Shown here: positions 1-57,281 of the stretch, piece by piece
How positions within the stretch are numbered: the stretch's first letter is position 1
Layout: each line of letters begins with the position of its first letter
The notes under the pieces: generated by a model
What the model was told of the DNA's origin: nothing
Seen by the model: only the letters and a program-made list of their open reading frames with translations
Database searches by the model: none
Assembly: GCA_020347665.1 (NCBI GenBank)
Contig: CP070737.1
Location: 1,300,183 to 1,357,463, forward strand
Length of the DNA stretch: 57,281 nt
Reading direction: 5' to 3'
Source: Nitrospiraceae bacterium
GTDB taxonomy: Bacteria > Nitrospirota > Thermodesulfovibrionia > Thermodesulfovibrionales > UBA6898
Translations under genes and position numbers: made by a program

Positions 1-321
1 GTGGAGGCTGTGTGCGAGCGCAAGTTTGGTCCCGGTGGACCTTTCCATTCCGACACACCCGGCCCCTGGAAAGATAGTCGCAAAGTACGCATGGCCGCCC
101 AGGTTCACGATAAACGCTTCAGGGAGTGCGTGGCGCTTCAGGCCCAGTACGTGTACGATACATTCGGCAAATTCCCTGGTAGCGTGCCCTCCATGTTTCT
201 CATCATGTACCTGCAGGCGCATCATATCGACCTGGATTTTTATGACAAGTTCTACAAACCTGGAGCTTATTTGAAAACGCATTCAACGCACATGGAGCAG
301 TGGCATTCTAGCAAAGATTAA
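1..321 (+). CDS. Uncharacterised protein, C-terminal part (cut by window edge)
   Basis: The frame is open from the first base and ends at TAA 319-321, giving 106 residues. A GTG at base 1 could be read as a start, but the gene most likely begins before the window. The visible part is soluble and rich in His, Tyr and Phe, with HHIDLDFYDKFYKPGAY followed by a THSTHMEQWH tail. I have a general impression of similar C-termini in conserved proteins of unknown role, but no function can be assigned. No signal peptide or membrane segment is visible in this part. Confidence 0.6.
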   Translation: MEAVCERKFGPGGPFHSDTPGPWKDSRKVRMAAQVHDKRFRECVALQAQYVYDTFGKFPGSVPSMFLIMYLQAHHIDLDFYDKFYKPGAYLKTHSTHMEQWHSSKD

Positions 322-524
322 ATGAAAGTTGCTTACGGGTCGGCCCTAAAGATGAAAATGTATAACAAGGTTCTGCTGAAAAATCGAACCAGTATGGCCT
401 TTTTTGATTGTGTTTGATTTATTATTTGCAAATCAGTTTTTTGCGCTTTATGTGCTTCATGGTTCGATTCACAGAGCTTTGCGTTATCAATTTCCGTCTG
501 TACTCTTCAATATAAGGCAAGTTT

Positions 525-722
525 CTAAAGTTGAGGAGTATAGGAAGTTTTTTTTAAAAAAAGTCCTGTAACTTTTAGCCTTTTAATCTCCTCAAGTATT
601 TCCTCTTTGTTAATCAATCCCTTATCATGAAGAAGGTTGATTATAGCTTCTTGGGTGACGGTATTCGCCATGAGGAGTTCTTCAAAGGGTACAAGTTCTT
701 TCGGATCGAGTTTTTCTGCCAC
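525..722 (-). CDS. Small conserved-looking acidic protein, 65 aa
   Basis: The reading frame starts at GTG 722 and encodes a charged, helix-prone protein (MAEKLDPKELVPFEELL at the start, then KEEILEEIKRLK). It is probably cytoplasmic and has no cysteines or membrane segment. The ribosome binding site is weak, and the C-terminal tail (LFLKKTSYTPQL) runs through an A/T run, so the true end or intactness is uncertain. Function is unknown. The neighbours (a 125-aa unknown on the same strand and a ferritin-like gene) give no clear hint. Confidence 0.5.
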   Translation of the reverse strand: MAEKLDPKELVPFEELLMANTVTQEAIINLLHDKGLINKEEILEEIKRLKVTGLFLKKTSYTPQL

Positions 723-761
723 ATGGCATAGCTAACCTAATCTCACCGTTATGGGCGTGAT

Positions 762-1139
762 TCATATTATTTGCTCAAAAAAAGTAAATCCTTCACCACG
801 AGCTATAAATTTTTTCAAATCAACTACTTCATTTGTCATATAATCAGCAGGCTCCTTATTTTTATAATCGAATATACCCTTTGTTTCATTAAAAACCCTT
901 CTGAAACCTATTTGGACAATATCACCAGGAGCAATTGGACTTTTCAAGTCATGACGGTACATCTCGAAATAATAGAGTTTTTCATTACAACGTAAGCGGA
1001 CATATGGAGAGTTTCTGTCTTTGTATATCACTCTACCAAAAACATGGTGTATTCCAGAAGGTTCAACTTCAATTCTAAACCTTTTTGGCCCATTTTTTTT
1101 CGAATCCATACACTTATAGAAATAGTCTTTGAATCCCAT
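762..1139 (-). CDS. Uncharacterised protein, 125 aa
   Basis: An ATG start at 1139 opens a soluble basic protein with many aromatic and charged residues (FRIEVEPSGIHHVFGRVIY, YYFEMYRHDL, GDIVQIGFRRVF). The alternating hydrophobic and polar pattern suggests a mostly beta structure. There is no signal peptide, membrane segment or recognisable catalytic motif. It lies 39 bp upstream of the 65-aa gene on the same strand, so the two may be cotranscribed. I do not recognise the family. Confidence 0.5.
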   Translation of the reverse strand: MGFKDYFYKCMDSKKNGPKRFRIEVEPSGIHHVFGRVIYKDRNSPYVRLRCNEKLYYFEMYRHDLKSPIAPGDIVQIGFRRVFNETKGIFDYKNKEPADYMTNEVVDLKKFIARGEGFTFFEQII

Positions 1140-1411
1140 AAAATAAATTAAGAGTCAGTATTATATTTCTATGTTAACTTTTCGAGAGGAAAAAGAATAG
1201 TGTACGGAATCATGAATTATATTAAGGAAACTCGAAAGGGTTTCCCGCAAGTGAGTGTCTACAAAACCGGGGGAATTCCATTATCTAAAAATGAACAGCC
1301 CTTCCACAGAAAATAATATTGACGTATCCGGCTTTGTATGATAGTTTTATACATATTCTCTCAATCCGTAAGAAAGTGAATCTCTATCATTATTTCCAGG
1401 AGGTGGCAGAT

Positions 1412-1918
1412 ATGCTAAGATCGCTGTTTTCGCGAAAATCTCCCAGAAAAGAAACAAGGCTGAGACATGTTCTGTATCTGGGATCTCTGGTAGAAAGACA
1501 GGCTGAAGCATTCTACCGACATTTGGCACAACAGGCATATGATAAGGATGTGAAAGAATTATACCTTAGCCTATCTAAAGACGAGGCAAAACATTTTAGT
1601 TTTCTTAATAACATACTTTCTGGTTGGAAACCCCTTCCTGCAACGAAGGAAGATTTGGAAGCGATGGATGCCGGCGCTAGGTTAAGAAATCTGTTCTCAT
1701 CTCCGCCGAGTCCCGACGCAACAGTAGAGGAGGTTACGGAGTATGCCATGAATGCAGAAAAGAAAATGGTAATTTTCTACCTCGATTTCAAAAATGAATT
1801 CGTTTACGAATGGAAGAAGATAAAATTGTGGAAAATGATAGAAGAAGAGAAAAGCCATGTCAAAAAGTTATCCGACATGCTCTCCTCCCTTCATGAACGC
1901 AGGTTAATAGCTGAATGA
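1412..1918 (+). CDS. Ferritin-like / rubrerythrin-type protein
   Basis: The protein of 168 residues looks like a four-helix ferritin-like domain. The first half has VERQAEAFYRHLA followed by LSKDEAKHFSFL, an E...ExxH pattern expected for a di-iron site. The second half repeats it with YAMNAEKKMVIFYLDF and MIEEEKSHVKKL. No rubredoxin domain is present, so a peroxidase reaction like that of rubrerythrin would need an outside electron donor. The start is set by AGGAGG at 1398-1403, eight bases before ATG 1412; the frame is open 31 codons further upstream but without an equally good site. A role in iron handling or peroxide defence is inferred from the fold only. Confidence 0.75.
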   Translation: MLRSLFSRKSPRKETRLRHVLYLGSLVERQAEAFYRHLAQQAYDKDVKELYLSLSKDEAKHFSFLNNILSGWKPLPATKEDLEAMDAGARLRNLFSSPPSPDATVEEVTEYAMNAEKKMVIFYLDFKNEFVYEWKKIKLWKMIEEEKSHVKKLSDMLSSLHERRLIAE

Positions 1919-2107
1919 AGAAAAAGCCTGCAGGGTCAGATCAGCTTCATTAATTATCAATCGGTACGACTTGTTGACTTCATGATGAAATATTTATGCT
2001 CTCTTCCTTCTTATAACTCTCAACTTTCAGTACTCAACTAATACTGAATGTTACAGACGGGCATACACAATTGTCGTTTAGTGTAGATAAGGATTTAAGA
2101 AAAACAT

Positions 2108-2473
2108 TTATTTAATGGTGAAGGTGTAGCTCCCTTTCTGCCCTTTCTGCTTATGTTTGTCTTTATTTTCAAAAATCCATTTCACGGTATATACACCAGC
2201 CTTTAACCCATCTATAAGTTTCGCCTTTATTGTTGTTAAACCCTCTGAATTTGAAAATTGTGTTTTCTTGGAAACCTTATTCCCGTTTTCATCAAACACC
2301 TCAACATTGCAGCCTTCAGTATGAAGATGCCCGGTCATTTTGAATATTACTTCTTTAGGTGGTTCGGTCAATATGTCTCCTTTATCAGGTGTAGCCTCTA
2401 ACCAAACTGAATGAGTGTAAGCGATTTGGGGGATTATTAATAAAAAAAGTAGTATGAGTGTAATCTTTTTCAT
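2108..2473 (-). CDS. CopC-like periplasmic protein
   Basis: A signal peptide is visible (MKKITLILLFLLIIPQIAYT) and the mature part begins with HSVWLEATPDKG, matching the start of CopC/YobA domains, where an N-terminal His can bind copper. The rest (TEPPKEVIFKMTGHL, LKAGVYTVKWIF, SYTFTIK) fits the Ig-like beta fold of that family. About 121 residues is the usual length for the lone domain. ATG 2473 is chosen because GGGAGG lies nine bases upstream; ATG 2479 is the alternative. No CopD membrane partner lies beside it, so involvement in copper binding is family-based inference. Confidence 0.6.
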   Translation of the reverse strand: MKKITLILLFLLIIPQIAYTHSVWLEATPDKGDILTEPPKEVIFKMTGHLHTEGCNVEVFDENGNKVSKKTQFSNSEGLTTIKAKLIDGLKAGVYTVKWIFENKDKHKQKGQKGSYTFTIK

Positions 2474-2518
2474 TCTCATCAACCTCCCATAACTTCAAAA
2501 TCATACATTAGAGATTAA

Positions 2519-2716
2519 TCATAAATTAAAGAAAAGGACAGCGACTCCAAGAGAAGCCATGACAGTTAATATAACCATTAATAAATAATCTGCGAATCCT
2601 TTGTCGCTCTGAGGTGTCTGTAAAGGGTCAGCTTTACTTTCACTCCTACTCATTGACTCAGATGCATCTTTAATCTCTGTTATCACTTCTAGTACTCCCG
2701 ATATTTCTTTGCTCAT
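2519..2716 (-). CDS. Small tail-anchored membrane protein, 65 aa
   Basis: A polar Ser/Glu/Lys-rich N-terminal half is followed by one hydrophobic segment at about residues 44-64 (YLLMVILTVMASLGVAVLFF), so it is probably a single-pass membrane protein. The ATG at 2716 has a good ribosome binding site (GAGGAATAA). It lies 45 bp upstream of the CopC-like gene on the same strand and may be cotranscribed with it. Family and role are not recognised. Confidence 0.5.
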   Translation of the reverse strand: MSKEISGVLEVITEIKDASESMSRSESKADPLQTPQSDKGFADYLLMVILTVMASLGVAVLFFNL

Positions 2717-3235
2717 ATTCGTTATTCCTCCAATGTTTTATTCACTAAATTGGATAATCTAAAGCAATTAATATGCCAATATTAATAGTCAACATTATTT
2801 AGCTGCAAAAAGCCTTTAATACTTGGTGTTATGGTTTTTGGGGATATTAATTTTAGATAGAAATAAGTCTCAGGAACTATCTGTTAGTGACATTTAACGC
2901 CTAAGTAGGCCAATTTACGCATTTGTTTGTGTTGATTTCGGTTTGGTCTTCTTTTAACACAGTTTAAAAACATTTTTCAGGAAGAAGCTTTTTTTCTCCG
3001 ATTAGCACTTATAATCGGTAATCCTCAATTTTTACTGTCCTCCAGAATTGAATAGCAGCAGGTGAAGGTGTTAAATCTTGATCGATCTATCGATGTCGAA
3101 TATCTCGGGCATCAGAATCCTCACTTCGATATGTAATAGTTATTCTAAGAGCTTCCAATTTTTACTGACTTGCAGGGAGAAAATTCTTAATCTTCCGTTC
3201 TTTTGTTGATGTCGAGGCTTTGAGATTTACATTTA
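2717..3235. other. Non-coding stretch of about 520 bp
   Basis: No convincing open frame is seen on either strand. The region is AT-rich and holds a 7-bp inverted repeat (CCGATTA at 2998-3004, TAATCGG at 3012-3018) and a 12-base direct repeat (CAATTTTTACTG at 3026-3037 and 3156-3167). It must carry the promoters for tupBC and for the leftward pair at 2.1-2.7 kb, but no clear -35/-10 pair was found. A tungstate-binding gene (tupA), often found at this position, is absent. Confidence 0.5.
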
Positions 3236-3949
3236 ATGTATAATCCTAATATGGCTCTTCTTATTGAAGGTTTTCAAAGGGCTTTTTCCCTGCTCGTTCA
3301 TCTTGATCCGGAACTGCTTGGCATTATCTATCTATCCATGAAAGTCTCAGGGCTTGCGCTCTGCATAGCAGCGATCTCAGGCATACCCCTTGGTGCAGTC
3401 ATAGGGCTCAGGCGGTTTTTTGGGAAAGGGCTTGTCGTGAGCATTCTGAATACCTTTATGGGCCTGCCCCCGGTTGTTGTTGGTCTCTTCCTGTATCTTA
3501 TTCTTTCACGGAGCGGTCCAATGGGCTTTATGGGACTGCTCTATTCACCGACTGCGATGATTATGGCACAGATAATACTGGCATTACCGATTATCATCGC
3601 GCTGTCTCTTGCCGCGGTTACGTCGGTTGATGAGACAGTGAAGCAGTCCGCGCAGGCGCTCGGAGCAACATCCGGGCAGATTTCATATCTTGTTATCAAT
3701 GAGGCCCGTTACTCAATCATGGCAGCAGTGATCGCTGCGTTTGGCCGCGTGATCGCAGAGGTTGGGGCGGTCTTAATTGTCGGCGGTAACATAGCCGGCT
3801 ATACACGGGTTATGACGACGACGATTGCCCTTGAAACAGACAAAGGAGATTTTGAGCTCGCACTTGCCCTCGGTATCGTACTTCTGGCCATATCGTTGAT
3901 CGTGAACGCGGGGCTCCACCTTATCCAGAAGAAAGGGGTAAGGTCGTGA
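3236..3949 (+). CDS. tupB: Tungstate ABC transporter permease
   Basis: The 237-residue inner-membrane permease has about five or six hydrophobic segments. The coupling-loop region QSAQALGATSGQISYLVINEA is the EAA motif that contacts the ATPase. The sequence from MGLPPVVVGLFLYLILSRSG to GGNIAGYTRVMTTTIALET is typical of the TupB branch of molybdate/tungstate permeases. It overlaps the ATPase gene by four bases (GTGA), so the two are coupled. The start is ATG 3236, with ATG 3251 possible; neither has a strong binding site. A tungsten uptake role fits the formate dehydrogenase at 8.8-13.9 kb. The binding protein is not adjacent. Confidence 0.85.
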   Translation: MYNPNMALLIEGFQRAFSLLVHLDPELLGIIYLSMKVSGLALCIAAISGIPLGAVIGLRRFFGKGLVVSILNTFMGLPPVVVGLFLYLILSRSGPMGFMGLLYSPTAMIMAQIILALPIIIALSLAAVTSVDETVKQSAQALGATSGQISYLVINEARYSIMAAVIAAFGRVIAEVGAVLIVGGNIAGYTRVMTTTIALETDKGDFELALALGIVLLAISLIVNAGLHLIQKKGVRS

Positions 3950-4680
3950 ACAGAAATCTTACAGTCGAAATCAAAGATATCGGCAAGTCCTATCGCGGTG
4001 TGAAGATACTGAAAGATTGCTCATATGTTTTTGAGAAAGGCAGAATGCATGCGCTTATAGGGCCGAACGGGAGCGGCAAGTCGACGCTCTTAAGAATCTG
4101 CGGATTGATCGAAATTCCTGATAAAGGACAGATTACATACTATGAAAATAATCATGCAGTAGAACATACGATTGAACTGAGGCGCAGGATATCGATGGTT
4201 TTTTCAAAAGACGGACTGTTTAATACCACTGTTTTCAAGAATGCATCGTATGGTCTCAAGGTAAGAGGCACCGGCTTTCGTGCTCGGCATGGGCGCGTTA
4301 AAGAGATATTAAAGACCGTTGGTCTCTGGGAGAAAAGAAAACAGAGTGCAAAAACGCTTTCAGCTGGTGAAGGGCAGCGGCTGGCGATTGCGCGCTCTCT
4401 CGTGATTGATCCGGAAATCATATTTCTTGATGAACCGACGGCATCATTAGACCCGGCGAATACAGCACTCATCGAAAATATCATAAAAAAGCTTATAAGA
4501 GATACGCATAAAACTGTTATTATGGCGACACACAATATGTTTCAGGCCCAGCGGCTTTCTGACAGAATTATTTTCATGCATGAAGGCGAACTCTATGATG
4601 AAGGGCTGACAGACGACTTTTTCGAACGACCAAAGAATGAGATCGCATATCAGTTTTTGTCAGGAAAGCTCATATACTAA
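3946..4680 (+). CDS. tupC: Tungstate ABC transporter ATP-binding protein
   Basis: This ABC ATPase of 244 residues has Walker A GPNGSGKST (about 39-47), signature LSAGEGQRLAIARSL, Walker B IIFLDEPTASLDP and the switch histidine in MATHNMFQAQ. The signature carries AGEGQ in place of the common SGGQ, which is frequent in the TupC/WtpC group. It starts at GTG overlapping the tupB stop. Its stop overlaps that of the convergent TauE-type gene at 4677-4680, so no intergenic terminator exists between them. It powers tungstate import with TupB. Confidence 0.85.
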   Translation: MNRNLTVEIKDIGKSYRGVKILKDCSYVFEKGRMHALIGPNGSGKSTLLRICGLIEIPDKGQITYYENNHAVEHTIELRRRISMVFSKDGLFNTTVFKNASYGLKVRGTGFRARHGRVKEILKTVGLWEKRKQSAKTLSAGEGQRLAIARSLVIDPEIIFLDEPTASLDPANTALIENIIKKLIRDTHKTVIMATHNMFQAQRLSDRIIFMHEGELYDEGLTDDFFERPKNEIAYQFLSGKLIY

Positions 4681-5651
4681 ACAAAATATTGCAGAATATA
4701 TTTCAGAGAAACATATAACACAACAAGGCCAAGGATAAGCTTGATAGCTCTTTGAGGCATGAATTTCTGCAGCCGGGCTCCAAGGTATATCCCCATGAAT
4801 CCTCCGAAGCCAAAAAGAATACCCAGCAGCCAGTCCGGGGATGTTTGCATGTCTGTTTTTAGCGGCAGCACCGTATAAAAGATTATTCCGGCAATAGACG
4901 TCAGGAACGTACCGGTTAGGGCGGCACCGGCAACCGTATACACCGGAAGACGAAACACAGTCACACAAAAGGGTGCTATGATCGCGCCACCTCCTATCCC
5001 GTATATGCCACCGATAATTCCGACGAAAAAAGAGAGGAGGAACATGGGTACGGTGCGGAAGGTGAAAATCTCTCCCCAGAATTCATAGGTTACCCTTTGA
5101 AAGGAAAAAGATATGGTTTTGATAACTGCTTCAGATGGCAGGCCGGCTGCAACGCGTGAATGCTGACTTTTTCTAAGATGACTGGTCCTCTGGCCAAACT
5201 TTTTTTCCAGTTCATCTGTTTTTGAATGTTTATTACGAAATTTCGCGATGACCTCAGACATCAGTCGGATTCCTATATAAAGGAGCACACAGCCGACAAA
5301 AAATTTAAATGAACGGATATCAGGCACATATTGAATACGCAGTACATAACCGATGAAAACTCCCGGAACCGTCCCGATTACAATGACCCAGGTGAGCGGC
5401 CAGGCCATTCTGCCTTCTTTTATGAAACGCAGAACACCACCGGGGATTGCTACAATGTTAAAGAGAAAATTCGTCGCACTGACAGATGGTGTGGTAAAGT
5501 GCAGGACACTCATCTGGAAAGGCAGGAGCAGAAATGCACCGGACAATCCTCCCATTGATGCGAAAAACGATATGACGAAGGCCACGAGAGGCGGAATGAA
5601 TACATACGTTTCAACGCCTGAAATCGGGAATACCATAGATAAAAAATCCAT
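4677..5651 (-). CDS. TauE/SafE family sulfite/anion exporter
   Basis: The integral membrane protein of 324 residues has two halves of hydrophobic segments separated by a polar cytoplasmic loop (about residues 130-175). Each half carries the family glycine-rich motif: ASMGGLSGAFLLLPF early and GGIYGIGGGAIIAPF later. These repeats mark the TauE/SafE (DUF81) family, which moves sulfite, sulfoacetate or other small anions across the inner membrane. The substrate cannot be read from the sequence. The gene points away from leuC and ends against tupC with overlapping stop codons. Confidence 0.8.
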   Translation of the reverse strand: MDFLSMVFPISGVETYVFIPPLVAFVISFFASMGGLSGAFLLLPFQMSVLHFTTPSVSATNFLFNIVAIPGGVLRFIKEGRMAWPLTWVIVIGTVPGVFIGYVLRIQYVPDIRSFKFFVGCVLLYIGIRLMSEVIAKFRNKHSKTDELEKKFGQRTSHLRKSQHSRVAAGLPSEAVIKTISFSFQRVTYEFWGEIFTFRTVPMFLLSFFVGIIGGIYGIGGGAIIAPFCVTVFRLPVYTVAGAALTGTFLTSIAGIIFYTVLPLKTDMQTSPDWLLGILFGFGGFMGIYLGARLQKFMPQRAIKLILGLVVLYVSLKYILQYFV

Positions 5652-5762
5652 GTTAGATTATAAAATCATTAAGAATTAATTACACTATCTTTTCTTCGCC
5701 GGGCTGTCTTACGGCGGCATGCGAATTGCGGTATGCAGTAAGATTACCACGAGAGCTTATCT

Positions 5763-5792
5763 TTGCCTTTCTGATGTACCCTGTATTAGAAT
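5763..5792 (+). promoter_or_regulatory. Candidate promoter for leuCD
   Basis: TTGCCT at 5763-5768 and TAGAAT at 5787-5792 are separated by 18 bases and lie about 70 bp upstream of leuC. The match to a sigma-70 promoter is fair. No leader peptide rich in leucine and no obvious T-box was seen in the leader. Confidence 0.35.
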
Positions 5793-5861
5793 ATGATATT
5801 TCCCATCCGGATTAACCGGGTTCTTCAGTATTTTTGAGGCATTTCTTAAAAAGGTAATGCA

Positions 5862-7157
5862 ATGGGCATGACATTAACAGAGAAGATTTTCAGTGCGCAC
5901 CTGAGGGATGAGCCGTTTCCGGGGACCAAGGTTCTTGGGCTGGATGTTGTTCTCTGTCATGAGATTACGACACCCATAGCAATCAATGACCTTGTTAAGA
6001 GGGGTAAGGACAGGGTGTTCGATCCGGCAAAAATAAAAGCAGTAATTGACCATGTTACCCCTGCGAAGGACTCACAGACGGCAGAGCAGGGCAAGATTTT
6101 GAGGAACTGGGCACGGAGACATAACATCAAAGACTTTTTTGATATCGGCCGTAATGGCATCTGTCATGCGCTCTTCCCTGAAAAGGGATTCATCCGACCG
6201 GGTTATACGGTAATCATGGGGGACTCCCATACCTGTACCCATGGGGCCTTCGGCGCGTTTGCCGCTGGGGTGGGTACAACTGACCTTGAAGTCGGTATCC
6301 TGAAAGGGGTTTGTGCCTTTAGAGATCCGGCGACCATAAGGATAAATATCATCGGAAAAGTTCCGGACGGGGTATACGCAAAGGATATCATCCTGAAAAT
6401 AATTAAAACACTGACGGTCAAGGGAGCAACTGACTCGGTCATGGAGTTTCACGGTGATGTTGTGCGGAACATGACAATGGAGAGCAGGATGACGCTCTGT
6501 AATATGGCGATAGAAGCGGGCGGAACAACAGGGATCTGCATGCCCGATGAAGTGACGGTTGATTACCTGTGGGAATACGTATCATCAGATTTCAGGGACA
6601 GGGATGAAGCGTTTCAACAATACCGGACCTGGTGGTCTGATGAGAACTGTACATACAGCACAGTAAGGAACGTAGATGTCACAGCTCTTGAACCGCAGGT
6701 AACCTATGGGTATAAACCTGACGAGGTAAAAAATATATCCGAGATAGCAGGTTTGCCTGTTGACCAGATCTATATCGGTTCCTGTACGAACGGAAGACTC
6801 GAAGACCTCAGGATCGCGGCAGCGTATTTAAAGGGAAAGACGATTTCCCCAGCGGTAAGGGGGATTGTTTCACCGGCTACGCCCAGGGTTTTTCAGGATG
6901 CAAACAGGGAAGGAATCATACAGATTTTTATGGATTCCGGGTTTTGCGTGACAAACCCGACCTGCGGGGCATGTCTGGGCATGAGTACCGGAGTGCTTGC
7001 GCCGGACGAGGTCTGCGCATCAACAACGAACAGAAACTTTCCCGGAAGGATGGGAAAGGGCGGTATGGTGCACCTGATGAGCCCGGCAGTTGCTGCAGTA
7101 ACAGCACTGGAAGGGAAGATCGCGGATCCAAGGAACTACAAGAGGAAAGAAATCTGA
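5862..7157 (+). CDS. leuC: 3-isopropylmalate dehydratase large subunit
   Basis: This aconitase-fold enzyme of 431 residues isomerises 2- and 3-isopropylmalate in leucine synthesis together with the small subunit. The [4Fe-4S] ligands are visible as C308 (IGSCTNGR) and C368/C371 (TCGACLG), along with GDSHTCTHGAFGAFAAGVG. The length fits the shorter archaeal/bacterial HacA-like LeuC branch (about 420 aa), so homoaconitase-type activity cannot be excluded from sequence. AAGG lies seven bases before ATG 5862. The stop overlaps the leuD start by one base. Other leu genes (leuA, leuB) are not in the window. Confidence 0.93.
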   Translation: MGMTLTEKIFSAHLRDEPFPGTKVLGLDVVLCHEITTPIAINDLVKRGKDRVFDPAKIKAVIDHVTPAKDSQTAEQGKILRNWARRHNIKDFFDIGRNGICHALFPEKGFIRPGYTVIMGDSHTCTHGAFGAFAAGVGTTDLEVGILKGVCAFRDPATIRINIIGKVPDGVYAKDIILKIIKTLTVKGATDSVMEFHGDVVRNMTMESRMTLCNMAIEAGGTTGICMPDEVTVDYLWEYVSSDFRDRDEAFQQYRTWWSDENCTYSTVRNVDVTALEPQVTYGYKPDEVKNISEIAGLPVDQIYIGSCTNGRLEDLRIAAAYLKGKTISPAVRGIVSPATPRVFQDANREGIIQIFMDSGFCVTNPTCGACLGMSTGVLAPDEVCASTTNRNFPGRMGKGGMVHLMSPAVAAVTALEGKIADPRNYKRKEI

Positions 7158-7681
7158 TGAAACAGTTTGGCGGCAAGGTCCTTTTTCTGGACCGGGCAGA
7201 TATCAACACTGACGAAATTATACCGGCAAAGTATCTGACTGAAATATCAAAAGAAGCCCTGAAGCCGCATATGCTTGAAGCCCTGAAGCTTGAGGGATTT
7301 GATCAGAGAGCTCGGTCAGTGGGGGAAGCCGGGGTGATTATTACGCGTGATAATTTCGGATGCGGTTCTTCGCGGGAGCATGCAGTTTGGGTTTTTGAGG
7401 TGAATAATATACACGTCGTGATAGCCTCGGGCTTTGCCCGGATCTTCAGGCAGAACATGTTTAACTGCGGCATGCTCGCGATAGAACTTTCAGCGAAAGA
7501 AATCGATATGCTCTTTGCACACAATGGCCACAACGCAAAGGTATCCGTAGACTTTGAAAAAGACACGCTAACGGTCTCCTCAGACAGGGGTGCCGAAACA
7601 ATTGCGTATCAGATTACTGATTTTGATAAGGAACTGGTGAAAGCAGGCGGCTGGGTAGAATTTGCAGATACAAAGTATTGA
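7157..7681 (+). CDS. leuD: 3-isopropylmalate dehydratase small subunit
   Basis: The swivel-domain subunit of 174 residues pairs with LeuC. Family motifs are NTDEIIPAKYLT near the N-terminus, DNFGCGSSREHAVW, and ASGFARIFRQNMFNCGM. The frame is open far upstream inside leuC, but ATG 7157 is preceded by GAGGAAAG and overlaps the leuC TGA, giving a normal-length protein. The 1-base overlap indicates translational coupling for equal subunit amounts. Confidence 0.93.
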   Translation: MKQFGGKVLFLDRADINTDEIIPAKYLTEISKEALKPHMLEALKLEGFDQRARSVGEAGVIITRDNFGCGSSREHAVWVFEVNNIHVVIASGFARIFRQNMFNCGMLAIELSAKEIDMLFAHNGHNAKVSVDFEKDTLTVSSDRGAETIAYQITDFDKELVKAGGWVEFADTKY

Positions 7682-7951
7682 GAGACCAATTTCAAATGAG
7701 GCAATGACAGACGACAAAGTTCAAATGCCAAATGTATGTCTGGTGAGACAATGGTAAATGACACAGATCAGATATCAAAGAATGTAACATCAAAAAAGAG
7801 AACAATGAATGAACTGCCAGATCAGCTTTGTCTTTTTGTTATTTGGCATTAGGATTTGATTAGACATTTGGATTTTAACATTTGACATTGCTTTATCTGG
7901 CATTTGCCATTCCTGCCTGGATAGACAATCTGAACAATATTCTTCAGACAG
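7682..7951. repeat. Degenerate CAAATG/CATTTG repeat patch
   Basis: This intergenic stretch carries many imperfect copies of short words such as CAAATGCCAAATG in its left half and their complements (CATTTGGATT, CATTTGACATT, GGCATTTGCCATT) in its right half, so the two halves are loosely self-complementary. It has no open frame of note. The pattern resembles decayed intergenic repeat elements rather than a regulator. It separates leuD from the RidA-family gene. Confidence 0.45.
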
Positions 7952-8029
7952 ATGCTTTTATTATGTGGCATCGATGCATCGAATCCATATGCTTGCATCT
8001 TGCATCCTTTTTCCTGTATTTTTGAAGGG

Positions 8030-8491
8030 ATGACACCTGAAAATAGATTAAGAGAGCTTGGTATTACGCTGCCTGAGGTGCCGCAACCTCTTGGTTCCTA
8101 TGTGCCGTTCGTGAGAACCGGAAACCTTTTTTATGTCAGCGGCATGCTACCGCTTAAAGAGGGAAAGTTGGTGCGAACCGGGCGCGTGGGCGACGCAGTT
8201 ACCCTTCAGGAGGCGATTGAGGACGCACGCAGTGCAGCGATAAATGCCCTTGCAGTGGTGCGGTCTGCTATTGGCACTCTTGACAACGTCGAGCAATGCA
8301 TAAAGATAACAGGATATATAGCGTCTTCCCCAGACTTTACTGACCAGCCAATGGTACTCAATAGTGCTTCAGATCTTCTGTTTGAGATATTCGGAGAATC
8401 CGGCAGGCATGCACGGGCAGCCGTGGGCGTTCCCGTACTCCCGATGAATTCTCCTCTGGAAATAGAATTCATCTTTGAAGTCAGGCAGTAA
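8030..8491 (+). CDS. RidA/YjgF/YER057c family protein
   Basis: The protein of 153 residues matches RidA-like enamine/imine deaminases: GNLFYVSGMLPLKEGKL, EAIEDARSAAINALAVVRS, ITGYIASSPDF and RAAVGVPVLPMNSPLEIEF, where the R and terminal E are usual pocket residues. Members hydrolyse reactive 2-aminoacrylate-type intermediates from PLP enzymes. The branch starting MTPENRLRELGI with extra N-terminal residues is common as a stand-alone gene. ATG 8030 follows GAAGGG very closely, so the binding site is poorly spaced; the open upstream extension does not look like RidA. Confidence 0.8.
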   Translation: MTPENRLRELGITLPEVPQPLGSYVPFVRTGNLFYVSGMLPLKEGKLVRTGRVGDAVTLQEAIEDARSAAINALAVVRSAIGTLDNVEQCIKITGYIASSPDFTDQPMVLNSASDLLFEIFGESGRHARAAVGVPVLPMNSPLEIEFIFEVRQ

Positions 8492-8603
8492 TATCTCCTG
8501 TCGCAGTCAGATCGCTTCTTTCATTGAACACCTTGATAATTAATGTCGAAATCAATGATCTTTTATATTTAAATATTATTGTTTATAAAATAAGAAAAAG
8601 GGA

Positions 8604-8644
8604 TTGACAAGTAATTGGGTTGGGTATAATATGTAACCAATTAC
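8604..8644 (+). promoter_or_regulatory. fdh promoter with operator-like palindrome
   Basis: TTGACA at 8604-8609 and TATAAT at 8625-8630 (15-base gap) form a strong-looking promoter about 200 bp before fdhA. A perfect inverted repeat, GTAATTGG at 8611-8618 and CCAATTAC at 8637-8644, brackets the -10 box, so a bound dimer would block RNA polymerase. The regulator is unknown; the repeat does not match the FNR or IscR sites I know. Confidence 0.55.
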
Positions 8645-8702
8645 AGGGGCATTTACAGCAGTTCTACCTTTTCTTGTTCTGACTTGTGTGAGGGGAGTTT
8701 TT

Positions 8703-8798
8703 ATGGGAATAATCATGAACGATGATTATTTTACTCAGACCTTTTCTTTTTCTGTTACTTACAAAGAAACGTTTTTTCATATAACTATCGATACATAA
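8703..8798 (+). CDS. Possible 31-aa leader ORF upstream of fdhA
   Basis: GAGGGGAG at 8690-8697 sits five bases before ATG 8703, a better ribosome binding site than many genes here. It opens a 31-codon frame ending at TAA 8798, beginning MGIIMNDDYFTQTF. The frame lies between the fdh promoter and fdhA and contains a perfect hairpin (AATAATCAT at 8708-8716, ATGATTATT at 8722-8730). It could be a leader peptide, a small protein or chance. No family is recognised. Confidence 0.3.
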   Translation: MGIIMNDDYFTQTFSFSVTYKETFFHITIDT

Positions 8799-8835
8799 CC
8801 ACATTTCTTTAAATCTTGATGAAAGGGGGTATTGT

Positions 8836-11800
8836 ATGGATATCTCAAGAAGGGATTTTCTAAAGATTTCAGGAGGCGTAGCTGTTGCCGGGACAGCTAA
8901 CGGCCTGACACCAAAGGCGGCTGAAGCGCGAGAACGGGAGAACCGTATAAAAGGGGCAAAGGTCACTACAACCATCTGCCCGTACTGTGCTGTAGGCTGC
9001 GGAATGATTGCTCATACCAAAAACGGGAAGGTCGTGAACATTGAAGGTGACCCTGACCATCCCATAAATCAGGGTACACTTTGCTCAAAAGGGGCAGCGC
9101 TTTATCAGGTTGCCCATAATCCGACGCGGGTGACAAAGCCGATGTACCGCGCCCCGGGGGCAAGCTCATGGAAAGAAGTTGAATGGAGCTGGGCCCTTGA
9201 TGAGATTGCCAAGAGAATCAAGAAGACGAGGGATGAGACATTTGTTGGCAAGAACAGTAAAGGACAGGTAGTCAACCGGTGTGACGGGATCGCCCATGTC
9301 GGGAGTGCTGCCCTTGATAATGAAGAGTGCTATATTCTTCAGAAGTGGCTTCGCTCAATCGGGCTCGTCTATATCGAACACCAGGCCCGAATATGACACT
9401 CCGCAACTGTCGCGGCTCTGGCAGAGTCGTTCGGACGCGGTGCAATGACAAACCACTGGATTGATATCAGAAATGCTGATGTTATCCTCATTATGGGGAG
9501 CAATGCAGCTGAGAACCATCCGATTTCATTCAAGTGGGTTACCGAAGCAAAGAAGAGAGGTGCAACGCTTCTCAGTGTTGATCCCCGGTTTACCAGAACA
9601 TCATCAAAGGCTGACGTTTTTGCTCCCTTACGCTCAGGATCTGACATAGCATTTATAGGTGGCATGATCAACTATATCCTGCAGAACAATCTCTACCATA
9701 AAGACTATGTCCGGCTTTACACCAATGGTCCATTCCTGGTAAACACAAACTTCAAGATGCCCGGTGAACTGGATGGTGTCTTTTCAGGATATGATCCACA
9801 GAAGAGGAAATATAACAAGAAGGCATGGGCATTCCAGACCAATGCAGCCGGTGAGGCAAGGAAAGATCCGGGCATGACGAGTCCCCACTGCGTGCTCCAG
9901 CTTATGAAAAAACATTATTCGCGCTATGACATTGACACAGTCTCCAAGATTACCGGCACACCAAAAGACTTGATCGAAAAGGTATATCAGATATACGCTT
10001 CGACCGGCAAACCGAATAAAGTAGCAACGATCATGTATGCCATGGGATGGACCCAGCATACGGTCGGTACGCAGAACATTAGGGCGATGGCGATAGTGCA
10101 ACTTCTCCTCGGAAACATCGGAAGGGCCGGGGGCGGGGTAAATGCCCTGAGGGGCGAAAGCAATGTGCAGGGCTCGACAGACCACTGCCTGCTCTTTCAC
10201 ATACTGCCCGGATACTTAAAAACCCCGAAGGCGTCTCAGCCTACATTACAGGCATACAATGATAAATATACGCCAAAGACGAAAGAACCTTTAAGTGCCA
10301 ACTGGTGGGCCAATTATCCAAAATATTCGGTCAGTCTCCTTAAGGCCCATTATGGTGCACATGCCACAAAGGATAATGACTTTGGCTATAGCTGGCTGCC
10401 GAAGCTTGATGACGGTCAGAATGCCTCGTGGCTCATGATATTCCATGAGATGATGCAGGACAAGTTCAAAGGATTCTTTGCATGGGGACAGAACCCGACC
10501 TGTTCAGGCTCAAACGCGGGCAAGGTAAGAACAGCCCTGGCAAAACTGGACTGGATGGTGAATGTCAATCTCTTTGATAATGAAACCGGATCGTTCTGGA
10601 GAGGACCCGGTGTTAATCCGGCTGATATTAAAACCGAGGTCTTTTTCCTTCCTGCTGCAGCATCAATGGAAAAAGAGGGCAGTATCACCAACTCCGGCCG
10701 CTGGGCTCAGTGGCGTTATAAAGCGCAGGAGCCGCAAGGACAGTCGCTGCCGGACTCGGAGATCATTAATGGACTGTTCTACCGGGTGAAAGCTCTCTAT
10801 GATAAAGACGGCGGAACCTACCCTGATCCGGTTACTAAGCTCTGGTGGAACTACGGCCAGACCGGACCGGACAGCACGATTAATACCCATATGATAGCAA
10901 AAGAGATCAACGGATATTTTATGGAGGATACGGAAACCAAGGGTAAACCCCGGAAAAAGGGAACCCTGGTACCAAGCTTTGCTCACCTCAAGGACGATGG
11001 GTCTACCTGCTCAGGTAACTGGCTCTACTGTAACTCATATACTGAAAAAGGAAACATGATGGCCCGGCGCTCGCAAAAAGATCCGACCGGCATGGGGCTG
11101 TATCCCGAGTGGTCATGGTGCTGGCCGGTGAACAGGAGGATTATTTATAACCGCGCATCAGTAGATGAATACGGGAGGCCGTGGGATCCCTCGAGACCGG
11201 TCATTAAATGGGACGCTGCTGCCAAAGGCGGAAAAGGGGGCTGGGTCGGCGATGTGCCTGATGGCGGATGGCCACCTATGAAAAATCCTGACGGCTCGAC
11301 GAATCCGAAAACAAAGAAGGCATATATTATGAAGCCGGCCGGTGTTGCGCATATATTCGGGCCCGGCCGCGCAGACGGGCCATTCCCGGAACATTATGAG
11401 CCGCTCGAATGTCCTATTCAGGAAAATCCCATGTCCAAAAAACACCGGATAAACCCGACTGCGAAGCTGTTCTTTGAACTTGCCGATGATAAGAGGGCAA
11501 AAGAAGGCGGTGGAAGCCCGGAGGATATTTTCTATTCCTGCGATATCAGGTACCCATATGTAGCTACAACCTACAGATTGACCGAACACTGGCAGACCGG
11601 CGTCATGACACGGCATCAACCCTGGCAGCTCGAGATGATGCCTCAGATCTTTGTGGAAATGAGCAAAGAGCTTGCTGCTGAAAAAGGGATCAAAAACGGT
11701 GACAAGGTTAAAGTAAGCTCCGGACGTGGTGCTATATGGGCACGGGCGATTGTGACAGGCAGGTTTAAGCCGTTCAAGGTCATGGGTGCCACAGTCCACC

Positions 11801-11949
11801 AGGTGGGGCTTCCGTGGTGCTTTGGCTGGCAGTACCCAGAGGACGGGAGCGGCGGAGACAGCGCAAATCTCCTGACACCCACCATTGGCGATGCTAACAC
11901 TATGATACCGGAGACGAAGGCCTTTATGGTCAACGTCGAGAAGATATAG
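8836..11949 (+). CDS. fdhA: Formate dehydrogenase alpha subunit, selenocysteine-containing
   Basis: This is the catalytic molybdo/tungsto-bis-PGD subunit, about 1037 residues, of a periplasmic formate dehydrogenase of the FdnG type. A twin-arginine signal (SRRDFLK) is followed by a [4Fe-4S] motif (CPYCAVGC ... GTLCSKG). The frame meets TGA at 9394-9396 (codon 187) between QARI and HSATVAALAESFGRGAMTNHW, exactly where E. coli FdnG has selenocysteine, and continues open to 11949. It should therefore be read as one Sec protein and not two genes. Later motifs such as GWTQHTVGTQNIRAM, GGGVNALRGESNVQG and YRLTEHWQTG agree. AAGGGGG precedes ATG 8836. It heads the operon fdhA-fdhB-fdhC and oxidises formate (or reduces CO2), with electrons passing to FdhB. 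Confidence 0.95.
9394..9430 (+). promoter_or_regulatory. UGA Sec codon and bacterial SECIS-like hairpin in fdhA
   Basis: Fifteen bases after the TGA, GCGGCTC (9412-9418) pairs with GAGTCGT (9424-9430) around the loop TGGCA. Distance, stem and a GG in the loop fit the bacterial SECIS architecture bound by SelB. The sequence also encodes conserved FdhA residues. Confidence 0.65.
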
Positions 11950-11959
11950 GGAGGCAGAC

Positions 11960-12730
11960 ATGGCAAAAAGTGTATTAATTGATTTAACACGCTGTATCGG
12001 TTGCCGGGGCTGTCAGATCGCCTGCAAAGAGTGGAACGAACGCAAGGCAAAAAAGACAGAAATGAGGGGCGTGTACACAAATCCACCGGAGCTGAATTCA
12101 GAGACCTATACGTATATAAAATTTGTTGAACAGGAAAAGGACGGCGTGCCGGTCTGGAGCTTTATAAAAGACCAGTGCCTTCATTGCAAAGACCCTGCCT
12201 GTGTCTCTGCCTGCCCGGTCGAGGCATTGAAAAAAACAGAAGCCGGGCCGGTCACGTACCACTTTGACCGCTGCATCGGCTGCCGTTATTGCATGCTCGC
12301 ATGTCCGTTCTATATCCCGAAGTATGAGTGGGAAAAGGCGGTGCCCTGGGTACAGAAATGCTCATTCTGTTCTGAACGCATAAAGGCGGATATGGTACCT
12401 GCCTGTATCAAGACCTGCCCCACAGGAACGATGTTTTACGGTGAATACGATGATGTTCTGAAAGAAGGACGGAGCCGCATAAACAAAAGCCCGGGGAAAT
12501 ATGTTGATCATATTTACGGTGAAAAAGAAGCCGGCGGTACGTCATGGATGTACATTTCCAATGTACCCTTTGCCAGCCTTGGTTTTAACGCAAACATAGT
12601 AAATCGGAACTTCCCTGAGTATACATGGAAATACATTGGAAAGATTCCTGCGGTAATCGGCGTGGTACTGATTGTCGGGGCCGCGACATGGGCACTAACA
12701 CGCAGTAAAAATTCGGATAAGGAGGAATAA
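11960..12730 (+). CDS. fdhB: Formate dehydrogenase iron-sulfur subunit
   Basis: The 256-residue electron-transfer subunit has four cysteine clusters for [4Fe-4S] centres: RCIGCRGCQIACKEW, QCLHCKDPACVSACP, RCIGCRYCMLACPF and CSFCSERI with CIKTCPTG. A single hydrophobic segment near residues 225-245 (IPAVIGVVLIVGAATWAL) anchors it in the membrane, as in FdnH. It carries electrons from FdhA to the membrane subunit. It begins 10 bp after fdhA, with GGGAGG just upstream, and ends 2 bp before fdhC, so it is the middle gene of the operon. Confidence 0.93.
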   Translation: MAKSVLIDLTRCIGCRGCQIACKEWNERKAKKTEMRGVYTNPPELNSETYTYIKFVEQEKDGVPVWSFIKDQCLHCKDPACVSACPVEALKKTEAGPVTYHFDRCIGCRYCMLACPFYIPKYEWEKAVPWVQKCSFCSERIKADMVPACIKTCPTGTMFYGEYDDVLKEGRSRINKSPGKYVDHIYGEKEAGGTSWMYISNVPFASLGFNANIVNRNFPEYTWKYIGKIPAVIGVVLIVGAATWALTRSKNSDKEE

Positions 12731-12732
12731 CC

Positions 12733-13869
12733 ATGACATCACATGAAAAAGATATTAAAATGTGGACACCCTTCACAATGGTATTGCTTCTTGTCATTGG
12801 GCTGGGTGCTCTTGTTATATTCTACCGTCTGGTAAATGGTCTCGGCGCAGCAACCAATCTGAACGACCGTTTTCCCTGGGGCCTCTGGATAGGTTTTGAC
12901 GTGCTTGGAGGAGTTGCTATGGCTGCCGGAGGGTTCCTCATAGCAGGAGCTGTCTATATACTGAACTGGAAGAAATACAAACCCATTGTTAGGCCTGCAG
13001 TTCTGACGGCCTTTTTCGGATATCTGCTTGCAGCAACAGCGATCATGTTTGATATCGGAGTGCCGTGGCGTATCTGGCATCCGGCGGTTATGTGGCAGAT
13101 ACATTCAGTGATGTGGGTTGTGGCAATACACGTCATCCTCTACACCTTAACGCTCGCGACTGAATCAAGCCCCATGATCTTTGAAAAACTCAAGATGAAC
13201 GCTGCTTTGACGTTTGTCAAAAAGATTATGGTGCCGGTAGTGCTTTTTGGCGTGCTTCTTTCGGTTCTCCATCAGTCGTCTCTTGGAGCGGTGTATCTGA
13301 TCGTGCCTCACAAACTTTCTAATCTCTGGTACAGTTCGCAACTGCCGACGCTCTTTCTCGTGTCTGCGGTCATGATGGGGCTCTCGATGGTCAGTCTCGA
13401 AAATATTATAAGTTCGAAGGCCTTCAATCACAAACCAAACATGGAGATACTTTCCGGGCTTGCCAGGGGCACGCTCATTGCGGCAGTGATCTATGGTGCG
13501 CTGAAACTGATTAAACTGTTCAAGGGAGGAATTGGGAGTGCCTTTGACGGCAGCCTGGAAGCAAACATGTTTCTTCTCGAGATGCTTGTTGGTGTGATCA
13601 TCCCGATCGTACTACTCCTGAGCAGAAAGGTGAGAGCATCAATAAACCAGATTCTCTTTGTTGACATCCTCGTGGTCGCCGGTATACTCCTGAACAGGCT
13701 TAATGTTGCTGTTTTCGGTGTTTATAGGGATCAAAGTGCGACCGGACTAAGTTATTTCCCAACGCTCATGGAGTTCATTGTGACGCTTGCCCTTGTAGCA
13801 GCTGCCATATTCGGCTTCAAGCTTGCGGCAAAGTATCTGAGACTGTTTCCCGAGCCTGAAGGAGCGTAA
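12733..13869 (+). CDS. fdhC: NrfD/HybB-type membrane anchor subunit
   Basis: The protein of 378 residues has about nine or ten membrane segments and no CxxCH. Patterns such as RFPWGLWIGFDVLGGVAMAAGG and FDIGVPWRIWHP are those of the HybB/NrfD quinone-interacting family, which lacks haem. It most likely passes electrons between FdhB and the quinone pool, taking the place of the cytochrome b (FdnI) seen in E. coli. GAGGAATAACC lies before ATG 12733. The symbol fdhC is positional. A strong hairpin follows 22 bp after the stop. Confidence 0.85.
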   Translation: MTSHEKDIKMWTPFTMVLLLVIGLGALVIFYRLVNGLGAATNLNDRFPWGLWIGFDVLGGVAMAAGGFLIAGAVYILNWKKYKPIVRPAVLTAFFGYLLAATAIMFDIGVPWRIWHPAVMWQIHSVMWVVAIHVILYTLTLATESSPMIFEKLKMNAALTFVKKIMVPVVLFGVLLSVLHQSSLGAVYLIVPHKLSNLWYSSQLPTLFLVSAVMMGLSMVSLENIISSKAFNHKPNMEILSGLARGTLIAAVIYGALKLIKLFKGGIGSAFDGSLEANMFLLEMLVGVIIPIVLLLSRKVRASINQILFVDILVVAGILLNRLNVAVFGVYRDQSATGLSYFPTLMEFIVTLALVAAAIFGFKLAAKYLRLFPEPEGA

Positions 13870-13890
13870 CGAGACTGCTTAAAAGAATAC

Positions 13891-13930
13891 TAAGGGAACT
13901 GGATAGTATGCACGGTATCCAGTTCCCTTA
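13891..13930 (+). terminator. 15-bp perfect hairpin between fdhC and the DsbA-like gene
   Basis: TAAGGGAACTGGATA (13891-13905) pairs perfectly with its complement at 13916-13930 across a 10-base loop. The stem is very stable, but no T-run follows, so it may be a partial terminator, an mRNA-stabilising or a processing element separating fdhABC from the next two genes. Confidence 0.55.
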
Positions 13931-13947
13931 TCTATTAAGGAGGTGCT

Positions 13948-14541
13948 GTGAAGATAACCATACGTATTGCGCTCATTTTCTTGCTGCTGAGTGTGCTGGC
14001 ATTTGCCGATATAACACGCTTTGATGTCCCTTTAGGAGACTCTCCTCAACTCGGTCCGCCGAATGCTCTCATTACCATGATAGAATTTCTTGATTTCCAG
14101 TGACCGCACTGTGCGGCAGCCGGTCCGACTGTCAAGAAACTCATGGAAGAATACAAGGGGAAAATCCGGCTTATTCTCAGACAGTATCCGTACAAGTACC
14201 GGGATTACTCGCATATTGCTGCCGAGGCCGTCCTGGCTGCAGGAGATCAGGGTAAGTATTGGGAGATGCATGATATCCTGCTCAAGAAATCGCCGAAGCT
14301 CGACAGGGAAAGCCTTATCAGTTATGCTGCTGAACTGGAATTAGACATGAAACGGTTCACAAATGATCTCGATACCATGAAACATCTGGACATTATCAAA
14401 CGTGATATAGCATTAGCTGAGGCATTGGACCTCTACAACACACCCACGATATTTATTAATGGCAGGAAAGTTATTGGCAATAGACCGTATGAGTATATTA
14501 AGAAAATTATAGATGAGGAGCTGCAACATGCTGAAAAATAA
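13948..14541 (+). CDS. DsbA-like thiol-disulfide oxidoreductase, predicted selenoprotein (UPHC)
   Basis: Reading from GTG 13948 (AAGGAGG at 13937-13943) gives a signal peptide (IRIALIFLLLSVLAFA), then MIEFLDFQ, an in-frame TGA at 14101-14103 (codon 52), PHCAAAGPTVKKLMEEY and a full thioredoxin-4/DsbA domain to 14541, 197 residues in all. Family members have CPxC here, so the TGA replaces exactly the nucleophilic cysteine and should be selenocysteine. C55 remains, and the cis-proline loop is NTPTIFING. A hairpin with a GGTC apex follows the TGA. It lies just behind the Sec formate dehydrogenase operon and overlaps the peroxidase gene by 14 bases. Likely role: periplasmic redox or thiol repair. 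The alternative, a nonsense mutation, is less likely given position and intact downstream frame. Confidence 0.82.
14101..14132 (+). promoter_or_regulatory. UGA Sec codon and SECIS-like hairpin in the DsbA-like gene
   Basis: Twelve bases after TGA 14101-14103, GCAG (14116-14119) and CG pair with CG and CTGT (14129-14132) around an apex reading GGTC, with one C/A mismatch. The GGUC apex resembles the E. coli fdhF SECIS loop as I remember it. A competing small hairpin (CCGC/GCGG) lies immediately after the TGA. Confidence 0.5.
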
Positions 14542-15598
14542 TTCTGCCATTTTTTGCATGGTATTCTTTTTACTTTTTGGCTTTTGTGATACGTCAGTAA
14601 GTGGTGACCTGGAGTCTATCAAAACAATTCCCATAGCCAGGAATAATCCACAGACACCGGAAAAGGTTGAACTGGGCAAAATGCTCTTTTTTGACCGGCG
14701 CCTGTCAGGTGATGGCACCATGAGCTGTGTTACCTGTCATATACCGGAATTAGGTTTTACTGACGGACAGGCCATCTCTCTCAGTTACCCTACAACGAAA
14801 CACTGGAGGAATACCCAGACCGTACTCAATTCAGCATTTTTTAAGGCGCTCTTTCATGACGGCAGGGCTGAGAGCCTTGAAGATCAGGCCCTTTTCCCTA
14901 TCCTGTCAGCGTTTGAAATGAACCAGAACCTGGATTATCTTGAGGAGGAGTTGCGGGCTGTTCCTGACTACCTTGAGGCCTTTAGAAGGGCGTTTGGCAC
15001 TGACGACATTACCCGCCAGAGAATAGCAATGGCCCTGGCAGCATTCGAGAGAACCCTGATTTCCCGGAATGCCCCCATTGACAAGTATCTGGACGGATAT
15101 GAAGGCGCACTTTCGGCTGAAGCGAAAAAGGGCCTGAAGATCTTTACGGGTAAGGGGAAATGTGCAGAGTGTCATGATGGGGTTGCCCTTTCAGACAATA
15201 AATACCATTCGCTGAATGTCCCGGAAAATGTGGCGTTTGAAAAAGATCCACGCGTTGCTGCAGCGAGACGGTTCGTTGCCAAGTTCAACCATTTTGAGGA
15301 ATTCAGAACCCTGAAAGAAGACCCCGGGAGATATCTTATTACCAAAGAAGATTCAGACTGGAAGGCATTCCGGACGCCGACCCTCAGGGAGATTTCGAGA
15401 ACTGCGCCGTATATGCATAACGGGATATTCGAGACACTCGATGAGGTTATAGAATTCTTTGACAGAGGAGGGGGCTCGGGCAATTCAGCATTGAACCCCC
15501 TCGGCCTCACTCAGGAGGAAAAAAAGGTCCTTAAGGTGTTTCTCATTGAAGCGCTCACCGGAGATACTATTGAACTGAAGCATCCGGACGTACCCTAA
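14528..15598 (+). CDS. Di-heme cytochrome c peroxidase (CcpA/MauG family)
   Basis: The 356-residue protein has a signal peptide (AIFCMVFFLLFGFC region) and two c-haem motifs, C67-VTC-H71 and C212-AEC-H216, the normal layout of bacterial di-heme peroxidases. ELGKMLFFDRRLSGDGTMSC and PYMHNGIFETLDEVIEFF are family hallmarks. It reduces hydrogen peroxide in the periplasm with electrons from a cytochrome donor. ATG 14528 follows GAGGAG and overlaps the Sec-DsbA-like gene by 14 bases, so the two are coupled. A shared role in peroxide or thiol stress near the formate dehydrogenase is inferred. Confidence 0.92.
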   Translation: MLKNNSAIFCMVFFLLFGFCDTSVSGDLESIKTIPIARNNPQTPEKVELGKMLFFDRRLSGDGTMSCVTCHIPELGFTDGQAISLSYPTTKHWRNTQTVLNSAFFKALFHDGRAESLEDQALFPILSAFEMNQNLDYLEEELRAVPDYLEAFRRAFGTDDITRQRIAMALAAFERTLISRNAPIDKYLDGYEGALSAEAKKGLKIFTGKGKCAECHDGVALSDNKYHSLNVPENVAFEKDPRVAAARRFVAKFNHFEEFRTLKEDPGRYLITKEDSDWKAFRTPTLREISRTAPYMHNGIFETLDEVIEFFDRGGGSGNSALNPLGLTQEEKKVLKVFLIEALTGDTIELKHPDVP

Positions 15599-15935
15599 AA
15601 TGTAGGAGACAAATTCTTATTATTGAAGAAAGCTGCCCCAATCTGGTAAAACTTCTTGCCTCCTATGGCATATTACAGGCATCAGGATTGTTGGCAAGCG
15701 AGATACTAATGCTTTCGTAACTGCCCTTATTCGCAGGAGAATCGCCTGTTGTCTTCCACACGCTCCTCTATCCTAAAATAATAAAGAAAACAGTTAATTA
15801 AATATGTTAATAGGCCTATTAGAATATTTTTATTGTGTTCCCAGCATTATCTGCTAAAGTTATAATTATAAAGACTTATAAATTTATAGGTTTATTTTAT
15901 AGTCATCGTTTATATCAGTTTTCTAGGAGCCTATA
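15599..15935. other. Intergenic stretch with a possible receiver-domain relic
   Basis: No intact gene is seen. Just after the peroxidase stop, one frame reads QILIIEESCPNLVKLLASYG, like the first strand and helix of a response-regulator receiver, and then stops at about 15720. It lacks a proper start and the rest of the domain. The remaining part up to 15935 is AT-rich and presumably holds the promoter of the kinase operon. Confidence 0.3.
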
Positions 15936-16220
15936 ATGGTGCAGGAAAGTGAACTGATAAATCTTGTTTTAGGGTTCATTTCGATCGTGCTTATACTCTC
16001 TGTCTTCTGGAAACACACTGTGTCAACCCTTCGATCTTTTTACATAGCCTTTTTTCTCATTTTTTCTGCTTACTTAGCTACTGTTGTTGAAGGTCTGATC
16101 TGGCCGCGTTTTTTTAACATTCTTGAACATGCATTATTCGCATTTTCAGGAATCGCATTTGTTATCGGGTGCCGTTTACTCTCGGACCAGTTCAGGCATG
16201 AGAAAGAAGAACAGATATGA
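15936..16220 (+). CDS. Small three-helix membrane protein upstream of a histidine kinase
   Basis: The protein of 94 residues is almost entirely hydrophobic, with three likely membrane segments (LINLVLGFISIVLILSVFW, SFYIAFFLIFSAYLATVV, ALFAFSGIAFVIGCRLL) and a charged tail (RHEKEEQI). It overlaps the kinase gene by four bases, so both are made together and the protein may be part of the sensor. The kinase N-terminus has similar helices, so the pair may form one membrane sensory unit. Family not recognised. Confidence 0.7.
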   Translation: MVQESELINLVLGFISIVLILSVFWKHTVSTLRSFYIAFFLIFSAYLATVVEGLIWPRFFNILEHALFAFSGIAFVIGCRLLSDQFRHEKEEQI

Positions 16221-18481
16221 ATGTGAATACCATCGTAGTTTTGGATATTATCGGTGTTGGTGCCTTTATGTATGCACTGTGGTTATCCATAACGATCGGA
16301 ACGGGCATTCTGGACAGGGTGTCCAATGTGCTTCTTTCCTGTTCCATTGGAGTGTATGTTTTTGTCGGTGTTTCCAATGTGCTTGAACATGGAAACATTT
16401 CGTCATATCTGGATCGATACGAAGATTATGCTGAAGTACTCTTTGTGCCGTTCTTTCTCTATTTCATGTATTCCATGCATGCCCGGTATGAACTTGACAG
16501 ACGAAGGCGTGCAGAGCAATCACTCGAGAGGAGTAAGGAACGATATAAGAACATTCTGGAAGATCTGCCTGACCTGATATGCCGGTATAAACCAGATACA
16601 ACGATTACCTTTATTAATCAAGCATATGCACGCTATTTTGGCAGACCTGAAGGTGAACTGATCGGGACGAGCTTTCTGGATCTCATTCCACAGGAATCTC
16701 ATGCATATGTCCGTGAAAAAATCGCAGCACTGAATAAAAATAACCCGTTTATTACCATGGAACATGGTGTCATCACTCCTGATGGGCAGAGCAGATGGCA
16801 GGTATGGAGTGATAGGGCGCTCTTTGACAACACCGGCACGCTCACTGAAATACAGTCCATCGGGCGTGATATCACTGAACAAAAGATTGCAGGAGAAGCA
16901 CAAGAGAATTCGCGCAGATTTCTCCAGACAATCATGGATGGTGTGAGCGAACCAATCATGGTGGTAGGAAATGATTACCGGATCAGGATGATGAATAAAG
17001 CAGCTCTGGAGTTTTCAGGGTCAACTGATAAAGCTGAATTCTGTTATGAAGTCTCTCACGGACTGAAAGACGTTTGTGATCATACGCACATCTGCTGTCC
17101 GCTTGATATAGTGCGAAAATCCGGGAAACAGGAGATTAATACCCACTATCACAGGCGTTCAGACGGTGCCAAACGTTTAATTGAGATCATTGCTTCACCA
17201 TTCTGGGGGCCGGACGGCACGTTTCAGGGAATCATTCAATTACAGCGTGATATAACTGATCACAAAAAGATGGAAAACGAATTGATTAAAATCCAGAAAC
17301 TTGAATCACTGGGCGTTCTCGCAGGCGGTCTTGCCCATGACTTCAATAATCTGTTGACAGCTATTCTGGGTAATATCAATCTGGCACGAATAATGGCCGG
17401 TCCTGACAGGAAGACAGCTGACGTGTTAGCCGACGCTGAAACAGCTGCGATCAGGGCAAAAGATTTGACCTATCAGCTTTTGACATTTTCGAAGGGTGGT
17501 AAGCCTGTATTGAGCCTTACGGGACTGTGTAATGTGATCAAAGAGACCTCTCAACTGACTTTGAGCGGGTCAAATATTGATTCTAAATTTATTGTGCCGG
17601 ATGACCTCTGGCCTGTTGAGGCTGATACCGGACAGATGGGCCAGGTTATTCATAATATCGTGCTGAATGCCCGGGAAGCAATGCCTGAAGGCGGACTCGT
17701 AACCATCAGTGCAGAAAATAGAATAGTTGGCAAGAACAATGCACTCTCGCTGAACCAGGGCCGATACATCATGATATCATTTGCGGATAGGGGCAGGGGC
17801 ATACCAGACGAGGTATTGCCGAACATATTTGATCCTTATTTCACTACCAAAGAAATGGGCCCGCAAAAAGGTATGGGACTCGGGCTTTCTATCTGTTATT
17901 CGATTGTTAAGAATCACCATGGCCTGATTTCCGTTACGTCCCGTGAGGGAGTGGGAACAACTGTTTATATATGGCTGCCGGCCTCACCGATTCGGGATCT
18001 CGGAGAGAAAGAGATACCCGGACCGATGAAGGAAGCCCGTGACGCAATACCAGTAGAGGGCGCTGTGTTCAGGGAAGAACCTGCAACCTATAATGGCAGA
18101 AGGATTCTTGTTATGGATGATGAAAAAATATTGCGTGATGTGTTAATGCAGATGCTGCATAAACTTGATTTTCAGGTGGATACAGCGGTCACTGGTGAAG
18201 AGGCATTGGCATTATACAGAAGTGCAATGCAAACATCAGACACATATGATGCGGTCATACTCGACCTGACCGTAAAGGGCGGTATGGGCGGGGCGGAAAC
18301 GTTCAGGCAGTTGCGAGCTCTTGACCCGGATGTAAAGGCAATTATTTCGAGCGGATATTCCAAAGATCCTATACTTGAGCAGTTCAGGACACACGGCTTT
18401 TCAGGTATCCTGTTAAAGCCGTACAATATGAATGACCTGGCTCGAATGCTGGAAGCAGTGCTATCTGAGCACAAAGGGTAG
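16217..18481 (+). CDS. Membrane PAS-PAS hybrid histidine kinase with C-terminal receiver
   Basis: Two or three membrane segments (about residues 1-95) lead to PAS1 (about 108-220), PAS2 (about 233-350), a HisKA domain with phosphorylatable H374 in GGLAHDFNNLL, an ATPase domain (NIVLNAREAMPEGG N-box; GKGMGLGLS-like box near 550) and a receiver (about 630-750) with acceptor D683 in VILDLT. PAS2 contains a cysteine/histidine cluster (FCYEVSHGLKDVCDH then HICCP) that could bind metal or sense redox. The kinase would autophosphorylate and pass phosphate to its own receiver. No separate output regulator is adjacent, so the target is unknown. Confidence 0.88.
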   Translation: MNVNTIVVLDIIGVGAFMYALWLSITIGTGILDRVSNVLLSCSIGVYVFVGVSNVLEHGNISSYLDRYEDYAEVLFVPFFLYFMYSMHARYELDRRRRAEQSLERSKERYKNILEDLPDLICRYKPDTTITFINQAYARYFGRPEGELIGTSFLDLIPQESHAYVREKIAALNKNNPFITMEHGVITPDGQSRWQVWSDRALFDNTGTLTEIQSIGRDITEQKIAGEAQENSRRFLQTIMDGVSEPIMVVGNDYRIRMMNKAALEFSGSTDKAEFCYEVSHGLKDVCDHTHICCPLDIVRKSGKQEINTHYHRRSDGAKRLIEIIASPFWGPDGTFQGIIQLQRDITDHKKMENELIKIQKLESLGVLAGGLAHDFNNLLTAILGNINLARIMAGPDRKTADVLADAETAAIRAKDLTYQLLTFSKGGKPVLSLTGLCNVIKETSQLTLSGSNIDSKFIVPDDLWPVEADTGQMGQVIHNIVLNAREAMPEGGLVTISAENRIVGKNNALSLNQGRYIMISFADRGRGIPDEVLPNIFDPYFTTKEMGPQKGMGLGLSICYSIVKNHHGLISVTSREGVGTTVYIWLPASPIRDLGEKEIPGPMKEARDAIPVEGAVFREEPATYNGRRILVMDDEKILRDVLMQMLHKLDFQVDTAVTGEEALALYRSAMQTSDTYDAVILDLTVKGGMGGAETFRQLRALDPDVKAIISSGYSKDPILEQFRTHGFSGILLKPYNMNDLARMLEAVLSEHKG

Positions 18482-18636
18482 TTTTTTCGACTCGTTTCAA
18501 AAGAATCATTTTTTTGCTGATGTATAGCGGACACATCTGTTTTCAGTCGCGGATACCTGTCCAGGCAGGGACGATGTGTTCCTGTTTCTTTCCCTTGAGA
18601 CATGAAGAGTACGGCCCGCTTGCGGTACAATAGGGC

Positions 18637-19395
18637 ATGCAGGCGTACGATGAACGGATTGCGGGAACAGTAAGGTTCATCAGAGAGGCTACACATATCA
18701 CGGCTTTTACCGGTGCGGGCATTTCTACTGAATCGGGAATCAAGGATTTCAGGAGCCCTGGAGGGATCTGGGACAGATATCGGATAGTTACTTTTCAGGA
18801 GTTTGTCTCTGATCATAAGGCGCGGGTTGAATACTGGAACATGCGTAGGGAACTGTTCCATGAGTTAAACAGCGCACGCCCGAACAGGGCGCATAAAGCC
18901 CTTGCGGCTCTGGAACAGATGGGCAGGTTGCAGTGTCTCATCACGCAGAATATCGATGGCCTTCATTACGATGCCGGAAATGCTGACATTATTGAGCTTC
19001 ATGGAACAAACAAACGAGCGGCCTGCCTGAGCTGTGGAAAGTCATGGCCGATTGCTGATATACAGGCACGACTTGAAGCCGGGGAACGTGCCCCAACGTG
19101 TGATGACTGCAATGGTCTCATCAAGCCGGCAACCGTGTCATTTGGACAGGCAATGCCAGAAAAAGAACTCATGAAGGCGGCTGAATGCGCTTCATCATGT
19201 GATCTTTTTCTTATGATCGGGTCGTCTCTCAAGGTTGAACCGGCTGCATCAATCCCGAAAATGGCGTATCAGGCCGGTGCAAAACTGGTATTCGTAAATC
19301 GCACTGAAACACCTCTGGATACCGTTGCCTCGATTATCTTCAGGGAAGACGCAGGGGATGTTTTATCTCGCGTGATTGAAAGGCTTCACAGCTAG
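18637..19395 (+). CDS. cobB: Sir2-family NAD-dependent protein deacylase
   Basis: The sirtuin of 252 residues shows the NAD-binding motif FTGAGISTESGIKDFR, TQNIDGLH with catalytic H in ELHGTNKRA, a zinc-binding set CLSC ... CDDC, and GSSLKVEPAAS. It removes acyl groups from lysines (including acetyl-CoA synthetase in other bacteria) using NAD+. ATG 18637 has no clear ribosome binding site. A methyltransferase gene follows after 1 bp, suggesting cotranscription. Confidence 0.9.
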   Translation: MQAYDERIAGTVRFIREATHITAFTGAGISTESGIKDFRSPGGIWDRYRIVTFQEFVSDHKARVEYWNMRRELFHELNSARPNRAHKALAALEQMGRLQCLITQNIDGLHYDAGNADIIELHGTNKRAACLSCGKSWPIADIQARLEAGERAPTCDDCNGLIKPATVSFGQAMPEKELMKAAECASSCDLFLMIGSSLKVEPAASIPKMAYQAGAKLVFVNRTETPLDTVASIIFREDAGDVLSRVIERLHS

Positions 19396-19396
19396 C

Positions 19397-20032
19397 ATGC
19401 AATTAATTCCTCCTGATATAGAACAGTATGTTTCTGAACAGACTGATCCTGTCTCCCCGCTCCTGAAGCGACTTGAGCAAGAGACAAGAGAAAAGACGCC
19501 ACATCCCCAGATGCTGTCCGGACCGGTTGAGGGAAGGTTTTTGCAGATGCTGATCAGATTATCCGGCGCACGGAATGTGCTCGAAATAGGTACCTTTACC
19601 GGTTTCTCTGCGCTCATGATGGCTGAAGGACTGCCCGAGAACGGCGAAATAGTAACGCTCGAAATCGATGATGCGTATGCCGATATTGCCGCGCGCTACT
19701 TCACGATAAGCCCGTACAGGAATAAGATACGATTGATGCGAGGGCCTGCCAGAAACAGTCTCAGTACACTGCCGCAACAATTCTTCGATTTTATCTTTAT
19801 TGATGCGGACAAGGGTTCCTATGGTGATTATTACGAGGAGGGCATCCGTTTGATCAGAAGGGGAGGTCTGATAACTGTCGACAATGCCCTGTGGAATGGC
19901 AAGGCCCTGCAGCCGGATGATGACGACAGCCGGGCAATTGCACGGTTTAATAATCTGGTAAAACAGGATTCACGCGTGGAAAAGGTCATGCTCACGATCA
20001 GGGACGGGATATATCTTATAAGGAAAAAATAG
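19397..20032 (+). CDS. SAM-dependent O-methyltransferase (class I, COMT-like)
   Basis: This Rossmann methyltransferase of 211 residues has the SAM motif VLEIGTFTGFSALMMAEGL, acidic residue in VTLEIDD, the metal/active region FDFIFIDADKGSYGDYYEEG and GGLITVDNALWNG. These are typical of Mg-dependent catechol/caffeoyl-CoA-type O-methyltransferases; the substrate is unknown. ATG 19397 lies 1 bp after the cobB stop. An upstream TTG at 19376 is possible but would overlap cobB. The 3' end overlaps the convergent phosphoribosyltransferase gene by 17 bases. Confidence 0.85.
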   Translation: MQLIPPDIEQYVSEQTDPVSPLLKRLEQETREKTPHPQMLSGPVEGRFLQMLIRLSGARNVLEIGTFTGFSALMMAEGLPENGEIVTLEIDDAYADIAARYFTISPYRNKIRLMRGPARNSLSTLPQQFFDFIFIDADKGSYGDYYEEGIRLIRRGGLITVDNALWNGKALQPDDDDSRAIARFNNLVKQDSRVEKVMLTIRDGIYLIRKK

Positions 20033-20699
20033 GAGATTCCATCAGGGAAAGAACGTCTTCCTCACTAAGGTCATACCAGTTGCTATAGGCATCTGCTACA
20101 GCAAAGGACAATCCGCGCCGAATGTTAAGACAGAGCAATTCATCTATCTCAGAAGAAATGCTCAACGCAGTCCTCTCTGATGCTGTCGGCACCGCTACAA
20201 TAATCCTGTTAGGCTCTGTTTTCCTGACAAATCGAATGGCAGCGAGCATTGTGTACCCCGAGGCAAGCCCGTCGTCAACAAGTATGACGTGCTTATTCCG
20301 TAAAGACGGATATGCTCTGTCTTTTCTGAAGACCCGGTTTCTGGTCTGAATGCTTTCAAGAGCCTGTGATGTCTGCCGAGCTATGACATCATCGGAGAGC
20401 CCAAGGTGATGTACGAGTGATTCATTAAGAACAACAGTGCCATCAGGACCGACTGCACCAAATCCAGCCTCTGTATTACCGGGTATCTGAATCTTTCTTA
20501 CGATCAGTAAATCGATCGGACGTGAATACATTTCTGCAATTTCCGCGGCTACCGGGACCCCGCCGGATGGAATAGCCAGTATGAATGCGTTTCTGCCACA
20601 CTGGTGTTTCAGCCTTTCTGCCAGCAGGCGACCTGCTTTATGTCTATCCTTGAAAACATGGATCCTGTCCCGTAACGATCTGTCTTCAGTTATCTTCAT
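20016..20699 (-). CDS. Phosphoribosyltransferase-domain protein
   Basis: The 227-residue protein has the type I PRTase fold, with the PRPP-binding motif VILVDDGLASGYTM near residues 137-150 and AIPSGGVPVAAEIA earlier. Stand-alone proteins of this type are often called putative phosphoribosyltransferases; their substrate is unknown and some act in nucleobase salvage. It points toward and overlaps the methyltransferase gene and is 48 bp from the radical SAM gene on the same strand. Confidence 0.82.
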   Translation of the reverse strand: MKITEDRSLRDRIHVFKDRHKAGRLLAERLKHQCGRNAFILAIPSGGVPVAAEIAEMYSRPIDLLIVRKIQIPGNTEAGFGAVGPDGTVVLNESLVHHLGLSDDVIARQTSQALESIQTRNRVFRKDRAYPSLRNKHVILVDDGLASGYTMLAAIRFVRKTEPNRIIVAVPTASERTALSISSEIDELLCLNIRRGLSFAVADAYSNWYDLSEEDVLSLMESPIFSL

Positions 20700-20747
20700 G
20701 AGTATAGTATTGAGATGATAGAGACAATCCTGTATCTGATATGTGGT

Positions 20748-21500
20748 TTAGCACAAGCAGATATTTTTTCCGGATAGCCCTTTCCGTAATCTCATGATAC
20801 TGTTTTCGATAACGTCTCTTTGCAGCCATCTATCGAATTTCATCTGCTTATAGATATTCTGGGTCTTTGAAACATAGTTCATTCTGTCGATGAGAACACT
20901 ATCAACATGACAATAAATCGATTCTGACAGAACCTCAGGATTCATAGGCAGTACCGGTCCGATAAAAACGTACGTCGCTATCCCGTTTTCATGCAGCGAT
21001 TTTAGAGCCTCTATCCTTGTTCTGACGGACGGTGCGTGTGGCTCGAAAACTTTTCGAATGGTATCATCATCAGTTGTTATTGTTATTCCGACGGTTATGT
21101 TTCTGAATCGTTTGAATAAATCCATGTCCCTGAGCACCAGAGAAGATTTTGTCAGAATATCAACCGAATACTGGTAATCGAGGAGCTTTTCCAGGCAACC
21201 ACGTGTCAGATAATATTGTTTTTCAGCTGGCTGATAGGGATCTGTCACTGAACTTATCATCACAGAGCCTCGTGCAGTGCGTCTCAGCTCCCGGCTGAGG
21301 ACATCAGGGGCGTTAACCTTCACGTCGAGAAAGGTTCCCCATGCCTCAGCGTGTCCAGTAAATCGCTTCATAAAAGTGGCGTAACAGTATACACAGCCAT
21401 GAGAACATCCGACATAGGGATTAACACAATAATCAATTCCGGAGATTCCCGATTTCGTCAGAACGGACCTTGCCGTGATTTTCTTGATAGCCAGCCCCAT
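20748..21500 (-). CDS. Radical SAM protein, SPL-like family
   Basis: The protein of 250 residues has the radical SAM cluster motif GCSHGCVYCYA (CxxxCxxC) near residues 33-40, preceded by YCVNPYVGC. The body (SSVTDPYQPAEKQYYLTRG, VDILTKSSLVLRDMDLF, FIGPVLPMNP) is the pattern of the Rv2578c/SplB-like group. It would reductively cleave SAM to a 5'-deoxyadenosyl radical. The substrate is unknown; similarity to spore photolyase does not prove DNA repair. ATG 21500 is about 200 bp from the divergent CobD-like gene. Confidence 0.85.
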   Translation of the reverse strand: MGLAIKKITARSVLTKSGISGIDYCVNPYVGCSHGCVYCYATFMKRFTGHAEAWGTFLDVKVNAPDVLSRELRRTARGSVMISSVTDPYQPAEKQYYLTRGCLEKLLDYQYSVDILTKSSLVLRDMDLFKRFRNITVGITITTDDDTIRKVFEPHAPSVRTRIEALKSLHENGIATYVFIGPVLPMNPEVLSESIYCHVDSVLIDRMNYVSKTQNIYKQMKFDRWLQRDVIENSIMRLRKGLSGKNICLC

Positions 21501-21699
21501 ATGTTAGTTTACCATTATGGAACAGGCATACGGCGGGAGAACGCAAGAAACGATACTAATATCTGTCTCACCCTGATTGCTATCATAAGACAGCGCGTTC
21601 GATGTTGTTTGCCATATATCATGACTCGAAAAGAGATGTTATAATATCAACGTTTTTCAGTGATTTCAAAATGGAATGGATTAAGTAATACAGGCTGAC

Positions 21700-22698
21700 A
21701 TGAATGCGTTCGTAGATGTAAGTGCGGGAATAAGTCCTCTTGGTCCTTCAAAAAAAGTCAGGGCGAGAATACGGAAGGCGATAAAAGGGCTTAGGTGCTA
21801 TCCTGACTCTGAAGCCCGGGCTTTGAAAAAACTGTTTCTGTCGAAGTACGGTATCCGTGCCGAGAACATGTGCTTGGCGAATTCCCTGCATGAACTCGTT
21901 TATAGCATTGCAGCTATTGTAAAACCTAAGAAAGTACTCGTGCTCGGTCCGGCACTGAGAATATATGAAGAAGCATCATCTGCTGCAGGAGCAGATACCT
22001 TTTATTTCAGTCCTGACGAGCATACGGGATATATAACTGATACTGATCAGCTTAGGAAGAAAATAAAGAATTGTAATTTACTGTTTGCGGCCAATCCAAA
22101 CAGGATTAACGGCAGGTTGATCCATAAGGAGGTTTTCGATCTCATGCGCTCAGAAGCGTGCACGAGAAAAGTACCCTTTGTTATCGATGAATCCCTGATC
22201 GAGTTCACTGGGGCAGAAAGTTATCACTCGTATGTTAATGATATGAAAAATGTAATTGTGTTGCAGACGACGGCTCTTTTTTACGGATTACCGGGCCTTG
22301 AACTTGCTTATGCAATTACATCTCCTGAAATGGTTATAGCCTTAAAAAACAGACAATGCTCAACGATAAATCATCTTGCGCTTGAAGCGGCACGGGCAGC
22401 ATTCAAAGATAATGCGTACAAAAAGAATCTAAAGAAGTATATTGATACCGAAAAAGAATATATCAAGAAGAAGATAAAAAAAACTGATGGTGTTACGTTT
22501 ATGGACTCTGACAGCAATGTCTTTCTTCTTAAGCTATCTGATAACAGAGAAATACTGTTGCGTTCCCTTAAGAGGGCAGGACTTCGCATTCAGGACTGCG
22601 AACATATTGATGGGTTGCGTGAGCACTATTTAAGGCTTTCAGTGTTAAAGCATGATTACAATAGCAAGTTACTGAGAATAATAACTGACGGATTGTAA
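21700..22698 (+). CDS. CobD/HisC-like PLP-fold protein lacking the catalytic lysine
   Basis: The 332-residue protein follows the aminotransferase class I/II layout of threonine-phosphate decarboxylase and histidinol-phosphate aminotransferase: DVSAGISPLGPSKKV, CYPDSEARALKKLF, VIDESLIEF (PLP Asp kept) and YGLPGLELAYA. The normal SxSKxYGLPG box reads LQTTALFYGLPG here, so the Schiff-base lysine is L193. NPNNPTG is altered to NPNRINGR and the phosphate-binding GxxEL region to NSLHEL. It is therefore probably inactive as a standard PLP enzyme or has taken another role. It is full length with no stops, so it is conserved rather than decayed. The 3' end overlaps the convergent HD-GYP gene by 30 bases. 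Confidence 0.75.
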   Translation: MNAFVDVSAGISPLGPSKKVRARIRKAIKGLRCYPDSEARALKKLFLSKYGIRAENMCLANSLHELVYSIAAIVKPKKVLVLGPALRIYEEASSAAGADTFYFSPDEHTGYITDTDQLRKKIKNCNLLFAANPNRINGRLIHKEVFDLMRSEACTRKVPFVIDESLIEFTGAESYHSYVNDMKNVIVLQTTALFYGLPGLELAYAITSPEMVIALKNRQCSTINHLALEAARAAFKDNAYKKNLKKYIDTEKEYIKKKIKKTDGVTFMDSDSNVFLLKLSDNREILLRSLKRAGLRIQDCEHIDGLREHYLRLSVLKHDYNSKLLRIITDGL

Positions 22699-24639
22699 TG
22701 CATCATAGCCGATTGATGTGAGGTACTCATCCCCTTTCGATTTAAGCAGTTCAAGAAACATCTGGACCACATAGGGGTCGAACTGAGTTCCGGAATTTGT
22801 TTTCAGCTCATCTAATACTTTCCCCATGGTGAGCGCGTTTCTGTACGGTCTGTCCGTCATCATCGCATCGAACGTGTCAACAACTGACAGAATCCTCGAT
22901 TTCAGAGAAATTTCTGAACCTTTGAGGCGGTTGGGATATCCCCTCCCGTCGTATCGTTCATGGTGCTGAATAATGATCATTCTGATGTTATCCAGGGTTT
23001 GGATCGGCTTCAGAATCTCATTTCCTATGGTTGGGTGATCTTTGACCATGGCATATTCATCTGCGGTCAGCTTGCCTCGCTTTTGGAGTATCAGAGCATC
23101 AATACCGAGCTTTCCGATGTCGTGAAGAATGGCAGCGTGTTTAATTGTTTCGAGCTCCCTGTAATCAAGTCCGATATACTTGGCCAGCTCCAGTGAAAGC
23201 AACGTAACCCGTTCGGAATGGCCTTTTGTAAATTTGTCATTAGCTTCAAGTGCATTAACAAGTGATTGTATCGCAGCAAAATAATTGGTTTTAACGGTTT
23301 CGTAGAGCACTGCATTTTCAATGGCGACCATTGCCTGATTTGAAATGGTTGTAAGCAGCTCAAGTTCGTCTTCCGTGAACCGGGCTCTGCCATTATTATT
23401 TTCGAGCACTAGTGCCCCGATGATCTGCCCCTGCATTTTAAGTGGAACGCCTATTCTGTCAGTGCTGCCATTCTGGTCTGCTGCCCGAGTTCCAGAAGCC
23501 TCGGAATGGTGAATCGGCTTCCCGCGCTTCAGTATGTCCGAATAAGAGGAATTGAATTCCATCGAGACGTCTGTCAGATGGTCAATGCCAAATCCTTGCT
23601 GATATTGCAATGTGAGTGGCTTCCTTTTCTTGCCGTTGAGATGCATCGTAATGCGATCGGCACTGATCAGATCAGCTGTAGTACGGATGACAATTTTCAT
23701 CAGCTCCACTGTTTCTATTATCGATGTAAGAGTTGTTCCAATTTCATTTATTTTTTTGAGCCTTTCAACGGCTTTCTCGAGCTGTAGATTTTTCCCCTTT
23801 ACCTCCTTGGACAGCGAAGAGATGGCTTTATTTGCAGTTTCAAGTTCTTTGAGCAGCTTGATCCGTATATTAGAAAGTTCCCGTTCCTTTGTTATATTTT
23901 TTTTATACAGCGCCTTAATCTCCCGGATCATCGAATTGAAGGACGATCCGATTAATCCCAATTCATCATTACCCCGCAATGTCACGGTTGCATCCCAGTT
24001 TCCTGCCTCAATGTCCTTGATGGCCAGCAGGAGCACTTTAAGCGGTTTTGTGATAAGTCTTGTAAAGAGAACGCTCAGGAGAGCTGATACCAGTATAATG
24101 AGAGCGATATGAGACGAAAGTAGTATTCTTTTCAGGGACACGAGCGTGGCGGTGTTTCTTGATAAGTCCTGTTCGATCTGAATAATGCCATTTATCTTTT
24201 CTTTGTTGCCATGACATCTGAAACAGGTTTTCTTGTTATAAATAGGTTTTGAAAAAATCAGGATTTCCTTACCGCTCGTCTCAATGACCCTAACTGCAGG
24301 GGCCGCTCCTGATGAAAAATCTGCTGCCGTCGATCCTATTTCCGACGGGTCAGACGATTTCAATATTTTTCCGCGTGAAGAGAGAACCCGCACCATGGTC
24401 AATTCCTCGTTTTTGCCCAGATTCTCGATAATGGACTGCACGTCACGCGGACTACCGTGAAGCATTGTATGATCTATGGATTTATGGATGACATCAGTAA
24501 TAAGCTCACCCTCTTTGAAAGCATGCTTCTCCATCTGGTTGCGCTGAACGCGAATGAGGATTCCTGTGATGACACCCACTGAAATGAGAATAGTAATGGC
24601 AATAATAGCGATAATTTTTGTTTTAATGACCATGGTCAT
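22669..24639 (-). CDS. HD-GYP phosphodiesterase with periplasmic c-haem sensor, HAMP and GAF
   Basis: Order of parts: N-terminal membrane helix (KIIAIIAITILISVGVITGI), periplasmic sensor (about 35-165) containing a CxxCH motif (TCFRCHGNKEK), second helix (about 170-195), HAMP with EAGNWDATVTLRGNDELG, coiled coil, GAF domain (about 315-440), then HD-GYP with HSERV, HDIGKLGI and HHERYDGRGYP. The protein should hydrolyse cyclic di-GMP in response to a haem-bound ligand or redox state outside. ATG 24639 is chosen (656 aa); ATG 24633 or the upstream TTG are alternatives. No cyclase gene is nearby. Confidence 0.88.
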   Translation of the reverse strand: MTMVIKTKIIAIIAITILISVGVITGILIRVQRNQMEKHAFKEGELITDVIHKSIDHTMLHGSPRDVQSIIENLGKNEELTMVRVLSSRGKILKSSDPSEIGSTAADFSSGAAPAVRVIETSGKEILIFSKPIYNKKTCFRCHGNKEKINGIIQIEQDLSRNTATLVSLKRILLSSHIALIILVSALLSVLFTRLITKPLKVLLLAIKDIEAGNWDATVTLRGNDELGLIGSSFNSMIREIKALYKKNITKERELSNIRIKLLKELETANKAISSLSKEVKGKNLQLEKAVERLKKINEIGTTLTSIIETVELMKIVIRTTADLISADRITMHLNGKKRKPLTLQYQQGFGIDHLTDVSMEFNSSYSDILKRGKPIHHSEASGTRAADQNGSTDRIGVPLKMQGQIIGALVLENNNGRARFTEDELELLTTISNQAMVAIENAVLYETVKTNYFAAIQSLVNALEANDKFTKGHSERVTLLSLELAKYIGLDYRELETIKHAAILHDIGKLGIDALILQKRGKLTADEYAMVKDHPTIGNEILKPIQTLDNIRMIIIQHHERYDGRGYPNRLKGSEISLKSRILSVVDTFDAMMTDRPYRNALTMGKVLDELKTNSGTQFDPYVVQMFLELLKSKGDEYLTSIGYDALQSVSYYSQ

Positions 24640-24844
24640 ATTTCTTATAGTTTTCTGAAGCAAATAGTATGCCTATACTATGTCTGCCTATTCTCCAAGA
24701 AAAAAGGGTAGATAGGTGGGACATATACGGCAATATCACCCATTTATGCTCAAACTGTTCGAAATCACGCACTTGTGAGTCATCTGCAGAATGACATATT
24801 CTGGCAGGGGTATTGCCATATATTTTGTAGTACAATGAATAGTT

Positions 24845-26167
24845 ATGAATAAACCGGTCATTGTGATTGTCGGCAGACCAAATGTTGGTAAATCGACTCT
24901 CTTCAACAGGATAACCCGTTCTCAGGCCGCTATCGTTGAAGCTGTTCCCGGCGTGACGAGAGATAGAAACTACCGTGATGCGACATGGGAAGGGAAGACA
25001 TTCATGGTTGTTGATACCGGGGGGTTTTATCTTGAGCCACCTGAAGATGTTTTTGTCCAGGCAAAGGAACAGGCTTTTTTTGCGATAGAGGAGGGAGATA
25101 TCATTATTCATCTGCTTGATGGCAAAGATGGTCTGACCCCGGCGGATATGGAGCTCGCCCGGCTGCTGCGGGCATCGGGGAAGAGTGTCGTGTGGGCAGT
25201 AAACAAAATTGATGCTGAATCGAGGATCGAGCGAATGTATGAGTTCTACCGGATTGGGACTGAGGAGTTGATCCCCGTTTCCGCGGCAACCGGGTATGGA
25301 TATGAAACATTCATGAATCGTATGCATGACTTGCTCCCGTACGCAGAGATTGAAATAGCTGATTATCCCAAAATAGCAGTTGTAGGAAGACCGAATGTCG
25401 GAAAGTCAACACTGGTGAATGCTCTCACCGGGAAACAGAAAATAGTCGTAAGTTCGGTCCCCGGTACTACCCGTGATGCTCTCGACAGTATTTGTACATA
25501 CCACGGTAGAAAGTATGTTTTTATTGATACGGCGGGACTTCGGAAAAAAGGGAAAATTGGATACGCATTGGAACGGTTTTCAATGGTAAGAACCGTAAGG
25601 AGTATAGAGCGGTGTGATGTGGCTCTTCTGATTCTTGACGCGGGACAGGGAATAGTTGAGCAGGATCAGAGAATTGCAGGCATGATAAAAGATTACGGAA
25701 AAGGAACGGTTTTTCTTCTCAACAAATGGGACCTGGTGCAGGACCCCGAACGGGCATACGATCTGCTTTCAAAAGACGTGGAAGGAAAGATGTGGTTTTC
25801 ATCATATGCCCCTTTTTTGACGGTTTCAGGCCTCGTAAAAAAAAGGATTTTTAAAGTATACCCCGTGATTGATACAATCATGGCAGAGAGAAGGAAGCGG
25901 ATAAGGACGGCGGAATTGAACAGATTTTTTCAGGCAATCCTTTCAGAGATAACGCTTCCGCAGTATAAAAATAAGAAAGTGAAGTGGTACTACATGACAC
26001 AGGTAAAAGAGGAGCCTCCTTCGTTTGTATTATTTGTGAATTATCCTGAAGCGGTCAAGACGTCCCACACGAGATTTATCGAAAAGAAATTACGAGAATC
26101 ATTTGGTTTTCAGGGCACCCCGCTTAACATTTATGTGAGACCAAGAAAAAGAGAAAAAAAAAGATGA
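24845..26167 (+). CDS. der: Ribosome assembly GTPase Der (EngA)
   Basis: The 440-residue protein has two tandem GTPase domains, each with a GRPNVGKST P-loop (near residues 10 and 180), DTGG and DTAG switch motifs, NKID and NKWD base-specificity motifs, and a C-terminal KH-like domain (VKWYYMTQVKEEPPSFVLFVN). Der acts in 50S subunit maturation. The length is normal. It is the first gene rightward after the divergent HD-GYP gene and is followed by a small gene 64 bp later. Confidence 0.96.
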   Translation: MNKPVIVIVGRPNVGKSTLFNRITRSQAAIVEAVPGVTRDRNYRDATWEGKTFMVVDTGGFYLEPPEDVFVQAKEQAFFAIEEGDIIIHLLDGKDGLTPADMELARLLRASGKSVVWAVNKIDAESRIERMYEFYRIGTEELIPVSAATGYGYETFMNRMHDLLPYAEIEIADYPKIAVVGRPNVGKSTLVNALTGKQKIVVSSVPGTTRDALDSICTYHGRKYVFIDTAGLRKKGKIGYALERFSMVRTVRSIERCDVALLILDAGQGIVEQDQRIAGMIKDYGKGTVFLLNKWDLVQDPERAYDLLSKDVEGKMWFSSYAPFLTVSGLVKKRIFKVYPVIDTIMAERRKRIRTAELNRFFQAILSEITLPQYKNKKVKWYYMTQVKEEPPSFVLFVNYPEAVKTSHTRFIEKKLRESFGFQGTPLNIYVRPRKREKKR

Positions 26168-26231
26168 AATTTCTCATCGGTGATAGGATGGTTTATAATC
26201 TGGATGTGGAACATTCATAGTGAGGTGATAC

Positions 26232-26399
26232 ATGTTGGATCTTATCGACAAGATAGTTGAGGTTGGAACCGGAGATACGCTGTATACCGGCAGGCTGGTA
26301 GAGGTCAATGAAAACGAGCTTTACCTTGAATCGGAGACCGGATGGATAGTAGTGCCGGTTGAAAGCGTTGCTTTTGTTCGGGAGAAAGAAAGAGATTAG
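26232..26399 (+). CDS. Small conserved-looking 55-aa protein
   Basis: GAGGTGA (26222-26228) is well placed before ATG 26232. The frame encodes MLDLIDKIVEVGTGD ... LYTGRLVEVNENELYLES ... WIVVPVESVAFVREKERD and ends at TAG 26399. The repeated strand pattern with glycine turns (a channel-like G-R-L-V-E-V then E-L-Y-L-E-S) looks like a small SH3/LSM-type beta barrel, which is inference. It is too short for usual cut-offs. Position directly behind der suggests cotranscription. Function unknown. Confidence 0.6.
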   Translation: MLDLIDKIVEVGTGDTLYTGRLVEVNENELYLESETGWIVVPVESVAFVREKERD

Positions 26400-26448
26400 A
26401 CAGAGTGGCCGGAATCTTCCCAAGGGATTGCAGCGACGGTACATGAAA

Positions 26449-27204
26449 TCACGTTCCCGTGATAGTTTCCGGATCTCCCATGTCACCCAGTGCATATTGC
26501 AGAATAGCGAGCACAGAGATGGCGGCCGTCTCAGCACGCAGCATACGCTTGCCAAGTGTGCATATCGCTATCCCGTTATCTGACGCCAGTTCTGCTTCTT
26601 GTTGCGAGAATCCTCCTTCCGGGCCGACGAATACGCTGATAGGGTCAGAGTTCCTCATCCTCGCGGTAACGCCGGAAAGAGCTTTCCCTCCTTCTTCCCA
26701 GAACAGGATGCTGTTCTGTACGGGATCAGCATGCGTGCCAGAAACGAACTGCTCAAATTGTGCTGTGCCACATATTTCGGGAATGAAAGATCTCCCTGCG
26801 ACGCGTGAAGCCTCCTCTGCAATCTTTCTCCAGCGGGGAAGTTTCCGCGTTGCTCTGAGCTGACTCCTCTCTGTTATGACAGGAACGATGCTCCTGACAC
26901 CCAGTTCAGTTGCCTTCTGAACAACTAGATCCATTTTTGCACCCTTCAGAAGGCCCTGAAAAAGGGTTATCTGTAACGGTGAATCTGCAGCAGGGCTGTC
27001 TGAAACATGCATTATAGTGAGTGTTACAGACTTCTGTGATGTACTGATGATTTCCGTGGTATAGGTGGTTCCCTTAGCATCTGAAATGAATATGCGGTCA
27101 CCGTTCCTGCATCTGAGAACAGTTGAAATATAATGTGCTTTTTCTCCTGTGACAGTGATGTGGCCGGTATCAGAAGATGCTTCAGGCAGAAAAATTCGGG
27201 GCAT
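26449..27204 (-). CDS. rsmE: 16S rRNA m3U1498 methyltransferase
   Basis: The 251-residue SPOUT methyltransferase shows MPRIFLPE and HYISTVLRCRNGD in the N-terminal PUA-like part, QKATELGVRSIVPV, the SAM knot motif FVGPEGGFSQQE, and the final LGKRMLRAETA. It methylates N3 of U1498 in 16S rRNA. It lies 32 bp downstream of dnaJ on the same strand, an order found in many bacteria (often with prmA between), so it is probably the last gene of the heat-shock operon. Confidence 0.93.
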   Translation of the reverse strand: MPRIFLPEASSDTGHITVTGEKAHYISTVLRCRNGDRIFISDAKGTTYTTEIISTSQKSVTLTIMHVSDSPAADSPLQITLFQGLLKGAKMDLVVQKATELGVRSIVPVITERSQLRATRKLPRWRKIAEEASRVAGRSFIPEICGTAQFEQFVSGTHADPVQNSILFWEEGGKALSGVTARMRNSDPISVFVGPEGGFSQQEAELASDNGIAICTLGKRMLRAETAAISVLAILQYALGDMGDPETITGT

Positions 27205-27236
27205 TCCTTTTTACCATGACTCGTGAATGAACACCA

Positions 27237-28337
27237 TCAGTTTTCAACTCCTGTAAAAAGGTCTTTTAATTTATCTCTGAAACTTTTGGAGACATCATCG
27301 CCGCCAAGAGCGGAGAATTCCTCGAGAAGCTCCTTCTGTCTCTGTGTGAGCTTCTTGGGAACAGCAACATTCACTTTTACGGCCTGATTGCCCCTGTGAC
27401 GATTGCCCAAGAACGGGGATCCTTTCCCTTTGAGAAAAAAAGTATGGCCGGACGGTGTTCCCGGCGGTATTCGTAATTTTGCGTTCCCGTCCAGAGTCGG
27501 CACCTCGATATCTGCACCAAGCGCTGCTTGAGGAAAGGAAATCGGAACTTCACAGAATATTTCTGACCCATTTCTTTTAAAGAACGGGTGTTCTTCAACA
27601 TTTAATATGACATACAGAGAGCCGGGAGGTCCTCCATACGTTCCGGGTTCCCCTTCACCAGCAATCTTCAGAGTAGTTCCGATATCAACACCGGGAGGAA
27701 TCTTTGTCGTAATGGTTTTTTCCTCCTGCACCTTACTATTGCCTCTGCACTTTTTACAGGGGTGGGAAATTATGGTGCCGTGTCCATGACAGGTACCGCA
27801 GGTCTTCGATACGCTGAAAAATCCCTGCTGAAACCGGACCTGCCCTGATCCATTGCAGGCAGAACATGCTTCGGGGGTTGTGCCGGGTTCCGAGCCTGAG
27901 CCTCCGCAGGGCTTACAATTCTCCCATCGTTGAAAGGCAATGGTTTTCTCAGTTCCGAATACCGCTTCTTCGAGCGTTATATCCAGGTCATATCTAAGGT
28001 CATTTCCTTTTGTCGGCCTCTGACGGCGCTGCTGTCCGAACGTCCCGAACAGGTCGCCGAAGATATCACCGAAGATATCACCGAAGCCCGTACCGGTCGA
28101 AAAGGGCCCGAATCCGCCCATGCCTTCTGCTGTACCGAACCGGTCATAGTTTGTCTTCTTTTCAGCATCACTGAGACAGGAATATGCTTCATTTATTTCT
28201 TTGAATTTCTCCTCAGCTAGCTTGTCATCTGGATTTCTGTCCGGATGATATTGTAAGGCGAGCTGACGATATGCCCTCTTGATCTCACTTTCAGAGGCAT
28301 TTTTTGGTACTCCTAATATTCCATAATAGTCTTTCAT
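27237..28337 (-). CDS. dnaJ: Chaperone DnaJ
   Basis: The type I J-protein of 366 residues has a J domain (1-70) with YHPDRNPDD, a Gly/Phe region with three GDIFGD-type repeats, a zinc domain of four cysteine pairs ([32 protein letters not shown]; the last departs from CxxCxGxG at its end), and two C-terminal substrate domains. It delivers clients to DnaK and stimulates its ATPase. It is the fourth gene of the hrcA operon. Confidence 0.96.
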
Positions 28338-28430
28338 TTCTGGTACCTTCGTTCCAAGCTATCATATCCTCCGCGATTCCTCTCGGGCGTAATGAAAGCA
28401 GGGAAAGGTAGTGTGTACTCATACAACCGT

Positions 28431-30362
28431 TTATGCATCCTTGTCCTTGTCAACGTCTTCAAACTCAGCTTCAACAACTTCTTCTTCACCTTCTTTTTTT
28501 GGTTCTTCTGGTTCCGGGGCAGGTCCTCCGGCAGCGCCGGCCTGTTCCTGACCGCCAGCAGCCTTATAAATATGTTCCGCCATTTTATGTGAAACAGAGG
28601 TCAGCTGTTCAGTAGCAGCCTTTATTTCAGCCGGATCACTGCTGGTATCCTTCACTTTTTTGCAGTGCTCAAGAGCGTCCTCGATAGCCTTTTTCTCATC
28701 AGCAGACAATTTGTCAGCATAATCCTTAAGTGATTTCTCAACGGTGTAGACGAGCGTATCAGCATGATTGCGAACATCGACAAGTTCTTTCTTTTTCTTG
28801 TCCTCATCCGCGTGAGACTCTGCCTCGCGCACCATCTTATTTATTTCTTCTTCGCTAAGACCGCTTGATGCGGTAATCCTGATGGACTGTTCCTTATTGG
28901 TGCCAAGGTCCTTGGCCGAAACATGGAGTATGCCGTTGGCATCGATGTCGAAGGAGACTTCAATCTGAGGAACGCCCCGGGGAGCTGGTGGAATACCTAT
29001 GAGCTCAAAGTTGCCAAGGAGCTTATTGTCTGTTGCCATTTCCCTCTCGCCCTGATGAATCTTTATGGTAACTGCAGGCTGATTGTCAGTCGCTGTTGAG
29101 AATATCTGACTTTTCTTTGTCGGAATCGTAGTATTTCTTTCTATAATCTTTGTGAATACGCCGCCGAGTGTTTCTATTCCCAGCGACAGAGGCGTCACAT
29201 CGAGGAGCAATACTTCTTTAACATCGCCTTTTAAGACTGCGGCCTGAATGGCGGCTCCCACAGCAACGACTTCGTCAGGATTCACCGTACGGTTGGGCTC
29301 TTTTCCAAAATAATCCTGCACGGTTTTCTGTACTTTCGGTGTTCTTGTCTGTCCACCAACCAGTAAAACTTCATCCACGTCTTTTGTACTGAGGCCTGCG
29401 TCCGAGAGAGCGCTTTTGCACGGTGAAATTGTCTTTTCGACAAGGTCATCGGTAAGCTGTTCAAATTTGGAGCGAGTGATTTTCATCAGAAGGTGTTTCG
29501 GCCCTGTGGCGTCCGCTGTAATGAACGGAAGGTTTATCTCTGTCTCTGTGGCGGTGGACAACTCTATTTTTGCCCGTTCCGCACCTTCTTTTAACCGCTG
29601 GAGAGCCATCTTGTCATTCTTGAGATCGATACCCTGATCTTTTTTGTATTCATCCACTATCCAGTCTATTATTTTGAGATCAAAGTCATCTCCACCAAGA
29701 TAGGTATCTCCGTTTGTTGATTTAACTTCTATAACTCCTTCTCCAATCTCGAGCATGGATATATCAAATGTTCCACCACCGAGGTCATACACTGCGACCT
29801 TTTCCTCTTTTTTCTTATCCATGCCGTACGCAAGTGCCGCCGCAGTTGGCTCATTGATAATTCGCAGTACGTTGAGACCGGCGATCCTGCCAGCATCTTT
29901 AGCAGCTTGCCTTTGGCTGTCATCATAGTAGGCCGGGACTGTGATGACGGCATCAGTTACTTTTTCCCCTAAATAGTCCTCGGCAGCCTGCTTTAATTTC
30001 TGGAGGATCATCGCAGAAACCTCAGGTGGGGAGTATGTTTTTCCCATAATTTCAACGTGCGCATCTCCGTTCGAAGCCTCTACAATTTTATAAGGAAGTC
30101 GTTTATTCGCATGTTCAACCTCGGGAGAATTAAACTTACGACCCATAAGCCTCTTTATCGAAAATATGGTATTCTCTGGATTGGTAATCGACTGTCTTTT
30201 TGCTATCTGCCCTACCAGGCGCTCTCCTTTATCCGTTACGGCAACAACAGAGGGTGTCGTGCGTGTGCCTTCCTGATTGGGTATGACGACTGGTTCGCCA
30301 GCCTGTACAACGGCGACAACTGAATTAGTGGTACCGAGATCAATGCCAATTGCTTTTCCCAT
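28431..30362 (-). CDS. dnaK: Chaperone DnaK (Hsp70)
   Basis: The 643-residue Hsp70 opens with [14 protein letters not shown] and has [30 protein letters not shown], a linker with [18 protein letters not shown] and a substrate domain ending in an acidic tail after an Ala/Gly/Pro-rich stretch ([19 protein letters not shown]). GAGGAGGAAT precedes ATG 30362. It sits 2 bp after grpE. ATP-driven protein folding chaperone, cytoplasmic. Confidence 0.97.
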
Positions 30363-30364
30363 GA

Positions 30365-31084
30365 TTATTCCTCCTCTATATCTTTATTTATCTTGATTTC
30401 AAAGTCGTTTTCCGATTTTGTCCGTAACTCATTCTTACTGTCTTCTTCATTGAGCTGGCCTCTGTCCTGTGAGCCGGGTTTTACGGAGACCGTAACGAGG
30501 GAAGGTCTGATTACTTTCTTATTATACAAATATCCCGTCCGTAATTCTTCGACAACCATTTTCTCTTCTATATCGTCTCTTTCTGCTTTCATCATAGCAT
30601 GATGAAAAGCAGGATCGAACTTCGCTCCCTCTGAGACGATCTTGGTAAGCCCGAATTTTTCCAATGTCCGCAAGAGTTCCTTAAGAGTCATCTTGACGCC
30701 CTGTGTGAGGCCAGACGGTGATTCTTCTGATATATGTTTCAGAGCCAACTCAAGGCTGTCAATAGACGGAAGCAATTCGTAAATGAGTGACTCGTTTCCG
30801 TATTTCACCAGCTCATCCTTGTCCTTATTGGTGCGCTTCCTATAATTTTCGAACTCGGCATAGCATCGGAGATACTTATCTTTTAACTCATCAATCTCTT
30901 TAATCAGCTCATCTCTTTCTGCTTCCTGCAGAGCTGAATCCGCTGTTTTTTCATTGGACATCCGCTCCTCGGGCTGGTCGAGCTCTGCAGGGCTATCATC
31001 GTGTGTAACATCGTCTCTGCCCAACAACTCTTTTTCCCCGTTCGGTTCAGATGGTTTGAGTTTTCGCGATTTCTTGCCTGACAT
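30365..31084 (-). CDS. grpE: Nucleotide exchange factor GrpE
   Basis: The protein of 239 residues has a disordered charged N-terminus (about 1-55), a long coiled coil ([21 protein letters not shown]) and the GrpE beta domain with the pattern [15 protein letters not shown] and [17 protein letters not shown]. The C-terminal tail ([19 protein letters not shown]) is longer than usual. It releases ADP from DnaK. It lies 12 bp after hrcA. Confidence 0.94.
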
Positions 31085-31096
31085 AATACCCTTTCC

Positions 31097-32140
31097 TTAT
31101 CTTTCCGAAAGCATATTCGTAATAAATTGTGCGGTCATATCGACAATTGAGATCGTTTTTTCATAGTTCATCCGTGTTGGACCGATAATGCCAATCGCGC
31201 CGACAGGGTTAGCCCCTTCCTTAAATGTTGATACGATAAGACTGAATTTCTTCATTTCTGCCAACGGATTTTCAGAACCGATAAAAACCTGGGTTCCTTC
31301 GGAGGCTGAAATAAGATCCAATAATCTTACAATCAGTTCCTTGTCTTCAATGGTTTTCAATAATTCACGAATTTTATCTATATCGCAGAAATCAGGAAGA
31401 CCAAGAACCCCTGATAAGCCTGAAATAAACACATCGTCAGGAGAAGTGGAAAAAATGCTTTTGCATATCTTCACCGCCTGTGATATCAGTTTGTCATAGC
31501 GCATTTTATCCTTTGCCAGTTCTTTCGCAATTGATTTCCTGATATCCTCTACATGAGTGCCGGAATACTCCGAATTAATATAGTCTGCTATCCTGTTTAG
31601 ATCCTTCTGGCTCGTACCTGCATCTATTGTGACTACCTTATGTTTGATAATACCCTCGTCGGTGATGAGTACAACGGCGAGGCGGTTTTTCCTGAATTTA
31701 TGCAGTTCAATTTTTGATAATGTTATGATTCGGTCATGCGGTGACATGGTTATACCGATATAGTTTGATGCTGCGGACAGCATCCTGGACGTTTCATCCG
31801 GCAAGGTGTTAATATCTTTTTTCAGCCGGTCCAGTTTTTCATGGAGTTCAATGAGCTGTGCCTTGTTTGTCTGATTCTTTTTCCCTTTAAGGGTGTTGAC
31901 GTAGAATCGGTAGCCGCTGTCAGTCGGTACCCGACCGGCGGAGGTATGCGGTTGACGCAGGAATCCCATTTCTTCCAGATCTGCCATGATATTCCGTATC
32001 GTCGCAGACGACAAACCAAAAGAGTATTTCTTGGTTATGACACGTGATCCGACGGGGACGGGCGTGTTGATATGACACTGTATAACAGCGCAGAGAATCT
32101 GCTTGTTTCTTTCATCAAGTATTTCGTTAGCACTCGTCAT
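31097..32140 (-). CDS. hrcA: Heat-inducible transcription repressor HrcA
   Basis: The protein of 347 residues has an N-terminal winged helix with VGSRVITKKYSFGLSSATIRNIMADLEEMGFLRQ split by the window's usual family spacing, then a GAF-like and dimerisation region ending with NPVGAIGIIGPTRMNYEKTISIVD. It represses the operon by binding CIRCE. Its ATG lies inside the CIRCE spacer, so operator and start codon coincide. No Shine-Dalgarno sequence is seen and no later Met fits the family start. It heads hrcA-grpE-dnaK-dnaJ(-rsmE). Confidence 0.95.
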   Translation of the reverse strand: MTSANEILDERNKQILCAVIQCHINTPVPVGSRVITKKYSFGLSSATIRNIMADLEEMGFLRQPHTSAGRVPTDSGYRFYVNTLKGKKNQTNKAQLIELHEKLDRLKKDINTLPDETSRMLSAASNYIGITMSPHDRIITLSKIELHKFRKNRLAVVLITDEGIIKHKVVTIDAGTSQKDLNRIADYINSEYSGTHVEDIRKSIAKELAKDKMRYDKLISQAVKICKSIFSTSPDDVFISGLSGVLGLPDFCDIDKIRELLKTIEDKELIVRLLDLISASEGTQVFIGSENPLAEMKKFSLIVSTFKEGANPVGAIGIIGPTRMNYEKTISIVDMTAQFITNMLSER

Positions 32141-32153
32141 GGTAGAGTGCTAA
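32127..32153 (-). promoter_or_regulatory. CIRCE operator
   Basis: TTAGCACTC (32127-32135), nine bases, GAGTGCTAA (32145-32153): a perfect match to the HrcA-binding CIRCE element. The hrcA start codon (32138-32140) lies in the spacer. Confidence 0.95.
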
Positions 32154-32154
32154 T

Positions 32155-32184
32155 AATGTATCAGTTCAAGGCGCTAAGTGTCAA
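32155..32184 (-). promoter_or_regulatory. Candidate hrcA operon promoter
   Basis: On the minus strand, TTGACA (32179-32184) and TACATT (32155-32160) are separated by 18 bases. The start of transcription would fall inside CIRCE, only about 10 bases before the hrcA ATG. Confidence 0.55.
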
Positions 32185-32237
32185 GCAATACGGTATTTTC
32201 TTATCTGTTGAGGAGAAATAACCTCATGAGCACTGCT

Positions 32238-33074
32238 TCACCAGGTGAGCTTCCCGGTCATCAGTTTTTCATAAAATCCGCGAGGAAGAAAAGAGTGCGA
32301 GTGCATTTCATTATCATAAAACCGTGTTTCGACTGTGCATGGCCTTTTCATGACACGGGGGTCAAGTGTTCCAGAAGCTATCGCAAAGGCCCACCAGTTA
32401 CCCGGGTACGTTGCTATGGGCGCTGTATAAATGTCAACAACAGGAAATGATTTTCTGAGCGCCTGTTGTGCTTCAATGACGATATTCTTATGAAGCAGAA
32501 GAGATTCGGTGTGCGTAACAAAAAACCCCTCATTATTCAGGCACTGCCGAACAGTGTTAAAGAAACCTTCTGTAAAAAGACTCGTGGCAAAACCGATAGG
32601 GTCCGTTGAGTCAACGATCACAATATCAATATCACGAGCAGTTTTTTTGACGAACTCTGCTCCATCCATGCAATGAATTTCCACGCGGCTGTCATCCACA
32701 CTACAGGCAACTGTTGGGAAAAATGTTCTGGAGACATGAATGACTTCGCGGTCAATTTCGACAAAGTATACCTTTTCAACCGTATCGTGCTTGAGCACTT
32801 CCCGAACCGTTCCACCATCACCCCCACCAATTATGACAACTTTTTTCGGATTTGGGTGAGCGTGCATCGCGACATGAGTAATCATCTCATGATAGAAAAA
32901 TTCATCTTTTTCGGTTAACTGTACGATGCCGTCGAGAATAAGCATCTTCCCAAGCTGAGGATTTTCAATAACCATGATCTCCTGATAGGCGCTCTTTGCC
33001 TTATAATGGATTTTGTCAATTTCATACGTGTAGGTAATGGGAACAAACGGGGCAATTTCATAGAATCTGATCAT
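32238..33074 (-). CDS. speE: Spermidine synthase
   Basis: The 278-residue aminopropyltransferase has EKDEFFYHEMITHVAM, the decarboxy-SAM site VVIIGGGDGGTVREVLKH and the catalytic region IVIVDSTDPIG. It transfers an aminopropyl group from decarboxylated SAM to putrescine. AAGGAGATTGAT precedes ATG 33074. It follows the decarboxylase gene by 13 bp; together they could make putrescine and spermidine. SAM decarboxylase (speD) is not in the window. Confidence 0.94.
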   Translation of the reverse strand: MIRFYEIAPFVPITYTYEIDKIHYKAKSAYQEIMVIENPQLGKMLILDGIVQLTEKDEFFYHEMITHVAMHAHPNPKKVVIIGGGDGGTVREVLKHDTVEKVYFVEIDREVIHVSRTFFPTVACSVDDSRVEIHCMDGAEFVKKTARDIDIVIVDSTDPIGFATSLFTEGFFNTVRQCLNNEGFFVTHTESLLLHKNIVIEAQQALRKSFPVVDIYTAPIATYPGNWWAFAIASGTLDPRVMKRPCTVETRFYDNEMHSHSFLPRGFYEKLMTGKLTW

Positions 33075-33087
33075 ATCAATCTCCTTC

Positions 33088-34260
33088 TTATATCAGGATA
33101 GTTTGCGGAATTGAAAAGCCATTAAATTCCGAAGCATATGAGACTGTGTATGCTCCGCATGAAAGAATCAGGATCAGGGTGCCCACATCTGGTTCCGGAA
33201 GAATAACGTCCTTGTCAATAACATCAAAACTGTCACAACTGGGACCTGCAATGGTCCATTTCCTGGGCGGCTTTGAACTCTCAACGATATAGCTGTATTT
33301 TATACCACCCAGACTTTCCATCAACCCGTTGAAGACACCTACGTCAAGGTACAGCCACTGCTCATCAGCCCGTTTCGCTTTGCCGATAACTCTTGAGACA
33401 AATACCCCTGCATCTCCAACGATTGCTCTGCCAGGCTCTATGAAGACCCGGGTATTTTTGGGAAACCGGTCGTATATGAGGGTATCAATATGCGATTCAA
33501 TGGTTCCGATATCGACAACATTCTTTGTATACCGGATGGGATATCCTCCCCCGATATTCAAAATTGACAGCTTTATGCCGCGTTTTCCGGCACGGGTCCA
33601 TAGGGTTTTTGCCTTGTCAAGGGCTGTGTTCCAGCTGTAAATGTTTGTGCACTGGGAACCAACATGAAATGTTATTCCGTGAGGTTTCAGACCTTTTCGC
33701 CTGGCATAGATAAGGAGTTCTTCTGCCTCATCAAGCTCAACAGCAAATTTCTTGCTCAGGGGCCACTCACTTCCTTCATTCGGAACCGAGAGTCTGACAT
33801 AAATGTTACACTGGCGAACGTATTCGACCAGTTTGTCAATTTCGTCTTTGGAATCGATGGTAAAATGTGATATGCCATAATCCCTTGCCAGACTTAAAAA
33901 ACGGTATGATTTGACGGGATTGCTTGAGATGATATGTTCTTTTGCAGCACCGATTCCGGCCAATATGCTCAGTTCACCTTCAGATGCGATCTCGAAGCCT
34001 ATGCCAAGACTATGGACAAGCTTTAGGATTTCAATGTCCGGATTGGCTTTGACAGCGTAAAATACTTTTGAATTCTTTATTTTTTTACCAATCGCGCGAA
34101 CTTTCCTTTTTATTTTCGCTGTATCCATTAAAAGATACGGAGGTTCACTCTCGGCGGAGGAAATGAATTTCAGCACCTTTTTGATAGTTGTTTTCGATGC
34201 TATCTCGAAGTGTATTTTGTTTATCTGAAAATGGCTCGCATTCTTTCCTTTTGTCTTCAT
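33088..34260 (-). CDS. PLP-dependent basic amino acid decarboxylase (ornithine/lysine type)
   Basis: The protein of 390 residues has the alanine-racemase-fold decarboxylase layout: PLP lysine in VFYAVKANPDIE, GIGFEIASEGEL, HVGSQCTNIYSWNTALDKA, NIGGGYPIRY, FIEPGRAIVGDAG and the active-site loop GPSCDSFDV near residue 340. These fit eukaryote-like ornithine decarboxylases. Pairing with speE favours putrescine production; lysine or carboxynorspermidine as substrate remains possible. ATG 34260 is used; an upstream TTG at 34269 is in frame. An N-terminal extension of about 45 residues precedes the core. Confidence 0.88.
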   Translation of the reverse strand: MKTKGKNASHFQINKIHFEIASKTTIKKVLKFISSAESEPPYLLMDTAKIKRKVRAIGKKIKNSKVFYAVKANPDIEILKLVHSLGIGFEIASEGELSILAGIGAAKEHIISSNPVKSYRFLSLARDYGISHFTIDSKDEIDKLVEYVRQCNIYVRLSVPNEGSEWPLSKKFAVELDEAEELLIYARRKGLKPHGITFHVGSQCTNIYSWNTALDKAKTLWTRAGKRGIKLSILNIGGGYPIRYTKNVVDIGTIESHIDTLIYDRFPKNTRVFIEPGRAIVGDAGVFVSRVIGKAKRADEQWLYLDVGVFNGLMESLGGIKYSYIVESSKPPRKWTIAGPSCDSFDVIDKDVILPEPDVGTLILILSCGAYTVSYASEFNGFSIPQTILI

Positions 34261-34351
34261 GGTAATCAATTATTTAAAGGTATTTTATGAGAAAAATGCA
34301 ATAAGATTATCGGTACAAGCGGAATAGAATGATACCTTCGGCGGCGGAATA

Positions 34352-35056
34352 TTAGCGCGGCTTTCTCCACATGAGAAGTTTTTTTGCAGCGCTCCGCACG
34401 ACTTCAGCAACATTTCTGTTTTTTTCGAGAATAACCAGATCTTTTGTTTTTACATTCGTGACCAGAGTCACCGCTACGCCAGGAGGAGTTTTCGGGTTCG
34501 TAACCAAAGCGAGGAGAACAGCATAATTCTTCATCCATTCCCTGTTTTTTGCAATTCTCCGCAATGCCTCCTCAGGTACCGACCGTGAACGTGCAACCAT
34601 CTCAACTTCACTCTCAGTGATTTTCTGATTATCAAGAACAGAAAGCATTACTTCCTTGTTGGGATCTTTGACAAGCAGGCCCCTGATTTCCCGCCCGCCT
34701 CTCAGGGCCAGCTGAATTCTTTGAGAAACGTTCAGTTTCTGCGTCTTCTGTGCTATGGTTTCAGTGCGTCTTTCCCGTGCCTTTTCTGCCTTTTCAACAG
34801 CCTGATCTTTTCCCGCTTTTACCAAATCAGAGATTACCGTGGCAGGAAGGTTAAGAACACTTCCAATATATTTTTTAACGTCCTCGGGCGTACTTGGGTG
34901 ATTCAGCAGAAGCTTCAGCATTTCGGGGCGATGCGTATTGGCCTGTGCAATTTCATTAAAAATATCCGGCCCCTCGGGATCTTCGATTAAGAGATCGATA
35001 ACCTCTTGCGATGCAAGAGAAAAATCTATTCCAATGAATACGTTATCATTTTCCAT
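34352..35056 (-). CDS. Uncharacterised helical-repeat protein, 234 aa
   Basis: ATG 35056 overlaps the tlyA stop by one base and has GAGGAG seven bases upstream, so the two are coupled. The protein is soluble and mostly helical, with repeated units resembling leucine-rich-variant or HEAT-like repeats (LLNHPSTPEDVKKYIGS, LVTNPKTPPGVAVTLV, LLVKDPNKEVMLSVLDN, NREWMKNYAVLLALV). A charged coiled stretch (AEKARERRTETIAQK) separates two repeat blocks. A scaffold or binding role is likely from the repeats but no partner can be named. Confidence 0.7.
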   Translation of the reverse strand: MENDNVFIGIDFSLASQEVIDLLIEDPEGPDIFNEIAQANTHRPEMLKLLLNHPSTPEDVKKYIGSVLNLPATVISDLVKAGKDQAVEKAEKARERRTETIAQKTQKLNVSQRIQLALRGGREIRGLLVKDPNKEVMLSVLDNQKITESEVEMVARSRSVPEEALRRIAKNREWMKNYAVLLALVTNPKTPPGVAVTLVTNVKTKDLVILEKNRNVAEVVRSAAKKLLMWRKPR

Positions 35057-35805
35057 TACCGTCTCCTCAAACAAACAAAATATTCAATGTTACCCTTCTG
35101 GCCATGGACGGGTGACTCGAACGTGTCAACGGTTTTCAGGCCAATCCTTTCAGCTCCTCTGCAGACATCCGAAAGGGCAGAGAAACGTTGTGCGGGATCT
35201 CTGATAATGCCGCCTTTTTCAACCATCTCTTTGCCGACCTCGAACTGTGGTTTTACCAGCGCCACTATTGTGCCGTCTCCACGAAGAAATTCCAGGGCTG
35301 TCGGCAATACTTTTAAGAGAGAGATGAAGGAGACATCGATCACTATGAGATCAATCTCTTCCGGAAATAATGTCTTATCAACATGACGGATATTCGTTTT
35401 CTCAAACAAGACAATTCGCTGATCCTGCCTGAGTGTCCAGTCAAACTGTCCATATCCCACATCGATTGCGTATACCCTGTGAGCCCCTTTTTTCAGAACG
35501 CAGTCTGTAAATCCTCCTGTGGAACATCCTATGTCCATTACTACTTTTTCACGCGGATTAATGCAGAATGCTTTCAGCGCAGCATCAAGCTTTAACCCGC
35601 CTCTGCTTACAAAAGGCATATCGTTCTCGCGCAACACGATGTCTACATCTGTACGAATCAGGGTTCCTGCTTTCAGAATGCTCTTCCCATCGACGGCAAC
35701 TTTGCCGGCCATAATCAGAGCTTTGGCCCGTTCGCGGGTCTTCAACAGACCCCTGTTTACCATTATCTTATCCAGCCTGTCTTTCCCTTTATTCTTCATG
35801 TGCAT
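35056..35805 (-). CDS. tlyA: TlyA-family rRNA 2'-O-methyltransferase
   Basis: An N-terminal S4 RNA-binding domain (RLDKIMVNRGLLKTRERAKAL) and an FtsJ-like methyltransferase domain (MDIGCSTGGFTDCVLKKGA, YAIDVGYGQFDW, DVSFISL, VALVKPQFEVGKE) are visible. TlyA proteins methylate 16S/23S rRNA; some are described as haemolysins. ATG 35805 is chosen because it gives a normal S4 start; ATG 35799 is equally possible, and a TTG at 35886 overlapping dxs would add 27 residues of no known domain. Clustered after dxs and ispA as in many bacteria. Confidence 0.88.
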   Translation of the reverse strand: MHMKNKGKDRLDKIMVNRGLLKTRERAKALIMAGKVAVDGKSILKAGTLIRTDVDIVLRENDMPFVSRGGLKLDAALKAFCINPREKVVMDIGCSTGGFTDCVLKKGAHRVYAIDVGYGQFDWTLRQDQRIVLFEKTNIRHVDKTLFPEEIDLIVIDVSFISLLKVLPTALEFLRGDGTIVALVKPQFEVGKEMVEKGGIIRDPAQRFSALSDVCRGAERIGLKTVDTFESPVHGQKGNIEYFVCLRRR

Positions 35806-35882
35806 GGTAATGAGTTCGCTCCATTCTCTTACCGGCATGTCAACAGTTTCAATTATCGGTTCTATTACCCTGCACTCAGGTT

Positions 35883-37760
35883 TCAACTGCTGAACAGAGG
35901 CTCTCTCATGAACGACAGAGCTGCCAGGTAAATACCGTCCTCGTCAATGCCATATTTTGACCGCAATGTATCAGGATTGCCCTGCTCAACAAAAACATCG
36001 GTTATGCCAAGTCTCCTTACTTTCGTATGGTAAATCTCTGACTCATTCAGGATTTCCATTATGGCGCTTCCAAAACCACCCTGAAGAACATTTTCCTCGA
36101 CAGTAATAATCCTCGGTATCCGAGCTGCAAGCGACAGAAGAAGTTCCCCATCAAAGGGTTTAACAAACCGGGCGTTAATAACAGAAGCATGAATACCAAT
36201 TTTCTCAAGTCGCTGTGCCGCCCGAAGTGCTGATACGACTGTGTTACCAAAAGCAATCAAGGCAATATCGGAACCATCCCTTAGGAGTTCACTGGATCCC
36301 ATCAGGAGATCAGAGCAGGGAAGGACTGCTTCAGGGATTCTCCCGCGGGGGTACCGTATTGCCACAGGAACACTTTGTCTTAAGGCAAATGCAAGCATCT
36401 CCTTAAATTCAACCCCGTCTTTCGGAGCCATGACTGTCAAGTTCGGTATGTGTCTCAGATATGATATGTCAAAGAGCCCGTTATGAGTAGGTCCATCCTC
36501 TCCCACAATTCCTGCACGATCGATAGCAAAGACAACAGGAAGGTTCTGTAGGCAAACATCATGAAGTACTTCATCATACGCCCGCTGCAGAAAGGTAGAA
36601 TAAACCGCGACGACAGGCCTCAGGCCCCTTGTAGAAAGTCCGGCTGCAAACGTAACAGCATGCGGTTCTGCAATGCCGACGTCGTAAAATCGATCAGGAA
36701 ACCGTTCAGCAAAGCATTCAAGCCCTGTTCCTTCCTTCATTGCTGCGGATATCGCGATAATATTCCTGTCCTGTGACGCCAAATCTGTCAGGATTTGACC
36801 AAATGCCTCACTATAGGATACTGCACCAGTTCCGCACGTCTGTGATCCGGTTTCGAGCTCGAAAGGGCCTACTCCGTGAAAAACACAGGGATCCTTTTCT
36901 GAAAACTCGTATCCCTTACCTTTCTTTGTAATAACATGAACGAGTGTCGGAGCCGTCGACGTTTTTATCCTCTTCAGAGTTTCAATGAGCAGTTCGATAT
37001 TATGTCCGTCAATCGGACCCACATAATCGAACCCAAGCTCTTCAAAAAGGATGCCCGGAAGCAGGAAACCCTTTAACGATTCTTCGGCTTTCTGTGCAAA
37101 CTTTGAAAAAGAGCCGCCGACCTTCGGGATTCCCTCGATAAACGACTTTGTCTCCTTCTTGAATTTTCTGTAAAAATCAGCCGTGAGGATGCGGTTCATA
37201 TACGCTGAAAGGGCACCGACATTTTTTGAAATTGACATCTCATTATCATTCAGTATAACGATAAGGTCTTTCTTGAGTGCGCCGGCGTTATTCAGTCCTT
37301 CGAACGCAAGTCCACCGGTCATTGCACCATCACCTATAACGGCAAGTACCTTAAAGTTTTCGTTGTTCTTGTCCCGCCCTTCAATAATGCCAAGAGCAGC
37401 GGAAATCGAGGTAGAACTGTGTCCGGTACCGAAAGCGTCGTGCTCGCTTTCGCTCATTTTTGGAAAACCGGATATGCCCTTTTCTTTTCTGACGGTCGAA
37501 AAAACGTTCTTTCTTCCCGTAAGGAGTTTATGGCTGTATGCCTGATGGCCAACATCCCAGATGATTTTGTCAAATGGAGATTTGAAAACATAATGAAGGG
37601 CTATTGTTAACTCAACAACACCGAGGCTTGACGCAAGATGACCGCCCGTAGAGGATATCGTCCTGATTATTGTTTCTCTGAGTTCTTCGGCCAGACGTTT
37701 CAGCTCCTCCGGGGAAAGTGATTTGATATCAGACGGTGCATTGATGTTATCGAGTTGCAT
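35883..37760 (-). CDS. dxs: 1-deoxy-D-xylulose-5-phosphate synthase
   Basis: The thiamine-diphosphate enzyme of 625 residues condenses pyruvate and glyceraldehyde 3-phosphate, first step of the MEP isoprenoid pathway. Motifs: GHQAYSHKLLTGR, ThDP site GDGAMTGGLAFEGLNNAG ... NDNEMSISKNVGALS, DYVGPIDGHN, and in the second half GIAEPHAVTFAAGLS and DRAGIVGEDGPTHNG. Full length. It overlaps the upstream ispA stop by one base. Confidence 0.96.
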   Translation of the reverse strand: MQLDNINAPSDIKSLSPEELKRLAEELRETIIRTISSTGGHLASSLGVVELTIALHYVFKSPFDKIIWDVGHQAYSHKLLTGRKNVFSTVRKEKGISGFPKMSESEHDAFGTGHSSTSISAALGIIEGRDKNNENFKVLAVIGDGAMTGGLAFEGLNNAGALKKDLIVILNDNEMSISKNVGALSAYMNRILTADFYRKFKKETKSFIEGIPKVGGSFSKFAQKAEESLKGFLLPGILFEELGFDYVGPIDGHNIELLIETLKRIKTSTAPTLVHVITKKGKGYEFSEKDPCVFHGVGPFELETGSQTCGTGAVSYSEAFGQILTDLASQDRNIIAISAAMKEGTGLECFAERFPDRFYDVGIAEPHAVTFAAGLSTRGLRPVVAVYSTFLQRAYDEVLHDVCLQNLPVVFAIDRAGIVGEDGPTHNGLFDISYLRHIPNLTVMAPKDGVEFKEMLAFALRQSVPVAIRYPRGRIPEAVLPCSDLLMGSSELLRDGSDIALIAFGNTVVSALRAAQRLEKIGIHASVINARFVKPFDGELLLSLAARIPRIITVEENVLQGGFGSAIMEILNESEIYHTKVRRLGITDVFVEQGNPDTLRSKYGIDEDGIYLAALSFMREPLFSS

Positions 37761-38647
37761 CAGTTTTTCCTTATCAAAAGATATCGGGCTATTCTCCTGA
37801 GGGGATCAGCATCAGATGAAAATGTACTGATGGACGAAATTCCGTCAGTTATGAGCTGTTCGGCAATTTCACGTGATTTTTCTATACCGTATACACGTGG
37901 ATATGTCATTTTATTAATTCTCTCATCAGAGCCAACAGGCTTGCCCAGATCTTCTGTCTTGCCTTCAATATCTAGTATATCATCGATTATCTGAAAGGCA
38001 AGGCCTACGCTATTTCCATAATGGGTAAGTGCAGTATGCACTTCGCGGCTGCTGTCATACAATATGGGGCCCAGTCGTACCGATGCGCGTATGAGAGCGG
38101 CTGTCTTACGGGTGTGAATGAATTCCAGAGTCTGTCTGTCCGGCTGTTTATTTTCTGATAAAAGGTCCTGCACCTGCCCGGCGACCATGCCATTAATTCC
38201 CGCAGCTTCGGAAATTTCCCGGATTATTCTTATTATATTTTCATGCTTGATGTTGGCAGGCCGGGGCATACCGGACAAAATGCTGAATGCCTCGGTCAGC
38301 AGAGCATCACCCGCAAGAATCGCGACGGCCTCTCCGTATACTTTGTGGTTTGTTGGTTGCCCTCTTCTGAAGTCGTCATTATCCATGGTCGGAAGGTCAT
38401 CATGGATAAGAGAGTACGTATGCACGAGTTCGAGCGTAGCTGCATACGGCACGATGTCTTCGGCATTTCCTCCACATGCTTCATATGAGGCAAGTGCGAG
38501 AATGGGTCTCAGTCTTTTTCCTCCCGCAAAGAGAGAATACAGCATAGCCTCCTGTAATACTGCGGGTTTGCTCTGTCCCTTGAAATAGTCCCGGAGGAAT
38601 GAATCTACGATCCGGCTTTTTGTATCAATGTATTCTTTGCAGTCCAT
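37760..38647 (-). CDS. ispA: Polyprenyl (geranyl/farnesyl) diphosphate synthase
   Basis: The trans-prenyltransferase of 295 residues has GGKRLRPIL, the first Asp-rich motif LIHDDLPTMDNDDFRRG and the second, FQIIDDILDIEGK. The DDLPTMD form and size point to farnesyl or geranylgeranyl diphosphate synthase. ATG 38647 gives the usual MDCKEYIDTK start; an in-frame ATG at 38668 overlaps the end of guaA. It forms a unit with dxs and tlyA, feeding isoprenoid synthesis. Confidence 0.92.
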   Translation of the reverse strand: MDCKEYIDTKSRIVDSFLRDYFKGQSKPAVLQEAMLYSLFAGGKRLRPILALASYEACGGNAEDIVPYAATLELVHTYSLIHDDLPTMDNDDFRRGQPTNHKVYGEAVAILAGDALLTEAFSILSGMPRPANIKHENIIRIIREISEAAGINGMVAGQVQDLLSENKQPDRQTLEFIHTRKTAALIRASVRLGPILYDSSREVHTALTHYGNSVGLAFQIIDDILDIEGKTEDLGKPVGSDERINKMTYPRVYGIEKSREIAEQLITDGISSISTFSSDADPLRRIARYLLIRKN

Positions 38648-38658
38648 AACAAGAGGCT

Positions 38659-40197
38659 CTATTCCCATTCAATCGTGCTCGGTGGTTTTGAACTAATATC
38701 ATACACTACCCTATTGATCCCCTTAATTTCGTTAATAATCCTGTTTGATATCCTGCCCAGCACGGAAGAGGGAATCTTGACCCAGTCAGCGGTCATGCCG
38801 TCAAGGCTGTGTACGGCCCTGACCGCCACTACATTTTCATACGTCCTTTCATCTCCCATCACTCCGACACTCTTAACCGGCAGCAAGACAGCAAATGCCT
38901 GCCATATCTTTCTATAGAGACGCGCCTTTTTTATTTCCTCAAGGACTATGGCATCGGCTTTCCGTAATATAGTGAGCCTCTTCTTTGTGATTTCCCCGAT
39001 ACAGCGCACCGCAAGTCCGGGGCCGGGGAAAGGATGTCTCTGGCATATCTCATCGGGAAGATCCAGAGCCTTGCCCAGAAGACGAACCTCATCTTTAAAA
39101 AGTTCACGAAGCGGCTCGATTAATTTGAGTTTCATAACGTCAGGGAGCCCTCCAACGTTGTGATGAGACTTTATGGTGGCAGACGGCCCTTTGAATGAAA
39201 CACTCTCGATTACATCAGGATAGAGTGTTCCCTGAGCAAGAAATTCCACGCCCTTGATTCTCGAAGAGACTTTTTCGAAAACGTCAATAAAAGTGTTCCC
39301 GATAATTTTTCTTTTTGCTTCGGGATCGGTCACACCTTTGAGCCGCTTCAGAAAATCCGGGGATGCATTTATATGTTGTAGTTTCATATGAAAATGGCAT
39401 TTAAAGGTATCAACAACCTTCTCTGCCTCTCCCTTTCTCAGAAGTCCGTTATCGACAAAAATGCAGGTTAATTTATCGCCAATAGCTTTATGAAGAAGAA
39501 GCGCTACCACCGATGAGTCAACGCCCCCACTAAGACCACAAATCACTTTCTTATTGGCTGTTTCCTTTCTAATTGAGTCAACAGACCAATCAATGAACGA
39601 AGACATCTTCCAGGTTGGCCTGCACCCGCAGATCGCATAAAGGAAATTCTGGAGAATCTTCAGCCCCTTTTCAGTATGCACAACTTCAGGGTGAAACTGA
39701 AGTGCATAATATTTTCGGTCTCGTGACGCCATAGCAGCGATGGGAGCGTTGTCCGTATGAGCAAGCATTTTGAATCCTGAAGGGATGGTTTTGATTTTAT
39801 CCCCATGACTCATCCAGGCAATTGATTTTTTGGGGATATGTTTAAAAAGGTCTCGAGCGTCATCAACGTGTAGCTCGGCTTTGCCGTATTCGCGGTCTTT
39901 TGCCTTAGCGACCTTCCCGCCAAAGATATGGGCAAAAAATTGCATGCCGTAACAGATGCCGAGGACAGGGATTCCCATGGACAATATTCGTTTGTCCGGT
40001 TTAGGCGAACGCTTATCATAAATACTCGCCGGACTACCTGACAATATAATTCCCTTGGGAGCGAATCTTTCTATTTTGGTGTATGAGGCGTTGAAGGGAT
40101 AGATCTCGGAATATACCTTGCTTTCGCGTACCCTGCGGGCGATCAGCTGTGTATATTGAGAACCAAAATCAAGAACCAGTATTTTATCTTCGTGCAT
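38659..40197 (-). CDS. guaA: GMP synthase (glutamine-hydrolysing)
   Basis: This two-domain enzyme has 512 residues. The N-terminal glutaminase has the nucleophile motif GICYGMQFF and the His/Glu region [11 protein letters not shown]; the ATP pyrophosphatase domain has the P-loop [10 protein letters not shown], and the C-terminal dimerisation domain ends in PPSTIEWE. It converts XMP to GMP. It lies about 50 bp after guaB, forming the usual guaBA pair. Confidence 0.97.
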
Positions 40198-40246
40198 CGT
40201 AGTGAATAGTGTGCCGTCAGGAGTTTTCCCCCTCGCTACTGCCTGC

Positions 40247-41707
<1,461 letters not shown>

Positions 41708-41851
41708 CTACTCCTAGATTTTTCAAAAATAGTAACATGTTATAATTCAATAAAGCAATGAACGAATGACTTTCATAATGACTTTCATGAAGAGTAAGGC
41801 AGTCAATATATCCAGGAGATCTTTTTCATCCATGATGCAGGCCAAAATAAT

Positions 41852-41881
41852 TTTACAGACATGCTTTGATCTTGCTATAAT
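41852..41881 (+). promoter_or_regulatory. Candidate promoter of the cytochrome gene
   Basis: TTTACA (41852-41857) and TATAAT (41876-41881) are 18 bases apart, with TG just upstream of the -10 box. They lie about 65 bp before the triheme cytochrome start. Confidence 0.55.
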
Positions 41882-41947
41882 GGTGCGTATTTGACATTGA
41901 GTCATGACAAATCAGAAAGAGTTTGGTTTATGAAAGGAGGTGACGAG

Positions 41948-42265
41948 ATGCGCATAACGATAGTGGTCCTGATGCTCATAGCCATCATAGCATTTGTTGG
42001 AAGTGCCATAGCTGTGCCGCCCGGAAAAACCGTTGAATACGAAAAAAGTGAATTGGGCAAGGTTGTTTTTGATGGTAAAATCCATATGGACAAAGGATTG
42101 AAGTGTAATGATTGCCATACAAAGATATTTCAGATGAAAAAGGGTACACAAGAAATTAAGATGGCTGATATGAACAAAGGACAGAATTGTGGAACATGCC
42201 ATAACGGCGAAAAAGCCTTTAAATCAAGCGATCCTGCAAGCTGCAAAAGATGCCACAAGAAATAA
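41948..42265 (+). CDS. Triheme c-type cytochrome (cytochrome c7/c3 family)
   Basis: The protein of 105 residues has a signal peptide (VVLMLIAIIAFVGSAIA) and three c-haem motifs, CNDCH, CGTCH and CKRCH, the last at the very end. VVFDGKIHMDKGLKCNDCH has the spacing of class III cytochromes, in which additional His residues such as that in KIH ligate the haems. It is a periplasmic electron carrier and could link formate dehydrogenase or the peroxidase to other redox partners (inference). AAGGAGGTGA lies just before ATG 41948. A single-gene unit bounded by its own promoter and a terminator. Confidence 0.9.
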   Translation: MRITIVVLMLIAIIAFVGSAIAVPPGKTVEYEKSELGKVVFDGKIHMDKGLKCNDCHTKIFQMKKGTQEIKMADMNKGQNCGTCHNGEKAFKSSDPASCKRCHKK

Positions 42266-42292
42266 TTCTTGGGGTTATGATCTGCCCATAGA

Positions 42293-42333
42293 AAAAAGGG
42301 GGGCGTTCTTGAAACCGGACTACCTCCCTTTTT
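42293..42333. terminator. Bidirectional terminator
   Basis: AAAAAGGGGGG (42293-42303) pairs with CCTCCCTTTTT (42323-42333), with one G-T wobble. A-run and T-run on both sides let it serve the cytochrome gene and the convergent ilvE. Confidence 0.75.
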
Positions 42334-42340
42334 ACATTAT

Positions 42341-43255
42341 TCAGATTCTGGTAAGCCAGGATTCGTAGCGCTTATTCTTCCCTTTTACCGTATCAAAGAA
42401 AAGAGACTGTACCTGCTTCGTTATTTTGCCTGGGGAACTGCTCCCTATCTGTCTTCCATCAACCTCCCGGATAGGGGTAACTTCCGCCGCAGTGCCGGTA
42501 AAGAATGCTTCGTCGGCGATGTATAGTTCATCCCGCGTGAAACGCTCTTCCTGAACAGGCAGCTTGACATCCCGGGCTATCTGAATGATACTTTCTCTGG
42601 TGATTCCCTCAAGAATCGACGTGAGCGGCGTGGTCTTTATCACATTATTGCGGACAATAAAAATATTTTCTCCTGTACCCTCTGAAACATATCCTTCTGT
42701 ATCAAGAAGCAGGGCCTCATCATATCCGCATGCTTTTGCTTCAAATTTTGCTATTTGCGAATTAACATAGTAGCCGCAAACCTTCCCACGCGTCATATCG
42801 ATATTCACATGGTGCCTGATAAATGAGGATACCTTGATACGTATGCCATGTTTTATCCCTTTATCACCAAGATATGCTCCCCACGGCCAGACTGCTACGG
42901 CGACATTAATCGGATTATTTCTTGAATACAGTCCCATCTCTCCATAACCGATATAGACGAGTGGGCGTATATAACATTCCTTGAGCTTGTTTGCCTTAAT
43001 CGTCTGAATGACGGCATTCCTGATCTCTTTTTTTGAAAAAGGTATCTTCATCATAAAGATATGAGCAGAACGGAAAAGTCTGTCTATATGTTCATCAAGG
43101 CGGAAAATGGCAGAACCCTTCGCGGTCTTATAACACCTGATGCCTTCAAAAACGCCAAGACCGTAATGAAGCGTATGTGTCAGCACGTGAACACGTGCCT
43201 TGTTCCAGTCGACGAGCTTGCCATCCATCCATATTTTTTCTGTCTTGATTGCCAT
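42341..43255 (-). CDS. ilvE: Branched-chain amino acid aminotransferase
   Basis: This fold-type IV PLP enzyme of 304 residues contains [41 protein letters not shown] lysine in [26 protein letters not shown] and [12 protein letters not shown]. It interconverts Leu, Ile and Val with their keto acids, complementing leuCD elsewhere in the window. It is 75 bp downstream of argS on the same strand and may be cotranscribed with it. Confidence 0.94.
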
Positions 43256-43330
43256 AAAAATATATTTAAACAGTACCGCACGGAGCCTGTCAATACATTT
43301 TATTTCCTGCCAGACTGTTTCGCGAATAGA

Positions 43331-44977
43331 TTACATTTTATCTGGAGCGGTTACACCAAGTATCGAAAGAGCATCTATAAGTATAATTTTTGTGGCATAG
43401 CAGAGTGCAAGCCGGGCGGCTGACAACTCTTTCTGATCCGTAATAACTTTGTATTTGTGGTAGTATGAGTGGAACATTCGTGCCAGTTCCTGAAGATAAA
43501 AAGTAATTCTGTGAGGCTCGAATGCCCGTGCAGCACCTTCAAGTATCAAAGGATAAACCAGCAGCTTCTTTATTAGATCCAACTCCTCTTTTGCAGACAG
43601 GAGAGAGAGATCATGTTCGCTTGTGTCATGAACACGTATCCCTTTTTTGTGAGCATGTTCAAAGATGCTGTTTATCCTGGCATGGGCATACTGGACATAG
43701 TAAACGGGATTATCTGCTGATTGAGAGGAAATAACGTCAATATCAAATTCGAGGTGACTATCAGATTTTCTTGTCAAAAAAATGAATTTCGCATTATCTG
43801 CGCCAACAAGGTTTACTACCTCACTGAGCGTAATGAATGTTCCCGCCCTCTTGGACATCTGGAAGGGAATTCCATGTTTCAGAAGGCTGACCATTTGTAC
43901 CAGTATGATTCTGAAATGGGAAATGTCATAACCGAATGCCTTCATAACCGAATTAATTCGTGGAATATAGCCATGGTGGTCTGCCCCCCAGATATCAATG
44001 ATAATGTCAAACTTCCGGTCCAGCTTTGCTTTGTGATAAGCGATATCCGAAGCAAAATAGGTATATTCCCCATCGCTCTTAATGACGACCCGATCCTTAT
44101 CATCCTCGAACTCTGATGAACGGAACCAGACAGCACCGTCTTTTTCATAGATATAACCATTGTGCTTCAATGTCTGGATAGCTTGGCTCACAGCTCTGTT
44201 CTCGTAAAGCTTTTTTTCGCTGATCCAGCTCGAGAAGTTTTGAATGTCGAAGGTGGATATATCTTCTTTAATAAGATCGAGCATTCTCTTATATGACCAT
44301 TCAGTGATCTCATGTTCGCACTCATGAAAAGGGAGGTTCTTATACTTTTCCTGAGCCTGTCGGAGAAGGGCAGCGGCTTCATCATCTATATACTGGCCCC
44401 GGTATCCTTCATCAGGGAATTCAGCGGTAATACCGAGAAGCTGCTGGTATCGCGCATGAACTGAAGCACCCAGTAACGTGATCTGGCGTCCTGCATCATT
44501 AATATAGTACTCCCGTTCAACACGAAAACCGGACTCTTCAAGAAGATTGCACAGGGCATTGCCAACAGCGGCGCCCCGGGCATGGCCTATATGCAGAGGC
44601 CCGGTAGGATTGGCACTGACGTATTCCACGAGGACGCGCATGCCGTTACCGATATTTTCGCGTAAAACGGCTTTCCCTTGTTCACAAATCCTTTGCAGGG
44701 ACGCATAAAGGTATTCCTTGGTAAACGTGAAATTAATGAACCCGGGGCCTGCGACCGCTATAGTCTCAAAAATAGTTTTGTCTTTGATAGATGCAACAAT
44801 TTCCTCTGCTATGTTCTTTGGTGGTTTCTTCAGTCCCTTTGCCATGCCCATGGCAACCGGCGTGGAAATGTCTCCAAAGGTCTGTTCCCTGGGGATTTCT
44901 ATTTCGATGTGCTGATCGGGTGATATGCCGAGCGATGTTAGCGTTATCCGAAGTATCGAAATAATATCCTTTTTCAT
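43331..44977 (-). CDS. argS: Arginyl-tRNA synthetase
   Basis: The class I synthetase of 548 residues has a HIGH motif (GPLHIGHARGAAVGNAL), a KMSKS-like motif (FQMSKRAGTFI) and a C-terminal DALR anticodon-binding domain (FYLQELARMFHSYYHKYKV, ending in IDALSILGV). ATG 44977 is chosen to give a typical N-terminus (MKKDIISILR); an in-frame ATG at 45004 would add nine residues. Neither has a clear ribosome site. Divergent from ychF. Confidence 0.95.
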   Translation of the reverse strand: MKKDIISILRITLTSLGISPDQHIEIEIPREQTFGDISTPVAMGMAKGLKKPPKNIAEEIVASIKDKTIFETIAVAGPGFINFTFTKEYLYASLQRICEQGKAVLRENIGNGMRVLVEYVSANPTGPLHIGHARGAAVGNALCNLLEESGFRVEREYYINDAGRQITLLGASVHARYQQLLGITAEFPDEGYRGQYIDDEAAALLRQAQEKYKNLPFHECEHEITEWSYKRMLDLIKEDISTFDIQNFSSWISEKKLYENRAVSQAIQTLKHNGYIYEKDGAVWFRSSEFEDDKDRVVIKSDGEYTYFASDIAYHKAKLDRKFDIIIDIWGADHHGYIPRINSVMKAFGYDISHFRIILVQMVSLLKHGIPFQMSKRAGTFITLSEVVNLVGADNAKFIFLTRKSDSHLEFDIDVISSQSADNPVYYVQYAHARINSIFEHAHKKGIRVHDTSEHDLSLLSAKEELDLIKKLLVYPLILEGAARAFEPHRITFYLQELARMFHSYYHKYKVITDQKELSAARLALCYATKIILIDALSILGVTAPDKM

Positions 44978-45087
44978 AAAAACTAAGTTTAAACAGCGTT
45001 TCATTCGTAAGTCAACTTCCGTTATGCCTGCATAGGTAAATCAGAGCTCTTCAGGTATAATACTTTTTATTGTAAAGGGAGATCTGA

Positions 45088-46191
45088 TTGAAAGTAGCCA
45101 TTACAGGACTTGTAAACTCGGGTAAGACAACAGTTTTTAATGCTCTTTCAGGTTTAAATCTCGAGACGACCAGCTATCCGGATCATACAGCAGAGCCTCA
45201 TGTCAGTGTAGTCAAGGTCCCCGACGGGCGTGTTGACAGACTATCGCAAATATTTAAACCGAAAAAAATAACATACGCGACGATTGAATACGTCGATTAT
45301 ATAGGTCTCACCAAAGGCGTTTCTGAACAGAACCGAAAGGTATTTGATGTTATCAGAGATTCGGACGCCATTGTAAATGTGATACGGGGATTCGATGATG
45401 AAGCAGTAATCCACCCTCTCAGCGCTGTTGATCCGGGACGTGATGCTGAAACAATTGAAATGGAAATGATTTTTGCTGATCTGGAACTCATTGAGAAAAG
45501 ACTTGACAGGATTGATGAAGCGTCGAAAAAGGGTAAAAAACAGGACGAAACAGAAAAAAAGCTTTTGCTGAAATGCAGAGAAATATTGGAGCAGGAAACC
45601 CCTCTCCGCAACGCTGAATTGGCAGAAGATGAACACAAGGCACTGCAGCACCTTCAGTTTATCTCGATAAAGCCCGTAGTAATTGTTCTCAATATAGATG
45701 AGGGCGATCTCGATACGGAGAGACCGGGGAAGACGCTTGAAGATATTGACCGCTTTTTCAACAGCAGGAATGCCGGAGAACAACACCGTTATTCTCTTCT
45801 GGACCTCTGCGGGAAGATTGAAATGGAGATAGCACAGCTACCTCCGGATGAATCAAAGGCATTTCTTGATGATCTTCGTATTGGAGAGGCCGCACGAAAT
45901 AAATTGATACATGCCTCATATGAACTGCTGGGCCTGCTGTCTTTTTTTACCGTTAAGGGCGATGAAGTCAAGGCATGGACAATAAAGCAGGGAACCAATG
46001 CCCTGAAGGCGGCGGGCAAGATTCACTCTGATATTGAGCGTGGTTTTATCAAGGTCGAAGTCGTATCTTTTGACGATTTCATACGATTCGGGAGCATGGC
46101 GGCAGTTCGGGAGCAGGGTCTTCTCAGACTGGAAGGTAAAACGTACAATGTGATTGATGGAGATATTATGAATTTCAGGTTTAATGTATAA
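45088..46191 (+). CDS. ychF: YchF/OLA1-family ATPase-GTPase
   Basis: The 367-residue Obg-related P-loop protein has G1 GLVNSGKTTVFNAL, a helical coiled insertion (about 130-195), VVIVLNIDEGD in place of NKxD, and a C-terminal TGS-like part (GLLSFFTVKGDEVKAWTIKQG, VREQGLLRLEGKTY). YchF proteins bind ribosomes and hydrolyse ATP; role in translation or stress. The start is TTG 45088, five bases after AAGGGAGA. The G1 loop (NSGKTT) differs from NVGKST but is used in this branch. Confidence 0.85.
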   Translation: MKVAITGLVNSGKTTVFNALSGLNLETTSYPDHTAEPHVSVVKVPDGRVDRLSQIFKPKKITYATIEYVDYIGLTKGVSEQNRKVFDVIRDSDAIVNVIRGFDDEAVIHPLSAVDPGRDAETIEMEMIFADLELIEKRLDRIDEASKKGKKQDETEKKLLLKCREILEQETPLRNAELAEDEHKALQHLQFISIKPVVIVLNIDEGDLDTERPGKTLEDIDRFFNSRNAGEQHRYSLLDLCGKIEMEIAQLPPDESKAFLDDLRIGEAARNKLIHASYELLGLLSFFTVKGDEVKAWTIKQGTNALKAAGKIHSDIERGFIKVEVVSFDDFIRFGSMAAVREQGLLRLEGKTYNVIDGDIMNFRFNV

Positions 46192-46219
46192 TGAGAAATA
46201 TTTGGAATGCTTAAGGATT

Positions 46220-46582
46220 ATGGATACAAAAGAACTTTTTGAAAAAAGCGTGCTCGTCATGAAGCAGCTGTTTCGTAAGGAGGAGATTAGTGATGCAATA
46301 AAACGGGCATATGAGCGTGGTGAAGGAGCAAATCATGAACTTCTTGAAAGGGAACGTACTGCCGTGAACGAACTTGTCAGGTTGATAGCTGATAAGCATA
46401 GCTCACAGAACCCCCTTGAGGGAATTCCCGAGATGCGTAAAGATGCCCTGATACTCCGTTATTTCAGGAACAGGGACATGTTTCTAAAGACATTTCCGGA
46501 TGGCATTGAGAATGTGGCAGGAGATCTGGTGTCAATCTGGGCAGCGCTGATGATTTCTCCCCTTGATGAAATAACGTCCTAG
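46220..46582 (+). CDS. Uncharacterised helical protein, 120 aa
   Basis: ATG 46220 with AAGG close upstream opens a soluble, charged helical protein (MDTKELFEKSVLVMKQLF, RGEGANHELLERERTAVNEL, ILRYFRNRDMFLKTFPDG). An in-frame upstream ATG at 46184 overlaps ychF. It has no cysteines or membrane segment. It sits between ychF and a second unknown upstream of rng, likely one transcription unit. Function unknown. Confidence 0.6.
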   Translation: MDTKELFEKSVLVMKQLFRKEEISDAIKRAYERGEGANHELLERERTAVNELVRLIADKHSSQNPLEGIPEMRKDALILRYFRNRDMFLKTFPDGIENVAGDLVSIWAALMISPLDEITS

Positions 46583-46635
46583 TGCTGTGGCGATTACCGT
46601 GATTATGCATCAGGAATAAAACGACTTTTTTAGTC

Positions 46636-46968
46636 ATGGAAGAGATTGGAGAATTAATTGACCGGTACGGCCTTGCTGTAGACAGCGAACATGTTATCAT
46701 CCCTTTGTCTGACAAGCAGGGTAGAACCAGACGCTGTTTCCTCCTGAACAGGAGATTTATCAGGATTATATATCCTGATAAACGGTATATTGACTATCCG
46801 CTCTCAAAGGTGATAGAGGCAATTATCAGATACCCGGACATTGAATTGAGTGAAGCTCTGCATAATCTGTATAGAGAGTTGGATATGGAGCTTCCTGCGG
46901 CACTGGAAGTGAGAGAACCGGAATCGTTGAAAGAAGAGCTGGAAGGAGAAGATAAACCCGATATATGA
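46636..46968 (+). CDS. Uncharacterised 110-aa protein upstream of rng
   Basis: The acidic soluble protein begins MEEIGELIDRYGLAVD and has FIRIIYPDKRYIDYPLSKVIEAIIRYP in its middle, written here as seen in one segment around residues 42-68, and a Glu-rich end. It overlaps rng by four bases (ATGA), so translation is coupled and a link to RNA metabolism is possible. No family is recognised. Confidence 0.65.
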   Translation: MEEIGELIDRYGLAVDSEHVIIPLSDKQGRTRRCFLLNRRFIRIIYPDKRYIDYPLSKVIEAIIRYPDIELSEALHNLYRELDMELPAALEVREPESLKEELEGEDKPDI

Positions 46969-48470
46969 AGAAGAGAATTATTGTAAACGCGCAGTATCAC
47001 GATGAGAAGAGAATTGCAATCATGGAAGGGGAGAAACTCATTGACTTTTATGTCGAAGTGGCTTCCCGCGAACACCTGAAAGGCAATATCTACAAAGGGG
47101 TCGTTACACGGTTGGAACCGAGCATTCAGGCGGCTTTTGTTGATTTCGGCCAGAAAAGACCGGGATTTCTTCAGAAGAAGGACTTTGGCCCGGAATATTT
47201 TAAAGACGAACAAAACAAAAAAAAGCGACGCATTCAGGATATATTGTCAAAAGGGCAGGAACTCATCGTACAGGTTGAGCAGGACCAGAGGGGGACGAAA
47301 GGGGCACGGCTCACAACATTCATATCGCTACCGGGCAGATATATTGTGATGATGCCGGGACAGGAGAAAATTGGTGTATCCAGAAAGATTGATTGCGGGA
47401 GAGACCGTGACCGGCTCAAACAGGCTTTTAGCAAGCTTAAGCTGCCGAAAAAGACAGGATTTATTCTCAGAACCGCTTGCACAGAACAGGAGGGAAAGGA
47501 GTTGCAGAATGATCTCAAGTACCTCACGAAGCTGTGGAATAAGATAAAAAAAGAAGCAAAAAAAGCTCAGGCCCCTGCTCTCGTGTACAAGGAGCAGGAT
47601 ATTACCGTCAGGACCGTCAGGGACTATCTTACGTCTGATGTATCCGAAGTACTGGTTGATGATGCCGAGGCATGCAGGGGCATGAGATCCTTTCTGAGGA
47701 AGACCGAGCCGTGGCGTAAGATAAACATTAAATACTATAAACAGAAGAAGCCGATTTTTTCGAAATTCGAAATAGAAGAGCAGATCGCGAAGCTGAATGA
47801 TAAATATGTTCATCTTCCCTCGAAAGGCTATCTCGTGATAGACAAGGCAGAAGCCGTAACTGCAATCGATGTGAATTCCGGCAGGACAAAAACAGGAGAG
47901 AGTGTTGAATCGATGGCCTTCAGCATCAACAGCGAGGCTGCGGGAGAGATCGCGCGTCAGCTGAGACTGCGTGATATCGGAGGGCTGATCATTGTAGATT
48001 TTATTGATATGGCATCATCAAAGAACAGACTTGACGTAAAGAAAAAGCTTGAAGATGAGCTGAGCACAGACAAAGCCAATACCGACTTAACCGAAATATC
48101 GAAATTCGGTATTCTTGAAATGTCACGGGAACGTATGAGGCCGGCATACAGTGACTCTGTGAACAGGGAATGTGCTGTCTGCGGAGGAACCGGTATTATT
48201 CAGTCTGATGAATATGTTGCATTAGCAGCTCTCAGGGATATCAGGAATCGCGCCTCGAAGGGGAAATTACAGCAGATTACCTGTCGCTTGCCTGTCAGGA
48301 GCTTGAATTACATCATGAACCACAAGAGAGATGATCTGACTGAAATCGAGAAAGAGCTTCATGTGGCTATATCCATTTTTGCTGACGACACGGTTCTTCC
48401 GGGAACATTTGTCGTTGAAGAGGTGCCGGAACCATCTGAGAAGAAACAGAAACAGAAACAGAAAAGCTGA
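46965..48470 (+). CDS. rng: Ribonuclease E/G family endoribonuclease
   Basis: The 501-residue RNase E/G catalytic region shows an S1 domain near the start (GNIYKGVVTRLEPSIQAAFV, FGQKRPGFLQ), the 5'-sensor/RNase H-like part, active-site aspartates in AVTAIDVNSGR and LIIVDFIDM, and a zinc-link motif CAVCGGTG. The length and lack of a long disordered tail fit RNase G. It ends in a Lys/Gln tail (KKQKQKQKS). It processes rRNA and decays mRNA. It starts inside the stop of the preceding small gene. Confidence 0.93.
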   Translation: MKKRIIVNAQYHDEKRIAIMEGEKLIDFYVEVASREHLKGNIYKGVVTRLEPSIQAAFVDFGQKRPGFLQKKDFGPEYFKDEQNKKKRRIQDILSKGQELIVQVEQDQRGTKGARLTTFISLPGRYIVMMPGQEKIGVSRKIDCGRDRDRLKQAFSKLKLPKKTGFILRTACTEQEGKELQNDLKYLTKLWNKIKKEAKKAQAPALVYKEQDITVRTVRDYLTSDVSEVLVDDAEACRGMRSFLRKTEPWRKINIKYYKQKKPIFSKFEIEEQIAKLNDKYVHLPSKGYLVIDKAEAVTAIDVNSGRTKTGESVESMAFSINSEAAGEIARQLRLRDIGGLIIVDFIDMASSKNRLDVKKKLEDELSTDKANTDLTEISKFGILEMSRERMRPAYSDSVNRECAVCGGTGIIQSDEYVALAALRDIRNRASKGKLQQITCRLPVRSLNYIMNHKRDDLTEIEKELHVAISIFADDTVLPGTFVVEEVPEPSEKKQKQKQKS

Positions 48471-48474
48471 AATG

Positions 48475-50148
48475 CTAGCCGGATTTCAGACGTTCAGTAA
48501 CCTCTTCAATCGCAATCGTGGCGGACGTCTTCGTTTTTCTGTCCTTTACCTCGACGAGTCCGTTCTTCAGGTTTTTCTCCCCGATAATAACCTGCGTAGG
48601 AATACCAATGAGATCCGCGTCTTTAAATTTAACTCCGGCCCGGACTTCCCGGTCATCAATAAGCACATCGATGCCGGATTCAGACAATTCGTTGTATATC
48701 TTTTCAGCAACCGAAACCGTTTTTTTGTCATTCAGGTTGAGCGGAAGTATCTCTATGTGAAAGGGAGCAATGTCCGGTGACCAGATTATACCGTCCCTAT
48801 CATGATTCTGTTCAATGGCAGCAGCAGCGATACGCGCAGGCCCTATACCGTAGCTGCCCATAATAATCGGTTTTTCGTTCCCGTTTTCATCAAGGAAGTA
48901 TGCCTTTAACGGTTCAGAATATTTCGTGCCGAGTTTGAAAATGTTGCCTATTTCTATCACGCGTCTAACGGTCAAACCGGCATTGCAGTTCACACATAAA
49001 TCACCTTCCTGTGCCACGTGAATATCATGCCATTCCGGGGTAAAATCCCTTTCAGCGGCAATTCCGCTCATGTGGTAGTGTTGCTTGTTGGCTCCGCATA
49101 CATAAACTCCCTCTTTCAGGCACTCGTCTGCAATCATTCTGATCTTCTGTCCCAAGGGTCCAATAAAACCCGCTTCGACACCCAGAATGTCCTTCACTTC
49201 TTCCTTATGCGCAGGCCGGTGGTTTCCGATTTTTTTTGACAGCTTCTTCTCATGGAGTGCCTGGTCTCCGCGTATGAGAGCAAGTACCGGTCCATCATCG
49301 CTGATCATCAGCAGACTTTTTATAAAATCAGATGATGAGAGCTTAAGAAAGCGGGAAACTTCCTCAACAGTCCTTTTTTCAGGCGTATGCACCTCTTCCG
49401 GGTCCCGGATTTTCGTTTCTTTCTTATGGGGGATTGAACGAGCCAGTTCAACGTTTGCTGCATACCCGCAGCTTTCACACAGTGCGACATCGTCTTCGCC
49501 CGAGGGACTTGGCGCCATAAACTCATGCGATATCGCTCCACCCATCATTCCCGGGTCTGATTCAACCTGCATGAACTGAAGACCGCACCGTTCAAAGATT
49601 CTGTGATATGCCTCGGCATGTAGCTTATAATTTCTGTCGAGCGCATCTTCCGAAACGTCAAAACTGTAACTGTCTTTCATCATGAATTCTCTCGTGCGAA
49701 GAACGCCGCTTTTCGGGCGGGCTTCATCCCTCATTTTCGTCTGTAATTGATACCAGACCTGAGGAAGATCTCTGTATGAACGTATTTCCCGTGACGCCAG
49801 CCAGGTTACAATCTCTTCATGCGTCATGCCAAGACACATATCCCGATGGCCCCGGTCTTTGAGACGAAACATTTCATCGCCAATGGTATCCCATCTACCG
49901 GTCTGCTGCCAGATTTCAGCGGGATGAAGGGCCGGCATAACAATCTCCTGAGCACCTATGGCATCCATTTCCTGTCTGATGACCGCATTAATCCTGTTGA
50001 GCACTTTTTGGAAGAGGGGCAGATAGATATAAAGGCCTGCAGCGAGCTGACGTATATATCCCGCCCGCAGCATGAGGATGTGACTGATGGACTCTGCATC
50101 AGCGGGTTCTTCCCGCAATGTCGGTATGAACAGTTTTGAGAAACGCAT
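48475..50148 (-). CDS. proS: Prolyl-tRNA synthetase
   Basis: The class II synthetase of 557 residues is of the bacterial type: MRFSKLFIPTLREEPADAE at the start, motif 2 region WYQLQTKMRDEARPKSGVLRTREF covering about residues 133-156, an editing insertion (about 225-390) between motifs 2 and 3, motif 3 GSYGIGPARIAAAAIEQ, and an anticodon-binding domain with DDREVRAGVKFKDADLIG. GGAGGATAG precedes ATG 50148. It ends four bases from the convergent rng stop. Confidence 0.96.
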   Translation of the reverse strand: MRFSKLFIPTLREEPADAESISHILMLRAGYIRQLAAGLYIYLPLFQKVLNRINAVIRQEMDAIGAQEIVMPALHPAEIWQQTGRWDTIGDEMFRLKDRGHRDMCLGMTHEEIVTWLASREIRSYRDLPQVWYQLQTKMRDEARPKSGVLRTREFMMKDSYSFDVSEDALDRNYKLHAEAYHRIFERCGLQFMQVESDPGMMGGAISHEFMAPSPSGEDDVALCESCGYAANVELARSIPHKKETKIRDPEEVHTPEKRTVEEVSRFLKLSSSDFIKSLLMISDDGPVLALIRGDQALHEKKLSKKIGNHRPAHKEEVKDILGVEAGFIGPLGQKIRMIADECLKEGVYVCGANKQHYHMSGIAAERDFTPEWHDIHVAQEGDLCVNCNAGLTVRRVIEIGNIFKLGTKYSEPLKAYFLDENGNEKPIIMGSYGIGPARIAAAAIEQNHDRDGIIWSPDIAPFHIEILPLNLNDKKTVSVAEKIYNELSESGIDVLIDDREVRAGVKFKDADLIGIPTQVIIGEKNLKNGLVEVKDRKTKTSATIAIEEVTERLKSG

Positions 50149-50268
50149 CTATCCTCCGGAAATGCTTTTAGAGTAATAATTAAGGAATCTTTAGTCAAGA
50201 AATGCGGCCTTTCAAAAATAGAATCAAAATGTTACATTAATTTAATTCATGTCTGACAGAGGAATCAT

Positions 50269-50742
50269 ATGCAGAAAATACCACTTACACCTGACGGTTA
50301 TAAAAGAATCGAAGAAGAGCTTGAAAGACTTCTCAGCGTTGACAGACCGAAAAACATAAAGGCGATTTCAGAGGCACGTGCTCATGGCGATCTCTCTGAA
50401 AATGCTGAATATCATGCTGCCAAAGAACAGCAGTCATTTATTGAAGGCAGGATCAAGGAGCTCAAATCCAAGATCGCCCGGGCACAGGTCATCGACCCGT
50501 CCAAGATCAGGCAGTCACGGGTAGCATTCGGTGCTACGGTAAAGGTTCTTGATAGTGCGGTTGACGAAGAATACGTTTTTTTTCTGGTTGGTCCTGAAGA
50601 AGCTGACGCCAAAACCGGAAAGATATCGATCAGTTCTCCGGTAGGAAGAGCCCTGATCGGCAGGGAAGAGGGTGATACGGTTATTATTCATGCACCCGCA
50701 AGAAAAATAGAGTATGAAATTGTCGAGATAACCTTTGAGTAG
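50269..50742 (+). CDS. greA: Transcription elongation factor GreA
   Basis: The 157-residue factor has the N-terminal coiled coil with acidic tip (ARAHGDLSENAEYHAAKE) and a C-terminal FKBP-like domain (ISISSPVGRALIGREEGD). It enters the RNA polymerase channel to rescue backtracked complexes. GAGGAATC precedes ATG 50269. Its end overlaps pyrK by eight bases, so it heads a greA-pyrK-pyrD unit. Confidence 0.96.
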   Translation: MQKIPLTPDGYKRIEEELERLLSVDRPKNIKAISEARAHGDLSENAEYHAAKEQQSFIEGRIKELKSKIARAQVIDPSKIRQSRVAFGATVKVLDSAVDEEYVFFLVGPEEADAKTGKISISSPVGRALIGREEGDTVIIHAPARKIEYEIVEITFE

Positions 50743-51547
50743 ATACTTTACGGCAACGATTACGGCAAACCTTTCCTTGAATTCCCGTCACTTCCTTATG
50801 GAATTGACTTCGCCGAAAAACGAGAATCAAGCCTTGCCCGGACAGTTTTATATGATTGGCGCAGGACGGGGATATGATCCGCTCTTAAAGCGTGCGTTCA
50901 GCCTGTTCAGAAATACACCTGACGGTTTTCAAATCCTGTACCGCATTCAGGGAAGAGGTACGGCGCTCATGCGTGACATGAAAGCGGGAACGAGCGTTGA
51001 AGTGCTGGGCCCGCTCGGCAGGCCCTATCCTGAACCCTCAAAAAAGCAGACCTCCCTGGTCATTGCCGGGGGAGTGGGCATTGCCTCTGTTTTTTCTCTT
51101 GTTGAAAAATTTCCGAAACAGGCCTATATGCTGTATGGAGCACGTTCTGGAGAAGACCTTTTTTATGTCGCAGAGCTCAGGGATGCGGCGCGGGCACTTA
51201 TCCTAAGCACGGATGACGGCTCACTGGGGAAGAAAGGAACCGTTATGGATAGCTTGCAAGAATTGGTTTCAACTCACGCACCGCTTTTGAATGAGCGCCT
51301 AATCATGTACGCTTGCGGCCCGGAGCAGATGCTAAGAGAAGTTTCTCATTTTGGAATGGTTCATAATATTCAGACATACATTTCCTTTGAAGCGCATATG
51401 GCGTGCGGAGTGGGTGCCTGTCTCAGTTGTGCAGTCGCAGTAAAAAAGAAAAAGAGAAAGCAGAAAAGCTATCAGGATGGAGAACCGCTTTATAAAAAGG
51501 TCTGCACAGACGGTCCGGTTTTTGATGCTGGAGATGTTGCATGGTAA
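50735..51547 (+). CDS. pyrK: Dihydroorotate dehydrogenase electron-transfer subunit
   Basis: The 270-residue flavoprotein has a ferredoxin-reductase-like FAD domain (PGQFYMIGAG, LLKRAFSLF), a NAD domain (LVIAGGVGIASVFSLVEKF, YACGPEQML) and a [2Fe-2S] motif at the end (MACGVGACLSCAV ... KVCTDGP). It passes electrons from PyrD to NAD+. The start is TTG 50735 inside greA. The Lys-rich insert KKKKRKQKS between the cluster cysteines is unusual. Confidence 0.9.
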   Translation: MSRYFTATITANLSLNSRHFLMELTSPKNENQALPGQFYMIGAGRGYDPLLKRAFSLFRNTPDGFQILYRIQGRGTALMRDMKAGTSVEVLGPLGRPYPEPSKKQTSLVIAGGVGIASVFSLVEKFPKQAYMLYGARSGEDLFYVAELRDAARALILSTDDGSLGKKGTVMDSLQELVSTHAPLLNERLIMYACGPEQMLREVSHFGMVHNIQTYISFEAHMACGVGACLSCAVAVKKKKRKQKSYQDGEPLYKKVCTDGPVFDAGDVAW

Positions 51548-51581
51548 GAACTGATACTGAACAAAGAACAGGCGAGCGACC

Positions 51582-52496
51582 ATGAGCAGGCTAGATGTTC
51601 AGATAGGCTCCATGCATTTAAAAACTCCCGTGGTAAGTGCCTCCGGCTGCTTTGGATATGGTGAAGAGTATTCGGAATTTATTGACCTGAACAGGCTTGG
51701 AGCGGTTGTTGTGAAGGGTATTTCACTGAAGCCGATGCATGGTAATCCGCCACCGAGAATATGTGAAACTCCGTGCGGCATGCTGAACTCGATCGGTCTG
51801 CAGAATGTCGGCCTTAAGGTATTTCTCAAGGAGAAACTGCCTTTTCTAAGAACGTTTGATACGAAAGTTATCGTCAATATATTCGGTAATTCCATGAAGG
51901 ATTATGAAAAACTTGCCAGCTCGCTTGACGATGCCGGCGTGGATGCGATTGAATTAAATGTCTCGTGTCCGAATGTACGGAAAGGCGGAATATGGTTTGG
52001 TACAGACCGGAAGATGCTGGGAAAACTCGTGGCTGCTATAAAAGAATCATTGCAGCATTCAGTGCTCATTACGAAGTTGTCGCCGACGGTTTCTGACATT
52101 GGCGAATTCGCACAGATTGCTGAGGATGCAGGGTCAGATGCTGTGTCATTGATCAATACCATTCCCGGCATTGCTATTGATATCAACACCCGAAAACCGA
52201 AAATAAGAAATATTATAGGAGGGCTTTCGGGACCGGCGATTAAGCCGATAGCATTACGGATGGTGTATGAAACATATAGAAGAGTCACGATCCCGATCAT
52301 CGGCATGGGTGGTATTATGAACGCGTCTGATGCTCTGGAGTTTATCATTGCCGGGGCAACGGCGGTTGCGATTGGCACAGCGAACTTCATTAATCCGTTG
52401 ACAACTGTCGAAATCATTGATGGTATTAGCAGCTTTATGAAGCAGAAAAATCTTACGGCCCTGGATGATTTGACTGGTTCACTCCATGCTGGCTAA
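51582..52496 (+). CDS. pyrD: Dihydroorotate dehydrogenase, class 1B
   Basis: The FMN TIM-barrel enzyme of 304 residues oxidises dihydroorotate to orotate in pyrimidine synthesis. Seen: SGCFGYGEEYSEF, NSIGLQNVGLKVFLKEKLP, the catalytic-cysteine region ELNVSCPNVRKGG and GMGGIMNASDALEFIIAGA. Class 1B enzymes work with PyrK, which is directly upstream. It overlaps the next gene by 11 bases. Confidence 0.94.
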   Translation: MSRLDVQIGSMHLKTPVVSASGCFGYGEEYSEFIDLNRLGAVVVKGISLKPMHGNPPPRICETPCGMLNSIGLQNVGLKVFLKEKLPFLRTFDTKVIVNIFGNSMKDYEKLASSLDDAGVDAIELNVSCPNVRKGGIWFGTDRKMLGKLVAAIKESLQHSVLITKLSPTVSDIGEFAQIAEDAGSDAVSLINTIPGIAIDINTRKPKIRNIIGGLSGPAIKPIALRMVYETYRRVTIPIIGMGGIMNASDALEFIIAGATAVAIGTANFINPLTTVEIIDGISSFMKQKNLTALDDLTGSLHAG

Positions 52497-53295
52497 ACCT
52501 GTCATAACCCTGACGACCGACTTTGGCGACAGGGATTCTTTTGTCGGGGTTATGAAAGGGGTTATCCTTCAGACGAATCCTGATGCGACGATAGTCGATA
52601 TAAGCCATGGCATTGGATCACATGACATTCGGGAAGCGGCTTTTACTATTGGTATGAGTTATGCCTATTTCCCGACGAATACAATTCATATGGTCGTGGT
52701 TGATCCCGGTGTTGGATCTGAAAGAAGACCAATTATTGTACGCACTGATCACTATGCTTTTGTCGGACCGGATAACGGGGTCTTTTCCTATATCTATAGC
52801 CTTAAGCATGAATCACTGCAGGTCATACATATAACTGCGGAGCATTATTTCATTTCGGCAAAGGGCTCGACATTTCACGCGCGAGATATATTTGCTCCGA
52901 CTGCAGCGTACCTGTCCCGGGGTATCAATATCCGTAACTTTGGTGAACGGATAAACGATTATCATAAGATTCCACTGCCATTTCCCCAGAAGACCGCTGA
53001 TAACAGGATTCGTGGCGAAGTGATTCTTATAGATCGTTTCGGAAACACCATAACGAATATAAAGGGCTCTCATATTCGTGCAGTGTGCAGGGGTGCGCCA
53101 GACTGTCCTTTGCAGATCCTGATCAAGGATATGCGAGTTACTATTCTGGATTATTATGCACAGGCCGCAGATAAGGGTCTCTACGCTGTCGTAAACAGTT
53201 CAGGGTATCTGGAACTGTTTGTTTTCAGAGGTAATGCTGCTTTCGAACACACAATCTCCATAGGAGATGAAGTGGAAATATCTGTTCCTTTGTAG
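52486..53295 (+). CDS. SAM hydroxide adenosyltransferase family (DUF62)
   Basis: The 269-residue protein matches the family that hydrolyses S-adenosylmethionine to adenosine and methionine and is related to fluorinases: ITLTTDFGDRDSFVGVMKG, VVDPGVGSERRPI, FVGPDNGVFSYI, STFHARDIFAPTAAYLS and the C-terminal beta domain with DRFGNTITNI. It overlaps the end of pyrD by 11 bases, so it is part of that unit. The physiological reason for this activity is unclear. Confidence 0.88.
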   Translation: MLAKPVITLTTDFGDRDSFVGVMKGVILQTNPDATIVDISHGIGSHDIREAAFTIGMSYAYFPTNTIHMVVVDPGVGSERRPIIVRTDHYAFVGPDNGVFSYIYSLKHESLQVIHITAEHYFISAKGSTFHARDIFAPTAAYLSRGINIRNFGERINDYHKIPLPFPQKTADNRIRGEVILIDRFGNTITNIKGSHIRAVCRGAPDCPLQILIKDMRVTILDYYAQAADKGLYAVVNSSGYLELFVFRGNAAFEHTISIGDEVEISVPL

Positions 53296-53350
53296 GTGTT
53301 CTTACCCATCCCTGTGCAGTGCTGAAAATAATTTAAAAATAAGCCCTTAA

Positions 53351-53381
53351 ATACTTGACAGATTTAGTAAACTATTATAAT
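53351..53381 (+). promoter_or_regulatory. IscR type 1 operator overlapping the isc promoter
   Basis: Bases 53351-53375 (ATACTTGACAG then ATTTAGTAAACTAT) match the E. coli type 1 IscR consensus ATASYYGACTR-WWW-YAGTCRRSTAT, recalled from the literature, at 23 of 25 positions. TTGACA (53355-53360) and TATAAT (53376-53381, 15-base gap) form the promoter, so IscR bound here would block it. The iscR start is eight bases after the -10 box, giving a very short leader. Confidence 0.8.
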
Positions 53382-53388
53382 TTAAAGA

Positions 53389-53862
53389 ATGCTAAGACTT
53401 TCGACAAAGGGTCAGTACGGTGTGCGGGCAATGTTTGAAATTTCCCAGAACTTTGACAAAGGCCCTATTACCATCAAGGAAATCTCTGAACGCCAGGCAT
53501 TGTCTGTCTCATATCTTGAACAGATTCTGAATACCCTGAGACGGGGCGGTATCATCAAGAGCGTAAAAGGACCTGGGGGAGGTTATGTGCTCAGGAACGA
53601 ACCCGGCGATATCAGTATTGGATCGATTCTCAGGGCGCTTGAGGGTCCGGTTGCAATTACCTCATGTCTCGACCCTCGGGAAGGATGCATCAGGATCGAG
53701 GGATGTGTCACGCATCTCTTATGGAAAGAACTTGGTAAAAAGATCGAAGCCTTTCTGGATGACATGACCCTGAAAGATCTTCTAGAGGGCAATCCGAGTA
53801 TCACTAGAGACGGGCTAGGCAGACAGAAAAAAGAGCGTCTTGGTGCCAAGTTAACCCTATGA
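53389..53862 (+). CDS. iscR: Rrf2-family Fe-S regulator IscR
   Basis: The regulator of 157 residues has a winged helix (LSTKGQYGVRAMFEIS, ISYLEQILNTLRRGGII-like segment, KGPGGGYVLRNEPGDISIG) and cluster ligands C93, C100 and C106 plus H109 in GCVTHLLW, matching the IscR pattern of three cysteines and one histidine. With a bound [2Fe-2S] cluster it should repress its own operon through the type 1 site upstream, closing a feedback loop on Fe-S supply. It overlaps the TusA-like gene by four bases. The start codon ATG 53389 lies almost at the promoter. Confidence 0.9.
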   Translation: MLRLSTKGQYGVRAMFEISQNFDKGPITIKEISERQALSVSYLEQILNTLRRGGIIKSVKGPGGGYVLRNEPGDISIGSILRALEGPVAITSCLDPREGCIRIEGCVTHLLWKELGKKIEAFLDDMTLKDLLEGNPSITRDGLGRQKKERLGAKLTL

Positions 53863-54110
53863 AATTTGTTGAGAATGTAAAACCGGACGTAACGACAGAT
53901 ATTGTGTATATGATGTGCCCGATGCATCTGCTGAAGCTCGAAGAGCAGATGAAGGAGCTTGAAGAGGGACAGATACTGGAGATCATTACAGATTACGATG
54001 GTGCGCTTGAGGACATACCTGCCTGGTGCGGTAAGACCGGCAATGAATTTCTGGGCATGGAAGACTCAGGCGATTTTTATAAATTTTATATAAAGAAAAT
54101 AAAGGGCTAG
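53859..54110 (+). CDS. TusA-like sulfurtransferase
   Basis: The 83-residue protein has the TusA/SirA layout: a strand, then C20-P21 with LLKLEEQMKELEEGQ, LEIITDYDGALEDIPAWC (second cysteine C57) and a final strand. The usual CPxP is CPMH here. TusA proteins carry sulfur as a persulfide on the first cysteine. The gene lies between iscR and the IscS-like gene, with a 4-base overlap to the former and 3 bp to the latter, so it is an integral operon member and the likely sulfur carrier for this pathway (inference). Confidence 0.85.
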   Translation: MKFVENVKPDVTTDIVYMMCPMHLLKLEEQMKELEEGQILEIITDYDGALEDIPAWCGKTGNEFLGMEDSGDFYKFYIKKIKG

Positions 54111-54113
54111 ATC

Positions 54114-55313
54114 ATGAAAAAGATTTATCTTGACCATGTTGCTACCAATCCCTTGCATCCGGATGTCCTTGATGCAATGATGCCGTATTTTAAAGAGGAG
54201 TTCGGCAATCCACTGAGCATGTATGAGTATGGTTTGAATGCCAGAAAGGCTATTGAAGAAGCGCGACAGAAGGTTGCAAACCTGATAAAGGCCAAACCCG
54301 CGGAGATAATTTTTACATCGAATGGAGCTGAAGCGAATAATTTTGCTTTGAGAGGGATTGCAATGGCCCGGGAAAAAGAGGGAAAACATGTCCTTGTTTC
54401 CCGTATGGAACACCATTCCATTCTCAATTCAGCACGGGTTCTTGAAAAAAGCGGTTTTGCCGTGACGTATCTTCCTGCTGATAAAAATGGTGTTGTTGAT
54501 CCTGACACAGTAAAAAAGGCGATTACAAAAGAAACAGTTCTTATCTCGGTAATCCATGCAAGCAATGAAGTCGGTACCATAGAACCGATTAAAGAGATTG
54601 CTAAGATAGCAAAGGAACAGAATGTTATTGTTCATACCGATGCGGTTGCCTCTACGGGCAATATCCCAGTTGATGTTAAGGAGCTTGGCGTCGACCTGCT
54701 CAGTATGGCAGCGCATCAGTTTTACGGACCAAAGGGGGTAGGGGCCCTTTATATGAGACAGGGATTGCGAATTGTGCCGCTTATCTATGGAGGTATACAG
54801 GAATCGGGCAGAAGGGCCGGCACAGAGAATGTGCCGGCAATTGCAGGGATGGGAAAAGCGGCTGAACTGGCTGCGGCTGAACTCGAGAAGAGAATGACGT
54901 ATCTGACCCCCCTGAGGGATCGCATTATTGATACTTTTACCGGTTTCGATAATGTCTATCTCACCGGAAAGAGAATCAATCGGCTGCCGGCACATGCAAG
55001 TTTCTGCGTCGAATTTATTGAAGGTGAGGCAATGTTGCTGCTGCTGTCTGCCAAGGGTATTTTCTCTGCGAGCGGATCTGCCTGTTCATCAAAGGCATTG
55101 AAATCATCACCTGTTTTACTTTCGATGGGTATACCGGCAAGCCTTGCCCAGGGTTCAATAGTGTTCAGTCTTGGCATGGGCAATACACCTGAAGATATCG
55201 ATTATCTGCTGAGTGAATTTCCATTGGTAATTAACCGGTTAAGAGAAATTTCCCCTTATGCGAAAGGGTGGGGAGACAGGGAGGAAGGTGGAGAATGTAC
55301 AGTGACAAAGTAA
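54114..55313 (+). CDS. IscS/NifS-like protein with degenerate PLP site (Lys to Gln)
   Basis: The 399-residue protein follows cysteine desulfurases along its length: YLDHVATNPLHPDVLDAM, HHSILNSARVLEKSG, HTDAVASTGNIPVDV, GRRAGTENVPAIAGMGKAAEL and the sulfur-accepting loop SASGSACSSKALKSS with C324. The PLP-lysine box, normally SGHKxYGPKG, reads AAHQFYGPKG: Q202 replaces the lysine and A199 a phosphate-binding serine. Other PLP contacts are also changed: A72 for Thr, A179 for Gln, V for Asn in DHxAT. H100 is kept. It should not desulfurate cysteine by the normal mechanism. It probably acts as a persulfide relay or as a partner for IscU. A lysine-less IscS is known from Archaeoglobus fulgidus, as I recall. 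Confidence 0.85.
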   Translation: MKKIYLDHVATNPLHPDVLDAMMPYFKEEFGNPLSMYEYGLNARKAIEEARQKVANLIKAKPAEIIFTSNGAEANNFALRGIAMAREKEGKHVLVSRMEHHSILNSARVLEKSGFAVTYLPADKNGVVDPDTVKKAITKETVLISVIHASNEVGTIEPIKEIAKIAKEQNVIVHTDAVASTGNIPVDVKELGVDLLSMAAHQFYGPKGVGALYMRQGLRIVPLIYGGIQESGRRAGTENVPAIAGMGKAAELAAAELEKRMTYLTPLRDRIIDTFTGFDNVYLTGKRINRLPAHASFCVEFIEGEAMLLLLSAKGIFSASGSACSSKALKSSPVLLSMGIPASLAQGSIVFSLGMGNTPEDIDYLLSEFPLVINRLREISPYAKGWGDREEGGECTVTK

Positions 55314-55765
55314 TGGACCATTTTATGAACCCCAGAAATGTGGGGGATATGGAGGATGCGGACGGAATAGGCGAAGAAGGCAATCCGACATGCGGAGATG
55401 CCATGAAGATTTTTATTAAGGTCAAGGATGATCGGATTGTTGACGCGAAATTCAAGACGTTTGGCTGCGGCGCTGCCATAGCAGTGAGCAGTATGGTTAC
55501 TGAAATGGTGAAGGGAAAAACCATAGACGAGGCCTTGAGCTTGTCCAAAGAAGCCGTGGCGAATGAGCTTGACGGTCTGCCCCCGCAGAAGATGCACTGC
55601 TCTAATCTTGGTGCCGATGCTTTGAAAAAGGCTATTGAAGATTATAGGAGCCGCTCAAAAGGAGACAAGCAGGAGCACAAAGCGGTAAGGAAGACGGTAA
55701 AAAAAGAAGCCGCAAAAACAACGCAGAAGAAGGGGCAAAAAAAGGCAAAGAAAAAAGGGTCTTAA
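55295..55765 (+). CDS. iscU: IscU-type Fe-S scaffold with lysine-rich tail
   Basis: The scaffold domain (about 1-122) carries C33 and D35 in GNPTCGDAM, C58 in KTFGCGAAIA and H101-C102 in KMHCSNLGADAL, all standard cluster-assembly residues. A tail of about 33 residues made largely of Lys, Ala, Thr and Gln (KTVKKEAAKTTQKKGQKK) follows and is not part of normal IscU. ATG 55295 is inside the end of the IscS-like gene with a GGAGGAAGG site upstream; the frame is open further but the family start is MYSDKVMDHF. Builds [2Fe-2S] clusters for transfer. Confidence 0.92.
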   Translation: MYSDKVMDHFMNPRNVGDMEDADGIGEEGNPTCGDAMKIFIKVKDDRIVDAKFKTFGCGAAIAVSSMVTEMVKGKTIDEALSLSKEAVANELDGLPPQKMHCSNLGADALKKAIEDYRSRSKGDKQEHKAVRKTVKKEAAKTTQKKGQKKAKKKGS

Positions 55766-55933
55766 AAACAGCTCGCCCGCCCGACCGGCCGGCCGGGGAA
55801 TGTCCAGTGCCTCACCCATCATATTTCTGGCAGGAATATCATTCCTGAAATCTTGTACCAGTAAGCGGAAATCATGAGATGCATACGGCGTTATTCTCAC
55901 GGTGAAAAGCGGCTGCTCAGTATTTTCTCATTC

Positions 55934-55963
55934 TTTACAAAGGGGAAATAATGCTGGTAGAAT
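55934..55963 (+). promoter_or_regulatory. Candidate promoter of tRNA-Ser
   Basis: TTTACA (55934-55939) and TAGAAT (55958-55963) are 18 bases apart and end 10 bases before the mature tRNA. A GC palindrome (CCGGCCGGCCGG, 55785-55796) and a CAGGAAT/ATTCCTG hairpin (55831-55847) lie further upstream and may close the isc operon. Confidence 0.5.
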
Positions 55964-55973
55964 ACCTTTTTTT

Positions 55974-56066
55974 GGAGAGGTGGCCGAGTTGGTTGAAGGC
56001 AGCCGCCTGCTAAGCGGTTGTGGGGGTAATTCCCCACCCAGGGTTCGAATCCCTGCCTCTCCGCCA
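55974..56066 (+). tRNA. tRNA-Ser (anticodon GCT)
   Basis: The acceptor GGAGAGG (55974-55980) pairs with CCTCTCC (56056-56062), followed by discriminator G and an encoded CCA (56064-56066). The anticodon GCT is at 56009-56011 in the loop CTGCTAA, and the long variable arm (GTGGGGGTAATTCCCCAC) marks a class II serine tRNA reading AGC/AGT. The T arm is GGGTTCGAATCCC. Confidence 0.97.
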
Positions 56067-56067
56067 T
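56049..56067 (+). repeat. tRNA 3'-end repeat, left copy
   Basis: ATCCCTGCCTCTCCGCCAT, the 3' end of tRNA-Ser, recurs with one mismatch at 56533-56551 beyond the GIY-YIG relic, like a pair of attachment-site repeats. Confidence 0.5.
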
Positions 56068-56224
56068 CCTTCGACAGGGACTTCGAGTGAGCCTCAGTCG
56101 AACTCCTCAGGATTCTGTTTCATAATTTAGAGCAAAGATTGATCAAAGGCAGAAATGGATGCATTTAAAATTTCATAGTTCAAGAGTACTCTGAGCAGCT
56201 GTCTTTTATGATATACTTCAAAGT

Positions 56225-56512
56225 GTGTGGTATGTATATCGGTTGAAATGTTCTGATAATTCTTTCTATATAGGATTGACGAACAATTTGGAGCGGAGAT
56301 TATCTGAACATGAACAAGGATTTGGTGCTCAATACACCAGTTCTCGTTTGCCTGTTACATGTGAATACTCGGAGATGTTTAAGAGTCGATAAGATGCGGA
56401 AAGTCGCGAAGCGCAATTGAAGCGTTGGTCAAGAGCAAAGAAGGCGGTGGGTATAGCTGGCAATATTAAGAAGTTACAATCATTATCAGTAACAAGAACT
56501 TGGAAGGATTAG
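56225..56512 (+). pseudogene. GIY-YIG nuclease-domain gene with in-frame stop
   Basis: From GTG 56225 the frame reads WYVYRLKCSDNSFYIGLTNN, LERRLSEHEQGFGAQYTSSRLPV in order, a clear small GIY-YIG endonuclease domain (VYR...YIG form, then the conserved Arg and later Glu region). TAA at 56390-56392 (codon 56) interrupts it. The frame then continues with DAESREAQLKRWSRAKKAV, the family's C-terminal part, to TAG 56512. It is most simply a recently broken 95-codon gene. TAA cannot encode selenocysteine. Small stand-alone GIY-YIG genes are often mobile passengers. Confidence 0.75.
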
Positions 56513-56536
56513 GATGGTGAGCTTGTCGAACCATCC
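56512..56536 (+). repeat. Palindromic repeat behind the GIY-YIG relic
   Basis: GGATGGT (56512-56518) and ACCATCC (56530-56536) enclose GAGCTTGTCGA. The TGTCGAA inside matches in inverted form TTCGACA at 56070-56076 just after the tRNA. It looks like a widespread intergenic palindromic repeat. Confidence 0.5.
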
Positions 56537-56551
56537 CTGCCTCTCGGCCAT
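56533..56551 (+). repeat. tRNA 3'-end repeat, right copy
   Basis: ATCCCTGCCTCTCGGCCAT matches the tRNA-Ser 3' end (56049-56067) at 18 of 19 positions; TCGAA upstream also echoes the T loop. The first few bases overlap the palindrome arm, so part of the match could be chance. Confidence 0.5.
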
Positions 56552-56635
56552 TGTGCTTTGCTCAAGCTTCGCACAATTCATCATAAATTATTTGTATATT
56601 TTGTATGTAAAGATAAATAAAAGGAGGCTGTATTG

Positions 56636-57196
56636 ATGAAAAAAAATGCAATAATGCTTGGAATCGTTCTCTCGATGCTCGTCCTGGCAGGAGGATGCCA
56701 GAAGAAAGAAGAAGAACCACCGCCGGTTGTTCCAAAAGGTGTTATGCCGGGTCAGCAGGTAGGGCCTTCAGGACAGCAGACACCGCCTCCCGGACATCAG
56801 GCCCTGAAACCAAGAGGTGAATCAACTATTGTGGTGCCTGATTCAGTACAGGGCAAATGGAAGGGGATTGTTCTGACTATCGAGAACAAGGAGACGCAGA
56901 AGACAGAGGAATTCACCGTGGACCTGAACACTGATTTTAACCTTCCGAATTCTAACCTCAAGATCTCTGTTGGTGAATTTATGCCTCATTTCAAAATGGA
57001 AGGCCTGACTATTACGTCTGCGTCAAATGAACTCACGAATCCTGCAGTCGGGATCAAGATTTTCGAAGGTGACAAACAGATTTTCCCGGTTGCAGGAAAA
57101 AAATGGGGATGGCTTTACACTAAGTTTCCGAAGATTCACCCGTTTGAACATCCGAAATATGGTGTCAAACTCAAGGAAGGCGTAAAAAAAGGATAG
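56636..57196 (+). CDS. Lipoprotein with DUF2155-like domain
   Basis: The protein of 186 residues starts with a lipoprotein signal ending in LVLAGGC (lipobox, lipid on the Cys) and a Pro/Gln/Gly-rich linker (about 30-60). The domain that follows (DFNLPNSNLKISVGEFMPHF, ASNELTNPAVGIKIFEGDKQ, GWLYTKFPKIHPFEHPKYGV) fits the DUF2155 family, of unknown role. AAGGAGG (56621-56627) is eight bases before ATG 56636. It probably sits in the outer membrane or periplasmic face. Confidence 0.8.
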   Translation: MKKNAIMLGIVLSMLVLAGGCQKKEEEPPPVVPKGVMPGQQVGPSGQQTPPPGHQALKPRGESTIVVPDSVQGKWKGIVLTIENKETQKTEEFTVDLNTDFNLPNSNLKISVGEFMPHFKMEGLTITSASNELTNPAVGIKIFEGDKQIFPVAGKKWGWLYTKFPKIHPFEHPKYGVKLKEGVKKG

Positions 57197-57217
57197 CAAC
57201 GGCTTTTTATACTGCGC

Positions 57218-57281
57218 GCGCCCTTAGCTCAGCTGGATAGAGCGTCGGACTACGAATCCGCAGGTCGGGGGTTCGAATCCC
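57218..57281 (+). tRNA. tRNA-Arg (anticodon ACG), 3' end beyond window
   Basis: Acceptor 5' strand GCGCCCT (57218-57224), D arm GCTC...GAGC, anticodon ACG at 57252-57254 in loop CTACGAA, and the T arm GGGGGTTCGAATCCC reaching the last base. The 3' acceptor strand is outside the window. It lies 21 bp after the lipoprotein gene. Confidence 0.92.

Follow-up and report, generated by a model that had tools for sequence, protein, structure and literature searches.

Bacterial Fe-S cluster assembly begins, in the textbook scheme, with a cysteine desulfurase, and in the Rhd-TusA-DsrE relay of sulfur oxidizers TusA and DsrE act as sulfur carriers. E. coli IscS gives sulfur to both TusA and IscU, which use different binding sites and do not bind simultaneously (PMC2854127). 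A lysine-less IscS of archaeal type is already published for Archaeoglobus fulgidus, and this precedent, named in an earlier note on the DNA studied here, is confirmed by the structures 4eb5, 4eb7, and 4hvk as well as by PMC7585200, which describes the protein as inactive and serving as a cluster ligand and also notes M. acetivorans IscS1 as lysine-less. The MIS system (MisS-MisU), a pair of IscS-like and IscU-like proteins, is described as containing a cysteine desulfurase (PMC12192291), and the SMS system (SmsCB) is reported to assemble Fe-S clusters from sulfide with no desulfurase component. The SMS scaffold is unrelated to IscU.

The window, a stretch of 57,281 nucleotides from a Nitrospiraceae bacterium, contains on its plus strand at 53351-55765 a tight iscR-tusA-iscS*-iscU operon behind a single upstream promoter, where iscS* denotes the IscS-like gene. 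Gene calls agree with the earlier description of this set as genes with overlapping or near-touching ends. The Rrf2-family regulator gene iscR (53389-53862, PF02082, three cluster-ligating cysteines present) overlaps tusA (53859-54110) by 4 nt; 3 nt separate the latter from iscS* (54114-55313, IscS/NifS fold, PF00266), the end of which overlaps iscU (about 55295-55765; TIGR03419, 212 bits, cut-off 187.9). For iscU we picked the ATG at 55295 by eye, while the ORF listing starts at GTG 55268. The TusA-like sulfur carrier (PF01206, 75.5 bits, cut-off 28.6) belongs to the TusA family with its active Cys-Pro, the motif CPMHLL having CPMH rather than CPxP. IscU carries three cysteines and an aspartate, ligand residues that are conserved, together with an LPPQK motif and a C-terminal tail rich in lysine. 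Both IscR (146.5 vs 207.55 bits) and IscS* (best TIGR03402, 489.5 vs 530.75 bits; TIGR02006, 383.7 vs 643.2 bits) score below the NCBIfam equivalog cut-offs.

The locus shares IscR, an operator-like site at the promoter, the IscS fold, and IscU with E. coli iscRSUA-hscBA-fdx, from which it differs in the lysine missing from IscS*, in the tusA gene within the operon, and in the absence of iscA, hscB, hscA, and fdx from the operon as read. Compared with MIS, it pairs the same kinds of proteins but lacks the desulfurase residues and adds IscR and TusA. The latter two are likewise additions relative to A. fulgidus IscS-IscU (which includes the D199K mutant structure 4r5f), where Lys, Gln, and the substrate Arg are lost, the Cys loop is kept, and IscU is the partner, as in our operon; the A. 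fulgidus structures match the IscS* model with Foldseek TM-scores of 0.89-0.91 at 43-45% identity, but the archaeal protein has Asp in place of Lys and sits on another branch of the tree. The carriers of the Rhd-TusA-DsrE relay, finally, are shared, but here they are tied to IscS*-IscU instead.

Alignment of IscS* to E. coli K-12 IscS confirms most of the pocket changes claimed earlier. The Schiff-base lysine K206 is replaced by Q202, and T76, Q183, and S203 are replaced by A72, A179, and A199, while the persulfide cysteine C324 (E. coli C328) is retained along with H100 (H104), D176 (D180), H201, and T237; the roles of these pocket residues are assigned from IscS biochemistry. The asparagine said to have become valine is still present in the window protein as N151 (E. 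coli N155), although 103 of the 107 orthologue rows have Ser or Pro at this position. Instead, the key valine, which the earlier note overlooked, is V350 at the position of E. coli Arg354, which binds the carboxylate of cysteine. The change of Ser to Ala at position 199 is not diagnostic, since Ala also occurs in 5 of 62 normal IscS. An AlphaFold model of IscS* (mean pLDDT 86.9, alignment of 24 sequences) superimposes on structures of IscS, Nfs1, and A. fulgidus IscS with TM of about 0.9 (Foldseek). Thus, of the features of a PLP-dependent type I cysteine desulfurase (IscS/NifS), IscS* has the fold and the persulfide-cysteine loop and lacks both the Schiff-base lysine and the substrate arginine. 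As judged from its residues, IscS* is very likely not a cysteine desulfurase.

This pattern is conserved far beyond one genome. A search of 121 genomes separates, among the full-length matches listed, orthologues at 64-83% identity from paralogues at 42-49%; the fetched set omits two partial orthologues. The lysine is absent in 92/92 full-length orthologues fetched and present in 18/18 paralogues fetched. With 15 further sequences from a phylum search and named genomes and after removal of four duplicates, the set comprises 103 distinct orthologues (107 rows with duplicates). All 103 lack Lys, Arg, and Gln and retain Cys324, His100, and Asp176; residue 202 is Q in 90, E in 10, and I, M, or L in one each. 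A lysine at this residue, which the earlier note had named as telling against its reading if it were regular in homologues with the same operon, is found in 0 of the 103. Position 350 is Val in 106 and Ile in one of the 107 orthologue rows, in contrast to Arg in 62/62 normal IscS, a group defined by the presence of Lys and Arg. Together, iscR, tusA, and iscU occur at 90 of the 94 orthologue loci with adequate flanks; two orthologue loci (L084 and L093) have neither iscR nor tusA. An arrangement by chance in one genome is ruled out by the orthologue loci in other genomes. Matches from a plasmid search for close relatives were all below 60% identity.

The promoter (53355-53381, plus strand), identified by reading the sequence, consists of TTGACA, a 15-nt spacer, and TATAAT, and its -35 box sits within an IscR type-1-like operator (53351-53375, plus strand). 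The latter agrees at 23 of 25 positions with the E. coli consensus and is the sole match in the window at three or fewer mismatches, with 0 matches in 100 shuffles. Of the 101 upstream regions of orthologues, 97 have a best operator match of at least 20/25, a score seen in 7 of 6100 single-base shuffles (covering all 122 regions tested). Among the IscR copies at orthologue loci, duplicates included, Cys92, Cys98, and Cys104 (E. coli numbering) are present in 103/103, and His107, the fourth ligand, is retained in 64/103. This conserved operator-like sequence overlaps the promoter, and we propose that the operon is IscR-controlled.

IscS homologues with a dismantled pocket, here called pocket-less, extend well outside the orthologue group. 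Among the best-scoring matches, they appear in records labelled Nitrospirae, Dehalococcoidia, Anaerolineales, Acidobacteria, Aminicenantes, and Planctomycetota, and further as Smithella, Aquificaceae, Clostridia, WOR-3, and several archaea; the contig scan covered the 80 highest-ranking of at least 590 candidates and is therefore biased to the query, and 40 chosen places from the phylum search were fetched. Across 230 loci (four duplicates included) and the A. fulgidus chain, 158 sequences have lost Lys, Arg, and Gln together, 61 keep all three, and 12 are mixed, the mixed cases keeping only Lys (7) or only Gln (4) or having lost only Gln (1). In a tree of 153 rows from which the pocket columns were omitted, the losses fall in two places: 92 rows form a bacterial pocket-less clade, and nine rows, A. 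fulgidus among them, form one of archaeal type. These clades receive support of 100/100 and 97/91 in a careful 60-row tree, and the bacterial clade appears to be separate from the A. fulgidus type. Two origins of pocket loss are favoured but not proven, because a single origin survives an AU test on the 60 rows (p 0.156).

TusA accompanies this loss. Counting same-strand genes up to about 2.6-2.9 kb away and scoring short contigs as lacking, TusA lies beside 141 of 164 pocket-less loci vs 2 of 62 normal IscS loci; one of the two normal loci (L168) has itself lost Gln. Fisher values for this contrast take no account of kinship, and we put no weight on them. By group, TusA is found at 100/103 orthologue, 35/53 other bacterial pocket-less, and 6/8 archaeal-type loci, and is not found at 23/164 overall. 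DsrE-family genes, confirmed for three representative proteins by PF13686/PF02635, lie near 13 of the 61 pocket-less loci outside the orthologue group (9/53 other bacterial and 4/8 archaeal-type) and near 1 of 62 normal loci. DsrE is near 0 of 107 orthologue rows, so any argument from DsrE draws on groups other than that of the window. The partners recur in different orders (iscS-iscU-dsrE-tusA, iscS-iscU-tusA-dsrE, and tusA-dsrE-iscS-iscU), which argues for function. A test of independent pairs by pocket state yields two contrasts and has no power, because the pocket was lost only about twice; among independent pairs differing in TusA, 9/9 show no difference in the pocket (5/6 with full flanks). 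A search for a TusA-interface signature at E. coli W45, E49, D52, and R55 gave nothing specific for IscS*; W45 and E49, which contact TusA in E. coli, show no conservation.

From these comparisons we infer that IscS* has no desulfurase activity, that it functions in Fe-S assembly, and by which route and in which direction sulfur moves. That IscS* works together with IscU in Fe-S assembly is likely, with almost the same confidence as its lack of desulfurase activity. IscS* would be a dimeric docking partner for IscU and would offer Cys324 as a persulfide acceptor or as a cluster ligand. The sulfur would be of sulfide or persulfide origin and most likely be carried in by the TusA-like protein, in other lineages by DsrE plus TusA, so that the flow from TusA to Cys324 of IscS* and on to IscU would run opposite to the transfer from IscS to TusA in E. 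coli. Taken as a whole, we consider it on balance probable that the operon is an Fe-S assembly unit with a non-desulfurase IscS* and sulfide- or persulfide-derived sulfur, probably supplied via TusA; for the TusA step by itself, for which gene context is the evidence, we put the chances only marginally above even.

The alternative that survives best, though we consider it unlikely, is that free sulfide enters IscU directly, with IscS* holding IscU and lending Cys324 as a ligand, and that TusA serves tRNA or cofactor thiolation. It would resemble A. fulgidus, where IscS is said to supply a Cys ligand to the [2Fe-2S] cluster of IscU rather than sulfur (PMC7585200), and it would fit the rescue of iscS-deficient E. 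coli growth by H2S, for which a route via Fe-bound IscU is proposed (PMC13015791). Moreover, at three loci of the orthologue group, one of them on a contig cut short, TusA was not found. Against it, TusA, joined by DsrE in some lineages, tracks pocket-less IscS in both clades and under several gene orders, and the carrier motif CPx(P/H) is kept in 104/104 TusA copies at orthologue loci (duplicates included) and in 146/147 overall.

The supply of sulfur by TusA also has to be weighed against supply by a second enzyme, with IscS* as acceptor of persulfide from another cysteine desulfurase and passing it to IscU or TusA. The check for a normal desulfurase elsewhere in the genome, suggested in the earlier note, does find a lysine-bearing domain, the one other IscS-type domain of the window's genome, but this forms the C-terminal part of a 1133-aa molybdopterin oxidoreductase, which speaks against such a donor. 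The same genome encodes one IscU, six TusA-family proteins, DsrE-family proteins, dsrA (544 bits vs a cut-off of 392.85), and, in relation to SMS, a SufB-like gene adjoining a SufC-like ATPase (the latter recognized by eye). Lysine-bearing IscS is found in nine of 14 near-complete relatives searched, as a donor would require, but no lysine-bearing cysteine desulfurase was found in the other five (G072, G076, G090, G291, and G298; drafts that are 92-98% complete), and five of 14 is no rate because these genomes were chosen for their single or few IscS matches earlier. Apart from IscS*, their strong PF00266 proteins (those above about 35 bits) are SerC, with the exception in G076 of an aspartate-glyoxylate-transaminase-like protein under its cut-off. 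SUFBD has no match in G090, G291, and G298 and matches in 14/14 control genomes; IscU is present in all five, with two copies in G291. It is possible that sequence missing from the drafts explains the absent desulfurases. On this evidence a donor desulfurase is improbable, and the earlier claim that the sulfur does not come from cysteine gains support of an indirect kind, from the five relatives and from the way in which TusA and DsrE track the loss of the pocket.

Still less probable is that IscS* remains a PLP enzyme, holding the cofactor without a lysine and relying on a different base, perhaps with a different substrate. The invariance of His100, Asp176, His201, and Thr237 among orthologues would suit such an enzyme, and some ligand may still bind IscS* because of it. 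However, Thr at position 72, Gln at 179, and the substrate Arg are gone as well, and at residue 202 the orthologues have Q, E, I, M, or L, with a wider range of residues beyond that group. A sequencing error or a decaying gene has next to no probability and is refuted. In-frame stops occur in 4 of the 92 fetched orthologues, which come from genomes in many contigs, but the identical kind of change recurs in 103 distinct orthologues and six close orthologue pairs show a dN of 0.006-0.067 vs a dS of 0.12-2.1, the low ratio of strong purifying selection. The earlier suggestion of a protein selected to work without PLP thus holds as far as the conserved loss, this selection, and the lost substrate Arg are concerned; given the invariant His100, Asp176, and Thr237, PLP itself may still be present. 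That IscS* has been selected to do without PLP chemistry is well supported by the sequences.

Searches of the open-access literature turned up no account of the bacterial clade, of its IscR control, or of the linkage to TusA and DsrE, which may be in print elsewhere. Across a large bacterial clade, in most cases with IscU adjoining, the IscS fold persists with its active site dismantled, and in certain near-complete genomes no replacement desulfurase is detected. The label "cysteine desulfurase" may be wrong across this entire clade. Tentatively, and with less than even confidence, we suggest that a cysteine-independent branch running from DsrE via TusA and a dead IscS to IscU is widespread, arose at least twice, uses TusA in reverse, and is the sole known Fe-S machinery in some bacteria. 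A placement of this branch in anaerobic bacteria and archaea, drawing sulfane sulfur out of sulfide or sulfur respiration, is a conjecture that we hold just as loosely. If true, TusA and DsrE would gain a biosynthetic role as sulfur donors. With the four-gene operon, the long-open question of sulfide or persulfide supply to Fe-S clusters in anaerobes becomes testable.

The neighbourhood of pocket-less IscS varies outside the orthologue group, where no iscU lies nearby at 21 of 53 bacterial loci. An ORF of 264-292 aa recurs ahead of iscS*-tusA at six loci that have no iscU.

Within the order to which the window belongs, families f10 and f11 seem to lack an orthologue of the window's IscS*, the IscS-fold protein that has lost the Schiff-base lysine as well as the substrate arginine and glutamine but keeps the persulfide Cys324, since their sampled genomes gave, among the matches listed, only weaker sequence matches (E above 1e-110). 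Partial loss of the pocket was found at loci L244-L246, L252-L254, and L158 of the wider comparison, where IscS retains the lysine but lacks both the substrate arginine and the glutamine. These lysine-only proteins are intermediates or regains within the pocket-less clade.

At six further loci (L256, L257, L258, L259, L261, and L262), iscS* is paired with tusA and iscU was not found nearby. At all six, an ORF 264-292 aa long lies upstream and stops 29-110 bases short of the pair. Each of the six genomes also matches NifU_N at another place, with scores between 80.7 and 183.1 bits. In the stretch L286:2713-4204, another tusA-like gene is directly followed by genes identified by eye as ThiF/MoeB-like and JAMM-protease-like.

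In the window itself, IscU ends in a lysine-rich C-terminal tail of about 35 residues (55658-55765). The operon is followed on its 3' side by tRNA-Ser(gct) (55974-56066) and, beyond it, by a short ORF that encodes a GIY-YIG nuclease domain (56225-56392).

Elsewhere in the window's own genome, G000, a 1133-aa ORF (L009:4895-8296, corresponding to G000:C1 1524894-1528295) fuses a molybdopterin oxidoreductase to an IscS-type cysteine desulfurase, which is complete and has the lysine. The same fusion occurs in genome G031 (L306), with 68% identity to the G000 ORF across residues 252-1133. The desulfurase domain may serve as the sulfur-ligand source for the fusion's own Mo/W cofactor. At L288:3828-5782, the window's genome also has a SufB-like gene, with a SufC-like ABC ATPase gene upstream (SMS type). 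ATP-synthase-like and cysteine-synthase-like genes lie near the SufB-like gene; these neighbors, like the SufC-like gene, were identified by eye.
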